Shown: positions 1 to 64,000 of the stretch, one piece after another
Layout of the letters: every line of letters starts with the position of its first letter
Position numbering within the stretch: the stretch's first letter is position 1
Assembly (NCBI RefSeq): GCF_018736065.1
Contig: NZ_CP076130.1
Span: 72,001-136,000, forward strand
Source of the DNA: Flammeovirga kamogawensis
Lineage (GTDB): Bacteria > Bacteroidota > Bacteroidia > Cytophagales > Flammeovirgaceae
Direction of reading: 5' to 3'
Length of the DNA: 64,000 bases
Notes under the pieces: model-generated
Databases searched by the model: none
Told to the model about the DNA's origin: nothing
Seen by the model: only the letters and a program-made list of their open reading frames with translations
Translations under genes and position numbers: made by a program

Positions 1-1329
1 GAGGAGGAGCAAAAAGATGTTCTTTATGCTGATAATTATTTTGGTCTAATTGATCAACCAGTACTCTATGCTCAGCCAGATACTACTTCTTTTGTTGTTA
101 ATGGACAGAAATTTATTGTTGCAGTTCATAATGAAGATACAACACAAGTTGCTACGGCTGTTGCAAAAACATTGAAAAATGTAATGACAGACATTGATGA
201 TTATTCTGGTCTAACATCAAAAGAGGATTATTACTTCTTAATGTACAGAATAAATCCAGATCGAATGAAAGGGTTATTTAAGTATTTTGGAACAGGAATG
301 GCATTAGAACACCATAATTCATCTGTATATTTTGATACAAATTATGTAAGCGATAGTACTTATGTAGGATATACTCACATTGCAGCACATGAATACTATC
401 ATACAATTACTCCATTGAGTTTACATAGTGAAGAAATTCATGATTTTCACTACAGAAACCCAAAGATGTCTCAGCATACTTGGATGTATGAGGGCTTTAC
501 AGACTACTTCGCAAACAGGAGTGAAACACAAACTTTTGACGATCAGAATTATTTTGTAAATCAATTTGCATTTAGTATTGAAACATCAAAAAAGAGAAAT
601 AAGCAAAGTATGACAGAAAGTAGTCGTGATATTATTAGAGATAAAAATGCATTAAGCTTTATTTCTAAGGTGATGGATCTAATGGCTTTTTATGAGAAAG
701 GAGCTTTAATTGCTTTTTGTTTAGACCTAGAAATTATGGAGAGATCTAATGGTGAGAGAAGATTAATAGATGCAGTGTTAGAAATGAAAGAAGAGTATAA
801 AGGGAAGTATTTTGAAGATGATAAACTTAGGGAAATTATGACGAAATATACCTACCCTGAATTTGGTGAGTTTTATGATAAATATATACAAGGGACAGCT
901 ACTCCCGATATGGATGCTTATTGTGATAAACTAGGATGGGAGTATATAAAAAAAGGAAAAAAACAGCCAACTTATGGTACTATCATAACAAAAAAGAATA
1001 AAAATGAAGAATATAAAATTTCATACACCAAAAAAAATACATTAGGGTTAAAAAAAGGGGATATAGTACTCTCAATAAATGGTGGTGATCCTAAAGTGTT
1101 TTATGAAAATAGACGTGAATATTATAAAAAGAAGATATCTCCTAGTTTAGATGAAATACTAACAATAGAGGTAAAAAGAGGAGAGAAGTTGATTACATTA
1201 TCTGGTTCTCCAAAAATGAAAAAAACAGAGTTTCCAAAAATAAAAATTTATGAAGAAGTGACTCCTGAACAACAAAAAACAAGAGAATATTTCTTTCATG
1301 AAAAAGAGATAGTTGATGTAAAATTATAG
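1..1329 (+). CDS. M61-family metallopeptidase with C-terminal PDZ-like domain (5' end missing)
   Basis: The reading frame is open from base 1, so the start lies outside the window; no signal peptide can be judged. The zinc motif HEYYH is followed by WMYEGFTDYFANR, which supplies the downstream glutamate expected in M61 (glycyl aminopeptidase-like) gluzincins. The C-terminal part (about 930-1210), with LGLKKGDIVLSINGG, has the look of a PDZ domain, as in other bacterial M61 proteins. The likely role is extracytoplasmic peptide cleavage. It ends just before a strong terminator and has no evident link to the polysaccharide genes. Confidence 0.8.
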   Translation, partial: EEEQKDVLYADNYFGLIDQPVLYAQPDTTSFVVNGQKFIVAVHNEDTTQVATAVAKTLKNVMTDIDDYSGLTSKEDYYFLMYRINPDRMKGLFKYFGTGMALEHHNSSVYFDTNYVSDSTYVGYTHIAAHEYYHTITPLSLHSEEIHDFHYRNPKMSQHTWMYEGFTDYFANRSETQTFDDQNYFVNQFAFSIETSKKRNKQSMTESSRDIIRDKNALSFISKVMDLMAFYEKGALIAFCLDLEIMERSNGERRLIDAVLEMKEEYKGKYFEDDKLREIMTKYTYPEFGEFYDKYIQGTATPDMDAYCDKLGWEYIKKGKKQPTYGTIITKKNKNEEYKISYTKKNTLGLKKGDIVLSINGGDPKVFYENRREYYKKKISPSLDEILTIEVKRGEKLITLSGSPKMKKTEFPKIKIYEEVTPEQQKTREYFFHEKEIVDVKL

Positions 1330-1336
1330 CAAAGTA

Positions 1337-1370
1337 AAGCCCAAGTAAAAATTATAACTTGGGCTTTTTT
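1337..1370 (+). terminator. Rho-independent terminator after the M61 gene
   Basis: A perfect 10-bp stem (AAGCCCAAGT / ACTTGGGCTT) with a 10-base loop runs into a T tract, eight bases after the stop codon. Confidence 0.9.
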
Positions 1371-1577
1371 AAAACTATTTTATTGATAATTTATGTAAAA
1401 AGGACCACCTAATCCCTAATTCTAGTAAAGTGGAAATGTTTATTTTCTATTAAGAACAGCTCCCTCACTTACACTTTTAGCTTTTTTATAATTTAAATAA
1501 ATTATAAGTGATTTCTACAGCTATTCTAAATACAATAACTTACTTACAGATACATCGATTGTATATACAAACACATC

Positions 1578-1603
1578 TTTACACCGCTTATCATGTACTT
1601 TTG
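1578..1603 (+). promoter_or_regulatory. Candidate Bacteroidota promoter of the first sulfatase
   Basis: TACTTTTG (1596-1603) matches the Bacteroidota -7 pattern TAnnTTTG and lies 18 bases after the start of TTTACACC (1578-1585). TTTTACACC also occurs upstream of the GH2 gene (13829-13837), and TTTTTACACA precedes TATATTTG upstream of the hybrid regulator (44131-44156). CTTACAGATAC (1543-1553) further upstream is the reverse complement of GTATCTGTAAG at 54032-54042. Confidence 0.35.
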
Positions 1604-1616
1604 AGTATTAATTGAG

Positions 1617-3026
1617 ATGAATATGATGATGAAGCACTATTTAACTATTACATTATTTTTTGGCTTATTATTCTCGCTTACATTAAAAGCACAAGACAAG
1701 CCCAATATAGTTTTGCTATTTGTAGATGATTATGGATGGTCGGATCTAAACTATAGAAACAAGACCTTTACAACTCCAAACATTGATCAGCTAAAGAAGG
1801 AAAGTTTAGAATTTACAAGGGCTTATATTCCTACGCCTACATGTAGTCCGAGTAGGGCATCTATTCTAACTGGAAAAGAAGCGGCAAGACTACAAATGCC
1901 TAGACATATTAAAGATGAATTTCCTGATGGTTCTAATACAAAAGAGTTTGGAATTTGGTCTAAAGATCCAGCTAAAAGAGGTTCACGAAATTGGTTGCCT
2001 TTAGAAGAGGTTACGTATGCAGAAAAGCTAAAAGAATTTGGCTATTACAATGCGTTTATGGGAAAATGGCATTTAGGTCATCAACCTTACCATCCAATTC
2101 ATCAAGGGTTTGATGAACAAACAGGCACAAGTAACTTTGGGCACCCAAAAAGTTATTACGCACCGTTTTTTAAAAATGGTCCTGCTTTAGAAGAATATAA
2201 CAATGATAAAGACGCTTACTTAACGGATGTACTTACAGATAAGGCTGTCAATTTTATTAAGGAATACGATAAAGAAAAACCATTCATGTTGTCACTTTGG
2301 TACTATACAGTGCATGGACCTCATATTGGTAGAAAAGATCTTATTCAAAAATATATAGACCAAGGTATGCAACCAGCGTATGCTAAATACCATGCAATGG
2401 TAGAAACAATGGATGCTTCTGTTGGTGCAGTAAGAGCGGCATTAAAAGAAAAAGGAATTGATGACAATACGGTTATTATTTTCACATCTGACCAAGGTGG
2501 CTTCTTCGAGAATTTACCATTAGCAGGAGGAAAGAGAAATAATACTTTAGGAGAAGGAGGAGCACGCGTTCCAATGCTTATAAATTACCCTGGGGTTACA
2601 AAAGCAAATACAGAATGTACAACGCCAATCCAAACAATAGATGTTTTCCCTACTTTAATGGAAATAGCATCAAATGAAAAATATAAAGATGGTGCTATTA
2701 ATGGGGTGAGTTTAATGCCATTAATTCAAGAGAAAAAGATTAAAAGTAGAAACTTATATTTCTTCAGAAGTTACGAAGATCAATATGCTGCAGTAATGAA
2801 TGGTGATTGGAAATTAGTAAAATATTTTAGCGGTAAATATCAATTATTTAATGTAGTTGAAGATATATCAGAGCAGAAAGATTTGATTGATATTGAAGTG
2901 AAACGTGCTACTAAAATGCAAAAGGATTTAGCAGCTTGGGAAAAAGAAGTGTATGCAGGATGGAAAGAAGTAACAGAGGCAAATTCTGTGTTTTTTCAAA
3001 TTCCTCCTAAAAGAAAATCAAAATAG
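1617..3026 (+). CDS. Secreted type I (formylglycine) sulfatase
   Basis: A 469-residue S1-family sulfatase. A signal peptide (about residues 1-25, ending LTLKAQ) directs export. The N-terminal VDDYG supplies metal-binding aspartates, and C76 in CSPSR is the cysteine converted to formylglycine. GKWHLG and TSDQGG are further active-site blocks. It probably hydrolyses sulfate esters on algal galactan oligosaccharides, but the subfamily cannot be fixed by eye. Several in-frame ATGs (1617, 1623, 1626, 1629) could start it, and all leave a signal peptide. It stands alone between two terminators, about 12 kb from the next carbohydrate gene, but shares upstream sequence motifs with later ones, which suggests co-regulation. 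Confidence 0.9.
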   Translation: MNMMMKHYLTITLFFGLLFSLTLKAQDKPNIVLLFVDDYGWSDLNYRNKTFTTPNIDQLKKESLEFTRAYIPTPTCSPSRASILTGKEAARLQMPRHIKDEFPDGSNTKEFGIWSKDPAKRGSRNWLPLEEVTYAEKLKEFGYYNAFMGKWHLGHQPYHPIHQGFDEQTGTSNFGHPKSYYAPFFKNGPALEEYNNDKDAYLTDVLTDKAVNFIKEYDKEKPFMLSLWYYTVHGPHIGRKDLIQKYIDQGMQPAYAKYHAMVETMDASVGAVRAALKEKGIDDNTVIIFTSDQGGFFENLPLAGGKRNNTLGEGGARVPMLINYPGVTKANTECTTPIQTIDVFPTLMEIASNEKYKDGAINGVSLMPLIQEKKIKSRNLYFFRSYEDQYAAVMNGDWKLVKYFSGKYQLFNVVEDISEQKDLIDIEVKRATKMQKDLAAWEKEVYAGWKEVTEANSVFFQIPPKRKSK

Positions 3027-3062
3027 TAAAAACCGATTTTAGTAAATACAAGTATAGCTTAG

Positions 3063-3095
3063 AAAACCTTCCTGATTTTTATTGGGGAGGTTTTT
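3063..3095 (+). terminator. Terminator after the first sulfatase
   Basis: The stem AAAACCTTCC / GGGAGGTTTT (one wobble pair) is followed by T residues, about 35 bases after the stop codon. Confidence 0.8.
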
Positions 3096-3147
3096 ATATT
3101 TTTAAACAATGATATTGCGGTTCATCTAATATTCTCATTCACTTAAA

Positions 3148-3425
3148 TTAATTACATGAATTTTCTTTGTGAGAAATTCCCATGGTGAGTTCATTCTTAA
3201 AAGAAACTTTATCGTCTTTAAAATCTTGTATTTTACCTACATAAGTCTCAATATTTTCTAGTTTACCGTGTTTGTCATATTGAGTTCTCATAAACTGCAT
3301 AATATCTTTTTTGAAATTAAGAATAACTATTTCTGATCATTGATTAGTTCTGTAACATTTTCATCATGATTAAATGGTAATAACATACTAAACATGATAA
3401 TGTGTACTATAATGGTTATTTCCAT
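3148..3425 (-). pseudogene. Broken small gene at the end of RiPP cluster 1
   Basis: Two short minus-strand reading frames abut. One (3425-3327) begins MEITIIVHIIMFS and ends in TAG. The other (from 3300 to 3148) begins MQFMRTQYDKHGK and ends at HKENSCN. The second frame stays open upstream to EIVILNF, so joining them by one frameshift gives a continuous hydrophobic-start protein of roughly 90 residues. The first ATG lies only 11 bases past the ABC transporter stop, so it was probably the last gene of that operon. I do not recognise the product. Two separate small genes are the alternative. Confidence 0.4.
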
Positions 3426-3435
3426 TGTATTGTTT

Positions 3436-5655
3436 TTAGCGACCAAGCTCCAGTTGGTTTTTGATTAAATTAAAATATTTACCTTGAGTATTTACTAGGC
3501 TATTATGATTGCCTGTTTCAACTATTTCTCCATTATCAATAACTAAAATTTTATCAGCATTTTTTACAGTGGATAATCTATGTGCAACAATAATTACTGT
3601 TTTATTTACAAAAAAATGCTGTAGATTATCATGAATCTTTTTCTCATTTGCAGCATCTAATGCTGATGTTGCCTCATCTAAAAATAAAATTTCTGGATTT
3701 TTATAAATAGCTCTTGCTAATAATAATCGTTGTTTTTGTCCTCCACTTAATTGAATTCCTGTATTTCCAATTTTAGTATTATATCCCATTGGTAATGCTG
3801 AAATAAAATCATCTATGCAAGCCATCTTAACAGCAAAATCAAGTTGTTTTTTATTTTCTTTTTTTTCTGAAAAAATTATATTTTCCTTTATAGTTCCACT
3901 AAAAACATGCCCATCTTGGAGAACTATCCCAGTATGTTTTCGCCAAGAATCTGCATTGTATTCATTTAAGGGTTGTTTGTTAATTTCAATCCTTCCATCA
4001 TTAGGAACATAGTAAGCTAATAATAGTTTTAATAAAGTTGTTTTTCCACATCCTGAAGCTCCAACAATAGCTGTTATATTGTTTTTTTTAATTATTATAT
4101 TTATATTTTTTAAAACAAAAGGATTGAAATTTCCAGGATATTTAAAATTTAAATTAGTTAATACTATATCTTCAATTTCATGCTTTGAAATGTCTTTTTT
4201 ACTATCATTATCTTCTTCTTCTGTTCTATAAACTTCATCAATGCGTTTATTGGCAATATCTGTATCTTGTGTATCTCTGATAAAATTTACTATATTTTTT
4301 ACAGGTCTTGATAATTGTCCTAAAATATATGAAATACTTAATAATGTACCCAATGTCATATTTTGATTTATTATAAGAAAAGCACAGACTCCAATAACAA
4401 TCATTTCAGCAAGTTTTGAAATAAAGTCTACACCAATTAGTTGATTTATGTTAAGAATTAGAGACCTTAATTCTATACTATTTAAACTATCTTGAATTTT
4501 TACTATACTCTTGATAATAAACTTTTGAGCACTGTTAACCTTTATTTCAGGCATATGCATGACAAATTCATATAATTTATTTTTATAATGAGCTTGCTTT
4601 AAAAAAAGTGCATATTCTAAGATTTTTCTTTTCTCTAAAAAAAAAGTGACCCAAAAAACTATAGCAATTGATAAGATAAAATAAATACAAAAAATATATA
4701 GATTAAAATATAATAAAATTGAACCGAAGATTACAATATTCATTACAGTAAAAATAAAATCTATTCCTTTCCAAGTTAGATAGGATTGTATTTTATTTTG
4801 ATCTTCTAAACGTTGTAATGTTTCTGTATTTAGCCTTGTATCAAAATAATTTATTGGTAATTTCATTAATTTATAAAGCAATTTTTTCTTTAAAAGAATG
4901 CTTAAATTAAAATTTACCTTTGATAAAATATATTGACTATAAACATCTGAAATGAATCCAGATATAAATAAAATAAATTGACCGAGTAAAAGATAGAAAA
5001 CTATATTCATATCCTTAGAAATAATACCCTTATCTATAATATACTGGAAGATAAATGGAATACACCAATTTGTAGATAATGCTATTAATGTGAAAAATAA
5101 TACAAGTAAATATTTTTTCTTTTTTCTTTTTACATATGCAATAGCATCTTTGAAAAATAATGAATTGAAAAGAGAATAACTTTTCAATTCATTGGAATTT
5201 ACTTTTTTCTTTTCAAATTCTTCATTAGGTTCAAAATAGATTCCTATTCCTTTTTCATTATCACCTTTCCATTCTTGAATAAAACTTTCTTGATCTAGTT
5301 TTATTTTCCCATATGCTGGATCAGCTAGAAAGTAAGTTGTCTTCTTACCCTTCAATTTAATTTTTTCAAGAACAACAAAATGATCTTGTTTCCAAAATAA
5401 GATAATGGGTTCTTCAAAGTCTTTAAGGTCATCAACAGTTAATTTCAGAGGTAATGAATTTAATCCTATTTTTTTAGATACTTTTAGAATGTCTTGTAAT
5501 GAAACTCCTATTCTAGAGAATTCAAAAAAATGTTTGATATAAACAAGATCACAATTATTTCCATAAAAATTCACTATCATTGCTAAGCACGCAGCAGCAC
5601 AATCAGTACTTTGTAATTGATGGAAAAATTTTAAATTTCGACTATTAGTTACCAT
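3436..5655 (-). CDS. C39-peptidase-containing ABC transporter (peptide processing and export), RiPP cluster 1
   Basis: A 739-residue bifunctional exporter. The N-terminal C39 peptidase has the catalytic triad C19 (STDCAAACLAMI), H92 (QDHFVVL) and D112 (LADPAYG). This family cuts leader peptides after double glycine. A membrane domain (about 180-460, several hydrophobic helices) is followed by an ATPase domain with Walker A GASGCGKTT, signature LSGGQKQR and Walker B ILFLDEATSALD. Its start overlaps the end of the radical SAM gene by 11 bases, so the two are translationally coupled. The substrate is inferred to be the 63-residue precursor upstream. No HlyD-type membrane-fusion protein accompanies it in the window. 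Confidence 0.93.
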   Translation of the reverse strand: MVTNSRNLKFFHQLQSTDCAAACLAMIVNFYGNNCDLVYIKHFFEFSRIGVSLQDILKVSKKIGLNSLPLKLTVDDLKDFEEPIILFWKQDHFVVLEKIKLKGKKTTYFLADPAYGKIKLDQESFIQEWKGDNEKGIGIYFEPNEEFEKKKVNSNELKSYSLFNSLFFKDAIAYVKRKKKKYLLVLFFTLIALSTNWCIPFIFQYIIDKGIISKDMNIVFYLLLGQFILFISGFISDVYSQYILSKVNFNLSILLKKKLLYKLMKLPINYFDTRLNTETLQRLEDQNKIQSYLTWKGIDFIFTVMNIVIFGSILLYFNLYIFCIYFILSIAIVFWVTFFLEKRKILEYALFLKQAHYKNKLYEFVMHMPEIKVNSAQKFIIKSIVKIQDSLNSIELRSLILNINQLIGVDFISKLAEMIVIGVCAFLIINQNMTLGTLLSISYILGQLSRPVKNIVNFIRDTQDTDIANKRIDEVYRTEEEDNDSKKDISKHEIEDIVLTNLNFKYPGNFNPFVLKNINIIIKKNNITAIVGASGCGKTTLLKLLLAYYVPNDGRIEINKQPLNEYNADSWRKHTGIVLQDGHVFSGTIKENIIFSEKKENKKQLDFAVKMACIDDFISALPMGYNTKIGNTGIQLSGGQKQRLLLARAIYKNPEILFLDEATSALDAANEKKIHDNLQHFFVNKTVIIVAHRLSTVKNADKILVIDNGEIVETGNHNSLVNTQGKYFNLIKNQLELGR

Positions 5656-6955
5656 CTAATATTTCATTTATTTTATTGTATATTATTTTGTTTTTTTCTT
5701 CAATATCACCGAAATAGACACAATACTCTTCACCACTTTCAATATGCTCTATTGCATGTTGAGAACAGCCACCATTACAAAGTGGTAGTATTTTACATTC
5801 TAGACAGGGTTTATTTTTAAATTTTGCATTCATTCTCCTTTCAAGTGAATTATTTTCCCAAATTAATATTCCATCTTTACTTAAATAACCTTCTCTATTT
5901 TGTGTAACAAAGTCTCTGGCAGTACACTTAAAAAGATCACCATTATAATTAATTGTCGCACTATTTATTTTGTCAGCATAGCAAGAGTTCTTTACATTAT
6001 CAACGGAATATGACGATAATGCCTTAAACCCATTTTGATGTATAATAGACATGTTTTTATCAACTGTTTTAGAGATATTATCGTTTTGGTCATCTTGCCA
6101 CACTCTATGAAAATCGAAAAGTAATCTTTTTCTCTTAAAATTTGGTAGAGATGAAAAGTCTTCTATTATCTTAAAACAATTATTTATATTATCTGCTGTA
6201 TAATTTATTCTAGCTCTTACTGAAAAATTATCATGTTCGAGAAGATTATGGATATTAGAAATTATTTCATTATAACTTCCTTTTGTTTTTGAGACATATC
6301 TTACTTTATTATGTTCTTCTCCATAACCATCAAGAGTTATCTGTAATGATATAAATAAACCTTTTTGAATAAAATATTTAATAAATTTTCTATTTATTAA
6401 ATAACCATTAGTTGTAAACGATATGTTTTGTGATTTCTTATATTCAATACACTTTTCAACTAAATAATCAATAAGTGGAATAACACTCTGATAAAAATAT
6501 AAGAGAGGTTCACCACCAAAAAAAGATAGCGTAATGTGTTTTAATTTTTCCTTTTTTAATAAATTATCAATTAATTTTTTAATAGAATCAATAATATTAA
6601 AACCTAATTTTGAATCATTTATGTGAGACTCATAACAATACCAACATTTAAAATTACAATTCATTGTTGGATTTATAGTTAAAACAAAGTTTTCTTCTGT
6701 ATTATCTATTTTATATGATAGGTCTTTTACTTTTTGAAGTTCATCTAATTCATCCTCTATTATAAATTCTTCTTCGATTAAATAATTATAAAACGATGGG
6801 TGAAAGTCTTTTAACTTCGTAATCCCTTCATTTTGAGCTGAAATTAATAATTCTTTCAAGTCATGTTCAAGAAATAAAACTTTATTTGTGAAAGAATTAT
6901 ATAACGAGTATTTATCTTCAAAAGGTAAAATTGAATTGTAGGTGCTAATTTTCAT
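5645..6955 (-). CDS. Radical SAM/SPASM peptide maturase
   Basis: A 436-residue enzyme. The radical SAM cluster motif CNFKCWYC (C100, C104, C107) binds the 4Fe-4S cluster that cleaves S-adenosylmethionine, and SFFGGEPLL is the usual following glycine-rich block. The C-terminal SPASM domain is complete by pattern: C-x13-G-x4-C ending DLFKC, then C-x2-C-x5-C-x3-C (CLECKILPLCNGGC) and a last C in EEYCVYF, for auxiliary iron-sulfur clusters. Such maturases install thioether or C-C crosslinks in ribosomal peptides. The N-terminal about 80 residues may hold a peptide-recognition (RRE-like) fold, but I cannot confirm it. It sits between the precursor and the exporter in one transcription direction. 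Confidence 0.93.
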   Translation of the reverse strand: MKISTYNSILPFEDKYSLYNSFTNKVLFLEHDLKELLISAQNEGITKLKDFHPSFYNYLIEEEFIIEDELDELQKVKDLSYKIDNTEENFVLTINPTMNCNFKCWYCYESHINDSKLGFNIIDSIKKLIDNLLKKEKLKHITLSFFGGEPLLYFYQSVIPLIDYLVEKCIEYKKSQNISFTTNGYLINRKFIKYFIQKGLFISLQITLDGYGEEHNKVRYVSKTKGSYNEIISNIHNLLEHDNFSVRARINYTADNINNCFKIIEDFSSLPNFKRKRLLFDFHRVWQDDQNDNISKTVDKNMSIIHQNGFKALSSYSVDNVKNSCYADKINSATINYNGDLFKCTARDFVTQNREGYLSKDGILIWENNSLERRMNAKFKNKPCLECKILPLCNGGCSQHAIEHIESGEEYCVYFGDIEEKNKIIYNKINEILDGN

Positions 6956-7272
6956 AGTTTGTATAGGATTTATTAATTATAGTAACCATTTAGAAAAAAA
7001 TGAAACTAAATAGTTACTTTTCAGTCAAATGGTATTGTAATACACTAACCCCACATTTGTAAATGTTTCATCTCCGGGGTCACTTTTGTTTGAAAAGCAA
7101 TAATAAAACCATCTTGCAACATACCATTATCTTCCGTTGACGGTTTATATTAATGCATAGAAATTGCTTTTTTTATTTTTCTTCTACCTCATCATTAGAA
7201 TTAGTTTTTATTATTGTGGTTAGGGAGTGACAAATATTATCTGTCACTTCCCAATATGTTTAAAGATTATTT
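6956..7272 (-). other. Gap between precursor and maturase genes
   Basis: No convincing gene is present. On the minus strand a 25-codon frame (MLQDGFIIAF start, ending in QMWG) lies within about 7045-7125; it looks like a decayed fragment and is not called. The main structure is the hairpin at 7223-7252. Confidence 0.5.
7223..7252 (-). promoter_or_regulatory. Hairpin directly after the RiPP precursor gene (attenuator or stabiliser)
   Basis: GGGAGTGACA (7223-7232) pairs with TGTCACTTCCC (7242-7252) through ten base pairs with one bulged base and a nine-base loop. It lies 20 bases past the precursor stop and before the maturase gene. There is no strong T tract, so partial termination or 3'-end protection is more likely than full termination. 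This would raise precursor mRNA above maturase mRNA. Confidence 0.6.
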
Positions 7273-7464
7273 TTAACTACCACAACCTTTAGTACAGTTA
7301 CCTCCCTGACAATTATTTGTCGAGGGACAATTTCCATTTACGTCAATATCTGGTATTTCTTTATCAGTGTTACCACCATAGACAATTGAATATCCACCAC
7401 TTAGGATATCCTTTTCATGAATTAGCATACTAATTTTCGAAAAGGATTTAATCTTCTTTCTCAT
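7273..7464 (-). CDS. RiPP precursor peptide, double-glycine leader, Cys-rich core
   Basis: A 63-residue peptide. The leader (1-24) is basic at its start and ends in LSGG, a typical C39 cleavage site; a second GG occurs at residues 30-31. The C-terminal core carries four cysteines, C46, C52, C57 and C61, with spacings of 5, 4 and 3 residues. It is directly upstream of the radical SAM/SPASM gene and C39 exporter. It resembles the 'GG-Bacteroidales' rSAM-modified precursor type (TIGR04149-like), from memory. The cysteines are likely thioether or disulfide positions. The activity of the product (antimicrobial, signal or metal binding) cannot be read from sequence. Confidence 0.85.
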   Translation of the reverse strand: MRKKIKSFSKISMLIHEKDILSGGYSIVYGGNTDKEIPDIDVNGNCPSTNNCQGGNCTKGCGS

Positions 7465-7599
7465 CTTCCTTATTTAGTATTTTGATTGAAAAATAGATAA
7501 TAGTTTTTAGTCATTAATCCTACTTCGGACTAACTTGCAAGTTTATTTTTTATTTAAGTAAGCATTAAGCTTAGTAATTATCTTTCGATATATAAGGAC

Positions 7600-9945
7600 T
7601 TAATAGGACCTATTAATTTCTTCTTTATTTTTTATTTGCCTATCACTCACTTTAACTTTTCCTCCTAAATTGATTTTAATAGTTAATTTTACATACCTAT
7701 TATCATAGAATCCATTTGTTTCTACAAAATTTCCATTTCTCTCTGATGTTGAATTAAAACTATACTCACGGAAAAGGTTATTTACATTAAGGACTAAAGT
7801 AATTTTATCATTTATTATTGCAGATAAATATAAATTTAAAATAGACCTTGCTTTATTATTTGTAAGGTCAAGCCCTACGTTAGGAAACACTTGTTGGTAA
7901 TTAAAACCTGTATTGATTTTCTCATTAAATTTATAATTAAAATACATATACAAGACTGAATAAAATCCATCTATTTCTTTTGGTGTAATAGGATATATTT
8001 TTGATTTTGACTTTTGGTAACCACCATAACCTCCATAGTATAATCTAATTTTATTAATATTATTAATGAATGTTTGACTTATACCAAACGTTTCAGTATC
8101 AGTATAATTTAATGGTTTAATTAATTGATTTACATTATCATTATCGATAATAACAACTCCTCCATACATATCTTTAGTTGATTGAAAAAACAAGGATGTC
8201 CGACTGTATTTTTTTAATTTATAATTCAATTCTAAATTATGAGTGAATGATGGAGTAAGTGAAGGATTACCTTCCCAATAATAAAAAGGACTAGAATAAT
8301 ATCTAAAAGGGTTAAGGTTTGAAAAGCTTGGTCTATTAATTCTTCGATTATAAGAAAATGAAAAATTATTATTATTGTTTAGTCGATAGCTTAAATAAAA
8401 ACTAGGGAAGAGTTCAGTATAATTATACGTATTCAATAATTTAGTAGATTTACTATCAGCTTCAATTTGAGTGTTTTCTATACGAAGACCGAGTTTAAAA
8501 GAGAATTTATTTGATAACTCTTTTTCACCACTTATAAACAATGATTGTGTATTCTCATCATAATTGTACTGATCATTTTGTATAAAACCAACGTCATAAA
8601 TATCTGAAAATAAATAGTTATCTATTTTTGAAAAGGATACTCTTCCTCCATAATTTAAATCAATAAATTTAGTAGGGTGATTCATATCTAAATTTACAGA
8701 ATAATTATTAATACTAAGATCCCCTGAGTTTATATTCTCTTGATCAGATAATAAGTTGTTATTATTATAAACTATAAAATTTCGTTCACTTTCAGTATTA
8801 TAATTAAAATAATCAATATCTATATTTAACTCTTTTCCAAGAGTATCAATGGTATATTTTAAATGATAATTTAATGCATTATTACGCTTTTTTTTGTTTG
8901 AAATCCCTTTTGTAACAACCTCTCTACTGCTAATTGAATTATTAATAACCGAATTATCTATATCAGAAACATTTGGTTTATTTAATGATCCATTATATTG
9001 AATACCAGTAGTTATTTTTTTATTCAAATCATAATCTAAGATAAAATGTCCTGATAAGTTATTTTTTTTATTGATCGACTCTGTATTAGAATTCCATATA
9101 TTTTCAGGATATATTACTTGTAAATATTCTTCTCCTTTATATTTGCCAAACGAATAATTTACACCTGTTCCAATTGATAAATTATTTTTTTTGAAATAAT
9201 AATTAACTGAATTTATGCTTTGAGCATAAATACCTTGTCTATATGAAGATGAAATTATAGTTCTCCATTGATCTTTTCTTGGTTTCTTAAGGATAATATT
9301 AATAAGACCACTATTACCTTCTGCACTATATTTAGCGGGAGGACTGGTTATAATTTCAATACTTTTTATTTGATCACTTTGTAAACCTTGTAAATAATCA
9401 ATTATTTGGTTAGGAGACATTTGTAGAATCTTTCCATTAACCATAACGCCTACTCCTTCGGCTTTACCAAGTATTGAAATTCTATTTTGATTAACCATTA
9501 GGCCAGGAGTAATCTCTAAAATGTTAAGACCATTAGCACCTGTAGCTAAGGCTGTCTGATCTATATTAAAAACATATCTATCTATTTTTTGTTCAATTAG
9601 ATCATCTTGATTTTTAATTGTAATGGCATCTAGTATTATGGAAGGATCAATAATTAACGGGCCTAAATCAATAGATGAATTAATATCAACTACTTTAGAA
9701 TAAAATTTTGTACCAAATTGATTTAACTCAAGGATATATTGTCCTTTTTCAACTTCCAAGCGAAACCTCCCTAAACTATCAGATCGAGTACCTACAATAA
9801 TATGAGAGCTATCATTCAATATATTTACATTAATATATTCAAGTGGTTCCTCATCTATCGAAAGAACCTTTCCTTCTATTGAAAAGAATTGAGCATGTAC
9901 ATTTATTGAAATTAGTAATATAAAGAATAGGTTAAATATCTTCAT
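7600..9945 (-). CDS. Outer-membrane plug/beta-barrel protein of RiPP cluster 1 (TonB-receptor-like)
   Basis: 781 residues. A signal peptide (1-18, ending NVHA) is followed by a CarboxypepD_reg-like domain (about 20-110), a plug-like region with LEITPGLMVNQN and GLINIILKKPR (about 125-225), then a long Tyr/Asn-rich barrel of the outer-membrane barrel family 3 kind. It runs in the same direction as the precursor and 135 bases upstream of it. Its role may be passage of the peptide or its ligand across the outer membrane. That is inference from position; it could equally be an unrelated receptor. Cluster 2 also contains a plug/barrel gene. Confidence 0.85.
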   Translation of the reverse strand: MKIFNLFFILLISINVHAQFFSIEGKVLSIDEEPLEYINVNILNDSSHIIVGTRSDSLGRFRLEVEKGQYILELNQFGTKFYSKVVDINSSIDLGPLIIDPSIILDAITIKNQDDLIEQKIDRYVFNIDQTALATGANGLNILEITPGLMVNQNRISILGKAEGVGVMVNGKILQMSPNQIIDYLQGLQSDQIKSIEIITSPPAKYSAEGNSGLINIILKKPRKDQWRTIISSSYRQGIYAQSINSVNYYFKKNNLSIGTGVNYSFGKYKGEEYLQVIYPENIWNSNTESINKKNNLSGHFILDYDLNKKITTGIQYNGSLNKPNVSDIDNSVINNSISSREVVTKGISNKKKRNNALNYHLKYTIDTLGKELNIDIDYFNYNTESERNFIVYNNNNLLSDQENINSGDLSINNYSVNLDMNHPTKFIDLNYGGRVSFSKIDNYLFSDIYDVGFIQNDQYNYDENTQSLFISGEKELSNKFSFKLGLRIENTQIEADSKSTKLLNTYNYTELFPSFYLSYRLNNNNNFSFSYNRRINRPSFSNLNPFRYYSSPFYYWEGNPSLTPSFTHNLELNYKLKKYSRTSLFFQSTKDMYGGVVIIDNDNVNQLIKPLNYTDTETFGISQTFINNINKIRLYYGGYGGYQKSKSKIYPITPKEIDGFYSVLYMYFNYKFNEKINTGFNYQQVFPNVGLDLTNNKARSILNLYLSAIINDKITLVLNVNNLFREYSFNSTSERNGNFVETNGFYDNRYVKLTIKINLGGKVKVSDRQIKNKEEINRSY

Positions 9946-10650
9946 AATTAGTTAGTTAGTCGTTTTGTAATTGGTTTTTATCAATGTCTTTTTTTTATGA
10001 ATATTAACCAAAATAAATTAAAAAAATTCAAAAATGTTAACATTAAAAACACTGATCAATAGTTAATAACGGAATTAATCCGCAAACGGAAGTTGGCTTA
10101 AAGACCACTTTAATGTTTAAATTATTTGATAAATTCCTAATATAACTCTCTTTATTGTGAAAAAATGAAACTCCTTTCCATCTATTGTTAAGTCACACTT
10201 ATTTTTCTTTTATAACCCAATCAGAAATGTAAATTTCATAATACACAGATAATGGACTTTAAGTAACTGATATGAGAGATAATTTATCAAATCCACTGTT
10301 TACAAGGTGGGCTGTTAAAAACTTCGATGATACAGAACCAAGTGTAGGTATAGGTTTTAGATAAATGTAGCTACAGTTACTCTTCAGTGGTTGAAAGTAT
10401 TTGTTACCGAGGAAGGTATTCTTGTGTATTTTTAATTATCGTTTCTCCTAAAAGGTTATAGCTCAAGAAAGGCTGGTAGCTAAGTAAAAACTTTACTTCT
10501 ATACAAGAATTACCAATGATGATATTAGACTATACAGGTATTGAACATTGACTAAACTGAGACTAAATTTTTGTTTATTTTGCCCATTACTTCTAAAACC
10601 CCTAGTAAGTCTCTTTCCTTTTTATAATGAAAAGAGACTTACTTTTGAGT
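9946..10650. other. 705-base gap with a possible gene remnant
   Basis: The left part is the upstream region of the barrel gene. On the plus strand a 30-codon frame (10272-10364) ends SVGIGFR, which resembles the last strand of an outer-membrane barrel. No longer frame extends it, so it looks like decayed coding sequence. The right end holds the terminator at 10604-10643. Nothing else is recognised. Confidence 0.35.
10604..10643 (-). terminator. Terminator after the M48 protease gene
   Basis: A perfect 13-bp inverted repeat, AGTAAGTCTCTTT (10604-10616) / AAAGAGACTTACT (10631-10643), lies immediately past the stop of the minus-strand protease gene. Confidence 0.8.
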
Positions 10651-12108
10651 TTATTTTAATGATTTAGAACTGCTAAACTTATTTTCAACATACGGTATTT
10701 CTACCACAATTTTTATTTCATCTGTAGGTTTTAATTTCCCTTTTTTAGAAGATATATCGTTTATAGATTCTACCAATTTAAGGTCGAGCGTATTCTTGTA
10801 TCTATTTGATAGATCTTTGAGATTTTCTCCTTTTTTGGGATGAACTACTGTAACGATTTCAACTGTAAAAGATGCCTTCTCTTCTTGAGTTAGCACTCTT
10901 AAACTTTCTGCAACTTCTTCCAGAAGGTTAGCCTGCTTTTCTGGACAAATTCCTGTTAGCTGAAACAAGTTACCGTTTAATGGTATCCAACATGCATAAG
11001 CTGTTACATTCTCGTTATTTACAGTCTCTTTAAAAGAAAGGACAAAGCTATCTAAACCATTTATTGTAATTTTTTCTGAATTAGATAAACAAGCTTTTTC
11101 TTCTGGCTTTAAATTATTTAAAAATTTAGCAGCCGCTTCTTTCGGTTGTAATTTGGCATCGTCTAGCGTTAAAAAAACTACACCATTTCTAGATGGATTA
11201 TAGGCACTTACATTCGTTTCGTGATTTTCTACATTCCATTCTTTAGGAAATTTTATTCTAAAGTCTAAGTCAGGATGCAAGAATTCGTTTTTTCTTACAA
11301 CTCCTTGAGATGGACTCTGACCATACAAGAGGCTATCAAATTCCATCAAGAAATTGGATGAGATAGGTTGTTTTACAACAATATTTTCACCTTTTATATC
11401 TTCTTCAATTTTAGAAATTCTATCTTTTGTATAAGGGTGATCATTAAAATAACTTTTAACTTCTGCATGCCCTGTAGCTTTCTCAATAGTTTTAGACATT
11501 CGATCTAAAATAGACATTAATGCCTTAGGATCGTACCCTGCTTTTGTCGCTAATTTTACACCATCAACATCAGCTTCTGTTTCATGTTTTCTACTGTAAG
11601 AAGACAATAATAAAGCATTTGATGTTTGAATAGGAGCATTCAAAATATCACCTAAATTTTTATTTACCACGCCTACTAAATTACCAGGAACTTCTAATAA
11701 CCTTGGCAAAATGCTTTTTTTCATTTGCTTGATCGAATGACGTTCATGTGCATGAATAATTTCGTGTGCCATAATACACGCTAGTTCATCTTCCGACTCA
11801 ATGATAGGTAGTAAACCTGTTGTAATAAATATATAACCTCCGGGTAGTGCAAATGCGTTAGGAGTTTCTTCTGGTACAATATAGAATTGATAATCAAATT
11901 TTTTGTTGTCTAATTGACTCACCAATCTATTGCCTATTTTTCTAATATATTCTGTTTTCTGTTTATCATTATAGATTCCCATCTGAGCAGCAACAGATTT
12001 GGCATTTTCTTTTCCAAGCATTTTATCCAATTCAATGCTTTGTGCATTTGCAACAAATTGAAAGCATAAAAATACTAGAGATAGCACAATTGTTTTATTG
12101 ATTATCAT
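10651..12108 (-). CDS. Secreted M48 zinc metalloprotease with C-terminal LysM-like domain
   Basis: 485 residues. A signal peptide (1-22, ending VANA) leads into an M48 peptidase domain (about 40-235) with zinc motif HEIIHAHERH (H115, E116, H119) and the third ligand in ETEADVDG. This matches BepA/YfgC-like periplasmic quality-control proteases. The C-terminal stretch from about 425, with PKKGENLKDLSNRY, looks like a LysM peptidoglycan-binding domain. Likely function: degradation of misfolded envelope proteins. It is followed by its own terminator. Confidence 0.87.
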   Translation of the reverse strand: MIINKTIVLSLVFLCFQFVANAQSIELDKMLGKENAKSVAAQMGIYNDKQKTEYIRKIGNRLVSQLDNKKFDYQFYIVPEETPNAFALPGGYIFITTGLLPIIESEDELACIMAHEIIHAHERHSIKQMKKSILPRLLEVPGNLVGVVNKNLGDILNAPIQTSNALLLSSYSRKHETEADVDGVKLATKAGYDPKALMSILDRMSKTIEKATGHAEVKSYFNDHPYTKDRISKIEEDIKGENIVVKQPISSNFLMEFDSLLYGQSPSQGVVRKNEFLHPDLDFRIKFPKEWNVENHETNVSAYNPSRNGVVFLTLDDAKLQPKEAAAKFLNNLKPEEKACLSNSEKITINGLDSFVLSFKETVNNENVTAYACWIPLNGNLFQLTGICPEKQANLLEEVAESLRVLTQEEKASFTVEIVTVVHPKKGENLKDLSNRYKNTLDLKLVESINDISSKKGKLKPTDEIKIVVEIPYVENKFSSSKSLK

Positions 12109-12180
12109 TGTTTTTAAATTATAAAAGTAAATGCGTTATAGATAAGTCCTTTACAATGTTTCTTAGTAAATACACTACAA

Positions 12181-12927
12181 TTAGTCTAACTCATCAAGGT
12201 TTTTCTTTGCAAGCTCATCTGTAATAAAAGGTAAGCTTAAATGTAATGAAAGAAAGCTATTTCGGTTATCGTTTGCACTTATTTCATCGGTAAATACATC
12301 TGTCATTCCGTAGTAATATCTTAAATGCAAATGTATTCCTTTTCCTTTGTGAGCTTTGCCTAAGATATATCCAAAATCTGCTACTGCACCATAATCAATA
12401 TTACCTGTAGAACTATTTATACTTTGTACAAAATCACCTTCAGCGCCTTTATAAGTAGCTTTAGAAGAGTTTAAAAACGAGACCTGGGGTCCTATACTGT
12501 ATCTAAATTTTTTATTATTTGTTTGATAGCTAAAAAAGATGGGAATATCAATATAATTTAAATCTATTGAGGCATTAACATCTTGAAAATTAGCATCTAA
12601 ACTAGGGTTTCCTGAATCTAAAGATAGCGAACTAAATTGTGCATTTCTTCTTGCTAAGAAGTAGATATTTGGAGAAATAAACCAATTATCAGCTACTTTA
12701 ATATTCCCTCCAATGCCAAAATTAATACCTAGCTTAGAACTTTTAGAGTTATCTAAATTTGAATAACCCATATAGGTTGACCCTAATTCTAGACTAAGAT
12801 TAAAATTTTCTGATGCCACTTTATCACCAAAAAGTAATGCTAAAATTGCAGCCTGTCCATAAGATTGTTGGTTAACAAAAAATGACAAACAGAAAGTGAT
12901 GACGAATAAAACAGGATATTTTTTCAA
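12181..12927 (-). CDS. Outer-membrane beta-barrel protein (porin/PorT-like)
   Basis: 248 residues with a signal peptide (1-25, ending YGQA). Alternating hydrophobic strands such as NLSLELGSTYMGY, IPIFFSYQT and GIHLHLRYYYGM suggest an eight-stranded barrel of the kind grouped as outer-membrane barrel 2. No enzymatic motif is visible. It lies 72 bases upstream of the M48 protease gene in the same direction and may be cotranscribed with it. Confidence 0.7.
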   Translation of the reverse strand: MKKYPVLFVITFCLSFFVNQQSYGQAAILALLFGDKVASENFNLSLELGSTYMGYSNLDNSKSSKLGINFGIGGNIKVADNWFISPNIYFLARRNAQFSSLSLDSGNPSLDANFQDVNASIDLNYIDIPIFFSYQTNNKKFRYSIGPQVSFLNSSKATYKGAEGDFVQSINSSTGNIDYGAVADFGYILGKAHKGKGIHLHLRYYYGMTDVFTDEISANDNRNSFLSLHLSLPFITDELAKKNLDELD

Positions 12928-13046
12928 AAGATATTTTTTTAGTTGAAGATGAAGTTATTAATTATGCAATACTATATTATTATTTCATATAATCAATTAC
13001 TCAAACATTAAATTGTAGGTTATGATTAAATTTTATTGAAAGGAGC

Positions 13047-13568
13047 TCAATTCAGTTTTAGAACTTTTGTACTCATCAACTCCAAAACATCTCCTACATT
13101 AGATATTACATCTGCCATTTTCTCATGTACCGATCCTATACCCTCTTTAATAGAGTTTCCTAATTCACTAATTTGTGTTTCTTTATCTTCTAATTGATCT
13201 GTAATTTCGCTTTGTAAAGACAATAATGCTCTTAATTGCTTCTGAAGTATTTCCTCTTTTTCACTAGCGGTTAAATGCTTATTGTTTAATATATATATTG
13301 TTGTTTTCGTTTTTAAATCAGAAACTATTTTTTGCGTTTTACCTGTTGTATTAAGAAGTAGTTTTTGATTAAAATCCGTCAAGATATCCACTAAATTAAT
13401 TCCTTTATCCTGCAAATCATTTAGTTTATCAATAAATTCAATTTCGTTATCTAGTAAAATATCTTCTAGAGAAGAAGAAACTAGCTTTTTTATATTCGTA
13501 ATCTCCTCTTGGTAAGATGTAATTACTGAAAGTATTTTAACATTCGAATTAAATAAATTTGTATTCAT
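13047..13568 (-). CDS. Hypothetical coiled-coil protein
   Basis: 173 residues, no signal peptide, almost entirely helix-forming, with heptad-like hydrophobic spacing over residues 20-165 (for example LLSLQSEITDQLEDKETQI). I do not recognise a family. The length and amphipathic helices recall phasin-like or tethering proteins, but nothing proves that. It is on the minus strand, divergent from the GH2 gene that follows. Confidence 0.6.
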   Translation of the reverse strand: MNTNLFNSNVKILSVITSYQEEITNIKKLVSSSLEDILLDNEIEFIDKLNDLQDKGINLVDILTDFNQKLLLNTTGKTQKIVSDLKTKTTIYILNNKHLTASEKEEILQKQLRALLSLQSEITDQLEDKETQISELGNSIKEGIGSVHEKMADVISNVGDVLELMSTKVLKLN

Positions 13569-13776
13569 AGTAGCATATTTTTTAGTAATAAAACTTAGCT
13601 TTTAATAGATTACAAAGGTTGTTTAATTCATTGGGTTATAAGTTATACTATTACCTAAAAGGTAGAAATAGGTAATTTACTTAGGTAGTAATTTTTTTAA
13701 TATGGAGTATAACATTGTATCATTCATTCTTTTCAATTGCGTTTTCTATACACTGACTATTAGCTAGTTATACAAT

Positions 13777-13837
13777 CAGATACAAATAACTTACACACAA
13801 GTTCAACGGTAATAATCGTATAAACGACTTTTACACC
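13777..13837 (+). promoter_or_regulatory. Upstream motifs of the GH2-sulfatase operon
   Basis: CAGATAC (13777-13783) and TTTTACACC (13829-13837) lie 25-90 bases before the GH2 start. Upstream of the sulfatase at 1617 are CAGATAC (1547-1553) and TTTACACC (1578-1585) in the same order. The second element is followed by similar sequence in both (TTATCATGTAC versus TTATTATATGAAC). The motif is seen by eye; its function is inferred. Confidence 0.3.
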
Positions 13838-13862
13838 ATTATTATATGAACAACTGACACGA

Positions 13863-16800
13863 ATGAAATATTTTATTACTCTAGGCATCTTATTGATGAC
13901 CATAAATTTATCAGCACAAGAAAGAATTAGTTTTAATGCCAATTGGAAATTTAAACTTAATGAACAAAAAGGTGCACAAGAAATTAGCTACAACGATAAT
14001 GATTGGAGATTACTAAATGTACCACATGATTGGAGTATTGAAGGGGAATATAGCCAAGAGAATCCAATGGGAGGACAATGTGGTTATTTACCATCTGGGA
14101 TTGGGTGGTATAGAAAAACAATTAAAGTACCTGAAGAATGGAAAGGCCAAGTGGTTTCTATTGCTTTTGATGGTGTGTTTATGAACAGTACAGTTTGGGC
14201 GAATGGTAAAAAACTAGGGCACCGTCCGTATGGATGGATTTCTTTTAATTATGATATTTCTGAAGAAGTTGAAAAGAGTAATGAAATTACATTTGTTGTT
14301 CGTGTAGATAATGATTTACAACCTTCGGCTAGATGGTATACAGGCTCTGGGATTTATGCAAATACTTGGATTGATGTAAAAGCAGCTGTTCATGTAAGTG
14401 ATAATGGAGGTGTATTTATTAAAACTAAAGGCGATGAGGTGACTATTCAAACTGTAATAGAAAGTGTATTGGCTAAAACTACCAAAGGAACGCTTACAAC
14501 TAAATTAATTGATAAAGAGGGAAACATTGTAGCAAAAGCAAATCAAAAATTCTCAATAGCCTCAAAAAATAGCAAAGAGATTACACAGGTAGTTAAAATG
14601 AATTCACCCCAAAAGTGGTCGGTGGAATCACCTTATTTATATACTGCCCTTACAGAAATTAAGATAGGTAAAAAGATTCATCAACAAGAGAAAACACGTT
14701 TTGGTGTACGAGATATAGAATGGATTCCAGCTTCGGGAATGTGGATTAACGGAAAAAATGTAAAGCTACAAGGAGTGTGTAACCATCAAGATGCTGGTGC
14801 GTTAGGTGCTGCTGTTCCCGATAAGATTATGCGTTTTAGAATAGCTCAACTTAAAAAAATGGGTTGTAATGCTATTCGGACCGCACATAACCCACAAACG
14901 CCTCAGTTTTATGATATGTGCGACGAAATGGGGATGCTGGTTATGGACGAAATTTTTGATGGTTGGCATAAAAAAGCAGCTAATGATTATGGAGCTCATG
15001 CTTTTGAAGAATGGTGGAAAAAAGACCTAACAGATTGGATAAAAAGAGATAGAAATCACCCATCAATAGTTATTTATAGTGTGGGGAATGAAACCAAAGG
15101 AGAAATAGGTAAAGAATTAGTAGAAAGGTGTCACGAGCTTGACAATACAAGACCTGTTACATCAGGACATTCACAATCTGAATATATGGATGTTTTTGGC
15201 GTAAATGGGAGTAGTGAAAAGATGGGTTGGTTTGATAATCTTGAACAAGATAGAGTTTTTATTGGTACAGAAAACACGCATACATGGCAAGTTAGAGGAT
15301 ATTACAGAACTAAAACGTGGTATAGAGATGGTTATCCAAGTAAACGCCAGAAACCATATTATTACCCTGATCTTACAGAAGAAGAAGTATTTACTTTCGA
15401 TTGGACAAACTCGTCGAATAAAGAAAGTTACAAGCAGATATTTAATTCTAGTTACGACAATGCAATGGTGCGTTTAACATCACGCCAAAATATAGAGCAA
15501 TTAAGAGATATCCCAAATTATGCAGGATCGTTTAGATGGACAGGGCATGATTATATCGGTGAGGCTTCTTATGTACACGGAGGATGGCCTTTTAAATCGT
15601 TTATGGGTGGAGCAATAGACATGGCAAATTTCGAGAAAGATTTGTATTACCTCTATCAAAGTCAGTGGACGACAACTCCTATGGTGCATATTTTACCTCA
15701 TTGGACGCACCCAACTTTAGAAGAAGGAACAGAAATTCCAGTTTGGGTATATTCTAATTGTGATGAAGTTGAATTGTTTTTAGATGATAAGTCATTAGGT
15801 AAGCAAAAGCCTGGTAAATCTTGGGATAAAATGCAATGTCAATGGTTAGTGGGTTGGAAAGCAGGAACATTAAAAGCTGTAGGTTATAAAGGTGATAAAA
15901 TTATTTGTGAGCAGATAATTCGCACAGCTAATAACCCATCAAAATTAAAATTAAGTATTGATGGAGAGAAATTAGCAAAAACTACCAATGATATTGTACA
16001 AGTACGTGTTACAACAACTGATGATAAAGGGGAGTTTTATCCTTATGGAGAAAATAGAAGTTTCTTTAAGGTGTTGGGTTCTGGAAAAGTTAGAGCATTG
16101 GATAATGGATCGCCCATTGATATCGAAAAACATTTTGAAGCAACAGATAGAATTGCCTTTTATGGGTTAACAAGAGCCTATATTGAAAGTACAGATGATA
16201 ACGGAGCTATCAGTTTATTAGTCGGGGGTATTTTAGGTGAAAAGCGTCAAGTATCATCAAAAAGTGTATCTATTGATGTGCAGCAACTTGTTCTAAGAGG
16301 AAATATGCCAAAAGGTAAAGTAGCTATATTTTACACCGTTGATGGTAGCACACCAACTACATCATCTAAAAAATATAGATCTGCATTTGATGTAGAAATA
16401 GGCACATCTGTTAAAGCTTTGGTAACTTTAAATGGTACAAATGCACTAATAATGCACGAGAAATTTTCTTCAGAAGAAGGCTTTGTTTGGGATGCAGTTG
16501 CAATGGCTGCTAACCCGGGTGGAGACCAAGCCGAAGATGCTCGTTTTGATGGGGTAACTATTGCTTCTAAAGGGGCTAATTTTAATGGGAAAGGATATAT
16601 AGATTTTGGTAGAAATAGTGGAGGTTATGTAGAGTGGTATCAAGAAAATGATGGCAGTGAGGGAGAATTTACATTACAAATAAGGTATAGTGCTGGCATT
16701 GATGTGCGAAAGGAACATAAAGTTAAACTTACTGTAAATGGTAAGGAGCAAGAACTTGTTTTACCTGCAAATAAAGGATTTAGAAAAACTTGGCAAGTGA

Positions 16801-16898
16801 TAGATGTCCCTGTTATTATGGGTACAGGGGCAAATACAATTCGTATTACAGCATTGCAAAGTAATGGCCTTTGTATTGATGAATTGAAGGCAATTTAA
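13863..16898 (+). CDS. Secreted GH2 beta-galactosidase-like enzyme with C-terminal binding modules
   Basis: 1011 residues. A signal peptide (1-18, LSAQ) leads into the GH2 sugar-binding, immunoglobulin-like and TIM-barrel domains. The acid/base glutamate is E410 in VGNETK and the likely nucleophile is E470 in IGTENTH. A DUF4982-like domain follows (about 620-700). Then comes a chitobiase-like module with FYTVDGSTPTT (about 815-870), and a beta-sandwich of CBM6/35 type (about 885-1011) ending LCIDELKAI. It should remove non-reducing beta-galactose (or a related sugar) from oligosaccharides. A sulfatase follows after 36 bases, almost certainly in the same operon. Confidence 0.88.
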   Translation: MKYFITLGILLMTINLSAQERISFNANWKFKLNEQKGAQEISYNDNDWRLLNVPHDWSIEGEYSQENPMGGQCGYLPSGIGWYRKTIKVPEEWKGQVVSIAFDGVFMNSTVWANGKKLGHRPYGWISFNYDISEEVEKSNEITFVVRVDNDLQPSARWYTGSGIYANTWIDVKAAVHVSDNGGVFIKTKGDEVTIQTVIESVLAKTTKGTLTTKLIDKEGNIVAKANQKFSIASKNSKEITQVVKMNSPQKWSVESPYLYTALTEIKIGKKIHQQEKTRFGVRDIEWIPASGMWINGKNVKLQGVCNHQDAGALGAAVPDKIMRFRIAQLKKMGCNAIRTAHNPQTPQFYDMCDEMGMLVMDEIFDGWHKKAANDYGAHAFEEWWKKDLTDWIKRDRNHPSIVIYSVGNETKGEIGKELVERCHELDNTRPVTSGHSQSEYMDVFGVNGSSEKMGWFDNLEQDRVFIGTENTHTWQVRGYYRTKTWYRDGYPSKRQKPYYYPDLTEEEVFTFDWTNSSNKESYKQIFNSSYDNAMVRLTSRQNIEQLRDIPNYAGSFRWTGHDYIGEASYVHGGWPFKSFMGGAIDMANFEKDLYYLYQSQWTTTPMVHILPHWTHPTLEEGTEIPVWVYSNCDEVELFLDDKSLGKQKPGKSWDKMQCQWLVGWKAGTLKAVGYKGDKIICEQIIRTANNPSKLKLSIDGEKLAKTTNDIVQVRVTTTDDKGEFYPYGENRSFFKVLGSGKVRALDNGSPIDIEKHFEATDRIAFYGLTRAYIESTDDNGAISLLVGGILGEKRQVSSKSVSIDVQQLVLRGNMPKGKVAIFYTVDGSTPTTSSKKYRSAFDVEIGTSVKALVTLNGTNALIMHEKFSSEEGFVWDAVAMAANPGGDQAEDARFDGVTIASKGANFNGKGYIDFGRNSGGYVEWYQENDGSEGEFTLQIRYSAGIDVRKEHKVKLTVNGKEQELVLPANKGFRKTWQVIDVPVIMGTGANTIRITALQSNGLCIDELKAI

Positions 16899-16934
16899 TA
16901 TATATTTGACTGAAATAAATAAAGTAATACTGAT

Positions 16935-18383
16935 ATGAAATTCCATTTTTTACTAGGGTGTCTTTTGGGTATTTTGACCTTTTTACAGGCACAATCAAAA
17001 CCAAATTTGATTATCATTCAAACTGATGAACATAACTTTAGAACGTTAGGGTGCTATAGAGATCAACTACCAGAAGAACAAGCGTATGTTTGGGGAAAAG
17101 GAGTAGAGGTTGAGACTCCAAATATTGATAGAATTGCAAACGAAGGAGCAATTTGTATGAATTATTATGGGGCATCGCCAGTATGTACACCTTCTAGAGC
17201 ATCTTTCCAGACAGGGTTATTTCCGCAAAATACTGGGGCATGGAAAAACAATTTACATATGACGCCCACACTAACAACTTATGCAAAAGTTTTACAAAAT
17301 AATGGGTACGCTACATCTTATGTTGGCAAATGGCATTTAGACGGTAATGAAAAACCTGGTTTTGCACCGAGTAATAAATTTGGCTATTCGGATAATCAAT
17401 ACATGTTTAATGGAGGACATAACCCTTGGTTTAAAGTAACGGAAGAGGGTGAGCATTTTCCAGTAAATAAAAACATGTATTACAAATGGAAAAAAGAAGG
17501 GAGAGATATGTCGAATATCCATTTCACAACAGATTATTTAACAGATAGATCGTTAGAGATTCTTGAGAGAGATAAAAATATACCCTTCTGTTTAATGCTG
17601 TCAATTCCAGATCCTCACACCCCAAATATTGTAGAAGGAAAGTACAAGCATCTTTATGATGACATGGTTTTTGAGAAACCTATAACAATGGTTGAAAATA
17701 CAGAACAAAGACCATCTTGGGGAGCACCAAAAAATAAGAATGAGGCAAAAGATGAAATAGACCAAGAATACATGAGAGGGTATTTTGGCATGGTAAAGTG
17801 TATTGATGATAACGTTGGGAGAATTCTTAAGTTTTTAGAAGAAAATAAACTCGACCAAAACACAATCATAATTTTTACATCTGACCATGGTGATATGCTT
17901 TTTGAGCACAAAAGAAGAAACAAGTCGGTACCTTACGAAACAGCGGCTAGAGTACCTTTTGTAATTCGTTATCCGAAAAAAATAAAGGCAGGGAAAGTAA
18001 TTAATGCTGCGTATGTAACTACAGATTTTGGTCCTACAATACTAGGAATTATGAATCAGAAAGAGATACCTAATGCCGAAGGATATAATGCAGCAGCAAC
18101 ATTTTTAGGTAAAAGTAAAGTAGTAACAGATAACCGTTTAACGTATTATAGAACTTCTGGAGGAGGCTGGATAGCAGGTGTTACAAATAGGTACAAGTTA
18201 GTGTTGTCTGTAAAAGAAAAGCCATGGTTATTTGACCTTGAAAAAGATCCAAACGAATTTTTTAATGTTTTCAATGATCCTGAGTACAAAGAAATAGCTA
18301 CTAAAATGCATTCTGATTTATTGAAGTTGATGACAGAAGTTAAAGAGCCTGGCTTGGCTAAAATTCAAGGGGATTCTAAGTAA
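16935..18383 (+). CDS. Secreted sulfatase, partner of the GH2 enzyme
   Basis: 482 residues with a signal peptide (1-19, ending LQAQ). The metal-binding block is IIQTDEHN, so the usual DD pair is replaced by DE. The formylglycine cysteine is C84 in CTPSR. GKWHLDG and TSDHGDML are later active-site blocks. TSDHGDML together with FEHKRRNKSVPYE resembles the choline-sulfatase/iduronate-sulfatase-like branch, though the natural substrate is more likely a sulfated galactan given the operon. It is 36 bases downstream of the GH2 gene. Confidence 0.9.
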   Translation: MKFHFLLGCLLGILTFLQAQSKPNLIIIQTDEHNFRTLGCYRDQLPEEQAYVWGKGVEVETPNIDRIANEGAICMNYYGASPVCTPSRASFQTGLFPQNTGAWKNNLHMTPTLTTYAKVLQNNGYATSYVGKWHLDGNEKPGFAPSNKFGYSDNQYMFNGGHNPWFKVTEEGEHFPVNKNMYYKWKKEGRDMSNIHFTTDYLTDRSLEILERDKNIPFCLMLSIPDPHTPNIVEGKYKHLYDDMVFEKPITMVENTEQRPSWGAPKNKNEAKDEIDQEYMRGYFGMVKCIDDNVGRILKFLEENKLDQNTIIIFTSDHGDMLFEHKRRNKSVPYETAARVPFVIRYPKKIKAGKVINAAYVTTDFGPTILGIMNQKEIPNAEGYNAAATFLGKSKVVTDNRLTYYRTSGGGWIAGVTNRYKLVLSVKEKPWLFDLEKDPNEFFNVFNDPEYKEIATKMHSDLLKLMTEVKEPGLAKIQGDSK

Positions 18384-18514
18384 ATAGGGTGTTTGGAATG
18401 TTATGAAGGTAAAGTACTATTGTACTCTTTAAATTGGGATTTGTTAAAAGAATATTGTTGACATTTATTTATTCAAACGAGTTATTGCAACCTATTTGTA
18501 CAAGCTTAATAATT

Positions 18515-19306
18515 ATGATGAATAAAATTACAACGTATTTTAGTTTACTACTCTTACTTCTAGGCGTTATATCTTGCGGCAATGACGAAGATGTATCCCC
18601 AAATGACACTCCTCATGATATTGAACACACAAAAAGCTTTTCGTCTATTGAAGTTCAAAATGATGCAACAATTAATATCTATAATGGAGACTTTGGTGTT
18701 TCGGAAGGTGTAGAATACACGATAGAAGGCAAAACACTAAAAATAAATAATTACGCTACTGAAAAGCAGATAAACATCTCTGTTAAATCATTGAAAGAAA
18801 TTTCGACAGGAGATAGGGTAGTTATTAATTTCCCACAAGGCTTTATCAATTCAGAAAAAGATTTAGATATACATTCTGGGAATGACTCTAGATTATCTGC
18901 ACAGTTCTTAGATATCGATCATTTACATATGCACATTGGCGATAGACCAGTTATAACAATATCATCTGTTTCAGCTCATTGTTTAAAGTTACATTTAGGG
19001 CACGATGCAAATGTATTTTTATCTCAGAATGATAGTAAATATGCGTTTATCAAAGAGTTAGAAATAAAGAAAAATAGTGGAAACGATCGTTTTAGATTAA
19101 ATCATGAAATGTCTCCTAACCACATTGTTCCTGTAGAAAAATTAACTCTTGATATTGGACACGATACCTATGTGCAAGCAGTTGTAAAAAAAGAGATAAA
19201 AGGATATACAAAAGACCGTTCACAAATCATATTGTATGATAGTGACGAAGCAAAAATAAATCTTACACAAGGAAGTGAATCGTCTGTTACTAAAAAGAAC
19301 ATTTAA
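18515..19306 (+). CDS. Head-GIN-like (DUF2807-type) lipoprotein
   Basis: An upstream ATG at 18434 exists, but the ATG at 18515 (or 18518) begins a clean lipoprotein signal peptide, MNKITTYF through LLGVISCGN, so this start is preferred. The mature part is beta-rich and repetitive: FSSIEVQNDATINIYNG, VVINFPQGFINSEKDLDIHSG and a long row of short strands. This matches the putative adhesin / head-GIN fold common in Bacteroidota. It is probably anchored in the outer membrane. Its function is unknown. It follows the sulfatase by about 130 bases but is not clearly part of the same operon. Confidence 0.7.
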   Translation: MMNKITTYFSLLLLLLGVISCGNDEDVSPNDTPHDIEHTKSFSSIEVQNDATINIYNGDFGVSEGVEYTIEGKTLKINNYATEKQINISVKSLKEISTGDRVVINFPQGFINSEKDLDIHSGNDSRLSAQFLDIDHLHMHIGDRPVITISSVSAHCLKLHLGHDANVFLSQNDSKYAFIKELEIKKNSGNDRFRLNHEMSPNHIVPVEKLTLDIGHDTYVQAVVKKEIKGYTKDRSQIILYDSDEAKINLTQGSESSVTKKNI

Positions 19307-19332
19307 GTATTAAACGTTTTTATCTTACTATT

Positions 19333-19376
19333 AATCGCACTTTAAAAGAGTAAATTCTTTTGGAGTGCGATTTTTG
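19333..19376 (+). terminator. Terminator after the head-GIN lipoprotein gene
   Basis: The stem AATCGCACT / AGTGCGATT, extended inward by AAAAGA / TCTTTT, is followed by TTTTT. Confidence 0.9.
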
Positions 19377-19438
19377 CTTTTTTTAATAAAAAAATTATAT
19401 ATTTGGTTAACTATTTTACTTCAACTATATAATTTTTT

Positions 19439-22400
19439 ATGCAAACTAGAATCAACAAACTTTGTTTCCTATTTTTGATAGGACTTCTTTCTCTATTTTT
19501 AAATAATAGGATTTATGCTCAAAATTCATGTTTAGATGCACTGTTACCAACTTTAGGAGAAAATGAGTTTACAGGAGATGAATATTGGTATAAATTTGAA
19601 ATACCTCATGACATGAAGTATTTAACTTTTTCAGATGGAAGTGCATCTATACGTTCAGTATTGGGTTTTTACTCAAATTGTGATGAACGATTACGTTTCA
19701 ACGCAACGATATTAAGTAATTCTATTTCTTATCATGTATCAGCTTATCAAGGTGAAGTTATTTATATTAAATTGACTCCTGATGTTGGCTCAGGTGAAAT
19801 CTTTAAATGGACTCTTGGAGGTGAAGATATAGCAGGTAAAAGATATTCTAATATATTAGATATTGATGATATATCAATTCGATATGGAGAACAATTATTA
19901 ATTGAGAATAAAAATAATACATTTGATTCCTTACACTTTAATCTAGTAGGTGATGATAAAGGTATTATTCAATTAGAAAACAATACTATAACGGGGTTAG
20001 GAGTTGCAGGTACTCAAGAAGTGGTTGGTATTATTTATAATGCTGACAATGTTAATCTGGGTCAGTTAAAATTTACTGTTACAAATAGTGTGGATGTATC
20101 TGGTAAGAAATATGGATATTTTTTTAATGTTCAAGATATAACAACTAACATTGGTGTAGTCACTACTATTAAACTTTCTACAAATTCAGATGCTAAAGCA
20201 AAATTTACCATAATAGATGGTCATGAATTTTCTGAATTATCCAATAATCAATTAATAATACATTCTATTGATAAAGATATTACTATTAAAGCATCAATTG
20301 ATGAAACTGATACTTATTTAAGTAATAGTGAAACTTTTACCGTAACAGCTTCAGCATTTAAAGGTGGAATATTATATGAGGAGTATTTATCTCTAGAAAA
20401 GTTATATAATTCAACAGGGGGACTTAGTTGGAAAAATAATGATAATTGGATGAGTGATAAAAATGTTAGTTCATGGTATGGGGTGACTTTAACAAAAGGT
20501 GATGATGATATTTATAAAGTAACACAATTAGATTTATCTACAAATAACTTAGGTAATACTCTTCCAGCAGTAATAGGTGATTTTAGTAGTTTAACTCGAT
20601 TAAAACTAAATGGTAATGATTTAATAGAATTACCATCATCAATTGGTAAATTAAGTTCTTTAGAATACTTAAATGTAAACGACAATAATTTAAGAGAAAT
20701 ACCTTCAAGTATCAATCAATTATTATCATTAAAAGTATTATACCTACGTGGAAATGGTTTAACACGTTTACCAATTGAAATAGGAGAACTCCAATCTTTG
20801 GAAAGTTTAGATGTTTATAGAAATGAGCTAGTTAGTTTGCCATCAGAAATAGGAAATTTAAAGAATTTAAAATCTTTAAATTTATCTTTTAATTTATTAG
20901 TTGGTCTACCTTCAACCATAACTAATTTGGAATTACTATCTAATTTAGACTTAAGTAAGAACCAAATAAGAGAATTACCAACATTTACTAATTTTAAAAA
21001 AATCACATCATTAAACTTAGCTGATAACAAACTAGTTAATGTTCCAGAAGGTATAGAAGAATTGGTTAATTTAAATTTAATTTATTTAGAAAAAAACAAA
21101 TTGAATTTTGAAGATTTTGACCAAATAAAAAATACGTTAATAAATACTGAATATACTACTATTAGAAATCAAAGTAGTCAATATTTAAACATCTCTCAAA
21201 ATACTGATAATGAAACAACTACCTTGTCAGTGTTAGATAATTCTCCAAATAATATTTATAATTGGTATAAAGATGATTTAAGAATAATAGATGAAAATGG
21301 AAGTTCATTAGAAATTTCTTTTAAGGATGATATTAATTCGAATTTTTATTGTAGAGTATCCAATAGTTTATGGGATGGTTTAGTTTATGAAACAACACAT
21401 TATTATGAATTAGGAGAATTTGTGAAAGTAATTTTAGAATCTGTTCCGTCGAGTACTCCTATTAATAAATATATTCGATTAATTTCAGCTGAAGATAATA
21501 ATTATTGGAATGAAACCTCTTCTTATAATACTAAAACTCAAAAGTATGAATTTAATATTCCAAAAAGTAGAGGTGATATTGTTAAATTTAGTATAGCCTT
21601 TTCAGGCCTTTACAAAGAATTAAATAATAATAGTGAAGAGTTTGTGAGGAGTCTAAATTTATCAGAAGTAAATGGTTCTATTGTCATTGATGGAGTTTTT
21701 ACATGGCAAGATGAATTAAAGCCTTCAAATACATGTGAAGAAAGTTATGTTATTGAGGATGGGACTACATTTATAGATAATTACCCAAAGTCATTTGTTT
21801 ATACAGCAAAAGAAGATGTTTTAATAACATTTAAAAGAAGTAAATATTCATATGGAGAACTTATTGAAATTTTTAATAAGTGTGGCGATACACCAATTGC
21901 TTCAATATATGCTGGGGAATTTAGTAAACAGCTATTTTTAGAACAGGGAGAACAAATTTACATTAGTTTCTTAAATAACGTGTATTTAAATTCTTCTAGT
22001 AACTTTACGATTGAATCTGTAGCTTTAAATACCTATATAATACCTTCAATACCTCAAAATACACCTAAGGATATAACTATATATGCTATTAACCAAGTAA
22101 ATAATTTAAAGTACGAACTAAAACAAATAGAAAATAGTACTTCTTACAAATTAATCTTGCCTCAAGATCTTTCGATTGAGAATTTCACTTTTGCATTAGA
22201 TGGTTATGAATCTTTTTCTGAAGTAAATCAACAAGGTAGATTAAAAATAAGAGACTATGGCACTATTGGAGAAATAGATCCGATATATGCATGGAAGCAA
22301 ATACCAGTTAGTCCCAATAGTTGTAATGATCCAATTGATTTAATAAGTGAAGGTGATTATGTAGTGAGCAATTTTAATCAATATTATTCTTATACTGCAA

Positions 22401-24268
22401 CTGAAGATATTCAAATTGAATTAAATACACTAGATGCCAAAGGTACTGAATTAGAACTTCTTTCGGGATGTAATACATCTATAAAGTCCGTATCTGAAAA
22501 GTATAATGAATTAAGGTTAATACATACAATATATAAAGGCGAAAGTATTTTATTAAAGTGGAAAAATAATTCAAAGGAGACGTTTACATGGAATTTTAAA
22601 ATAAACAAAACAAGAAAATTAATAATAAAAAATATTCCAAAAAATACTCCTCCTTCAGTAAAAATTCATGCGATTGGTTCAATGAATGATTTTGATGATA
22701 ATAATCAAGATTATGAATTAGTTTTTAATCCTATTAATTTACATTATGAAATTGTAATGCCTAAATATTTAGGTAAAACAGAGTTTTATTTTGTTTTAAA
22801 AAATTATAATGAATTTAGGGAAGTAAATTCACAAGGTGATAGTCTTTTAAGAGATATAGATCTTGAAAATTTATCAAATAATACAACAATTTCTGATATT
22901 CATTCATGGAATGCCATACCACAAACTGCTTATACTTGTGATAAAAGTATTGAATTAACTTCACCAGACACTCTCATAGCAGGTGGAACAGATATATGGT
23001 ATAAGTATACTGCTGACAGAGATGAAGTTTTATTATTATCAACTGAAGGTTTAACTGATGAGTATAAGAGTGCTGATATCTTTGAAGAATGCGGAGGACC
23101 ATTTGTAAAAAGTAGTACTTATGTAACTTCAAGAAAAGATGGTGGTTATATGCAACATGCTTATTTAGAATATAGAATTTTAAAAGGAGAAACTTCTTTT
23201 ATAAAATGGAAATCTTCTTATAATGATTTAGCTTTTAAATGGTCCTTTAATACTACTCCTGTTACAAATGCATCAATCAGTAATTTGAAGGAGAAGCTAT
23301 CCTTTGCAGGTCAATATAACGTAAATAGTTTGCTATCAGATCAAGGGTATGTTATGAAAGTTGATATTATATCAGGTAACGCATATATTGAAGATGGAAT
23401 ATTGTCAATTTTAAGTGCAGGTGAGGTGGAATTCAGAGTTTCATCAAATAATAGTCCATTCCACTATGAATTTGATACTACTTTTACTTTAGAAGTAAAA
23501 AAAGGAATCCAAACCTTAACAACTGAATTTTTTGATGAAATTACTGAAACAGGATATTACAGAAATATTACTTGGATACAAACAAATGAAGGTCAAGAAT
23601 TAAATGTTAAAGGATTAACGAATAATGCTAGTATAACTACAGAAAACTATTTATATATTAGCAAATATGGTAAGGTATCAATTCAATTTTATAATAATGG
23701 TTCAGAAATGTACGAACCATTTAGCAAAACATACACATTTGATGTTACAAGGCGAATTCAAACTTTTTCAACAACATTTTTTGATGATATCACTGAAATT
23801 GGAACATACTCATTACCAAGTTTTAAAACAGATAAAAATAATATTGTTTCAGTTAGTTTAGAAAGTGGACCTGCTAGTTTAGAATGGAAAGAATTAAAAA
23901 TTAGAGCTGGAGGAGAAGTTGTTTTAAAATTTAGTTTTGAAGAAACTGATTTTGACGGTGCAGTAAGTGAATTAATAACATTGGATATTAATGGACCTTT
24001 GAATTCTTTTAGAGAGGATTCTACGAATATTGTTTCAATTTACCCCAACCCTTCTTCAGAAAATGTTACAGTAGATTTAGGGCTTATTTATGGAAGTGTA
24101 GATATTTCTATATTAAACGCTACTGGTCAAGTTATAAAGAAAGATAATTTAGAAATAGAAAATCAACAAAAGTATATCTTTGATGTTTCAACATTCAATA
24201 CTGGTATTTATTTTATTAATATAAAATCATCTTTTGGAAATTTCACAAAACGTTTAATAGTCAAATAA
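19439..24268 (+). CDS. Giant secreted leucine-rich-repeat protein with T9SS sorting domain
   Basis: 1609 residues. A signal peptide (1-28) is followed by beta-sandwich sequence, then about ten leucine-rich repeats (roughly 360-560) of the plant/bacterial LxxLPxxIGxLxxL type. Next come three related modules starting near residues 660, 863 and 1058; each opens with a (I/V)P-x2-TP motif and ends in a TW/AW/SW block followed by a conserved Cys. Two shorter repeats (about 1355-1530) each begin IQTxxTxFFD(E/D)ITE. A T9SS type A sorting domain closes the protein (SIYPNPSSENVTVDL, ending FTKRLIVK). It should be surface-attached or released. Likely roles are adhesion or ligand binding; no catalytic motif is seen. 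Confidence 0.85.
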   Translation: MQTRINKLCFLFLIGLLSLFLNNRIYAQNSCLDALLPTLGENEFTGDEYWYKFEIPHDMKYLTFSDGSASIRSVLGFYSNCDERLRFNATILSNSISYHVSAYQGEVIYIKLTPDVGSGEIFKWTLGGEDIAGKRYSNILDIDDISIRYGEQLLIENKNNTFDSLHFNLVGDDKGIIQLENNTITGLGVAGTQEVVGIIYNADNVNLGQLKFTVTNSVDVSGKKYGYFFNVQDITTNIGVVTTIKLSTNSDAKAKFTIIDGHEFSELSNNQLIIHSIDKDITIKASIDETDTYLSNSETFTVTASAFKGGILYEEYLSLEKLYNSTGGLSWKNNDNWMSDKNVSSWYGVTLTKGDDDIYKVTQLDLSTNNLGNTLPAVIGDFSSLTRLKLNGNDLIELPSSIGKLSSLEYLNVNDNNLREIPSSINQLLSLKVLYLRGNGLTRLPIEIGELQSLESLDVYRNELVSLPSEIGNLKNLKSLNLSFNLLVGLPSTITNLELLSNLDLSKNQIRELPTFTNFKKITSLNLADNKLVNVPEGIEELVNLNLIYLEKNKLNFEDFDQIKNTLINTEYTTIRNQSSQYLNISQNTDNETTTLSVLDNSPNNIYNWYKDDLRIIDENGSSLEISFKDDINSNFYCRVSNSLWDGLVYETTHYYELGEFVKVILESVPSSTPINKYIRLISAEDNNYWNETSSYNTKTQKYEFNIPKSRGDIVKFSIAFSGLYKELNNNSEEFVRSLNLSEVNGSIVIDGVFTWQDELKPSNTCEESYVIEDGTTFIDNYPKSFVYTAKEDVLITFKRSKYSYGELIEIFNKCGDTPIASIYAGEFSKQLFLEQGEQIYISFLNNVYLNSSSNFTIESVALNTYIIPSIPQNTPKDITIYAINQVNNLKYELKQIENSTSYKLILPQDLSIENFTFALDGYESFSEVNQQGRLKIRDYGTIGEIDPIYAWKQIPVSPNSCNDPIDLISEGDYVVSNFNQYYSYTATEDIQIELNTLDAKGTELELLSGCNTSIKSVSEKYNELRLIHTIYKGESILLKWKNNSKETFTWNFKINKTRKLIIKNIPKNTPPSVKIHAIGSMNDFDDNNQDYELVFNPINLHYEIVMPKYLGKTEFYFVLKNYNEFREVNSQGDSLLRDIDLENLSNNTTISDIHSWNAIPQTAYTCDKSIELTSPDTLIAGGTDIWYKYTADRDEVLLLSTEGLTDEYKSADIFEECGGPFVKSSTYVTSRKDGGYMQHAYLEYRILKGETSFIKWKSSYNDLAFKWSFNTTPVTNASISNLKEKLSFAGQYNVNSLLSDQGYVMKVDIISGNAYIEDGILSILSAGEVEFRVSSNNSPFHYEFDTTFTLEVKKGIQTLTTEFFDEITETGYYRNITWIQTNEGQELNVKGLTNNASITTENYLYISKYGKVSIQFYNNGSEMYEPFSKTYTFDVTRRIQTFSTTFFDDITEIGTYSLPSFKTDKNNIVSVSLESGPASLEWKELKIRAGGEVVLKFSFEETDFDGAVSELITLDINGPLNSFREDSTNIVSIYPNPSSENVTVDLGLIYGSVDISILNATGQVIKKDNLEIENQQKYIFDVSTFNTGIYFINIKSSFGNFTKRLIVK

Positions 24269-24316
24269 TTTGCTTAATGTGTACATAGCGTTACAAATTT
24301 AGATTACTATATATTG

Positions 24317-24350
24317 ATAGCATCGGGTGTAAACTCGGTGCTATTTTTTT
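24317..24350 (+). terminator. Terminator after the LRR protein gene
   Basis: ATAGCATCG / CGGTGCTAT (one wobble) with a short loop is followed by seven T residues. Confidence 0.85.
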
Positions 24351-24557
24351 ACTTTATGGGTATGTTTTAATAGGTGTTGTTTTATGATTACTCCGATTAG
24401 GTCTTTCATTTTGCATATATTAAATTGAAAGAAGAAGTTCTCTCTTTTCGTTTTTTTTCTTAAATGAAAAGAATATAAACCACCTATCGTTAATGCAGGT
24501 CTAATGCATAGTTAGGTTTCATTTTTGTATAATTTAAAATTAAACAAGAATGATACT

Positions 24558-25382
24558 ATGAAGCAGTTTACCTTTAGCACATTACAAGCCCTATTTTTAC
24601 TCTTTTTTTCTACAGTATTTGTGTTTACAGCAAAAGCGCAAAACACTCAAAATACTGTGGTAGCAAGAGTACCCTCACCTGATAATTATTCAAGAACAAC
24701 TTTACCCGACGATAGTTTTGGTACTTTTTTAAGAACAATGCCTCTTTTACCTAAGGGTGCTCCAATTTTAGATTATAACGGAGATAAAATTTATAATCAG
24801 AATGAACACATTGGCATTATTAATTATGATGTAGGAAAAAAAGATTTACAGCAATGTGCAGATGCAGTAATAAGATTATATGCAGAGTATTTATGGGAGC
24901 AAAAAAGGTTTGATGAAATCACTTTTCATTTTACTAGTGGACATGCTTATGCCTGGAATCAGTATAAAAAAGGAATTAGACCAATTGTGAGTGGGAATAA
25001 AGTAACTTTTAAAACTATTAGTTCACCAAATAATTCGTATGAGGCTTTTAGAAAATATCTAGATTATGTGTACATGTATGCCGGAACAATTTCTATAAAT
25101 AAGGAAATGAAAAAGGTAGCTTCTACTGATAAGATTAAAATTGGAGATGTAATTGTAACTCCGGGTAGTCCAGGACATGCGGTAATTATTATTGATGAAG
25201 CAGTAAATACTAATGGAGATAAAATTTTTTTACTAGCAGAGGGGTATACTCCAGCACAATCTATTCATATTCTTAAAAATCCATTTGATACCTCTTTACA
25301 AAATTGGTATGTTATAAACAATGAAGCAGAAACAGAAACAGCACGTTACACTTTTTATACAACCAATATTAGACGGTTTTAA
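24558..25382 (+). CDS. DUF4846-type secreted protein
   Basis: The ATG at 24558 gives a standard signal peptide (MKQFTFS through TAKAQ); the ATG at 24525 adds only 11 hydrophilic residues, so the later start is preferred. About 274 residues remain. The sequence RTMPLLPKG, the block CADAVIRLYAEYLW and HFTSGHAYAWNQYKKG match what I know of the DUF4846 family. The segment GDVIVTPGSPGHAVIIID is reminiscent of an NlpC/P60-like core His region, so a cell-wall-related hydrolase fold is possible. The function is unknown. Confidence 0.75.
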   Translation: MKQFTFSTLQALFLLFFSTVFVFTAKAQNTQNTVVARVPSPDNYSRTTLPDDSFGTFLRTMPLLPKGAPILDYNGDKIYNQNEHIGIINYDVGKKDLQQCADAVIRLYAEYLWEQKRFDEITFHFTSGHAYAWNQYKKGIRPIVSGNKVTFKTISSPNNSYEAFRKYLDYVYMYAGTISINKEMKKVASTDKIKIGDVIVTPGSPGHAVIIIDEAVNTNGDKIFLLAEGYTPAQSIHILKNPFDTSLQNWYVINNEAETETARYTFYTTNIRRF

Positions 25383-25392
25383 ATACAAAAAT

Positions 25393-25433
25393 ACCAGTCA
25401 ATTTTAAAGAATATATCTATTAAATTGACTGGT
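25393..25433. terminator. Bidirectional terminator between convergent genes
   Basis: A perfect 12-bp inverted repeat, ACCAGTCAATTT / AAATTGACTGGT, sits in the 85 bases between two convergent stop codons. Confidence 0.8.
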
Positions 25434-25467
25434 AAATTAGAACTGTTCAGTTAGCCACTTTTAAGTA

Positions 25468-26022
25468 TTACTTAGTAATGTAACCTGATGTAGTGTCTAA
25501 ATATAAAATATCATTTTCAGAACTTAATTTCAATGTAGACCCTGTTATGCTCACTACTGTATAAATAGTAGTTTCACCACCAGATCCTCCAATACCACTG
25601 TATTGCGTAAAAGTAATTGTATGGATATCACTTTCGTTATATACAGCTTCTCCCACTGCAGAAGTTTGATTTGTTTTAAATACAATATTTCTGCCTCCTC
25701 GTTTTTCAATATATCCAATAACTGGAGCACCATCAATAGGTGTATCGCCATTTCCAGGGTTATTATACTCTGGATCAATATCAGTTAATGGAGGGGTTGT
25801 TGGAGTACCATCTTCTGGTTTGTCTCCATCAATAATTGGAGGAATTCCAGCGTCAATATCAGTGTCACCATCTTTATCAGTGCCATCTTCTCCATCAGTA
25901 GGAGGTGTTGCTTCAATGCCACCGTCTTTGTCGTCTCCAGGATAGATAGGTGCTACATCATTACTTGAGTTACAAGAAACAATTACAAATGCAGAAACAA
26001 TAGTAAAGAATACCTTTTTCAT
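25468..26022 (-). CDS. Acidic Asp/Gly/Pro-rich lipoprotein
   Basis: 184 residues. A lipoprotein signal peptide ends at IVSCNSS. Residues about 25-95 form a low-complexity linker rich in Asp, Gly, Thr and Pro, suited to calcium binding or to extend the protein from the membrane. A small beta-rich C-terminal domain follows (VIGYIEKRGGRNIVF onward). No family is recognised. It is probably a surface or periplasmic lipoprotein of unknown function. Confidence 0.7.
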   Translation of the reverse strand: MKKVFFTIVSAFVIVSCNSSNDVAPIYPGDDKDGGIEATPPTDGEDGTDKDGDTDIDAGIPPIIDGDKPEDGTPTTPPLTDIDPEYNNPGNGDTPIDGAPVIGYIEKRGGRNIVFKTNQTSAVGEAVYNESDIHTITFTQYSGIGGSGGETTIYTVVSITGSTLKLSSENDILYLDTTSGYITK

Positions 26023-26177
26023 TTTTACTGTTTTAATTTAGTTGATTTTAATTTCTCCATTTTTAACGCAACCTAATTGAACAAAGATTTCATATTTAAG
26101 ACCAATAAATACCTCTTTAAGACCGATGATAAATGTTCTAATGAAATAGATAAGTTGGAGCCATAAAACCTACCCCT

Positions 26178-26208
26178 CAAAAAAAGACTTTAAAATAAAG
26201 TCTTTTTT
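26178..26208 (+). terminator. Terminator-like hairpin in a gene-free region
   Basis: AAAAAAGACTTTA / TAAAGTCTTTTTT with a three-base loop. It ends in T residues on both strands. No gene precedes it on the plus strand nearby, so it may end a small transcript or act on the minus strand. Confidence 0.6.
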
Positions 26209-26260
26209 GAATCTACTCAATTTGGTACTAAAATATAGTTAGTTTTTGGTGTGATTAAGG

Positions 26261-26331
26261 AGAGGCTTCTAACGTTTCTGGTGAGCTGCATATACGATCA
26301 AAAAGTGGTGATTGAGCGGTCAGAAGCCTCT
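26261..26331. other. Long hairpin, 10-bp perfect stem
   Basis: AGAGGCTTCT (26261-26270) is perfectly complementary to AGAAGCCTCT (26322-26331), enclosing 51 bases. It could be the closing stem of a structured RNA. It does not carry the core-site pattern of an integron attC. Confidence 0.4.
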
Positions 26332-26800
26332 TAAATTAATAATAGAAAAACATAAATAAATGTGGTATTTATATTTCTCATTTAATAAAGTGATATACTC
26401 AAGGAGTATAACTTTACTGTCCTAGAATTGCTACTATCTGTAAAGACTCTTTAAAGTTTTTTCTCGTTTTATAACGGGTTGTCATATTTAAAAATGTGAC
26501 TGATTCCTTTTTTAAGCTGAAAATGTATAAGAATAAAAAGTGAGAATGTGGTTATTTCTGTTTCATAATGATAGGATATTTAGTTGTATTTAGTTTATAT
26601 AATTTAGGCTTGTTCTTTGTTTTTAATTTGGTAGAATAACTTCGTTTTTTCTGAGTTAAAATATTTATTTATAAATGTGTAATATTTACATTTAATGATT
26701 GTTAACTATTTGTTTTTCTGTTTGTTAAACTAAAAATAGTACAATCAATAATCAAAGTTGTAAATATGAATGGAGAGGCTTTAAAAATTTAAATAAAATA

Positions 26801-26828
26801 AAAAGAGCTCCAAAATGAAGCTCTTTTA
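26801..26828. terminator. Terminator after the minus-strand sulfatase
   Basis: AAAAGAGCT / AGCTCTTTT with a nine-base loop, about 60 bases past the sulfatase stop; symmetric, so it could act on both strands. Confidence 0.75.
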
Positions 26829-26890
26829 TATTGCATAAATAATTATATTTTAAGTAGTCTAGTACACATCAATTCGACTTATGATTCTTT

Positions 26891-28366
26891 TTATTTTTTA
26901 CTTAGCTTCTGATCAAAGAATGGAAATAGCGGTGATTCTATCCTTGCCTCTTTCATAATTTTGGCAATCTGTGCAACAACATCAGGATGCTGATCACTTA
27001 AATCATTTGTTTCTTCAGGATCAGAAGAAAGATTGTATAATTCTATTTTTGCGTTCGGCTTTGTGGCCTTGTAGCGCACACCTTTCCAATCTCCAAGGCG
27101 TACAGCCTGACGGCCACCTTTAGTAAAAAGTTCCCAATATAAATAAGGATGTTGTTCTACTTGTTCATTACCCAATAACGTAGGTAAGAAAGAAATACCA
27201 TCATTCTCTGTAGAGTTCTCTACACCTACAAGTTCGGTTAAAGTAGGCATTACATCCCAAAATGCAGAGATGTGATCAGACGTACTTCCTGCTTCAATAT
27301 TATTTGGCCACCTTACAATAAAAGGGGTTCGGATTCCTCCTTCGTATAAATCTCTTTTTATGCCTTTTAAGTTACCCCCGCTATTAAAAAACTTGGGATC
27401 AGCACCACCTTCTTGATGAGGTCCATTATCACTAGCAAACATCACAATAGTATTCTCATCAATACCTAGTTCTTTTAGTTTGCTCATAATTTGTCCAACA
27501 TAGATATCCGTTCTATATACCATAGAAGCAAAAGTTGCATGTGGAATTTCTTGAGGACAGTACATTTGCTTTTTTATATTAGGACCGTAATCCGATACAT
27601 ATCTTTTTGTCTTGTCGTACGCTTTTTCAGGATATTTACCTCTAAATTTCTGAATAATAGAATCTTCAGGAGCAATCAATTCAGCATGAGGTAAAATCAA
27701 AGGAACATACGCAAAGAAAGTATTGTCTTTGTTGTTTTCTATAAATTGTAAAGTAGCTTCCTGTATCTTATCAGGGGCGTATGTTACTTTATTAGTCCAA
27801 TCATTTCCTTCTAAATAGACCTTTTCATTGTTATGCCAAATATATTCAGGGTAATACCTGTGTGCGGCTCTTTGGCAGTTATAGCCATAAAACTCATCAA
27901 AACCTTGGTTTATCGCATCACCTTCTTCGCCAATAGCACCTAAGCCCCACTTACCAAAAGCACCAGTTGTATAGCCAGCATCTTTTAGCAATTCAGCAAT
28001 TGTATATGTATTTGCTGGAATAGACGTTTGTCCCTCCGTTTCTAATTCTTTATTTCCTCTTATAGGCGTATGCCCTGTATGTTGTCCCGACATTAAACTA
28101 GAACGAGAAGGAGCACACACAGCAGAACCACTATAATGTTGTGTAAATTTCATTCCTCCTTCAGCAAGGTTGTCAATATTTGGCGTAGTAAACTTTGTTT
28201 GTCCGTAACTACTTAAGTCGCCATACCCAAGATCATCTGCAAGAATATAGATAATATTAGGTTGTTTAGTAGTCTTCGATTTAGCAGTATTTCTTGTAGT
28301 AGATGCACAACTTGATAGTAAAACTATAAAGAGTAAACCTACATATATTCTAGTCGCTTTCATCAT
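26891..28366 (-). CDS. Sulfatase lipoprotein (arylsulfatase A-like)
   Basis: 491 residues. A lipoprotein signal peptide ends at LLSSCAS. LADDLGYGDLSSYG supplies the metal-binding aspartates, and C84 in CAPSR is the formylglycine precursor. GKWGLG replaces the usual GKWHLG, so the histidine normally found there is Gly in this protein. ASDNGPHQEGG and KGIKRDLYEGGIRTPF follow the arylsulfatase A-like (S1_16-like) pattern. It is a lone gene on the minus strand with its own terminator. Its substrate is presumably a sulfated algal sugar. Confidence 0.9.
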   Translation of the reverse strand: MMKATRIYVGLLFIVLLSSCASTTRNTAKSKTTKQPNIIYILADDLGYGDLSSYGQTKFTTPNIDNLAEGGMKFTQHYSGSAVCAPSRSSLMSGQHTGHTPIRGNKELETEGQTSIPANTYTIAELLKDAGYTTGAFGKWGLGAIGEEGDAINQGFDEFYGYNCQRAAHRYYPEYIWHNNEKVYLEGNDWTNKVTYAPDKIQEATLQFIENNKDNTFFAYVPLILPHAELIAPEDSIIQKFRGKYPEKAYDKTKRYVSDYGPNIKKQMYCPQEIPHATFASMVYRTDIYVGQIMSKLKELGIDENTIVMFASDNGPHQEGGADPKFFNSGGNLKGIKRDLYEGGIRTPFIVRWPNNIEAGSTSDHISAFWDVMPTLTELVGVENSTENDGISFLPTLLGNEQVEQHPYLYWELFTKGGRQAVRLGDWKGVRYKATKPNAKIELYNLSSDPEETNDLSDQHPDVVAQIAKIMKEARIESPLFPFFDQKLSKK

Positions 28367-28791
28367 GTAATTGTTGGTTATGTTTTGTTAGATGATGTCA
28401 ATAATAAAAGTTAGATAATATTCATTTCAGACTTATTTCATTGATATTACAACTGTAAAGTAAAGGTAAACAAAAATTAAGTGTGTCTCCTGTAGTTCTT
28501 TGATTGTACTTCTTGGTTCAATATTGAGTTTAGTTCTTCTTGATTACATTTTAATGGTAAAATCCATAAAAATAGTTTCTACAATTTGATGTAGTAAAGT
28601 ATTTGAAGCAATAGATAGGAAATTATCTAAACACATACATTCTACCAGAAGATTCATTGTGTTTTGAAAAAGACTTATAAAATGTAGTAACTAACCAAAG
28701 CAAAACTTTATATTCAGACAGCGTAACTTTCTACGTTATTTAGTAAGCATGATATAGTATGTATATTTAAGCAAGAATTAAACTTAATACA
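28367..28791. other. Divergent intergenic region between sulfatase and hydrolase
   Basis: 425 AT-rich bases that should hold the promoters of both divergent genes. I see no clear TAnnTTTG element, operator or small gene. Confidence 0.4.
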
Positions 28792-29580
28792 TTGAAAACA
28801 GTAAATAAATACGGTAAAAAACCATTTCAGATTGCACTTTTACATGGTGGACCTGGTGCATCAGGTGGTATGAAACCTATGGCACAGACTTTATGTGCAG
28901 ATTTTAGCATTTTGGAGTTAATTCAAACTGAAGAATCTGTTGATGGTCAAATTAAAGAATTATACAATCAAATAAGTACATGTGGAGATTTACCAATTAC
29001 TTTAATTGGTTATTCTTGGGGTGCATGGCTAGGGTTCATTTTTACAAGTATGTATCCTGATTTGATAAACAAACTAATTTTAGTAAGCGCTGGAGCGTTT
29101 GAAGTTAAATATAATCAAGATTTAACAAGTTTACGCTTGGGTAGACTTAATAAAAGTGATAGAAAAGAGGCTGAAAGACTTATTTCAAAAATTGATGCTG
29201 GTGATACTTCAAATGATACTTTAAAGCAATTTGGTAAATTAATGGACATTGCAGATTCATTTGACTCTGTAGGTATGGCGGATGATTCTAGTGAAATAAA
29301 TATGAAAATCTTTCAATCAGTTTGGACAGAAGCATCAAAATTAAGAGCGTCAGAAAAATTAATTAATCTTGCAGATAATATAAAATGTCCTGTGGTGGCT
29401 ATTCATGGTGATTATGATTCGCACCCTTCAGAGGGAGTAGAGATTCCATTATCAGAAAGATTAAATGATTTTAAAATGATAAAACTCAAAAATTGTGGAC
29501 ATACTCCATGGAAAGAACGATTAGCTAAAGATGCATTTTATAAGATACTTAGAGAGGAAATAGTTACTAGTATTAATTAA
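28792..29580 (+). CDS. Alpha/beta hydrolase with a TTG start
   Basis: 262 residues. There is no in-frame ATG upstream before the TAA at 28768; the TTG at 28792 is the natural start and gives an N-terminus aligned with the family. LLHGGPGASGG is the oxyanion block, GYSWGAWLG the nucleophile elbow (Ser), HGDYDSHP the acid region and CGHTPWKER the catalytic histidine. There is no signal peptide, so it is cytoplasmic. Substrate unknown; the HGGPG motif is shared with proline iminopeptidases and related esterases. Confidence 0.85.
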   Translation: MKTVNKYGKKPFQIALLHGGPGASGGMKPMAQTLCADFSILELIQTEESVDGQIKELYNQISTCGDLPITLIGYSWGAWLGFIFTSMYPDLINKLILVSAGAFEVKYNQDLTSLRLGRLNKSDRKEAERLISKIDAGDTSNDTLKQFGKLMDIADSFDSVGMADDSSEINMKIFQSVWTEASKLRASEKLINLADNIKCPVVAIHGDYDSHPSEGVEIPLSERLNDFKMIKLKNCGHTPWKERLAKDAFYKILREEIVTSIN

Positions 29581-29923
29581 ATAAAAACAATATATATTAC
29601 TCAAAACTATATCTTATAGTGGACTAATTTGATTATTTGAATGTAGCCTCTCTATCTACTTGAAAATAGGAATAAACGGTAATACGTTTGTGTAATATTT
29701 ATATACCACGAATTATGAAACATATCTTTTTTAAACTTTTATTATTAGGCCACTTAGTAATTGAAAATATACGGGAATATAATTTAGAGTTTCAATAAAC
29801 GTAATACAATATATTTTAAATATCCTGATATAAATTACAGGTGAGTTTATGAGTTTGTAATTCTGGAAAAGAGTTATTTGAATGGAAGGAAAAACAAACG
29901 GAGTGAAATCAAATTTAAAAAAA
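29581..29923. other. 343-base gap
   Basis: A 27-codon plus-strand frame (29715-29798, starting MKHIFFKLLLLG) looks like a short signal-peptide-like fragment, but nothing supports it as a gene. No terminator is obvious for either neighbour. Confidence 0.3.
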
Positions 29924-32533
29924 CTAATGAATTTTGAACTTAATCTGTGCCATAAACTGTCTTGGTCTTAAATAGAAATAAGATAGGTTACTTTGAAAAG
30001 AATTTACAGTAGTTTGTGTGTATGAATGATGGTTTAGTAAATTTTGAGCCGTTAATATTAACCTTGTTTTCTTATTAAATTTATATTGATAAGATAAATC
30101 CATATATAAGAAATCATTATCAACAAAAGTATGAGTAATCCATTTATTGTTCCATTTAAATAAATGCTTCTTTTTAGAAAATTGAAGTTCTATTCCGAGT
30201 ATTCTTTGTCTCCAATTTACTTGATTCTGTTCTTTATAAATACTTTTAGAGATATATTCATTTAAATATGTAGAAATATTTAAGTGTCTGATTACAGGAA
30301 AGTCTAACATAACTCTCCAACTCAAATGACTATTAGTATTTTTATTCACTTCATTATTTAAAATAACATTTTCTACATTTTGACCAATTTCAATATTACC
30401 CTTTATCATTGTTTTTGTACTTAGAAGAAACCAATCAAAGTTGCTTTTTATTTTCTTATTTACTCCGTCATTATTATCTAAATATTTTGTTTGAATTAAT
30501 GTTACTCCATCCTCACTCACTTCATAAGATTGAATCCAATCTTTATTGGTAATATTATATTCATAGCTGGCATATAAATTTAGAGAAGCGGCTGTAAGTT
30601 CATAACTTATATTACTTCTAAATGAATGCTCTTTTGTTTTTAGAATAGGAGTGTTTTTTTGGTTAGCATTATTATAATTATTAATAATCAGACCAGAATA
30701 TATCTGAGGTAATTCAGTATAATTGTTGGAATATTTGTAGCTCCCTTCTAGTTTAACCCCTAATATATTGTACTTAATATAAGTTATGGGTTCAAATATT
30801 AATTGTTTTACGAAGCTTTCTTCATTTAATAAATGGTTAATTAGTTTTCGTGTCTGTAAGGATATATTAGGGTTTACGGTCAATGAGACGTTTTTATGTT
30901 TGTAATTTATTGCAGGATTAACCATTGGAATAATTGATAAATATTCCATTTTATTATTGTAAATATTATTCTCATCTAGTGAATTGATTGGAATTGATGA
31001 TGAAAGAGTTTTCCATTCATAGTTCAAACTAAATTTAGTATCAAAAGTTATACGCTTCCATTTTTTTATGATATTCGTGCTGATATAAAGTTTCACATTG
31101 TTTTGATGAGTTTTTTGATAAACTTTATTTAAGTTTCTAAATATTTCATTATCCATTAGGGGGCCTCCAATAAAATTTAACTGTTCTGGAGTATTAGTAT
31201 ATTCACTATACACATTAATTTTATAATATGTATTTCTTAATTTTAGCACTTTGCTAAATTTATTTCCAATACTATAAAAATATCTATCTGCAATTTGAGG
31301 GATATATTCTTCATTTTGGACAAACTCAGAATTTTCATTTCTATTCGATACCTTAAAATGAAAATCATTTTTAAAATAGTTCTTTTCAGAGTTATGCTCG
31401 TAAGTTAATCTTGTTTTTAAATATTTTGTTGTAAATGTAGAATGTTGAGAAAATGGAATTTCAATTGTATCATTCCTTACAAAATAAATGCTATTTGAAG
31501 ATAGATCTTGAAAACGTGAGTCATAATATGTATCTATATTTACTTTTAGATCACCTTTACCTAACCCAGTTAAGTAGTTAGTAGTAGCAGTATGGGTTCG
31601 ATGGTTATTGTATTCTGACTTATTGAACAAAGAACTTTCTAATGGAGTATTTCCAAGTAAAAATTGAGGATTACTTTCAATAAATCCAAAATCTAAATAA
31701 TCGAAAAGATTAACACTATTAAATGCACTTAATTCATCTTGTCCACTATTTGTTGAAGATAAAACATTGATTGTTTGATGTTTTTTATTAAATACCATAG
31801 GAGTTACTTTTCCATACCATATATTGGGTATACCTCCCCCTAATTCAATATTCCCAGTAACTGTTACTCCCTGTTTTAGAACAATATTTATAGCTGGATC
31901 AATGGAATGAACCACATCTTTTAGCATTTTTATTGGCTGATGATCCTTCAAAACTTCTACTGATACAACGGCATTTTTAGGTAAGTTTTTAGTTGTAATC
32001 GAATATTGGCTTCCCATTAGGTCTTTACCTTCAACATAGAACTTATTAATTGATCTACCTTGATAAGATATTTTTCCATCTTCATTTACTTCAATTCCTG
32101 GCATTCTTTTTAATACATCTTCTATTGACTCATCACCCTCTTTTTCAAAAGTAGCTACATTGTAATTTAAAGTATCTCCTTCTTCTGTAATTGGTTTAGC
32201 CTTAACTTCTAACTCTTTTAAGTAGTGGTTAGAAGCTGCTAATGTAAAATGAATAGGTTTAGATGAAACAGTAATTATTTTTTCTGTTAATGTATAACCT
32301 AACGATCTGCAAACAATCCGTATACTATCTTGACTCTCTTTTAAAGAAAACTTATAGTGTCCATCTTTATCAGATATTCCAAATCCTAAAATATTTTCGT
32401 TATAAGTTTTATAAGCAATTACAGAAGCCCCAATAATCGGTTTATTTTTTTCATTTGTTACTGTTCCATAAATAGTTTGAGAGTATAACCTATATGATTG
32501 TGTGATCATAATTAATATGAAAAGGAATTTCAT
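29924..32533 (-). CDS. Outer-membrane plug/beta-barrel protein of cluster 2 (TonB-receptor-like)
   Basis: 869 residues. A signal peptide is followed by a CarboxypepD_reg domain (IYGTVTNEKNKPIIGAS, about 20-105), then a plug region with EDVLKRMPGIEVNEDGKI and a long barrel. This architecture is the usual partner of GLPGLI proteins in Bacteroidota, and a GLPGLI protein is encoded upstream. It is the last gene of the cluster 2 operon. It may carry peptide or ligand across the outer membrane; the direction of transport cannot be told from sequence. Confidence 0.85.
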   Translation of the reverse strand: MKFLFILIMITQSYRLYSQTIYGTVTNEKNKPIIGASVIAYKTYNENILGFGISDKDGHYKFSLKESQDSIRIVCRSLGYTLTEKIITVSSKPIHFTLAASNHYLKELEVKAKPITEEGDTLNYNVATFEKEGDESIEDVLKRMPGIEVNEDGKISYQGRSINKFYVEGKDLMGSQYSITTKNLPKNAVVSVEVLKDHQPIKMLKDVVHSIDPAINIVLKQGVTVTGNIELGGGIPNIWYGKVTPMVFNKKHQTINVLSSTNSGQDELSAFNSVNLFDYLDFGFIESNPQFLLGNTPLESSLFNKSEYNNHRTHTATTNYLTGLGKGDLKVNIDTYYDSRFQDLSSNSIYFVRNDTIEIPFSQHSTFTTKYLKTRLTYEHNSEKNYFKNDFHFKVSNRNENSEFVQNEEYIPQIADRYFYSIGNKFSKVLKLRNTYYKINVYSEYTNTPEQLNFIGGPLMDNEIFRNLNKVYQKTHQNNVKLYISTNIIKKWKRITFDTKFSLNYEWKTLSSSIPINSLDENNIYNNKMEYLSIIPMVNPAINYKHKNVSLTVNPNISLQTRKLINHLLNEESFVKQLIFEPITYIKYNILGVKLEGSYKYSNNYTELPQIYSGLIINNYNNANQKNTPILKTKEHSFRSNISYELTAASLNLYASYEYNITNKDWIQSYEVSEDGVTLIQTKYLDNNDGVNKKIKSNFDWFLLSTKTMIKGNIEIGQNVENVILNNEVNKNTNSHLSWRVMLDFPVIRHLNISTYLNEYISKSIYKEQNQVNWRQRILGIELQFSKKKHLFKWNNKWITHTFVDNDFLYMDLSYQYKFNKKTRLILTAQNLLNHHSYTQTTVNSFQSNLSYFYLRPRQFMAQIKFKIH

Positions 32534-32632
32534 GCTTCAAAAATTTATAGTTCAAGAAGAATATTGATAAAAAAATAAAATGATATGAAACTAACTTTAG
32601 TACTTAGGCATCATGTTATAATTTTTATTCTG

Positions 32633-34747
32633 TTATACTAATTCAACTTCTTTAAACCTTTCTATTTTAATGACTTCGTCTGCAATTTCAAGTATTTTTC
32701 TCCTATGTGTAACTCCAATAATAATTCTATCTTGTTTTATCTTTTGAATTATCTCCATCATATATTCTTCTGTTTTATCATCAAGAGCTGAACTAGGTTC
32801 ATCTAATAACAAAACTTTGGAGTTTTTATAAATTGCTCTTGCAAAAGCAATTATTTGTCTTTGACCTCCTGATATATTTATTCCTTTTGTTTCTAATTTA
32901 GTGAAATAAGACATTGTATATTTCTCCAAGAGGTTATCAAAACCATATTTTTCACAAAAAGTTATAACATTAATAATTTCGTCTTTATTAAGGTTAAAAT
33001 TCATAGAGATATTTTCAGCAATTGTACCTTTAAAGATATAGGGCTCCTGATTGACTATAGCAACGCAACCTAACCATTGCTTGATATCAATTTTATCTAA
33101 TCTAACCTTATTATTTATTATAACATTAGAATCATATTTTTCATAATATTTTTGTATTACTTTTAATATTATCGATTTTCCAATTCCACTTTCTCCTATT
33201 AAAAAACTAACCTGTCCTTTCTTAAAATTAGCATTGATAGTATTAAATAAAATATCTGAACCAGGAAATGAATAGGTAAGGTTATGTAATGTAATTGTAT
33301 TAATTTCAGGTAGTTCTATTGTTTCATTAGATTTGTTATTTCTAAGATTAGCCAACTCAAATATTCTATCAAATGATACTTTCGCTTCACTTATTAAAAT
33401 ATTTATCATAGATAATTTAGACATAGAGTTTTGCAATCCTATCATAATTGAAATAATTGCCATTAAACCCCCAATACTTAATTTTTCTTTTTCTATTTCG
33501 TTCACTCCAAAATAGATAGTTAAAATATATGTTAGTAAGCTTACAAACCCTAAAAGTGAGGCTACAAGATATTGATATACAGATAATTTAAAGATCTTTT
33601 TTTGTGAAATTTTGAATTTATTAATTCCAAGATTAATAAATAAAAGCTCTTTAATATTTGATTTAACTTCTCTAATACCTTCAATTGTATTAATAAATTG
33701 ACTTTCAGATTGTGCAAATGATTGCATGCTGACTTTATTAAAGTTAATAAATCTATTGTATGTAAAATAACTAATAGTAATATACGCTAAAAAGCTACCG
33801 AAAAGTAAATATAGAATCTCAGGACAAATAGTATAGATGTAAAATGAAGAAACCCCAACAATAATTACATCAATTGTAAAATTACTTAATATTGATGTTA
33901 TTACTTTTTGGATTTTTTTTGTATCATTTAATCTTGAAATGACCTCGCCTGTTTCTCTAAAATCAAAATAACTAATAGGAAGCGAGATAATTTTTGAATA
34001 AAAAAATGAAATTAAACTATTATTAAAATCTTGAGTATGAATTGATGTTAGTCTATCTCTTAAATAGTTTAGTATCAATCTAAATGAAAGAAGTATTGCT
34101 AATAGAGTCAATGATTCTAATATTGTATCATACTCTTTTTTGGGTAATAGACTATCTATTAATTCTCTAATGAAAATGCTATTTGATAAGCTGATTATTG
34201 CTATTAATAACCCTAAAAAAGAAGAAACAAAAAGTATATTTAATTCACTTGAAATTAAACCTATTATCCATTTTAGTTTCTTTTTACTATTATCATTTTC
34301 AAACTGAAAATTACTATTAGGACTAACTTTTAATAAAATCCTTTCTTCCCATATTTTTAATAATTCATCTTCAGTATAATATTTTACACCATCTGAGGGA
34401 TCAGAAATAATAAACCTTTGTTTTTTTTTATCCCATCCAAAACATACAATATAATGTTCTCTATTTTTATCTATTATTACATATAAAATTGAAGGTTTAT
34501 CCGTTTCTTTTAATGATTTAATATCATATTCATAGCCTTCAGAATCAATACCTAAAGAATTTGATGCACAACTTAATCCATCCAAACTAGTTCCATATTC
34601 GTTTGTACCACTTAAGATTCTCAATTCTTCATATGAAATATTTTTACCACCATAAAATTTTATTATTGTTTTGAGACAAGCTATTCCACAATCACTAAAT
34701 CCATGTTGCTGAAAAAAAAAGTTACTATAGTAGTTTATATTTTTCAT
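32633..34747 (-). CDS. C39-peptidase-containing ABC transporter, cluster 2
   Basis: 704 residues. The N-terminal C39 peptidase has C20 (GFSDCGIACL), H98 (NREHYIV) and D116 (IISDPSDG). The membrane domain covers about 160-450. The ATPase has Walker A GESGIGKS, signature ISGGQRQ and Walker B VLLLDEPSSALD. It cleaves double-glycine leaders and exports the mature peptide across the inner membrane. Its start overlaps the stop of the thioredoxin-like gene by four bases (ATGA-type coupling). The substrate is inferred to be the 49-residue peptide encoded 1.3 kb upstream. It is only distantly similar to the cluster 1 exporter. Confidence 0.93.
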   Translation of the reverse strand: MKNINYYSNFFFQQHGFSDCGIACLKTIIKFYGGKNISYEELRILSGTNEYGTSLDGLSCASNSLGIDSEGYEYDIKSLKETDKPSILYVIIDKNREHYIVCFGWDKKKQRFIISDPSDGVKYYTEDELLKIWEERILLKVSPNSNFQFENDNSKKKLKWIIGLISSELNILFVSSFLGLLIAIISLSNSIFIRELIDSLLPKKEYDTILESLTLLAILLSFRLILNYLRDRLTSIHTQDFNNSLISFFYSKIISLPISYFDFRETGEVISRLNDTKKIQKVITSILSNFTIDVIIVGVSSFYIYTICPEILYLLFGSFLAYITISYFTYNRFINFNKVSMQSFAQSESQFINTIEGIREVKSNIKELLFINLGINKFKISQKKIFKLSVYQYLVASLLGFVSLLTYILTIYFGVNEIEKEKLSIGGLMAIISIMIGLQNSMSKLSMINILISEAKVSFDRIFELANLRNNKSNETIELPEINTITLHNLTYSFPGSDILFNTINANFKKGQVSFLIGESGIGKSIILKVIQKYYEKYDSNVIINNKVRLDKIDIKQWLGCVAIVNQEPYIFKGTIAENISMNFNLNKDEIINVITFCEKYGFDNLLEKYTMSYFTKLETKGINISGGQRQIIAFARAIYKNSKVLLLDEPSSALDDKTEEYMMEIIQKIKQDRIIIGVTHRRKILEIADEVIKIERFKEVELV

Positions 34748-35208
34748 TCTTTAAATTTTGATAAAAGTTTTTTCACAGGAGCCCACCCTAATTCCCTGTA
34801 AATACACTTATTATTCTCTATCACCCATGAGGTTGGTGTTTTTGAAGCTGGGAATGTTTGAAAGAATTCAAACTCGTCACATTTATAAATTTTTATATTG
34901 TTGACCTGAACTAAGTTTTCGCTTTTCATGAATTCTTTTAATACTTCAATATTTTCATCTGAAATAAGAATAAATGAAATATCTCTGAACTCTAATTCTG
35001 AATTATCTTTTATTTCTTTTATTTCAATTTGACAATAATGACAGGTTGTGTTAAAGAAAGTATATATAGTTTTGTCAGAGTTAAAATCATTTGATTTTGA
35101 GACCTGAATTAAGCTTAAACTATTTATGTTTTTTAAAAAATCACTTTCATTTTGTTGACAAGATGAGAGTGATAGTATTATAATAAAAATTCGAAAGTGC
35201 ATTCTCAC
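34744..35208 (-). CDS. Thioredoxin-like lipoprotein of cluster 2
   Basis: 154 residues. A lipoprotein signal peptide ends at LSLSSC (C17). The active-site motif CHYC (C56-C59) sits in TFFNTTCHYCQIEI, and SKTPTSWVI supplies the cis-proline region. This is a TlpA/AhpC-like periplasmic thiol oxidoreductase. Placed four bases into the C39 exporter gene, it is well placed to form or shuffle a disulfide in the exported two-cysteine peptide. That role is inference. Confidence 0.82.
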   Translation of the reverse strand: MRMHFRIFIIILSLSSCQQNESDFLKNINSLSLIQVSKSNDFNSDKTIYTFFNTTCHYCQIEIKEIKDNSELEFRDISFILISDENIEVLKEFMKSENLVQVNNIKIYKCDEFEFFQTFPASKTPTSWVIENNKCIYRELGWAPVKKLLSKFKE

Positions 35209-35213
35209 TATAT

Positions 35214-36014
35214 TTATAGTTCAATAGAATTAGTTAAAGAGGCTCTTATTAAAAGTTCTTCTCTTCTTTCTGGGCTATCATTATCAATATTTTGAATATG
35301 TCCAAAATATGATATTCTACCAGTATTAATTAAATTTTTATATTTTTCTTTTTCTTTTTGTATCCATTTACCAGGTTTTCTATATTTAAAATACCCAAAA
35401 CTTTGTACTATTTCTTCGTTAGAAATTTCTTTTCTTTTTGCTGTAAAAATATGGTCATTATTTTCATCATAAATTTCTAAAATTAAACCTGGTAATCCGT
35501 TAAAAACATATGGACCATCTGAAATAGGTATTTCAATGCTAAACCATGCAATGAATTTCCGGTTCCCATATTGACCTTCAGCTTTTACACATTCATAGCC
35601 TAATATTATTTTTTTATCCTTCTTTATTTCCCATTCAAAATTATAAGAAGGAGTTTTAAACTTTATTTTAGGTAAAGTATGATCAACAAATAAAGAATCA
35701 TGAATTTTATGAACTGTATAAACATGAACTTTAGACATTGTTCTACCTTTTGTATTAAATAAATTCAACCCATTTTTACTAGCTTCTCTTAAAATCTTAT
35801 TACTTTTGAATGCATTACTTGTCTGAGAAATGGAAGAGTTATTACCAATATATAAACTTATTAATTCGTTCACATATTGATCAAATCCTTTTTTAATTCG
35901 ATAAGAATAATCATATTCAATAAAAAATTTTGCAGTATCAATAGTAATAATTTGACTTAGTATTTCAGAATATTGAAATACAAGTAATACTATAATTAAT
36001 AATTTCTTTTTCAT
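35214..36014 (-). CDS. GLPGLI family protein
   Basis: 266 residues with a signal peptide (1-20, EILSQ). The family signature GLPGLI is present exactly at residues 173-178, followed by LEIYDENNDHIF. Length and layout are normal for the family (TIGR01200-like). The family's function is not known to me. It is regularly paired with plug/barrel receptors, as here. It lies five bases upstream of the thioredoxin-like gene. Confidence 0.9.
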   Translation of the reverse strand: MKKKLLIIVLLVFQYSEILSQIITIDTAKFFIEYDYSYRIKKGFDQYVNELISLYIGNNSSISQTSNAFKSNKILREASKNGLNLFNTKGRTMSKVHVYTVHKIHDSLFVDHTLPKIKFKTPSYNFEWEIKKDKKIILGYECVKAEGQYGNRKFIAWFSIEIPISDGPYVFNGLPGLILEIYDENNDHIFTAKRKEISNEEIVQSFGYFKYRKPGKWIQKEKEKYKNLINTGRISYFGHIQNIDNDSPERREELLIRASLTNSIEL

Positions 36015-36026
36015 ATCTATTGATCT

Positions 36027-36059
36027 AAATAGTAATGAGCAGCAAGCTCATTACTATTT
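36027..36059 (-). promoter_or_regulatory. Perfect 14-bp hairpin directly after the cluster 2 precursor gene
   Basis: AAATAGTAATGAGC (36027-36040) and GCTCATTACTATTT (36046-36059) pair perfectly around a five-base loop. It lies 16 bases past the stop of the 49-residue peptide and 12 bases before the GLPGLI start. It could partially terminate or protect the 3' end, raising precursor mRNA. The same placement is seen in cluster 1. Confidence 0.75.
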
Positions 36060-36075
36060 GACTTATAATTATGTT

Positions 36076-36225
36076 CTAACAAACATAATAGACATCTGAT
36101 TTAATTATTCTCCAAGCTTGATCATCATGACCAGTGTTGAAAAGATGGTCAATGATATCAATACAGCTTTCGTGAATTAGACCTCCTCTTACTTTTTTCA
36201 TTTGTTTAGTTTTTAACTTTTTCAT
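36076..36225 (-). CDS. Double-glycine precursor peptide, 49 residues, two-cysteine core
   Basis: Read directly from the minus strand: ATG at 36225, TAG at 36076-36078. The leader MKKLKTKQMKKVRGG is basic and ends in GG, a C39 peptidase site. The core is 34 residues, begins LIHESC and ends DVYYVC, with cysteines at core positions 6 and 34 and a Trp at 23. It is encoded upstream of the GLPGLI, thioredoxin-like and C39 exporter genes on the same strand. No modifying radical SAM or lanthionine enzyme is in this operon, so a single disulfide ring is the simplest mature form. The leader is short compared with most double-glycine leaders. Confidence 0.78.
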   Translation of the reverse strand: MKKLKTKQMKKVRGGLIHESCIDIIDHLFNTGHDDQAWRIIKSDVYYVC

Positions 36226-36307
36226 GGTTATTTTAGGGTTAATTAGTTATTGCTACTCTTTTATGGATTTTCGCATACTCCAGTTCTATCTAGATATTTT
36301 TTTAAGG

Positions 36308-36943
36308 CTAAGTGTATAACTTTAATACAAAAGTTAGAAAGGTCATTCCTATTAAATAGAATGGTGTATAACCAATTATAACGGCATAAATACTTTGTTT
36401 TAACGATATATTAGAATGTGATTTTTGTATATAATATGATAAACTTAGAATAAATAATATGTAAAAAAAGTTGATTGCTTTACCCCAGTTTATAAAAATA
36501 GGAGGTAAAGAAATTTCTTTCAGATAATAACTCATACTCCAAGGAGAGAACGAATAAAAATCACCTATAAATACGAGTTTTTCAATCCAAATAAACCATA
36601 CTATTTTTAACGCTGTTGGTATTAATAATATGTATTGGCATAATAGAACATATTTAAATAATTTAGAAAAATATATTTTTAGTTTTAGAATTATATATCC
36701 AAAAAGCCCCATAATTGATAATAATAAAGTTTTAAAAATTATATTAAATGGGGTTTTTAAATACTCTAAATATTCATTATTTACTTTATTTTTTAAATAA
36801 TTATTTACATTTTCTTCTCCTAATAAATATTCATAACTATCTATAAATATTTTATCTTTTAATAAGTAATTATTTGATATATATGATAAAATTATTTCTA
36901 TAATACATAGAAATAAAAAGGAATATAATAAATTGTATTTCAT
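36308..36943 (-). CDS. Integral membrane protein, first gene of cluster 2
   Basis: 211 residues with about five hydrophobic helices (near 5-22, 68-88, 97-118, 155-173 and 185-208). It resembles small Yip1-like or immunity-type membrane proteins only in layout; no family motif is seen. It lies 82 bases upstream of the precursor gene, in the same direction. A role as immunity protein or transporter accessory is possible from position only. Confidence 0.65.
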   Translation of the reverse strand: MKYNLLYSFLFLCIIEIILSYISNNYLLKDKIFIDSYEYLLGEENVNNYLKNKVNNEYLEYLKTPFNIIFKTLLLSIMGLFGYIILKLKIYFSKLFKYVLLCQYILLIPTALKIVWFIWIEKLVFIGDFYSFSPWSMSYYLKEISLPPIFINWGKAINFFYILFILSLSYYIQKSHSNISLKQSIYAVIIGYTPFYLIGMTFLTFVLKLYT

Positions 36944-38147
36944 TAGTTTTTAGTTAAATAAAATTAGTAGTTAATCGGAAATTATACGAGAATATTATGT
37001 TAGTTATATAATTTAATGGTTTTAATAATTTGTGTATACAATTCTATGAAATTGTTTTTATTATTACAAAATGAGAAATCTATTAGCATTAAACTTTCTT
37101 TTAAAGAAAATTAGAATTGTACAACAATAAAAATATTCATAATGTTAAGATTATAGAACTATTTTAAGTTAAAAATGAATTACAAATCCTTATAAAAAAT
37201 ATTTTTTATAATGAAAATCCTAATTTATAAATATGAATAATCATATTTTGAGTAAATAAAATATATATTCAAAAAAACTACTTTTAATATTGTTATTTTG
37301 TCTATATTAATTTTGTTAGTATTGTTATTAAGTACCTAAAAATCAAATCTTTACTTGTTATTTAAAAGTGTTTTTCTACATATAGAAGACTTTTTGGTAC
37401 TAAATTTATCATTTAAGTATCTTATTTTTTAAGTCAACATCTTCTCAGATTATATCTACATTTTATATATTTAGAATTCTTTTTTTTGAATAAAAATATG
37501 TATTCTTATACGCTAGTAACTATAAAAATAGTACAGTATGTTTTTGATTTAAAATCTTTAGATTATTTATAAATTCAAACTAATGATTAATTTGATAAGA
37601 GTTTTATTATGTTTTTAATCTACTTATTATCAATATAGTATTATTACCATTTTATAATTTACACATAACAAGTGTTAATGTCTTATGATAGAACTTTTCT
37701 TCAAAAATAATTAGTCAGTATGCTTATCTATTACTATACTTAATAAGTTCAATACACTATTTTTAAAGGAGTAACTATGGGAGATTACTTTTTACAATAC
37801 TAAATTACTACTCAAAAAAAACGAGATCATAATTATTTATAAAACATGATTGATTACCCGAAGTTATCAGGCAATATGTAGTATAATACCGTTTTGAAAC
37901 AAAATTCTGTTAGAGCTTTTGCGAATGCAATATTAAAATTAGAGAATATCATAAAATAGAAATGTATCTATAAATTTATTAAGAGTAAGGTGTTATAAGG
38001 TGGGTGTTTAGCAGAAAATCTTTGATTTTGATGCAATAAAGTAGGTTTAAAGGGTTGTGTTTGTAGGTGTCTTGTACTGTGAGATACACCAATTTTATAA
38101 GCAAGTACACTATACAAAGAACTGTTTTTTAGTTTTGGAGAAGTGAA
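36944..38147. other. 1.2-kb AT-rich gene-free region upstream of the GH2 operon
   Basis: No gene is seen. The segment near 37332-37365 (TAAAAATCAAATCTTTACTT inside) closely matches one upstream of the hybrid regulator (44092-44125). A GGAGT block followed by an ATG at about 37768-37780 opens an eight-codon frame (MGDYFLQY) and is not called. GAGATAC (38081-38087) partly matches the CAGATAC motif seen before other locus genes. Confidence 0.4.
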
Positions 38148-40526
38148 ATGAAAGACTTAATCAAATACTTCTTGAAAATGTTTAACTATATAAAAACACT
38201 TCTTTTACTCCTAATTTTTAGTACACTCAATAGTGGTTTACTTATAGCTGCTAACAAAGATAGCTTTAATAACAATTGGAAATTTATAAGAGAACAAGCT
38301 CCTTTATCATTTAAAATAGAAGAAGTTATTGCAAATAATTTTAACGATGATAATTGGGAAAAAGTACGTTTACCCCATTCTGCAAAGTTAGAACCATTAC
38401 CTGTAAATAATCAATGGCAGGGAATTTCTTGGTATAGAAAAGGTTTTGAAATACCAGCTTCAGCAGTAGATAAGCAGTTGCTTATTGAGTTTGAAGCTGC
38501 AATGAATTTCACTCAAATATGGATCAACGGAAGTCTGATAAAAGAACATCAGGGAGGGTATTTGCCAATTGTGGTAGATATAACGAACCTTGTGAAAACT
38601 AAAGGTGAAAATACGATTGTAGTCCGTTTAGATAATTCAGATAATGAAGTGACAGGACCTAAACCTTTAAAACGATTAGACTTTAATATGTATGGTGGGC
38701 TATATAGAAATGCATGGTTAATTAGTAAAAATAAACTGCATATAACACATCCTATTTTACAAAATAAAGTAGCTGGAGGAGGGATTTTTGTTACTTATCC
38801 TTTAGCAACAGAAGAAAAAGCAATTGTTAGTGTGCAAACACATATAAATAATTTAGACAATACCACTCAGTTACATGTTGTTCAAGAAATATTAAAAGGA
38901 AAAAAAGTAATTGCCAAAGTAAAAAGTGAGAAGTTTACTTTATTAAAAGGAAAAGGACATACATTAAAGCAAGATTTATCAATAAAGAAACCTAATTTAT
39001 GGTCGTTAGATCATCCGAACTTGTATGCTTTAGTTACAAAAATCTATAAAGGGAAAGAAGTAGTAGACAAGGAAACTACAACAATTGGAATCCGAAGAAT
39101 GGAGTTTAAAGGAACTTCTTTTTACTTAAATGGAAAAGAAACATTTTTGAGAGGAGTAAATAGACATCAAGAGTATCCTTTTATTGGTTATGCATTATCT
39201 GATAATGCTCAAATACGAGATGCAATTAAGATTAAACAAGCAGGTTTTGATTATGTTCGTTTATCGCATTATCCACAGTCACCTGCATTTATGGATGCTT
39301 GCGATTCTCTAGGTCTTGTGGTATTAGATGCTATCTTAGGTTGGCAATATTATAACCCTTCAGACGATTTTAGAAATCAGATGTTTAATGCAAGCAGAGA
39401 CCTTATTAGAAGAGATAGAAACCATGCTTGTGTAATGGCTTGGGAAGTTTCTTTAAACGAAACACAGATGCCTTTAGAGTTTAGAGAAAAGCTATCGGCC
39501 GTTGCCCATGAAGAATACCCGGGAGACCAATGTTTTACAGCTGGATGGATGGCAGAAGGTTGGGACATCTATTTACAAGCACGTCAGCATAGAATACTTC
39601 ATAAAAATAGTGGACATGTAGAGAAACCTTATTTAGTTTCTGAATATGGGGATTGGGAATATTATTCTAACAATGCAGGTTTAAATCAAGATAAAATGTC
39701 TAAAGATTTAAGGTTTAAAACAAGTAGTCGCCAATTACGTGAATTTGGAGAAAAACGCTTACTGCAACAAGTTACCAATGTACAGGAAGCACATAACGAT
39801 AATTTAAATACTTCTGCTTTTGCAGACAGTTATTGGGTAATGTATGATTACACTAGAGGATATCACCCCGATATCGAAAGTTCTGGATTAATGGATATTT
39901 TTCGTTTGCCAAAGTGGGGATACTATTTTTATCAGAGTCAGAGATCGCCAACAAAAATGTATCTAGCAATGGTTAAAATTGGGAGTTATTGGCAAAAGGA
40001 TTCACCCTTAAATTTGCGTGTTTTTAGTAATTGCGATGAGGTGAAACTGTATTTAAATAATACATTAATTGGAACTCAAAAACCAGATGAAAATACGGTA
40101 TCTACAAATTTAAACCACCCTCCTTTTACATTTAAAATAGATGCATTTGAAGAGGGAACTTTAAAAGCAGTAGGATATATAAAAGGAAAAGAAATAACAT
40201 CAGATATTGTAAGAACGCCAAAACAACCTAAGGCAGTTAAAATTACTATTGATAAGAGTTCTGTTGCACTTGCATCTAATGTAAATGATGTGGTGTTTGT
40301 ATACTTCTCTATTGAAGATGAAAATGGAACTTTGGTTGCAGATTATGCTCAAAAAATTAATTTAGAACTACATGGGGATATAGAATTAATGAATGTAGGA
40401 GAGGTGAAGGCAGAAGCTGGAATCGGGACAGCATTAATTAAAATAAATTCGTTAGAAAAAGGGTTTTCAATTGAGGCAAATACAGCAGATAATTTACATG
40501 GTTCTTATGAGTTTGGAGCATTATAA
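38148..40526 (+). CDS. Secreted GH2 beta-galactosidase-like enzyme
   Basis: 792 residues. A signal peptide follows the start (hydrophobic core about 14-30); an ATG at 38178 would also give one. The GH2 sugar-binding domain begins FNNNWKFIREQ, and a TIM barrel holds the acid/base E438 in VSLNETQ and the nucleophile E499 in VSEYGDW. A DUF4982-like domain follows (NLRVFSNCDEVKLYLNN) and a final beta-sandwich. It lacks the extra binding modules of the GH2 enzyme at 13863. It heads an operon with a sulfatase and a GH110 enzyme, which fits stepwise removal of beta-galactose from desulfated galactan fragments. Confidence 0.88.
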   Translation: MKDLIKYFLKMFNYIKTLLLLLIFSTLNSGLLIAANKDSFNNNWKFIREQAPLSFKIEEVIANNFNDDNWEKVRLPHSAKLEPLPVNNQWQGISWYRKGFEIPASAVDKQLLIEFEAAMNFTQIWINGSLIKEHQGGYLPIVVDITNLVKTKGENTIVVRLDNSDNEVTGPKPLKRLDFNMYGGLYRNAWLISKNKLHITHPILQNKVAGGGIFVTYPLATEEKAIVSVQTHINNLDNTTQLHVVQEILKGKKVIAKVKSEKFTLLKGKGHTLKQDLSIKKPNLWSLDHPNLYALVTKIYKGKEVVDKETTTIGIRRMEFKGTSFYLNGKETFLRGVNRHQEYPFIGYALSDNAQIRDAIKIKQAGFDYVRLSHYPQSPAFMDACDSLGLVVLDAILGWQYYNPSDDFRNQMFNASRDLIRRDRNHACVMAWEVSLNETQMPLEFREKLSAVAHEEYPGDQCFTAGWMAEGWDIYLQARQHRILHKNSGHVEKPYLVSEYGDWEYYSNNAGLNQDKMSKDLRFKTSSRQLREFGEKRLLQQVTNVQEAHNDNLNTSAFADSYWVMYDYTRGYHPDIESSGLMDIFRLPKWGYYFYQSQRSPTKMYLAMVKIGSYWQKDSPLNLRVFSNCDEVKLYLNNTLIGTQKPDENTVSTNLNHPPFTFKIDAFEEGTLKAVGYIKGKEITSDIVRTPKQPKAVKITIDKSSVALASNVNDVVFVYFSIEDENGTLVADYAQKINLELHGDIELMNVGEVKAEAGIGTALIKINSLEKGFSIEANTADNLHGSYEFGAL

Positions 40527-40669
40527 ATTTAAAAAATAGTGCTGTTAAAATTCTCTTGATATACTGCTGAATACACTTAAATTATTGAGCGATACATTTT
40601 TTTAAGGAGTAATACAGACCTTACTTATAGATAATAAAAGGGGCTGTATACCATCTAAAAGCAATAAAA

Positions 40670-42169
40670 ATGGATGAAATGATATTTTTTAATCTTAAAG
40701 AACAAACAAAGAAACTACTGCCCTTATTTTTAGGATGTACATTAGTTTTATCGTTTTCTTGTCAGAAAATTGAGAAGACAGTACAGGTAAAACATTCAAA
40801 TAAGAAACAGCCAAATGTAATTCTTTTTGTAGCAGATGATCATGGAAAAGATGCTCTTGGTTGTTATGGAAATAATGTAATCCAGACGCCAAATTTAGAT
40901 CAATTATCAGCACAAGGAACAACATTTAACAATGCATATTGTACAAGTGCTAGTTGTGCAGCAAGTAGGTCTGTGATCCTTACAGGAAAATTTGGACATG
41001 CTACAGGATCGTACGGACATACGCACGATTATCATCATTTTAGCACTTATGAAAACGAGAAATCCTTACCACTTTTGTTAGAAGAAGAAGGGTATTATAC
41101 GGCAAGGATTGGTAAGTATCATTTAGCACCAGAAAAGGTGTTTCATTTTGAAAAAACATTAAAAGCCGACCAAAGAAATACCGTGCAAATGGCGGATAAA
41201 TGTAAGCCAGTTTTTGAAAGTGAAAAACCATTCTTTTTGTACTTCTGTACAGGAGATCCACACAGAGGAAAATCAACAGGGCCTAATTGGTACGATCCTA
41301 ATAGTTTTGGTAATAAAAGAGAAGGTTATAAAGGTGTCGAAACGGTAGCATATAAACCAGAAGATGTGATTGTGCCATCGTTTTTACCAGACTCTAAAGA
41401 ATCTAGAGAGGAGCTAGCTCAGTATTATGAGAGTGTTTCTCGTATAGATCAAGGGTTTGGTAGGTTGATGGACAACTTAAAGGCATCTGGTAAATTAGAA
41501 AATACCATTGTAATTTATATTTCTGATAATGGTGTAGCATTTCCTGGAGCAAAAACAACATTATACGAACCAGGAATGAATTTACCATGTATCATAAGAG
41601 ATCCTTTTATTAAAGAAAAAGGAAACACAAACGATGCAATGATTTCTTGGGTAGATTTAACCCCAACTATTCTTGATTATGTAGGGGCAGACTATAAAGA
41701 AAAAGCATTTCATGGAAAATCGTTTAAAAAAGCAATCATAAATCAAGATTCCACAGGTTTTAACGAGATTTTTGCCTCTCATATTTTTCATGAGATTACC
41801 ATGTATTATCCAATGCGTGTGGTTAGGCATAACAATTACAAATTGATTTATAACATTGCACATAAATTAGATTATCCATTTGCATCAGACCTTTGGGTGT
41901 CGTCTACTTGGCAACAAATAAATAGATCCAAGGCAAAGTATTATGGTAAAAGAACAGTAAAAGACTACCTAGAACGTGATGAATTTGAATTGTATGATTT
42001 AAAAAAAGACCCAGATGAAGTGGTCAATTTGGCCAATAATGATAATTACAAAGAGGTTTTGGAAAATATGAAGGAAAGAATGCAAACTTTTCAAGAAGAA
42101 ACTAACGATCCTTGGAAATTATTTTGGAGTAGAGATTACAGTTTGCAAGGTACAGGACTAGACTTATAA
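40670..42169 (+). CDS. Sulfatase lipoprotein with a CAASR active-site motif
   Basis: 499 residues. The N-terminus carries a lipobox at LSFSCQK (C31). VADDHGKDALGCYG is the metal block. The formylglycine cysteine is C96 in CAASR; the usual Pro at the third position is Ala, which the C-x-(P/A)-x-R rule allows. GKYHLAPE and ISDNGVAFPGAKTTLYEPG resemble the heparan N-sulfatase-like branch. It lies 143 bases after the GH2 stop and 9 bases before the GH110 start, so it is probably in the same operon. Its substrate is presumably a galactose sulfate. Confidence 0.9.
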   Translation: MDEMIFFNLKEQTKKLLPLFLGCTLVLSFSCQKIEKTVQVKHSNKKQPNVILFVADDHGKDALGCYGNNVIQTPNLDQLSAQGTTFNNAYCTSASCAASRSVILTGKFGHATGSYGHTHDYHHFSTYENEKSLPLLLEEEGYYTARIGKYHLAPEKVFHFEKTLKADQRNTVQMADKCKPVFESEKPFFLYFCTGDPHRGKSTGPNWYDPNSFGNKREGYKGVETVAYKPEDVIVPSFLPDSKESREELAQYYESVSRIDQGFGRLMDNLKASGKLENTIVIYISDNGVAFPGAKTTLYEPGMNLPCIIRDPFIKEKGNTNDAMISWVDLTPTILDYVGADYKEKAFHGKSFKKAIINQDSTGFNEIFASHIFHEITMYYPMRVVRHNNYKLIYNIAHKLDYPFASDLWVSSTWQQINRSKAKYYGKRTVKDYLERDEFELYDLKKDPDEVVNLANNDNYKEVLENMKERMQTFQEETNDPWKLFWSRDYSLQGTGLDL

Positions 42170-42178
42170 GAAAATATT

Positions 42179-44008
42179 ATGTGTGACTACAAAAAAATTA
42201 TAGTACAACTCTTAAGTGTATTTGTCTTCTCATTCTCTGTGAATGCGGAAGAAGTAATTGTCTTAAAACCTCAAAAAGGAGATAGAACATTAGCACTAAG
42301 AACGGCATTAGAAAATGTAAAAGACAAAGAAATAAAGCTCGTTTTTGAAAAAGGGACCTATTTCTTTGCACCAGATTATGCTTTTGAACAGGATTGTTAT
42401 ATTACAAACCATGAGAATGGAATAAAAAAAATAGCATTTCACCTACAAGATTTTGATAAAGTGACAATAGAAGGGAATGGTTCTGATTTTATTTTTCATG
42501 GACAAATTCTTCCTTTTCAGTTTGATAACTGTAATAATGTTGCTGTAAATGATGTAAATATAGATTGGGATATTCCATTTAGTTTTCAGGGAGAAGTGAT
42601 AGAGGTAAATCAAAAAGAAGGGTGGAGAGTTATAAAACCTTTTAATGACGGATTTTCTTGGAACTTAAAAGGGGGAACAATTTTTTTTCCTAGTATTGAT
42701 GGTTTCAATTTTTCAATTTTAGGGAGTTCTTTACCATTTGATAAAACCACCAAAGCAGTAGTGCATGGTGCAATTGATCATACAAGTAAACCGAATAAAG
42801 TAGAGAAATTGCCAAACGGAAATCTTAAATTTTATGAGAAATTGAAATATTATCCACCAGTTGGATCAATTGTACACTCAAAAGGTAAGAAAGGAGAAAA
42901 TAGGTATGCACCAGCTTTTCATGTTATTCGATCAAAAGATGTGACTTTTGATAAAGTTGTTGTTCACCATGCTTTAGGGATGGGTTTTCTTGCCGAAAAA
43001 TCTGAAAATATCACGATAAAAAATAGTGGTGTTTACCTTAAAGAAGGAACAGATAGAGTAGTTTCTAGTTTAGCAGATGCAACACACTTTTGTAATGTAA
43101 AAGGGCACATTTTAATAGAAAATTCCCGTTTTGAAAATATGCTTGATGATGGTACAAATGTTCATGGAACTTACGTTGTTGTAGATGAAATTGTAAATCA
43201 GAAAACGGTAAGAGTAAAATTGGCTCATTTCCAACAAACAGGATTTGAATTTGCGGGAAAAGGCGATGAGGTGTGGTTTATTCATGCTCCAAGTCCGTCT
43301 AGAGCAGAAGTCAAAAATGTAGAAGAAGTAGCAACTATTAATTCTACTTTTTCAGAAATTACATTTAAAGAAAACTTGCCAACAACACTACGTAAAGGAG
43401 ATGTTTTAGAGAACAAAACTTGGAACCCTACTTTTACAATGCGAGGATGTGAAATTAAGAATCATAGAGCAAGAAATATTGTGTTAAAATCGCCATTAAA
43501 AACAGTTATCGAAAACAATACACTTTCATCAATGATGTCATCGATTTTGTTTAGAGGGGAAACTTATTATTGGTTCGAATCTGGTGGAGTGGAAGATGTT
43601 TTAATTCAGAATAATACATTTACAAATTGTGCAACAGCAGGTAAAGAGCATGCAGTAATGTGGGTAACGCCAAGATTAGGGAAAGAATTTTCTACTGAAG
43701 AAATATATGATAAAGGGATAAAGTTTATCAACAATACAATTAATACTTTTGATGCTAGAATTGTAAGAGCAGATCGTACTTCAGCTGTATTGATTAAAGG
43801 AAATACAATTACAAAAACATCAGATTTTACACCCTTATTTCCAAACAGTCCGATGTTTGAATTTAAGAATTGTGAGAAAGTAGAAATTAGTAATAATACT
43901 TATAAAGGACCCACTCAAAAAGGGATTTTATTGGATGAAAAATCATCTAAAAAAGTGAAGGTTAAAAACAACAAAGGCTTTGATATTGTATCAAAATCAG
44001 AGATGTAA
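42179..44008 (+). CDS. GH110 alpha-1,3-galactosidase-like beta-helix enzyme, copy A
   Basis: 609 residues. A signal peptide (1-22, SVNAEE) leads into a right-handed beta-helix. The blocks ITNHENGIKKIAF, GNGSDFIFHGQILPF and DWDIPFSF match my recollection of GH110. D300 in ADATHF and D323-D324 in MLDDGTNVHGTY keep the 23-residue spacing I recall for catalytic aspartates in studied GH110 enzymes (from memory). It would hydrolyse alpha-1,3-galactose, the linkage that alternates with beta-1,4 in carrageenans. Nine bases separate it from the sulfatase stop, and a terminator follows. Confidence 0.85.
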   Translation: MCDYKKIIVQLLSVFVFSFSVNAEEVIVLKPQKGDRTLALRTALENVKDKEIKLVFEKGTYFFAPDYAFEQDCYITNHENGIKKIAFHLQDFDKVTIEGNGSDFIFHGQILPFQFDNCNNVAVNDVNIDWDIPFSFQGEVIEVNQKEGWRVIKPFNDGFSWNLKGGTIFFPSIDGFNFSILGSSLPFDKTTKAVVHGAIDHTSKPNKVEKLPNGNLKFYEKLKYYPPVGSIVHSKGKKGENRYAPAFHVIRSKDVTFDKVVVHHALGMGFLAEKSENITIKNSGVYLKEGTDRVVSSLADATHFCNVKGHILIENSRFENMLDDGTNVHGTYVVVDEIVNQKTVRVKLAHFQQTGFEFAGKGDEVWFIHAPSPSRAEVKNVEEVATINSTFSEITFKENLPTTLRKGDVLENKTWNPTFTMRGCEIKNHRARNIVLKSPLKTVIENNTLSSMMSSILFRGETYYWFESGGVEDVLIQNNTFTNCATAGKEHAVMWVTPRLGKEFSTEEIYDKGIKFINNTINTFDARIVRADRTSAVLIKGNTITKTSDFTPLFPNSPMFEFKNCEKVEISNNTYKGPTQKGILLDEKSSKKVKVKNNKGFDIVSKSEM

Positions 44009-44031
44009 TAAATTAAAAAAATGCTATTTAT

Positions 44032-44072
44032 ATGAGTGTTTATCTACAAGGTATGGTAAGCACTCATTTTTT
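44032..44072 (+). terminator. Terminator of the GH2-sulfatase-GH110 operon
   Basis: ATGAGTGTTTA / TAAGCACTCAT with a 14-base loop is followed by T residues. Confidence 0.85.
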
Positions 44073-44130
44073 GCTTAAATACTCAATTAAATTACTTAAA
44101 AATCAAATATTTACTTATTAATAAGCATCA

Positions 44131-44156
44131 TTTTTACACATAATATTGTATATTTG
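44131..44156 (+). promoter_or_regulatory. Candidate promoter of the hybrid regulator gene
   Basis: TATATTTG (44149-44156) fits the Bacteroidota -7 pattern. TTTTTACACA (44131-44140) sits 18 bases upstream, similar to the TTTACACC element before the sulfatase at 1617. ATCTGTAT occurs twice downstream, at 44191-44198 and 44266-44273, and may be an operator. Confidence 0.35.
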
Positions 44157-44293
44157 TTACTATAAATAATTATATTTTTTATTGATGGACATCTGTATAG
44201 AAATCGACTTGTATACTTATTAATCAGCTATTAAATACTACACTTTTCAAAAATTATCATACGCTATCTGTATGTACTAGATAAACCAACATT

Positions 44294-47200
44294 ATGAGAC
44301 AATTTTTTACTTTTATTGTTTGCCTCCTTGTGCTAGTTTTACCCATTAATTCTTTCTCTCAGGAAGAGGGAATTAATCCAAAATTAATTAATAGTTATTC
44401 CATGCCACAAGGGTTATCTCATTATGGAGTTACCTCTGTTTTAGAAGATCATAATGGTCTTTTATGGGTAGGTACTTTTGATGGTTTAAATTATTATGAT
44501 GGCTTTGAGTTTAAAACATTTAGAAATACAAATACTGTAAATTACTTAAATAGTAATCGTATTCGTTCTTTACTTCAAGATGAAAAAAATAATATTTGGA
44601 TTGGGTCAGATCATGGAGTAAATCTTTATAATTATACTACAAAAAAGTTTAAGCAAGTCTATATTGTTCGTTCTAAAAAAGGAGTGAAATCTGGACCAAT
44701 AGTTAGACAAATTTTACCTTCAGAAAACAGTGTAATTTGCGTTACAGAAACACAAGGATTACTATTTTTTAATAAAGAAACAGCCACATTAGAAAATACA
44801 ATCCAAATGCCTGAAAAAACAATAGTTTATAAGGCTTTACAAACATCAAAAAATAAATTATTATTAGCTACGTCCAAAGGTTTATATGCTGTGGATGTAC
44901 CATCAAAAACACTTACTTCTTTATTAAAGAAACAAATTCCAAGGGTTAATGATTTAGCAACTGATAGCACAGGAACCATCTACTGTTTGGGTAATTCTGG
45001 TGTTACATTGTTAAAATTAAATCATCAAAAAGAGTATAAAATTAAAGGGAAATTCTTCTTGAATAAAAAATTCCTGTCCGTTTATGTAGATAAGCAAGAT
45101 AATATTTGGTTAGGGGAAAGAGAAGAGGGATTAACCGTACTTACAAAGAATGACTTTATGAGTAAAAGAATTCCCTTAAAACAAATAGCCAATAAAAAAT
45201 ACTATGGTTTAAGTAGAGTGAGTTTCTTACTTCCTGATGCTAAAAGTGGGTGTTGGGTAGGCTCATTTAGCAGTGGGCTTTACCATTTACAATTAAAACA
45301 CCAGGAGTTTAAATATTCTAATCTGAATACAGAAAATACCAAACAATCAAATTCAAACCAGATTTTACATATTGATGTTTTAGATAGCACGAACGTTCTT
45401 TTAAATGTACATTTTAAAGGACTGATAAATTTTAATACTAAAACAGGACAAATAGAAGAACTGCCAAAGAACTTGAGAGTGTTTAACTCCCTTGCTGCAG
45501 GTTCTTTAATTATGGATCAGAAAGGAGGCCAGTTTATTAGAAAAAATGCCTTAACTGGGTATTACCTATATCAACGAAAAGGAAGTACTCAATGGCATGA
45601 ATTACGTTACAAAGGTTTAAATAATTTATCTAGTGTAAAGGCAAGATCGTTAATTATTGATAAGCATGGCTACCATTGGATGGGATGTAATGAAGGGCTT
45701 TTTAGATTCAAGATAGAGAAAAATGGTGTTGTAAGTAGTGCAGAATTTATTGATGAGTACCCAGTTGGTTCAGGTAAATCTTTTAAAGAACTGCGTTATG
45801 TTTATGAAGATCCAAAATATAATTTTATTTGGATAGGAACAAAGCAAGATGGACTCTTTAGGTTAAACAATAACCCTAAAAAGGCATTGGCTAAAATGAA
45901 AACGCAGCAGTTTGTCCATTCTGATGAAAACAGGTATTCTTTATCAAGTAATTTTGTGTCTTGTATTCAAAGATTACCTAATGGTGAGTTATGGATAGGA
46001 ACAGAGCAAGGTGGAATCTGCGAGGTAAAGAACAGTCAGTTAGCTTGTACTTTTAAAAGTTATACAGAGAAAGATGGTTTAGATAATAATACGGTAAAAT
46101 CTATATTATATGACAAGCAAGATAACTTATGGATAACCACAAACAATGGAATTAATGAGTTTGATATAAAAACAAAAAAGTTTAGAAATTACTCGATTGA
46201 AGATGGTGTGATTGTTTCTCCTTTTGTATCTGCAGAAGGGTACTTGAAAGATGGTAGAATGGTATTTGGAGGGGGAAATGGCTTGTGTTATTTTAATCCA
46301 GATGAAATTACAAATGAGGTTCCATTGCCAACTTTATTATTGGGTGATTTTAAAGTTTTTAATCAAACAATAAATCCCTTAGATACCTTAAAAGATAAAG
46401 TAATTCTTACTAAAGTCTTAAACGAAACAAAGAAGATAGAATTAGACTATAATGAGAATGTATTCTCTATAGAGCTTATTTCTTTGCACTTTTCTAATTC
46501 TAAAAGTAACCTAGTAAAATACAGATTATTGCCTCAAGATACAGAATGGGTAACAACAACTTCAGAAATGAAAGTAGCCAACTTTAATGGTTTACCTCCA
46601 GGCAATTATACTTTCCAAGCTTCTGGATCAAACTCTAAAAAAGAATGGTCGCCAATTAAAGAAGTGCAATTGGTAATTCACCCTCCTATATGGAAAACTA
46701 TTTGGGCATATATAGGTTATACAATAATTGTAATACTAATTTTAGTTATCATAGTAAAATTCTTGTTGCGCTTAAATACTTTAAAGCATAAGTTATACAT
46801 TGAACAGATGGAGAGAAATAGAATAGATGAATTGAACAAAACAAAGATTCGTTTATTTATGAATATCTCACACGAGTTTAGAACACCTCTTACATTAATA
46901 GTAGGGCCATTACAGATTTTACTTAAAATGTTTAAATCGAATCAGGATGCCTTCCAACATCTTAATCTTATTGAGCGCCAATCAAAAAAGATGTTTCAGT
47001 TGGTAAATCAAGTACAAGATTTCCAAAAAGCAGAACAGAGTCTTTTAAAATTGAAAATGAAAAGTTTCGATTTTACAGAACTGATTACAGAAGTTAAAAA
47101 AGACTTTGATCAGTTGGCAGAACATACAGAGAAGACATTAAAAATAGAAGGAGAAGCCAATAAGTTATTTGTGGTTGCAGATAAGCCAAAACTGGAAATC

Positions 47201-48418
47201 ATTTTAAATAACCTATTGAACAATGCGTTTAAATTTACTCGACAAGGAGATACTATTACGTTGAGTTATGGTATTAAAAATGGTGAACTATTTTTCTCAG
47301 TACAAGATACTGGTGTTGGTATTAATCAAACAGATTTACCACATATCTTCGATCGCTATTACCAATCAGAAGAAAGAAATACAGCAACCATTGGATCTGG
47401 TATAGGTTTGGCTTTTTCTAAGAAGATTGTAGAATTGCATTATGGTAAAATTTATGTAGATAGTACAAAAGAAGAAGGGACAGTTTTTAGTGTACTACTT
47501 CCTGTACAAGTAAGTAAAGATGATACGTTTAATGAAAATAGATTTAATGAAATTCTAACATCTGAATCTGATGATGAGAAGCAGAAATTACATCCAAATA
47601 GCTTTGAGCTACCTACAAATCTTATAGACGAAACATTGAAAGAGCTAAACATCTATTATGTAGAAGATAATGATGATTTAAGAGATTTTGTTTATACATC
47701 ACTTTCAGAATTCTTTAATGTAACGGCATTCGAGAACGGAAAAAAATGCATGGACAAAATTGAAGAAGAATGGCCTGATTTAATTATTAGTGATATTCTG
47801 ATGCCAGAAATGAACGGTTTAGAGCTTTGTAGTGCCATTAAAACAGATGTTAGAACAAGTCATATTCCAGTATTGTTACTTACATCTAGATCTTCTATTG
47901 ACGATCAAGTTACTGGATTAGAAAGTGGGGCAGATGCTTATATTAGCAAACCTTTTGATTTGAAACATTTAGTAGCAACAACACAAATGCTATTAAAAAA
48001 TAGACAAAAACTAAGAGAAAGATTTAGAATTGATTTCCCTGTAGAAGTAGAGAAAAAGAACAATAATAAAAGCGATAGAGTTTTTATGGAGAAACTCTAC
48101 GAACTTATGGAAGAGCACCTTGATAATGAAGAATTAGATATCAATATATTTATTAAGGAACTACACCTTAATAGAACACACTTTTATCAAAAAGTGAAAG
48201 CAATTACAAATTATACACCTTATGAATTACTAAAGTTGTATCGTCTTAAAAAAGCAGCAGAGTTTATTGTAAATGAGAAGCTAACCGTTTCTGAAGTATA
48301 CTTAAGAACAGGTTTTAAAAGTCGAACGCACTTTAGTAGAATGTTTAAAGAACATTATGGAGTTACACCAGGTAAATACGGCAAAGAGGTTGAGAAACCA
48401 AAAACTGTAGAGGTATAA
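44294..48418 (+). CDS. Hybrid two-component system regulator (HTCS)
   Basis: 1374 residues. After a signal peptide (1-22) come Reg_prop propeller repeats (about 30-745; many LWVGT-, IWIGT-like strands), a Y_Y_Y domain (about 750-800), a transmembrane helix near 804-828, a HisKA domain with H860 in SHEFRTPL, an ATPase domain (NNAFKFT, DTGVGI, GSGIGLAFSKK), a receiver with phosphoacceptor D1167 (ISDILMPEMNG), and a C-terminal AraC-type helix-turn-helix. Such proteins bind a specific oligosaccharide in the periplasm and activate their utilisation locus. It lies in the middle of the locus between the two GH110 genes. Its own motif-bearing upstream region suggests autoregulation. Confidence 0.96.
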   Translation: MRQFFTFIVCLLVLVLPINSFSQEEGINPKLINSYSMPQGLSHYGVTSVLEDHNGLLWVGTFDGLNYYDGFEFKTFRNTNTVNYLNSNRIRSLLQDEKNNIWIGSDHGVNLYNYTTKKFKQVYIVRSKKGVKSGPIVRQILPSENSVICVTETQGLLFFNKETATLENTIQMPEKTIVYKALQTSKNKLLLATSKGLYAVDVPSKTLTSLLKKQIPRVNDLATDSTGTIYCLGNSGVTLLKLNHQKEYKIKGKFFLNKKFLSVYVDKQDNIWLGEREEGLTVLTKNDFMSKRIPLKQIANKKYYGLSRVSFLLPDAKSGCWVGSFSSGLYHLQLKHQEFKYSNLNTENTKQSNSNQILHIDVLDSTNVLLNVHFKGLINFNTKTGQIEELPKNLRVFNSLAAGSLIMDQKGGQFIRKNALTGYYLYQRKGSTQWHELRYKGLNNLSSVKARSLIIDKHGYHWMGCNEGLFRFKIEKNGVVSSAEFIDEYPVGSGKSFKELRYVYEDPKYNFIWIGTKQDGLFRLNNNPKKALAKMKTQQFVHSDENRYSLSSNFVSCIQRLPNGELWIGTEQGGICEVKNSQLACTFKSYTEKDGLDNNTVKSILYDKQDNLWITTNNGINEFDIKTKKFRNYSIEDGVIVSPFVSAEGYLKDGRMVFGGGNGLCYFNPDEITNEVPLPTLLLGDFKVFNQTINPLDTLKDKVILTKVLNETKKIELDYNENVFSIELISLHFSNSKSNLVKYRLLPQDTEWVTTTSEMKVANFNGLPPGNYTFQASGSNSKKEWSPIKEVQLVIHPPIWKTIWAYIGYTIIVILILVIIVKFLLRLNTLKHKLYIEQMERNRIDELNKTKIRLFMNISHEFRTPLTLIVGPLQILLKMFKSNQDAFQHLNLIERQSKKMFQLVNQVQDFQKAEQSLLKLKMKSFDFTELITEVKKDFDQLAEHTEKTLKIEGEANKLFVVADKPKLEIILNNLLNNAFKFTRQGDTITLSYGIKNGELFFSVQDTGVGINQTDLPHIFDRYYQSEERNTATIGSGIGLAFSKKIVELHYGKIYVDSTKEEGTVFSVLLPVQVSKDDTFNENRFNEILTSESDDEKQKLHPNSFELPTNLIDETLKELNIYYVEDNDDLRDFVYTSLSEFFNVTAFENGKKCMDKIEEEWPDLIISDILMPEMNGLELCSAIKTDVRTSHIPVLLLTSRSSIDDQVTGLESGADAYISKPFDLKHLVATTQMLLKNRQKLRERFRIDFPVEVEKKNNNKSDRVFMEKLYELMEEHLDNEELDINIFIKELHLNRTHFYQKVKAITNYTPYELLKLYRLKKAAEFIVNEKLTVSEVYLRTGFKSRTHFSRMFKEHYGVTPGKYGKEVEKPKTVEV

Positions 48419-48532
48419 CACAAAAATTAGAATTTGATACTATTTAGTTATAATCTGCTAGTAATACTATTTTACTTCTACGTTAAACAATGTGTAGATA
48501 GAATAATAGTAGTATAGATAGTAGTTATATAG

Positions 48533-48564
48533 AAAAGAGCTTTCCAATGGAGTGCTCTTTTTTT
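48533..48564 (+). terminator. First terminator after the hybrid regulator
   Basis: AAAAGAGC / GCTCTTTT with inner TCC / GGA pairing, followed by a run of T and the sequence ATGTC. Confidence 0.85.
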
Positions 48565-48727
48565 TATGTCTAATTTAACAACCACTTATTACTTTAATTA
48601 TAAGATTTTAATTATTCACATAACTATTAAAAGTTATATTTTGATATTTTAATAGCAGAATGTGTAAATCTTAAAAGATTATAAAGACGTTATATATACC
48701 ATAGACAGTAGTTAGATTATATAGTTT

Positions 48728-48760
48728 AAAGGGGTGCTTTTATAAAGTATCCTTTTTTTT
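48728..48760 (+). terminator. Second terminator after the hybrid regulator
   Basis: AAAGGGGTGCTTT pairs with AAGTATCCTTT through G-T wobbles around a short loop, then a run of T and again ATGTC. It looks like a diverged copy of the preceding terminator. Confidence 0.75.
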
Positions 48761-48841
48761 ATGTCCAAAATTTGAGGCAGTTTTCAACAAAAGAGCAATT
48801 AATGACCATTAAAGTTAAATAAACGCACTTTTGTATGTATT

Positions 48842-48863
48842 GACACACCTTGTGTACGGGTAA
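48842..48863 (+). promoter_or_regulatory. Upstream motif of the second GH110 operon
   Basis: GACACACCTTGTGTACGGGTAA aligns to GGCACACTTTACGTATCTGTAA at 54020-54041 upstream of the GH150-like gene with 15 of 22 identical positions. It is 103 bases before the GH110 start. A regulatory role is inferred. Confidence 0.3.
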
Positions 48864-48965
48864 ATACTAAGATCGAAATATTACTATTCATTTTTGTGTT
48901 GTAGAAAAACCATCTAGAAAAGTGGCATTCTAAATGTTTTTTAAAACAATGAACCTAGAGATAAA

Positions 48966-50843
48966 ATGAATAAACTACATAAAATAGCAATTAATTTAGC
49001 ATTCATATTGACTACGTGTACTGCTTTTGCTCAAGAAAAAATTATAATTAAAAACACCAAAGAAATCACTCAAGATGCAACAGCTTATGTGTTGAACAAA
49101 GTACAAAATGCAAATTGTGAAGAGGGAAATACAATTCTTTTTGAAAAGGGAGTCTATCATTTTTATCCAGATAAAGGATTAGAGAAATTTTGTTATATAT
49201 CAAATCATAAAGATGTTTTTGTAAGGACTGCTTTTCCATTAATTGGTAAAAAGAACGTTATTATTAATGGAAGTGGCTCTACTTTTATTTTCCATGGAAA
49301 GATGATTCCTTTCTTAGTTGAAAATGGAAATAACATTAAAATTAAAAATGTTGATATAGATTGGGCTATGTCGTTTCATAGTGAGGGTAAAGTTGTGGGT
49401 AACAATCTAAAGGAACATACTTTTGATGTTAAATTTTCAGAGGAATACCCTTATGAGATAAGAAATGAACAAGTTTATTTTATCAAAGAATATTATGAGC
49501 ACGACTTAGGGCAAACGATATTATTTGATGAAAAACGTAGGGCTGTAGCTTTTAATACAGAAATATCTACACCGATATCAACCAAGCAAAGAGGAACAGT
49601 ACAATACCAAATTGAATCAATAAATTATAAATATAGTCAGGATAGAAAAGACCTTACATTAAGAAAAGTAGGAGTTAAAGACCGTATTAAAGTAAAAGAA
49701 ATTAAACCAGGTGTACTAAGGTTTTATAATCATAAAAAAGCATTACCTCCAATTGGTTCAATTCTTACAACAAAAGGAGCACAAGGAGAAAATAGGGTTG
49801 CTCCAGCATTAAGAGTGAAAAATACAGATGGTTTTTTATGTCAGAATGTAACAATATTTAATGCCGGAGGTATGGGTTTAATAGCAGAAAATTCATCTAA
49901 TCTTACCTTAAATAATTTAGTAATTACACCTTCAAAAGGCAGAGTAGTTTCTACTACTGCAGATGCTACTCACTTTGTAGGCTGTAGAGGTAAAATTGAA
50001 ATACGGAATTCATTTTTTGAAAACCAGTTAGATGATGCTGTAAACATTCATGGTACATATCAAGAGGTGGTTAATGTAAACGGAAAACATACATTGGGTG
50101 TAAGAATGGGACATCATCAACAAGAAGGCTTTATTATTGGTAAAGAAGGTGACGCCATTGGTTTGGTACGTTTAGATGATTCATTTTCTCCTTATAAAAC
50201 TCTTACAATAGATACAATAAAGGTGGTTAATAACAGATACCAACTGATAACTTTTAAAGAAGAAATTCCAGCTACTATTAAATCTGGTGATTTGATTGAG
50301 AACCTCTCTGCTTACCCAGAGGTAGTAATTGAGAAAAATTCATTTAGAGGAAACAGGGCAAGAGGCTTACTGTTATCAACCCCTAAAAAAACCTTAGTAA
50401 AAGACAATTACTTCCATACAGAAATGGAAGCAATATTAATACCTGTAGAAAGTGGAAAATGGTTTGAATCTGGAAGTCAATCTAACTTAACTATTGTAGG
50501 GAATATCTTTGAGGATTGTAACCACGGAGGGCATAGTAGAGGTTTAATTCGATTAGTAACAGATGATGATAACCAAAATTATGCTTTTTCTAATATTATA
50601 ATAGAGCACAATATTTTTAAGAGTTTTGATAATCTAATTTTAGAAGTTGCCAATACTGATGGGTTGAAATTTATTGGTAATACAATTTTAAAAACTGAAA
50701 CATTTCCAGCATTATATCCAGATAATCCTGCTTTTAAAATAAAATCTTCAAGAGATATTATTTTTCATAATAACGATTATAAAGGGAATGCATCTCAAAT
50801 TATTCAGAAAGATGTAACTATAGGAGAACTTAGTTTTCAGTAA
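48966..50843 (+). CDS. GH110 alpha-1,3-galactosidase-like beta-helix enzyme, copy B
   Basis: 625 residues. Signal peptide 1-22 (CTAFAQE). It is a clear paralogue of copy A: ISNHKDVFVRTAFPL, GSGSTFIFHGKMIPF and DWAMSFHSEG line up with the same blocks. The three candidate catalytic aspartates are kept as D333 (ADATHF) and D356-D357 (QLDDAVNIHGTY). The sequences differ strongly outside these blocks, and this one has a longer insert (about 165-245), so the two copies may prefer different sulfation states. It heads an operon with two sulfatases, the first only 26 bases downstream. Confidence 0.85.
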   Translation: MNKLHKIAINLAFILTTCTAFAQEKIIIKNTKEITQDATAYVLNKVQNANCEEGNTILFEKGVYHFYPDKGLEKFCYISNHKDVFVRTAFPLIGKKNVIINGSGSTFIFHGKMIPFLVENGNNIKIKNVDIDWAMSFHSEGKVVGNNLKEHTFDVKFSEEYPYEIRNEQVYFIKEYYEHDLGQTILFDEKRRAVAFNTEISTPISTKQRGTVQYQIESINYKYSQDRKDLTLRKVGVKDRIKVKEIKPGVLRFYNHKKALPPIGSILTTKGAQGENRVAPALRVKNTDGFLCQNVTIFNAGGMGLIAENSSNLTLNNLVITPSKGRVVSTTADATHFVGCRGKIEIRNSFFENQLDDAVNIHGTYQEVVNVNGKHTLGVRMGHHQQEGFIIGKEGDAIGLVRLDDSFSPYKTLTIDTIKVVNNRYQLITFKEEIPATIKSGDLIENLSAYPEVVIEKNSFRGNRARGLLLSTPKKTLVKDNYFHTEMEAILIPVESGKWFESGSQSNLTIVGNIFEDCNHGGHSRGLIRLVTDDDNQNYAFSNIIIEHNIFKSFDNLILEVANTDGLKFIGNTILKTETFPALYPDNPAFKIKSSRDIIFHNNDYKGNASQIIQKDVTIGELSFQ

Positions 50844-50869
50844 AACCAAACAAATAAGTACGTAAAGAA

Positions 50870-52360
50870 ATGAAATTGAATAACTATTACATATTATTTG
50901 TATTACTATTTAGTGGACAAATAATAAATGCACAAGACCGTCCGAATATTTTATTAGTGATGGCAGAAGATATCAGTACAGATTTGGCCTGTTATGGAAT
51001 GGAAGCTGTAAAAACACCTACTTTTGACAGATTAGCCGAAGAAGGAATAAAGTACACAAATTGTATTGGTACAAATTCTATATGCTCTCCAAGCAGGTCT
51101 GCTTTAATGGTTGGAGCACACCAAAATATTACCAATGCACAAAACCACAGAAGTAATAGAAATACACCTCTTGATAATAAGTTTGTACCAATAACTAAAT
51201 TACTTCAAGATGTTGGCTATAAGACGATTATTGGAAATGAAAATGTGTTTTCTAAAGGAGAGAAAATAGATTGTAACTTTAAATTTAAACCAGTTGGGAC
51301 ATACAATGGTATTGATAATTTTGGGTTGTTTAATGTAAAATCTGCTAAAACAGATGACAAGCAAAAACCATTTTTTGCACAAGTTCAGTTAAAAGTAACG
51401 CATAGAGGAAATTGGTGGAATGACATACGAGCAAAATCTGCTCACCCTGTTGACCCTAAAGATGTAGTACTGCCTCCATTTATGGCAGACACTCCTGAAA
51501 TTAGACTTGATTGGGCAACATATTTAGACCAGATAGAATATGCAGATAACGAAATGCAATTACTTTTAGATGAGTTAAAAGAGAATGGAACTTACAATAA
51601 TACAATCATTATTTTTATTGGTGATAACGGTAGATGTAATATTAGAGGTAAAGGTTATGTGTTTGATTCTGGATTGAGAATACCACTAATCGTATGGTAT
51701 CCTAAAGAATTTAAAGGTGGAAAAGTGGATGATAAGTTGGTTACTTTTTCCGATTTATCTGCTACTATACTTTCTTTAGCTGGTGCTGAAATACCAACTT
51801 ATGCAACAGGAACTTCAATTTTTGATAAGGAAGAAAGAACCTATGTTTATTCAGCCAGAGATATTTGGGATGAGATTAAGGATAGATCAAGAGCTATTAC
51901 AACAAAGCGTTATAAATACATTAAGAATTATTTTGCGGATGTTCCTTATGATGCACATCAGGCATATTTAGAATACAATCGTCCGGCAGTTCATGTCATG
52001 CGAAAGTTAAATAAAGAAGACAAATTAAATGAGTACCAATCTTTGTTTTTTGCGTCATCAAAAGAGGAAGAAGCATTGTATGATCTGAAAAAAGATCCAC
52101 ATGAATTGCACAACCTAATTAACGATGAAAAATACAAAAAAATAAGTGATCAACTAAAAGGCTATATGGCCGAATGGCAAACAGAACATATAGATAGAGG
52201 TTTTGAGGATACTAAGCCAGAAGCACCTAAATCTGTCGCTTTTGTAGCTTTTCTAAAAGCAGAATTACCAACTGTTTGGACTGCTTTAGAAGAAGGAAAA
52301 GTAGTTGATTTATCAGAGGCTCAAGCGGTTTTTAAAGCAAGAAATAAAAAAGTAAACTAA
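50870..52360 (+). CDS. Secreted sulfatase
   Basis: 496 residues. Signal peptide 1-21 (IINAQ). The metal block is VMAEDISTDLACYG, where ED replaces the usual DD. The formylglycine cysteine is C72 in CSPSR. TNAQNHRSN and IGDNGRCNIRGKGY place it near the heparan N-sulfatase-like branch. Its stop shares one base with the ATG of the next sulfatase (TAATG), so translation is coupled. It is 26 bases after GH110 copy B. Confidence 0.9.
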   Translation: MKLNNYYILFVLLFSGQIINAQDRPNILLVMAEDISTDLACYGMEAVKTPTFDRLAEEGIKYTNCIGTNSICSPSRSALMVGAHQNITNAQNHRSNRNTPLDNKFVPITKLLQDVGYKTIIGNENVFSKGEKIDCNFKFKPVGTYNGIDNFGLFNVKSAKTDDKQKPFFAQVQLKVTHRGNWWNDIRAKSAHPVDPKDVVLPPFMADTPEIRLDWATYLDQIEYADNEMQLLLDELKENGTYNNTIIIFIGDNGRCNIRGKGYVFDSGLRIPLIVWYPKEFKGGKVDDKLVTFSDLSATILSLAGAEIPTYATGTSIFDKEERTYVYSARDIWDEIKDRSRAITTKRYKYIKNYFADVPYDAHQAYLEYNRPAVHVMRKLNKEDKLNEYQSLFFASSKEEEALYDLKKDPHELHNLINDEKYKKISDQLKGYMAEWQTEHIDRGFEDTKPEAPKSVAFVAFLKAELPTVWTALEEGKVVDLSEAQAVFKARNKKVN

Positions 52361-53907
52361 TGAAAAATTTAATTTTACTATCCATTGTATTTTTTGGATT
52401 ATATGGTTGTTCTTCTATTAAACAACAAGACGAAACAGACCATACTCAGCAACATCCAAATATTGTTTTTATCTATTTAGATGATCTAGGTTATGGAGAT
52501 GTGGGAGCCTATGGAGCACAGGCATTAGAAACACCAAATATAGATAATTTAGCTCATAATGGTCTACGTTTTACAGACGGTTATTCTTCGTCAGCTACTT
52601 GTACACCAAGTAGATATGCTTTACTTACAGGAGCATATCCATGGAGAAATAAAAATGCAAAAATATTACCAGGAACTGCTCCCTTAATTATTGGAGCAAA
52701 CCAAATGACAGTTCCTAAAATGCTTAAAAAAGCAGGATACCAGACTGGAATTGTAGGTAAGTGGCATTTAGGTTTAGGTGATGGAAATGTGAATTGGAAC
52801 AAAAAAATAACATTTGGACCAAACGAAGTTGGCTTTGATTATAGTTACATAATGGCAGCCACTCAAGATAGAGTGCCTACTGTATATATAGAAAATGGAA
52901 ATGTGGTAGGTTTAGATCCCAACGATCCTATTGAAATAAATTACAAACAAAATTTTGAAGGTGAACCAACAGCTATTTCTCATCCAGAGTTGACCACAAT
53001 GAAGTGGCACCATGGGCATAACAATAGCATTGTAAACGGAATACCAAGAATAGGATTTATGAAAGGTGGTACATCTGCAAAATGGTCTGATATTGACATG
53101 GCAGATCATTTCCTAGAGAAAGCACAAACATATGTAAAAGAGCATAAAGAAAAACCATTTTTCTTATACTATGCAATGCAGCAACCTCATGTACCAAGAA
53201 CACCTAACCCTAGATTTGTAGGAAAGTCTGGATTGGGGCCTCGTGGAGATGTAATTGTTGAAGCTGACTGGATGATTGGTGAGTTTATGAAAACTCTAGA
53301 AGAGGAAGGCGTACTAGATAATACGTTAATTGTTTTCTCAAGTGATAATGGACCAGTTTTAAATGATGGGTATTATGATGATGCCGAAGAAAAACTAGGA
53401 ATACATACACCAACTGCAGGTTTAAGAGGTGGTAAATACAGTCTTTTTGAGGCGGGCACTAGAGTTCCTTTTATTACTTATTGGAAAGGGAAAATTACAC
53501 CAAATGTATCGAATGCATTGGTATGCCAGATGGATTTATTGCCTTCTTTAGCAGAATTAGTTGGAGTAGAGGTGGGTACAAATGATGCTCAAAATTTAAT
53601 GAGTACTTTCTTAGGTAAATCAAATGTAGGGAGAGATGAACTCATATTAGAAGCGACATCAAGAACAACATTTAGACAAGGAGATTGGATCTTAATACCA
53701 CCATATAAGGGGCCAGCATCACTTAAAAAAGTAAATATAGAAATTGGAAATGCAGCAGATTTTCAACTTTATAATTTGAAAGAAGATGTGAAGCAACAAC
53801 GAAATTTAGCTGAAGAAAATAAAGAGAAGTTACAGCAAATGCTTCACGATTTTGTGGTGTTAAGAGGTGGAGATTATTCAAAAACAGAAACTTATAAATT
53901 AAGGTAA
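52360..53907 (+). CDS. Sulfatase lipoprotein
   Basis: 515 residues. A lipoprotein signal peptide ends at LYGCSS (C17). YLDDLGYGDVGAYG is the metal block, C81 in CTPSR the formylglycine cysteine, and GKWHLG and SSDNGPVLNDGYYDD later active-site blocks. It is arylsulfatase A-like. The first base overlaps the stop of the preceding sulfatase. The pairing of two distinct sulfatase types with a GH110 gene suggests that two sulfate positions must be cleared before or after alpha-galactose removal. Confidence 0.92.
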   Translation: MKNLILLSIVFFGLYGCSSIKQQDETDHTQQHPNIVFIYLDDLGYGDVGAYGAQALETPNIDNLAHNGLRFTDGYSSSATCTPSRYALLTGAYPWRNKNAKILPGTAPLIIGANQMTVPKMLKKAGYQTGIVGKWHLGLGDGNVNWNKKITFGPNEVGFDYSYIMAATQDRVPTVYIENGNVVGLDPNDPIEINYKQNFEGEPTAISHPELTTMKWHHGHNNSIVNGIPRIGFMKGGTSAKWSDIDMADHFLEKAQTYVKEHKEKPFFLYYAMQQPHVPRTPNPRFVGKSGLGPRGDVIVEADWMIGEFMKTLEEEGVLDNTLIVFSSDNGPVLNDGYYDDAEEKLGIHTPTAGLRGGKYSLFEAGTRVPFITYWKGKITPNVSNALVCQMDLLPSLAELVGVEVGTNDAQNLMSTFLGKSNVGRDELILEATSRTTFRQGDWILIPPYKGPASLKKVNIEIGNAADFQLYNLKEDVKQQRNLAEENKEKLQQMLHDFVVLRGGDYSKTETYKLR

Positions 53908-53926
53908 GTGCTTTTTAGTAGAAATG

Positions 53927-53961
53927 AAAAGGAGTAAGGTTTCGGTCTTAGTCCTTTTTTT
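53927..53961 (+). terminator. Terminator of the GH110-sulfatase-sulfatase operon
   Basis: AAGGAGTAAG / CTTAGTCCTT (one mismatch) is followed by a run of T. Confidence 0.85.
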
Positions 53962-54012
53962 ATGCTCTAATTCGTCTTAAATCAGGTTTTAGAAAACAAA
54001 AAAATGAAATAC

Positions 54013-54042
54013 ACAGATAGGCACACTTTACGTATCTGTAAG
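54013..54042 (+). promoter_or_regulatory. Candidate operator upstream of the GH150-like gene
   Basis: ACAGATA (54013-54019) and TATCTGT (54033-54039) form a perfect 7-bp inverted repeat spaced by 13 bases. GTATCTGTAAG (54032-54042) recurs in reverse complement at 1543-1553, and shorter TATCTGTA forms precede the regulator gene (44265-44272). It could be a binding site for the hybrid regulator; that is inferred. Confidence 0.4.
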
Positions 54043-54116
54043 GACAAAATTCTTATAGAAAAGACGCAAATTTCATGACTCTATCTATTTTTAACCAGTA
54101 AAAGCACAAACTTGAA

Positions 54117-57083
54117 ATGATATTGAATTTTACTCTAAATACACAAAATATAGTACAATACCGATGTGGTCAGTTAATAAAAATAATAGCAATTATCTGT
54201 CTTATTCAACTAGAGGTACGAGCACAGGAAAATGATTTTGTTTACGATTTTAATAAGAACGAGTCGTTAGATTGGACTGCCGATAATACATCCTTTTGGG
54301 CTATTGAAAAAGACCCAACCAATACCATAGATGCAATGCATTTAAAGGTAATTTCTAATCCCAAATTAAAGCACATATACAGTATTGAAACAGGAAAAAC
54401 AATACTAAATGTAAGCACAGCAGTAAGAGACAAAACTACATATATTGTTGCAAGTGATTTCGATGGATTGCTTATGGGGATAGATTATGATGGGAATATC
54501 CTTTGGCAAAATGAGTTGTCTGGCTATACGAATCACGATATTTGGTGCGAAGATATTACCAAAGATGGAAACGATGAAATTCTAGCTGCTAATGCAGATG
54601 GTACTTTATATTGCCTTGATCATAATGGACAACTTCTTTGGTCATACAAGCATACAGAAGCTCCTTTGTTTTCGGTTACAGTAGCACATCACGATGGAAA
54701 TGCATACGTAGTAACGGGTGGGTTTGAAATGAGTATTCTGTATATAAATAAAGATGGTGGGTTAGAAAAAGAAATCAAAAACACATCCTATTCAGTAGAT
54801 AAGGCTTGGGGGAAAGATGTAATTCCAACAGGGAAAAAACATATCAATAATTTTTTGAAAAAGTTTTATGATGAAGAAGGGAGCGAGCGTTTATTAGTTC
54901 AAGGTACTCACAATGGAAATGCTGGCGATGGAACTTTATACTTTTTTGAACCTTTTGAAGATACTCCTTACGAAATTGTAAGTGCAGATTTAGGAAAACC
55001 AGTAGGAGGTTTAAACGTTGTGAAAGTAGACGGTAAAGTAAAAGTATTGATGGGGACATCTACAGCTGTAACAGATTCTCAATTTGAGGTATATGACTTA
55101 AAAGATAAAACTCGTGAATACATATTCTTCCCAGATATCCAAAAAGAATTTGATAGGTTTGGTTATAGAATTGTAGAACCTGAAGTGATAGAATTTGAGG
55201 GGAAAACAAATTACTTAACGTTGTTTGGTTCACGTATTTTTCTGTTTTCCACTACATATAGTTCAGATGACGAACGTAAAATAATACCAAATAACTATGC
55301 ATTTAATGACCTTTTTAAAGATACTCAAAATAACCGTTTATTATTGGCTAGTGCTCAGAGTGGTGGTTCTTGTATTCATGTTATAGATATTAATAATAAC
55401 GATTGGGTAGAGGAGTTTCCTGCATTGGAACCTCCTGGTAATATTGCTAAAATTTTAGATAATTCAGCTTCAGTTAGAGAACAAGTAGCTAGTTTTCAAA
55501 GACCAAATAGGGAGAGAGAACCGCTAGAAGTTTATTTTGTATCTGATGAAAAAGATGAATATACAGGGCCTATAATTGAGGCCATGAATTCTAATTCTTA
55601 TGGTGCTCAGTTTTATGCCAATAAGCACATGCCCAAAGTAGAAAACTGGGACAGGTCTGCAATGGAAAATGAGACTTATAAAAATAAGAGAGATGGGCGT
55701 AAAAAATATACACTTACACAAGATGAAGTATTATCGACGTTAACACCACTTTATGAAGAAGGAATTGGTTTAAATACGTGGGGAGGGCATGGAAATGATC
55801 CTTATTTTTATAGTGTAGATACAAAGAAAAAACTTATTGATGCAGCTAAGGGAAAACGGATCAATTTTATATATCCAGAGTTAGAAAGTACATCAGCAGA
55901 GTTTGAATTTGTGATGAATGATCTCCTCTATCCTTTGGCAGAATATGGGAAAGGTAAAAACCTTACAATTAGCATTCGTACAAAACATTTATTCTGGTCA
56001 TCGGTTATTTACAAACCGTTTTGGAGTAGGGTATTGAGTGGTGAGTTTTCTGATGTTTTTGTCCCTTCAATGGAAGAAACAACAGATAAAACAATGGAAA
56101 TTTCTATTGCTGCAAGAATGGGTGTTTGGTCTAGTGGAGCATTAGATAATTGGGGGGTAAGAAGTGCAAGAGACAACCCTAGTTATATTCGTTTACGCCA
56201 GCGTTCGCATCAAATGTTACCCAATCATTTCTTACGCCAAATGGTATACAATATTTCTTGTGGTGCACGTTATATCAATAATTTTGCAGTAGACCAGCAG
56301 TACACAAGTGTGCTATGGGAAATGGTAGAAAAAGGTGTGATTTATGTGCCTAAAAGAGAAGAAATCGTCAGCATATCGCCAGTGCATTTAAGCATTATTA
56401 ATCCTACAGAAAGGTTTATTCATGATGGCAATAGAGTAAAATGGTTAACATGGTTTGATGAAGGTAGAAAGGACGAGACAAACATGCTTTTTGATAGATT
56501 GAATGGCTCTTGGCCTGCATCTCCAACAAACGAATGGGATTTTTCTAGAATAACTGCAAACGTGAAAGATAGACGTTTAAATTTCTTACCCACATATCCG
56601 AATGGTATTGTGCTAATTACGCCACCGCAAAACAAGCATTTTGTGCCAGAAGAGTTACCAAGAGGTAATTTAGTAGATCATTTACACCCTTTATATAAAG
56701 ATATTCTTTCTGAATTTATTTCTGATGGAGATCAATTTTATTCAGCAGATGGGAATTCGTCCTTTACAGCACCTTCATATTCTGCCACTTTTAAAGAAGA
56801 AATTGAAGAAAAAGCAAAACTACTTCCACTTAATGTAACGGGTGATGTTGCATGGGTTGCAGCACAGTCAGATGCCAAACACCTAAGAGTAACATTAATA
56901 GATGGAGGGTATTTAAATCCAAGCGCTAAAACTGCAAAATTAACTTTTCATACAGTAAATCCAGTGAAAATTACAGACATACTTTCTGGTAAAACAATAA
57001 GCGTTTCTTCTGGAGAAGCAGAAGTAGAAATTCCTTGCGGTGGCTTTATTTTCTTAGATGTAGAATTACAAACAGCATTATAA
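54117..57083 (+). CDS. Putative GH150-like lambda-carrageenase (beta-propeller plus C-terminal domain)
   Basis: 988 residues. A signal peptide ends near residue 37 (EVRAQE). Residues about 55-440 hold propeller-like repeats (GDGTLYFF, ADGTLYCLDHNGQLLWSY, MGIDYDGNILWQN). A region of about 490-990 follows with LNTWGGHGNDP, NFIYPELESTSAEFEF and TKHLFWSS. An N-terminal propeller plus a large novel domain at about 1000 residues is how I remember the GH150 lambda-carrageenase. The assignment is from memory and context, not from an alignment. It would be the endo-acting enzyme of the locus. It lacks a T9SS sorting domain of its own; the next gene, one base away, encodes one. Confidence 0.5.
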   Translation: MILNFTLNTQNIVQYRCGQLIKIIAIICLIQLEVRAQENDFVYDFNKNESLDWTADNTSFWAIEKDPTNTIDAMHLKVISNPKLKHIYSIETGKTILNVSTAVRDKTTYIVASDFDGLLMGIDYDGNILWQNELSGYTNHDIWCEDITKDGNDEILAANADGTLYCLDHNGQLLWSYKHTEAPLFSVTVAHHDGNAYVVTGGFEMSILYINKDGGLEKEIKNTSYSVDKAWGKDVIPTGKKHINNFLKKFYDEEGSERLLVQGTHNGNAGDGTLYFFEPFEDTPYEIVSADLGKPVGGLNVVKVDGKVKVLMGTSTAVTDSQFEVYDLKDKTREYIFFPDIQKEFDRFGYRIVEPEVIEFEGKTNYLTLFGSRIFLFSTTYSSDDERKIIPNNYAFNDLFKDTQNNRLLLASAQSGGSCIHVIDINNNDWVEEFPALEPPGNIAKILDNSASVREQVASFQRPNREREPLEVYFVSDEKDEYTGPIIEAMNSNSYGAQFYANKHMPKVENWDRSAMENETYKNKRDGRKKYTLTQDEVLSTLTPLYEEGIGLNTWGGHGNDPYFYSVDTKKKLIDAAKGKRINFIYPELESTSAEFEFVMNDLLYPLAEYGKGKNLTISIRTKHLFWSSVIYKPFWSRVLSGEFSDVFVPSMEETTDKTMEISIAARMGVWSSGALDNWGVRSARDNPSYIRLRQRSHQMLPNHFLRQMVYNISCGARYINNFAVDQQYTSVLWEMVEKGVIYVPKREEIVSISPVHLSIINPTERFIHDGNRVKWLTWFDEGRKDETNMLFDRLNGSWPASPTNEWDFSRITANVKDRRLNFLPTYPNGIVLITPPQNKHFVPEELPRGNLVDHLHPLYKDILSEFISDGDQFYSADGNSSFTAPSYSATFKEEIEEKAKLLPLNVTGDVAWVAAQSDAKHLRVTLIDGGYLNPSAKTAKLTFHTVNPVKITDILSGKTISVSSGEAEVEIPCGGFIFLDVELQTAL

Positions 57084-57084
57084 T

Positions 57085-57756
57085 ATGTCTTACATTAATA
57101 TATCAATAATAGTTTTAATGGTGTCATCATTTTTTTTAGACGCTAGAGCAACAACAAATAGTTTACTCTCAGATACATTATCTGGACCTATAGTCTCGAC
57201 TGTTTTAGAAAGTAACACTTTATTTGTAGATGTGTTGGAAGCAGGAGAATACAATCTATCTATAGATGTTTTTTTAACGTCAGAGAATACCTTAAATAAG
57301 TTCTATTTTCAATTTTTAGATCCTTGGGTTTCTGTTCCCTTTACACTAAATACCATAGAAAAAGGAAAATGGATAACACTTACACAAAAGGTTAAGTTAA
57401 GTGTACCAATAGAACAAGGGAAAGTCCGTTTTCAAATACCGTTAAAAAATGATGAGCTAGTAACTGCAAATGTATATTTCGGGACAATTCAAATTGAAAA
57501 AGTAAGTGATGTAACTGACATCATTACAGATAGGAACATTGTAAAGGTATATCCAAATCCTACTCAAAATGTTATAAATGTTAGTGGGAAAGGGATTCAA
57601 GGTGTTTTTATCTACAATGTTCAAGGTCAACTAATGAAAGAAGTGGTAGCAGATTTTGAAAATATTGCACTCTCTTCTTTTAGAAAAGGTGTATATATTT
57701 TACGAATTCAGATGACAGATAAGTCATTTAAGAACAGGAAAATAATAGTTAATTAA
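57085..57756 (+). CDS. Small secreted protein with T9SS sorting domain
   Basis: 223 residues. Signal peptide about 1-23. A beta-sandwich domain (about 30-145, EYNLSIDVFLTSENTLNKF) resembles a small carbohydrate-binding module. A type A sorting domain follows (VYPNPTQNVINVSG through KNRKIIVN). Its ATG comes one base after the stop of the GH150-like gene, so expression is coupled. It may anchor or present the enzyme at the cell surface, or be a separate binding protein; neither is proven. Confidence 0.75.
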   Translation: MSYINISIIVLMVSSFFLDARATTNSLLSDTLSGPIVSTVLESNTLFVDVLEAGEYNLSIDVFLTSENTLNKFYFQFLDPWVSVPFTLNTIEKGKWITLTQKVKLSVPIEQGKVRFQIPLKNDELVTANVYFGTIQIEKVSDVTDIITDRNIVKVYPNPTQNVINVSGKGIQGVFIYNVQGQLMKEVVADFENIALSSFRKGVYILRIQMTDKSFKNRKIIVN

Positions 57757-57780
57757 GCATATACAGAAATAAGGTTTTAA

Positions 57781-57810
57781 GGCCCTAAATATATTATTTA
57801 GGGTCTTTTT
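57781..57810. terminator. Bidirectional terminator between convergent genes
   Basis: GGCCCTAAAT / ATTTAGGGTC with a five-base loop, then TTTTT on the plus strand. Confidence 0.85.
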
Positions 57811-57834
57811 AGTATTTGATACTTTTAGATTGGT

Positions 57835-59301
57835 TTAATTTTTATGATGAATTAAATTATCAAAAATGAATTGCATATCTGCATCTTGTTTCAATTTGAA
57901 ATATCTTTCAAAGTCCTTTTCAGGAATTGTAATCGTTGGTTTTAATGGTCCCATTGGTACATCTTGATTAGAGAACATCAGCTTAAATAATGGTAATCTT
58001 ACTAAGATTTTTGTATTTGGTAATTCATAAAAAATAAACATACCAGCAAAAGTCTGATTTTTATCTCCTCCTGTGTTTCTACCAATTATTTCACCACGGT
58101 GATGCCTATCAAAAATATCGGCAAAATATACTGCAGCAGAGAATGTTTTTCCACCTACCAAAACATATACATTTCCTGTATAATTGTCTTTATCGTTAGG
58201 GTAATTTCTTACTAGATTATCAAAAAGTCTTTCATTACCAACGTATTCATTATTTAAAGTATCAAACCTTTGATATAAATAATTTTCATAGTCATCAATC
58301 AATTCATTTTTAAAAGGACTTCTATTTTCATCAACTAAATATTCTTTTTTAAGTTTTATAGACTTCATTTTATAATTGAAGTTGTGCTTAAATGTAGTGT
58401 CTGTTAAGAAAGAAAATAATAAAGCAGAAATATTAGGATCACCCCCAAAATTGTTTCTAATATCAATTATAACATCGTTATATTTTTCTTGATTCATTTT
58501 TTTAAAGAATTCACTAAACTTCTTATAAGCATAGGTTTCTGATAAATCAAAAGAATTAACTGTCAGAACACCAACCTTTTTATCTGTATAATATCTACCA
58601 TAAATCGATTGTTCTTTTTCGTAATAATTGATAGGGTAAACTAGTTTCTTAGCAATATCATAAGCTTCATAATAACTAATAGAGTTTAGTTTGATAACTT
58701 TATTTTTTCCTGTTTTTAACTCATTATATTTAATTGAAAATTGAGTTGGCTGTTGTTCAAAAAAGTAAGCATAATTTATGAAGAACATGTTGGATGAATA
58801 GGCTTCTGTATTGCTTTTGTTAAAACCATCTCCACTAATATACTTATTAAGGTATGCTAATATTTCATCAATAGGTTGATTATTGATATGAGTTATTTCT
58901 GTTCCATAAGGTAATTCTTGATCCGTAGCATTGACATACATTTTCCCGTTATTAAAATATATTCCAAGAGGGAAATATAAGTATTCTCTAATTTTTTCAT
59001 CAACAATTTCATCTGTTAGTGAATACGATAAATGCCCGTCTCCTACATAATCTAATGCCTTAATAAAATTATTGAAAGTTGGCTCTTTTGTAAGTGTACT
59101 AAGTGATTGCTCCCTCTTTTTTGCTATTTCTTGAGGAGTAAGGTACTCATTAATATTAGGATGTTTATTGTCTAGAATTGAATGAAGAACTTCTAGGTCT
59201 TCTGTATAATCTTCTAAAGTATAAGACGTTACATTTTCAGACTGAGCAAATAGTTGAATTGATATGCCAAGACATATCATAAAAGAAAATAGTGTTTTCA
59301 T
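57835..59301 (-). CDS. Secreted S41-family peptidase
   Basis: 488 residues with a signal peptide (1-20). YNDVIIDIRNNFGGDPN is the usual S41 block, and S388 in VGGKTFSAAVYFA is the likely nucleophile, as in tail-specific (Ctp/Tricorn-like) proteases. A PDZ-like region (about 130-150, GTEITHINNQPIDEI) precedes it. It probably degrades periplasmic or cell-surface proteins. It is convergent with the carbohydrate operon and appears unrelated to it. Confidence 0.85.
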   Translation of the reverse strand: MKTLFSFMICLGISIQLFAQSENVTSYTLEDYTEDLEVLHSILDNKHPNINEYLTPQEIAKKREQSLSTLTKEPTFNNFIKALDYVGDGHLSYSLTDEIVDEKIREYLYFPLGIYFNNGKMYVNATDQELPYGTEITHINNQPIDEILAYLNKYISGDGFNKSNTEAYSSNMFFINYAYFFEQQPTQFSIKYNELKTGKNKVIKLNSISYYEAYDIAKKLVYPINYYEKEQSIYGRYYTDKKVGVLTVNSFDLSETYAYKKFSEFFKKMNQEKYNDVIIDIRNNFGGDPNISALLFSFLTDTTFKHNFNYKMKSIKLKKEYLVDENRSPFKNELIDDYENYLYQRFDTLNNEYVGNERLFDNLVRNYPNDKDNYTGNVYVLVGGKTFSAAVYFADIFDRHHRGEIIGRNTGGDKNQTFAGMFIFYELPNTKILVRLPLFKLMFSNQDVPMGPLKPTITIPEKDFERYFKLKQDADMQFIFDNLIHHKN

Positions 59302-59452
59302 GATTAAGATTTTATTCTACCTATTAGACATTTTTATGCGTTGATTAGACATCTTATTATTGTTTACAGATGTTAACCTAGCGTTTTGTTTAAACAAAAA
59401 ATGCTAGTTTTCGGTAACTGATTATTACTAAAACCTAAATCAATTAACAGCA

Positions 59453-60004
59453 ATGAAAACTATATTGTTTTTTCTATTTTGTAGTACAATATTGAGTACA
59501 CATTCTATTGCTATAGATAATGAGAGAGTAAACTCTTCAACTCTTGATACAACTCAATCTACAGTCAAAATTATTACATTAGATCAGCTAGAAGCTATAG
59601 TTACTAAATCTCCTAAAAAATATGTTTTACTAGAGATAACAGCTACGTGGTGTTCCCCTTGTGTTAAGGATGTAATGGAGTTGATAAAAAGAAAAAAAGA
59701 GTTTGATGCATTAAATGTTGAGCTAGTATTTTTGTTTGAGAAGAACTCGAAAATTCAGCATATAGAGAAGCTTGTTCCTCCAAACTATAGAAGCTTTATT
59801 GTAAATACTAAAGGGAAAAAACCAAAACAAAATATGAAGGAAATAGGTTTGAAATTATTTCCAGATTTGAATGAGTTTTATTATAGTTGGCCTTTGTCTC
59901 ACTTTGCTTTAGTAGATAAAAATATGAATAGGTTACTTCATCACGATCCAGTGAATGATAGTACTGATATACTCCTAAAAATTAAAGAACTAAACACCTT
60001 ATAA
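59453..60004 (+). CDS. Secreted thioredoxin-family protein
   Basis: 183 residues with a signal peptide (about 1-20, STHSIA). The active site is WCSPC (C67, C70) in LLEITATWCSPCVKDVM. LSHFALVDKNMNRLL is the later strand region. This is a TlpA/AhpC-like periplasmic thiol oxidoreductase of unknown partner. It lies about 150 bases from the divergent S41 gene. Confidence 0.85.
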   Translation: MKTILFFLFCSTILSTHSIAIDNERVNSSTLDTTQSTVKIITLDQLEAIVTKSPKKYVLLEITATWCSPCVKDVMELIKRKKEFDALNVELVFLFEKNSKIQHIEKLVPPNYRSFIVNTKGKKPKQNMKEIGLKLFPDLNEFYYSWPLSHFALVDKNMNRLLHHDPVNDSTDILLKIKELNTL

Positions 60005-60103
60005 AAAGTTGCATGCTTTGATTTTAAGGAGTAGTATCTCTCATTTTAAAAATGAAATACCCTCTCTCATTTCACTTTAAATACTACCTAAAAGGGAGAT
60101 TTA

Positions 60104-60142
60104 TTTTAAGATACATTTCATTTATGGATAGACATCTTAAAA
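60104..60142 (+). promoter_or_regulatory. Inverted repeat upstream of the FAD oxidoreductase gene
   Basis: TTTTAAGAT (60104-60112) and ATCTTAAAA (60134-60142) form a perfect 9-bp inverted repeat spaced by 21 bases, ending 65 bases before the start codon. TATATTTG (60157-60164) just downstream fits a Bacteroidota -7 element. It may be an operator overlapping the promoter. Confidence 0.4.
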
Positions 60143-60207
60143 GTAGTAGTTCTAAATATATTTGATTTAGAAATGTATGATGAATAGCACTGAATATTAC
60201 TTTTGAT

Positions 60208-62139
60208 ATGAAAAGGAGAGACTTTTTTAAGAAATCATCTGGGGCAGTAATAGCCTCTAGTTTATTACCACTAACAGGCAACGCAAAAGAGAAAAAGAAC
60301 ATTACTTTTGATGTAGGAGATAGAGATAAAGACAACTGGTTTCAAGTTGGTGAAGGGAAGAAAGGAGTACCCAATAGAAATAAAACAATCTCTTGTGATG
60401 TAGTAGTAGTTGGAGCAGGAATAGCAGGAATCTGTGCTGCGGTGGCATCAGCTAGAACAGGAGCAAAGACAATTCTTTTGAGTGATCGTTCTGTGATTGG
60501 AGGGAATGCGTCTTCAGAAATTCGAGTAACCGTTAATGGGGTTCAGAATTTGAAAAATGACCATAAAGTAGAAAGAGAAACAGGCATTATAGAGGAGTTT
60601 CAGATAGAGAATTGGTATTATAATCCTCAAGAATCCTACCCTATGTGGGACCATGTAATTTACGATTATTGTACGCGCCAAGAAAACCTAACTGTAATGG
60701 TTAATACTCAGGCCATTGATGCAACTACTGACAAAGATAAAATAACGTCAATCTTGTGCTGGCAAGGGTCTACAGAAACTTATTATTCCATTAATGCTAA
60801 AATGTTTTGTGACTGTTCTGGAGATGGTTTAATGGCTGCACAAGCAGGAGCAGAATACAGAACTGGAAGAGAAGCAAGAACTGAGTTTGGTGAATCTTTT
60901 GCTCCTGAAAAAGCAGACGGTTGGCAAATGGGAGCATCTGTTATGATGATTACAAAAGATATGGGGCGCCCAGTAAAATATATTCCTCCAACATTTGCAA
61001 TAAAGTACGAAGCAGAGAAAATGCATGACCGTAAAATTAAGCAAATGAAAGAGGGGTTCTGGTGGGTAGAACTAGGTAGTGATTTTGATATTGTTGCAGA
61101 TCAAGAAGAAAATAGACATAAATTATTGGGGTACATGCATGGTGTTTGGGACTATGTCAAAAACTCTGGAAACTATCCAGAATCCGAAAATATTGCATTA
61201 GATTGGGTAGGTTCAGTACCAGGCAGAAGAGAGTCACGTAGGTTTATGGGAGACTACCTTCTTAATCAAAATGATTTACAAAATTACAAGCATTTTCCAG
61301 ATGCAGTTGCCTATGGAGGTTGGTCGTTAGATGAACATTGCCCAGGTGGAATAGAAAGCCCAGATCAGCGTCCAAGTTATTTCCATGCAAAATTTAATAA
61401 ACTATACGAAGTACCCTTTAGAAGTTTATATTCTAAGAACATTAGTAATCTGCTTTTTGCCGGCAGGAATGTAAGTGTTACCCACATGGCACTGTCTTCT
61501 ACAAGAATTCAAGCAACATGTGGTTTAATGGGACAAGCTTCTGGAACTGCAGCAGCATTGTGCGTTAAAAACAATTGGACACCTCGGAAAATTGCGAACA
61601 ATAAGATTGATGTATTGCAGGAGCAGTTACTTCGTGATGATGTTTTTATTCCTAACAGACCTGCAAAAGATCCTAAAGATTTACTACGTAACGCAAATAC
61701 AATCATTGCCTCCTCTACCAACTCTGGTAATGTGAAATTATTAACCAATGGAATTTCTAGGAAAGAAATTGGAAAAGTAAACCATTGGGAATCAAAAGGA
61801 ATTAATGCATATTTACAAATGGAATGGGAAAAGCCTATTTATCTATCTAGCGTTGAATTTAAAGGAGATACCAACCTTCAGCGTAAGATTATGATGCATA
61901 AAAACCCTGAAAAAAATAAAGGACAAATCATCGGAATTCCTCCAGAATTAGTGAAATCTGCAATAGTAGAAGTTAGAAAAAATGGAGTTTGGCAAACTGT
62001 AAGCTCAGTGGATAACAATATTACTCGACTAGTTAAAATGCAATTTGATCAAGTAAAAACTACTGGTGTTAGATTACGTCTTAAAGAAACTTGGGGCAAA
62101 GAAAATATTACATTATTTGAAGTTCGTTGTTACGCATAA
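60208..62139 (+). CDS. Tat-exported FAD-dependent oxidoreductase with C-terminal discoidin-like domain
   Basis: 643 residues. The N-terminus KRRDFFKKSSG is a twin-arginine motif followed by a hydrophobic stretch, so the protein is probably exported folded with its flavin. VVVVGAGIAGICAAVA (GAGIAG at 69-74) is the dinucleotide-binding fold, followed by a second conserved block GGNASSEIRV. This fits the FAD_oxidored family. Residues about 510-643 look like a beta-sandwich (F5/8-type or CBM32-like). The family often accompanies sulfatases in marine glycan loci, which suggests oxidation of a sugar or fragment. Its stop abuts the next ATG (TAAATG). Confidence 0.85.
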   Translation: MKRRDFFKKSSGAVIASSLLPLTGNAKEKKNITFDVGDRDKDNWFQVGEGKKGVPNRNKTISCDVVVVGAGIAGICAAVASARTGAKTILLSDRSVIGGNASSEIRVTVNGVQNLKNDHKVERETGIIEEFQIENWYYNPQESYPMWDHVIYDYCTRQENLTVMVNTQAIDATTDKDKITSILCWQGSTETYYSINAKMFCDCSGDGLMAAQAGAEYRTGREARTEFGESFAPEKADGWQMGASVMMITKDMGRPVKYIPPTFAIKYEAEKMHDRKIKQMKEGFWWVELGSDFDIVADQEENRHKLLGYMHGVWDYVKNSGNYPESENIALDWVGSVPGRRESRRFMGDYLLNQNDLQNYKHFPDAVAYGGWSLDEHCPGGIESPDQRPSYFHAKFNKLYEVPFRSLYSKNISNLLFAGRNVSVTHMALSSTRIQATCGLMGQASGTAAALCVKNNWTPRKIANNKIDVLQEQLLRDDVFIPNRPAKDPKDLLRNANTIIASSTNSGNVKLLTNGISRKEIGKVNHWESKGINAYLQMEWEKPIYLSSVEFKGDTNLQRKIMMHKNPEKNKGQIIGIPPELVKSAIVEVRKNGVWQTVSSVDNNITRLVKMQFDQVKTTGVRLRLKETWGKENITLFEVRCYA

Positions 62140-63264
62140 ATGAAAACTAGACCCTCACAAATAGCACTTATAATAGCTCTATTATTTGTAATAGTAGGCA
62201 TGGGAGATATACAAGAATTGAAAGGAAAGAAAGTATATCTTAAACATCCGGGACTTACAAAAGGAGAAACGGGAGCATATTATTTAAATTCATCAAATAA
62301 TGAGTTGTATTATATTGATGTAAAATCTGTGTTATGTGCAGAGAAAGTTTGTAAAGTTGTGCCTGTTAGAGTGGTCTGGAATAAATTTGGTGAATATCAA
62401 GAATTTAAGATGATAAATGGAGCAACTTTAGAGAAATTAGAAAACGGTAAAGTTGTTCCATTTAACACAAGTGATTATAAATTGCTACATGAAATTTTAT
62501 CAGATAAAAAATCTCCTTTTAAAAATTTGACTTATGCAGAAATTACAAAAACCTATGCACATGGCGAAGGAGATGAATTAGATGGACGTTCTGGAGCTAC
62601 AGCCATAATGTTAGAAGAAGGAGAATCTATTATTGGAGCAACATGGACTTGCTACACTCTATGGCATTGGGTACACGGTGATGCTGTTGAAGAAATTAGA
62701 AACTATTCCGCAGAAAATTTATCTGACGATAGGTTATTAGAGGCCTTAAAAAGTAGAAGAAGAAATCAACAAAATTATGCTATAAATGCAATAATAAATC
62801 AGGAGTTGTACAGTAGTGCACTTTGGAGAGAGCTTACAACATCAATAGCATTATATACAGATGACCAAATTCGGTTATTGGTCAATTATTTAGAGAAGGC
62901 AAAGCCATCTGATTTTGATATTTACTGTACAGAATGGTTTCATGAAATCACACCAGAAAAGCATATTCATTTTTTACGTAATTTGTTTAATTCAACACAT
63001 AATATCTCTTCTAAATTTGTAGCTGATTTATACATAAACCTTCCTCTCATTACAGATTATGCAGAGTTCGACGCCTTTATTCATTTACTTGATAAAAGAC
63101 AATTAGAGAGTGAGGAAATCAATGCTTATGTTGGGAGATATCTATCAAATAATACAATTTTTTCTAGGAGGGCTTACTGGTATTTACAAGACAAAAATCT
63201 AACAAAAGAGCAAATTAAATCTATGAAGAAGTATAAGAGAATAAACAAAAAAGTACTTCAATAA
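62140..63264 (+). CDS. Secreted protein with a flavinylation-like DGRSGAT motif
   Basis: 374 residues. The first 20 residues form a signal peptide or anchor. The segment D148-G-R-S-G-A-T154 fits the D-x-x-SGA(T/S) flavin-attachment signal of FMN-binding domains recognised by ApbE, so T154 would carry FMN. IGATWTCYTLWHW follows. CAEKVC (C66, C71) is a possible disulfide pair. The C-terminal half (about 190-374) is helical, perhaps HEAT-like. It directly abuts the FAD oxidoreductase gene, which suggests an extracytoplasmic electron-transfer pair. No ApbE gene is in the window. Confidence 0.6.
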   Translation: MKTRPSQIALIIALLFVIVGMGDIQELKGKKVYLKHPGLTKGETGAYYLNSSNNELYYIDVKSVLCAEKVCKVVPVRVVWNKFGEYQEFKMINGATLEKLENGKVVPFNTSDYKLLHEILSDKKSPFKNLTYAEITKTYAHGEGDELDGRSGATAIMLEEGESIIGATWTCYTLWHWVHGDAVEEIRNYSAENLSDDRLLEALKSRRRNQQNYAINAIINQELYSSALWRELTTSIALYTDDQIRLLVNYLEKAKPSDFDIYCTEWFHEITPEKHIHFLRNLFNSTHNISSKFVADLYINLPLITDYAEFDAFIHLLDKRQLESEEINAYVGRYLSNNTIFSRRAYWYLQDKNLTKEQIKSMKKYKRINKKVLQ

Positions 63265-63589
63265 AATAAATATTCAAAACGTCTTTATGATGTAGTTAAC
63301 TGTAAATATCAATATCAAAATTATTTTTATTTATAGGCAACTACTAAACACTTTTTATAAAAGAAAGGTGGATATACCCAACAATACTTATTAAGAAAGT
63401 AGGTAAAATAGCCTAATGACGTGTTTTTGGAGCATTTTTCTACAAATATTTAGCACAAAATAGATATTCGCTCATTTTTGAAAATTTACTATCCTAGTTT
63501 TTTCAATGTAATCCTCTCTTTTGTAAAGAACTCCATAACATTAATCAATGGATTTTTTTAACTATCAAATAGTCTAATCTAATTTAAAA
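63265..63589. other. 325-base gap before the last sulfatase
   Basis: AT-rich, with no gene and no clear terminator. It probably holds the promoter of the last sulfatase gene. Confidence 0.4.
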
Positions 63590-64000
63590 ATGAAAAAATA
63601 TTTTGTACTACTAATGATGTTGGGACTTGTCCCTAATTTTATTTTCTCACAAGATAAACGACCAAATATTGTATTTCTACTTGCCGATGATTTAGGGTAT
63701 GGAGAACTTGGTTGTTATGGTCAGGAAGTGATAAAAACGCCTAATTTAGATGCTCTTGCAAAAAAGGGAATCCGTTTTACAAACTTCTATTCAGGAAGCC
63801 CAGTATGTTCGCCTTCAAGAGCAGTTTTAATGACGGGTGTAAACTCTAGTCGAAACGCAATTAGAGGGAATAATGGGTATTATATAGAAGATGATAATTT
63901 TGAGAGGGTTTCTTTATCAAAAGAAGATAAAACACTAGGTGAAGTTTTGAAAAAGGCAGGCTACCAAACGGCTTTTATTGGAAAATGGCATTTGGGTGTT
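63590..64000 (+). CDS. Secreted sulfatase, 3' end beyond the window
   Basis: 137 residues are visible. A signal peptide (1-20, NFIFSQ) is followed by LADDLGYGELGCYG, the formylglycine cysteine C73 in CSPSR, and GKWHLG at the window edge. It is arylsulfatase A-like. It follows the two flavoprotein genes in the same direction after 325 bases and may belong to the same locus. Confidence 0.92.
   Translation, partial: MKKYFVLLMMLGLVPNFIFSQDKRPNIVFLLADDLGYGELGCYGQEVIKTPNLDALAKKGIRFTNFYSGSPVCSPSRAVLMTGVNSSRNAIRGNNGYYIEDDNFERVSLSKEDKTLGEVLKKAGYQTAFIGKWHLGV

Follow-up and report, generated by a model that had tools for sequence, protein, structure and literature searches.

Bacteroidetocins, the proposed class IIf (Coyne et al, 2019; PMC6671954), are encoded in regions where the gene for a protein with five transmembrane (TM) helices is followed by those for a double-glycine (GG) peptide, a thiol oxidoreductase and a C39 ABC protein, the thiol oxidoreductase gene being present in most of the loci. 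The peptides were described as having a leader of 15-16 amino acids ending in GG and at least two cysteines, with four in bacteroidetocins A and B (PMC6671954). Deletion of the TM or thiol oxidoreductase genes attenuated toxin activity in Bacteroides, and neither gene gave immunity (PMC6671954). The target of bacteroidetocins is BamA (PMC8546649).

We analysed a stretch of 64,000 nucleotides (the window) from the 6.97 Mb genome of Flammeovirga kamogawensis, in which a first-pass annotation made from the letters alone had described a small peptide gene beside a C39 exporter. Reading of the open reading frames reproduced that description exactly in coordinates and sequence: a 49-codon frame at 36225-36076 on the minus strand encodes a 15-residue leader ending in GG, followed by a core of 34 residues whose two cysteines are core residues 6 and 34. 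The residues that are canonical in GG leaders are present (L −12, M −7, V −4 and GG −2/−1). Under a scoring matrix built from 71 leaders, all from loci outside Flammeovirga, the leader reached 14.6 bits; the runner-up among the window's 103 GG sites, counted over six frames, reached 1.3, and none of 20 shuffles of the window contained a leader scoring as high. The comparison with related genomes that had been proposed for this frame showed that it and its GG are retained at 96% identity in F. pectinis, one of eight other Flammeovirga genomes, with no convincing copy in the remaining seven.

The frame stands second in an operon on the minus strand, which we infer from strand and spacing to run as a single unit from the membrane protein to the barrel protein (Table 1). 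Pfam and NCBIfam bore out the C39 exporter, the CHYC thioredoxin-like lipoprotein, the GLPGLI protein and the plug/barrel protein that had been named as its neighbours. The C39 domain of the exporter matches PF03412 (E 4e-27), with the active-site Q, C, H and D all present in invariant columns. What had been overlooked were the 211-residue membrane protein upstream and the 15-bp stem-loop after the peptide gene. The membrane protein matched nothing in Pfam or NCBIfam and no fold in the PDB; its AlphaFold2 model has a pLDDT of 80. Searches of ORFs, Pfam and NCBIfam found no modifying enzyme, neither radical SAM nor lanthipeptide maturase, within 29924-36943, in agreement with the first-pass annotation; a radical SAM product and a lanthipeptide were both rejected. 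A scan for sigma-70 promoters was uninformative, giving fewer matches than shuffled sequence, and the sole TAnnTTTG motif upstream of the operon is about 770 bp distant.

Table 1. Features of the peptide operon and of a second C39 cluster, in window positions.
Feature	Position	Strand	Basis or remark
Membrane protein, 211 aa, five long helices, first operon gene	36308-36943	(-)	ORF, homologues, AlphaFold2
GG leader, 15 aa, MKKLKTKQMKKVRGG	36181-36225	(-)	ORF and leader scoring
Core peptide, 34 aa, LIHESCIDIIDHLFNTGHDDQAWRIIKSDVYYVC	36079-36180	(-)	ORF; stop codon 36076-36078
Inverted repeat, 15 bp, 5-nt loop, RNA stem-loop	36026-36060	(-)	Between peptide stop and GLPGLI start
GLPGLI family protein (TIGR01200 / PF09697), 266 aa, signal peptide	35214-36014	(-)	Pfam, NCBIfam
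Thioredoxin-like lipoprotein, CHYC, lipobox LSSC, GTG start, 154 aa	34744-35208	(-)	ORF, Pfam
C39 peptidase-ABC exporter, 704 aa	32633-34747	(-)	Pfam, NCBIfam, active-site alignment
Outer-membrane barrel protein, CarboxypepD_reg and Plug domains, 869 aa	29924-32533	(-)	Pfam
OMP_b-brl_3 barrel of second C39 cluster	7600-9945	(-)	
63-aa Cys-rich GG peptide of second C39 cluster	7273-7464	(-)	
Radical SAM/SPASM-type maturase of second C39 cluster	5645-6955	(-)	Nearest NCBIfam TIGR04463, below cut-off
C39 exporter of second C39 cluster	3436-5655	(-)	

The first-pass annotation could match this gene set to no named class. That view did not hold, because the overlooked TM gene completes the bacteroidetocin set in its published order (TM protein, peptide, thioredoxin-like protein, C39 ABC; PMC6671954); the class becomes recognisable only when the membrane protein at 36308-36943 is taken in. 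The window also has the 15-residue GG leader, the two cysteines, the thiol oxidoreductase and the ABC protein with an N-terminal C39 domain. We consider it likely that the operon holds the structural gene and export genes for an unmodified class II peptide of bacteroidetocin type, an assignment that goes by gene set, order and published description and bears only indirectly on kinship by descent. Like the bacteroidetocins, the predicted system combines the four-gene core in the same order with a cysteine-paired peptide lacking modification, has no obvious immunity gene and appears horizontally mobile. It differs in its added GLPGLI and outer-membrane barrel genes and in its producer, a marine member of the Cytophagales. 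Whereas cores of 42-48 residues are found in bacteroidetocins A and B and close relatives, with four cysteines in the A/B group, the core here is acidic and has 34 residues with two, and it therefore cannot be filed in the A/B peptide group. With class II GG bacteriocins such as Pfam Bacteriocin_IIc and the microcin V family the operon shares the GG leader and C39 exporter; it differs from these in having a TM protein and a thioredoxin and no HlyD or TolC partner.

The window TM protein was compared with the five-TM proteins of Bacteroides by description only, and it is homologous to TM proteins at two loci (L140, L141) where the TM gene lies upstream and the ABC gene downstream of a peptide that fits the bacteroidetocin description, with a 15-residue leader, Lys after GG and a 45-residue core containing four cysteines. 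Plasmid searches with a bacteroidetocin-like peptide, the membrane protein and an exporter found no Bacteroidales locus of the TM family, the peptide finding no relative among plasmids, nor did searches at order level, centred on two genomes from outside the class that belong to small orders, reveal a Bacteroidales bacteroidetocin locus. The modest identity of the window exporter to its siblings (32-38%) counts against the bacteroidetocin-type reading, as do the shortness and negative charge of the core, its two cysteines in place of four and its lack of similarity to named peptides. In its favour is the composition and conservation of the DNA: GC content is 20-30% in the operon and 32-34% in flanking genes, and the operon is 96-99% identical between the host and F. 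pectinis, compared with 93.5% for the whole syntenic block of 12.6 kb. Because the identity of the operon exceeds that of the block and its GC is low, it looks to have moved horizontally, and recently, as horizontally moved bacteriocin loci do. Downstream, similarity between the two species stops about 140 bp past the operon.

To place the operon more widely, homologues of the membrane protein were collected; they occur in 105 of the 390 genomes covered for the order and in 31 of 395 in a sample of the phylum. Of 77 loci with a TM gene, 63 have a same-strand thioredoxin or redoxin gene downstream and 61 have a C39-ABC gene there, several of the loci that lack one or the other being contig ends or broken frames. 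A class-wide search with the window exporter gave as best relatives almost exclusively exporters of the TM module (E < 1e-118), followed by a sharp fall to 1e-85 and below, and a contig search using the exporter alignment returned at least nine loci with a TM gene. Carriers among the matches listed include Flavobacterium frigoris, Psychroflexus lacisalsi, Subsaximicrobium wynnwilliamsii and Pedobacter gandavensis, together with metagenome-assembled genomes of Allomuricauda, Urechidicola and Chitinophaga. The GG-peptide leaders at TM loci share the consensus MKKLNLNQMENIQGG. In F. pectinis itself, plasmid NZ_CP034564.1 carries a sibling 51-residue peptide, annotated as a hypothetical protein, with the same position relative to GLPGLI, a leader of the same type and a pair of terminal cysteines. 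At two loci (L136, L137) the TM gene is followed by C39-like proteins of 454-479 residues that begin with a C39-like motif (QTNANNCGMACI) and are only weakly similar to the exporter; they may represent a split or different exporter type. Another locus (L187, 3951-4806) has a row of several four-cysteine GG peptides, two of them with the motif CLPFICPPGQ in common, upstream of one TM-thioredoxin-C39 module. TM-like matches at L143/L144 were weak and look spurious, and were set aside.

The sibling cores are hypervariable and frequently several per locus, yet two cysteines are the rule: 63 of 80 unique cores have exactly two and 12 have four. In 53 of the 63 the pair spans more than 55% of the core, with one cysteine near each end; among GG candidates from 20 C39 loci lacking the TM gene, a small sample, 1 of 10 had two cysteines. 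The CxxC thioredoxin-like protein is likewise a conserved part of the module. Since two spaced cysteines are the family rule and the module supplies a CxxC partner, closure by a Cys6-Cys34 disulfide is probable; the earlier proposal of an exported, disulfide-closed peptide that is no radical SAM product gains support, the disulfide itself as a likelihood. The window peptide matched no Pfam family, Bacteriocin_IIc included, and its core showed no similarity to any named peptide. With a net charge of −4, a pI of 4.8 and near-neutral hydropathy, the core is unlike the Gly/Ala-rich majority of its siblings and resembles a minority of hydrophilic two-cysteine cores, such as that of the F. pectinis plasmid peptide and those at L082, L084 and L086. 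AlphaFold2, run on the single precursor sequence, placed helices at residues 19-31 and 34-42 with moderate confidence (mean pLDDT 71), and it is reasonable to model the core as a helical hairpin that a Cys6-Cys34 disulfide closes.

The stem-loop directly after the peptide stop has a z-score of −5.6. The F. pectinis plasmid peptide is followed in the same place, before GLPGLI, by a stem-loop of unrelated sequence (z −5.7), and across the family a structure with z < −3 follows 46 of the 80 peptide genes, compared with 13 of the 234 genes for TM proteins, thioredoxins and exporters at these loci. No Rfam RNA was matched. Some structures in the family will be plain operon terminators; the one in the window is probably a 3′ stabiliser or attenuator, because no T run accompanies it in the direction of the operon.

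Other GLPGLI genes of the genome have no GG peptide alongside, so GLPGLI alone is no marker of such peptides. The F. pectinis plasmid copy of the module also carries a GLPGLI gene and a barrel gene, its barrel being 60% identical to that of the window; a locus elsewhere in the host genome (L184), apart from any exporter, has the pair with a barrel 62% identical. Barrels at least 59% identical are present in all four Flammeovirga genomes with the TM/C39 module (G000, G002, G003 and G004) and in none of the five without it, a pattern with an exact chance of 1/126 if the genomes are independent. Judged by the identities of a single gene (GH2), G002 and G008 fit no simple explanation by clade, but nine genomes are few. 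Each close barrel adjoins or lies near a GLPGLI gene, even when apart from an exporter. We lean slightly towards a role of the pair in outer-membrane exit or protection. More specifically, and tentatively, it may be dedicated to the exit of short, acidic, single-disulfide helical-hairpin peptides or to self-protection against them, for example as a decoy or resistant target.

Several further peptide systems were seen in the window and the genus. A second C39 cluster with its own outer-membrane barrel lies at 3436-9945 of the window on the minus strand (Table 1). Elsewhere in the host genome (L024, 6386-13495), a type I system combines a C39 exporter with HlyD-like and TolC-like genes; its two GG peptides contain no cysteine, unlike those of the membrane-protein modules. 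LanC-like proteins and UDP-glycosyltransferases are encoded beside TM-thioredoxin-C39 genes at L017 (10212-11999 and 8854-10209), L020 (10445-13370) and NZ_CP034564.1 (48498-51369), and the two-cysteine peptides of these loci are possibly glycosylated or otherwise modified. The window operon shares with such variants (C2 of its own genome and NZ_CP034564.1) the TM-thioredoxin-C39 core and two-cysteine GG peptides, and with the NZ_CP034564.1 copy the peptide-GLPGLI pair and the related barrel, but has no LanC-like or glycosyltransferase gene. The plasmid with the sibling peptide module also encodes an SdpA family antimicrobial peptide system protein (60402-60932).

The variants in the genus and the radical SAM/C39 cluster in the same window raise the question of whether the peptide is a RiPP modified by LanC-like/glycosyltransferase or radical SAM enzymes encoded elsewhere, rather than a plain disulfide peptide. 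We consider this improbable: the operon has none of these genes, the core offers only three Ser/Thr residues, the LanC-like genes have no dehydratase beside them, the radical SAM cluster comes with a peptide and exporter of its own, and at most sibling loci in the phylum the genes annotated, peptides aside, are TM, thioredoxin and C39 alone. Less credible still is a chance or decayed small ORF, a reading to which the shortness of the frame and its presence in one other sequenced species lend themselves. Because the leader so far outscores the other GG sites, as well as all shuffles, and the frame and GG are kept in F. pectinis, the peptide gene is very hard to attribute to chance, and its module context, the conserved stem-loop that follows it and the sibling peptide in the same slot on the F. 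pectinis plasmid argue in the same direction.

Of the rivals to a bacteriocin, a secreted signal deserves the most weight, although it too is unlikely. Pheromones, too, can have GG leaders; the best NCBIfam match of the leader, short of significance, is the induction factor EntF; the core is short and acidic; and a Plug-domain barrel of TonB type could take up a signal, so that the barrel/GLPGLI pair would serve perception or uptake. However, no histidine kinase or response regulator was found inside or adjoining the operon, and the hypervariability of the sibling cores, with often several per locus, is as expected for toxins. One sibling peptide (L061) scores 29.2 against the Pfam Bacteriocin_IIc cut-off of 27.1, and a toxin is the product of the most similar gene set that has been studied (PMC6671954).

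Under the bacteroidetocin-type reading, export and cleavage of the GG peptide are strongly supported predictions: the C39 domain of the exporter would cut after GG during passage across the inner membrane, as its intact catalytic set and the canonical leader suggest. Once the peptide is in the periplasm, Cys6 and Cys34 would be joined with the help of the membrane-anchored CxxC thioredoxin-like protein, giving an amphipathic 34-residue helical hairpin, and the five-helix membrane protein may act as a partner in export or maturation. Through the stem-loop, mRNA for the peptide would probably become more abundant than mRNA for the genes downstream. By analogy with the bacteroidetocins, the mature peptide would most likely act as a narrow-spectrum bacteriocin that kills relatives of the producer, plausibly by way of a protein in the outer membrane, just as BamA is the target of bacteroidetocins. 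The GLPGLI/barrel pair could be its partner at the outer membrane, an exit path or self-protection, as its co-occurrence with the module suggests.

What is known here, as far as gene content tells, is the bacteroidetocin-type module; what sets this instance apart is the short acidic core and the added GLPGLI and barrel pair. The inner-membrane TM-thioredoxin-C39 module is widespread in the Bacteroidota; its peptides have two cysteines as a rule, and their genes are often followed by a stem-loop. A profile of the TM protein, a family absent from Pfam and NCBIfam, could locate many easily overlooked peptides. Bacteroidetocins are toxins of the Bacteroidales without an identified outer-membrane exit or immunity, and the specific outer-membrane pair added in Flammeovirga is a testable candidate for this missing step.
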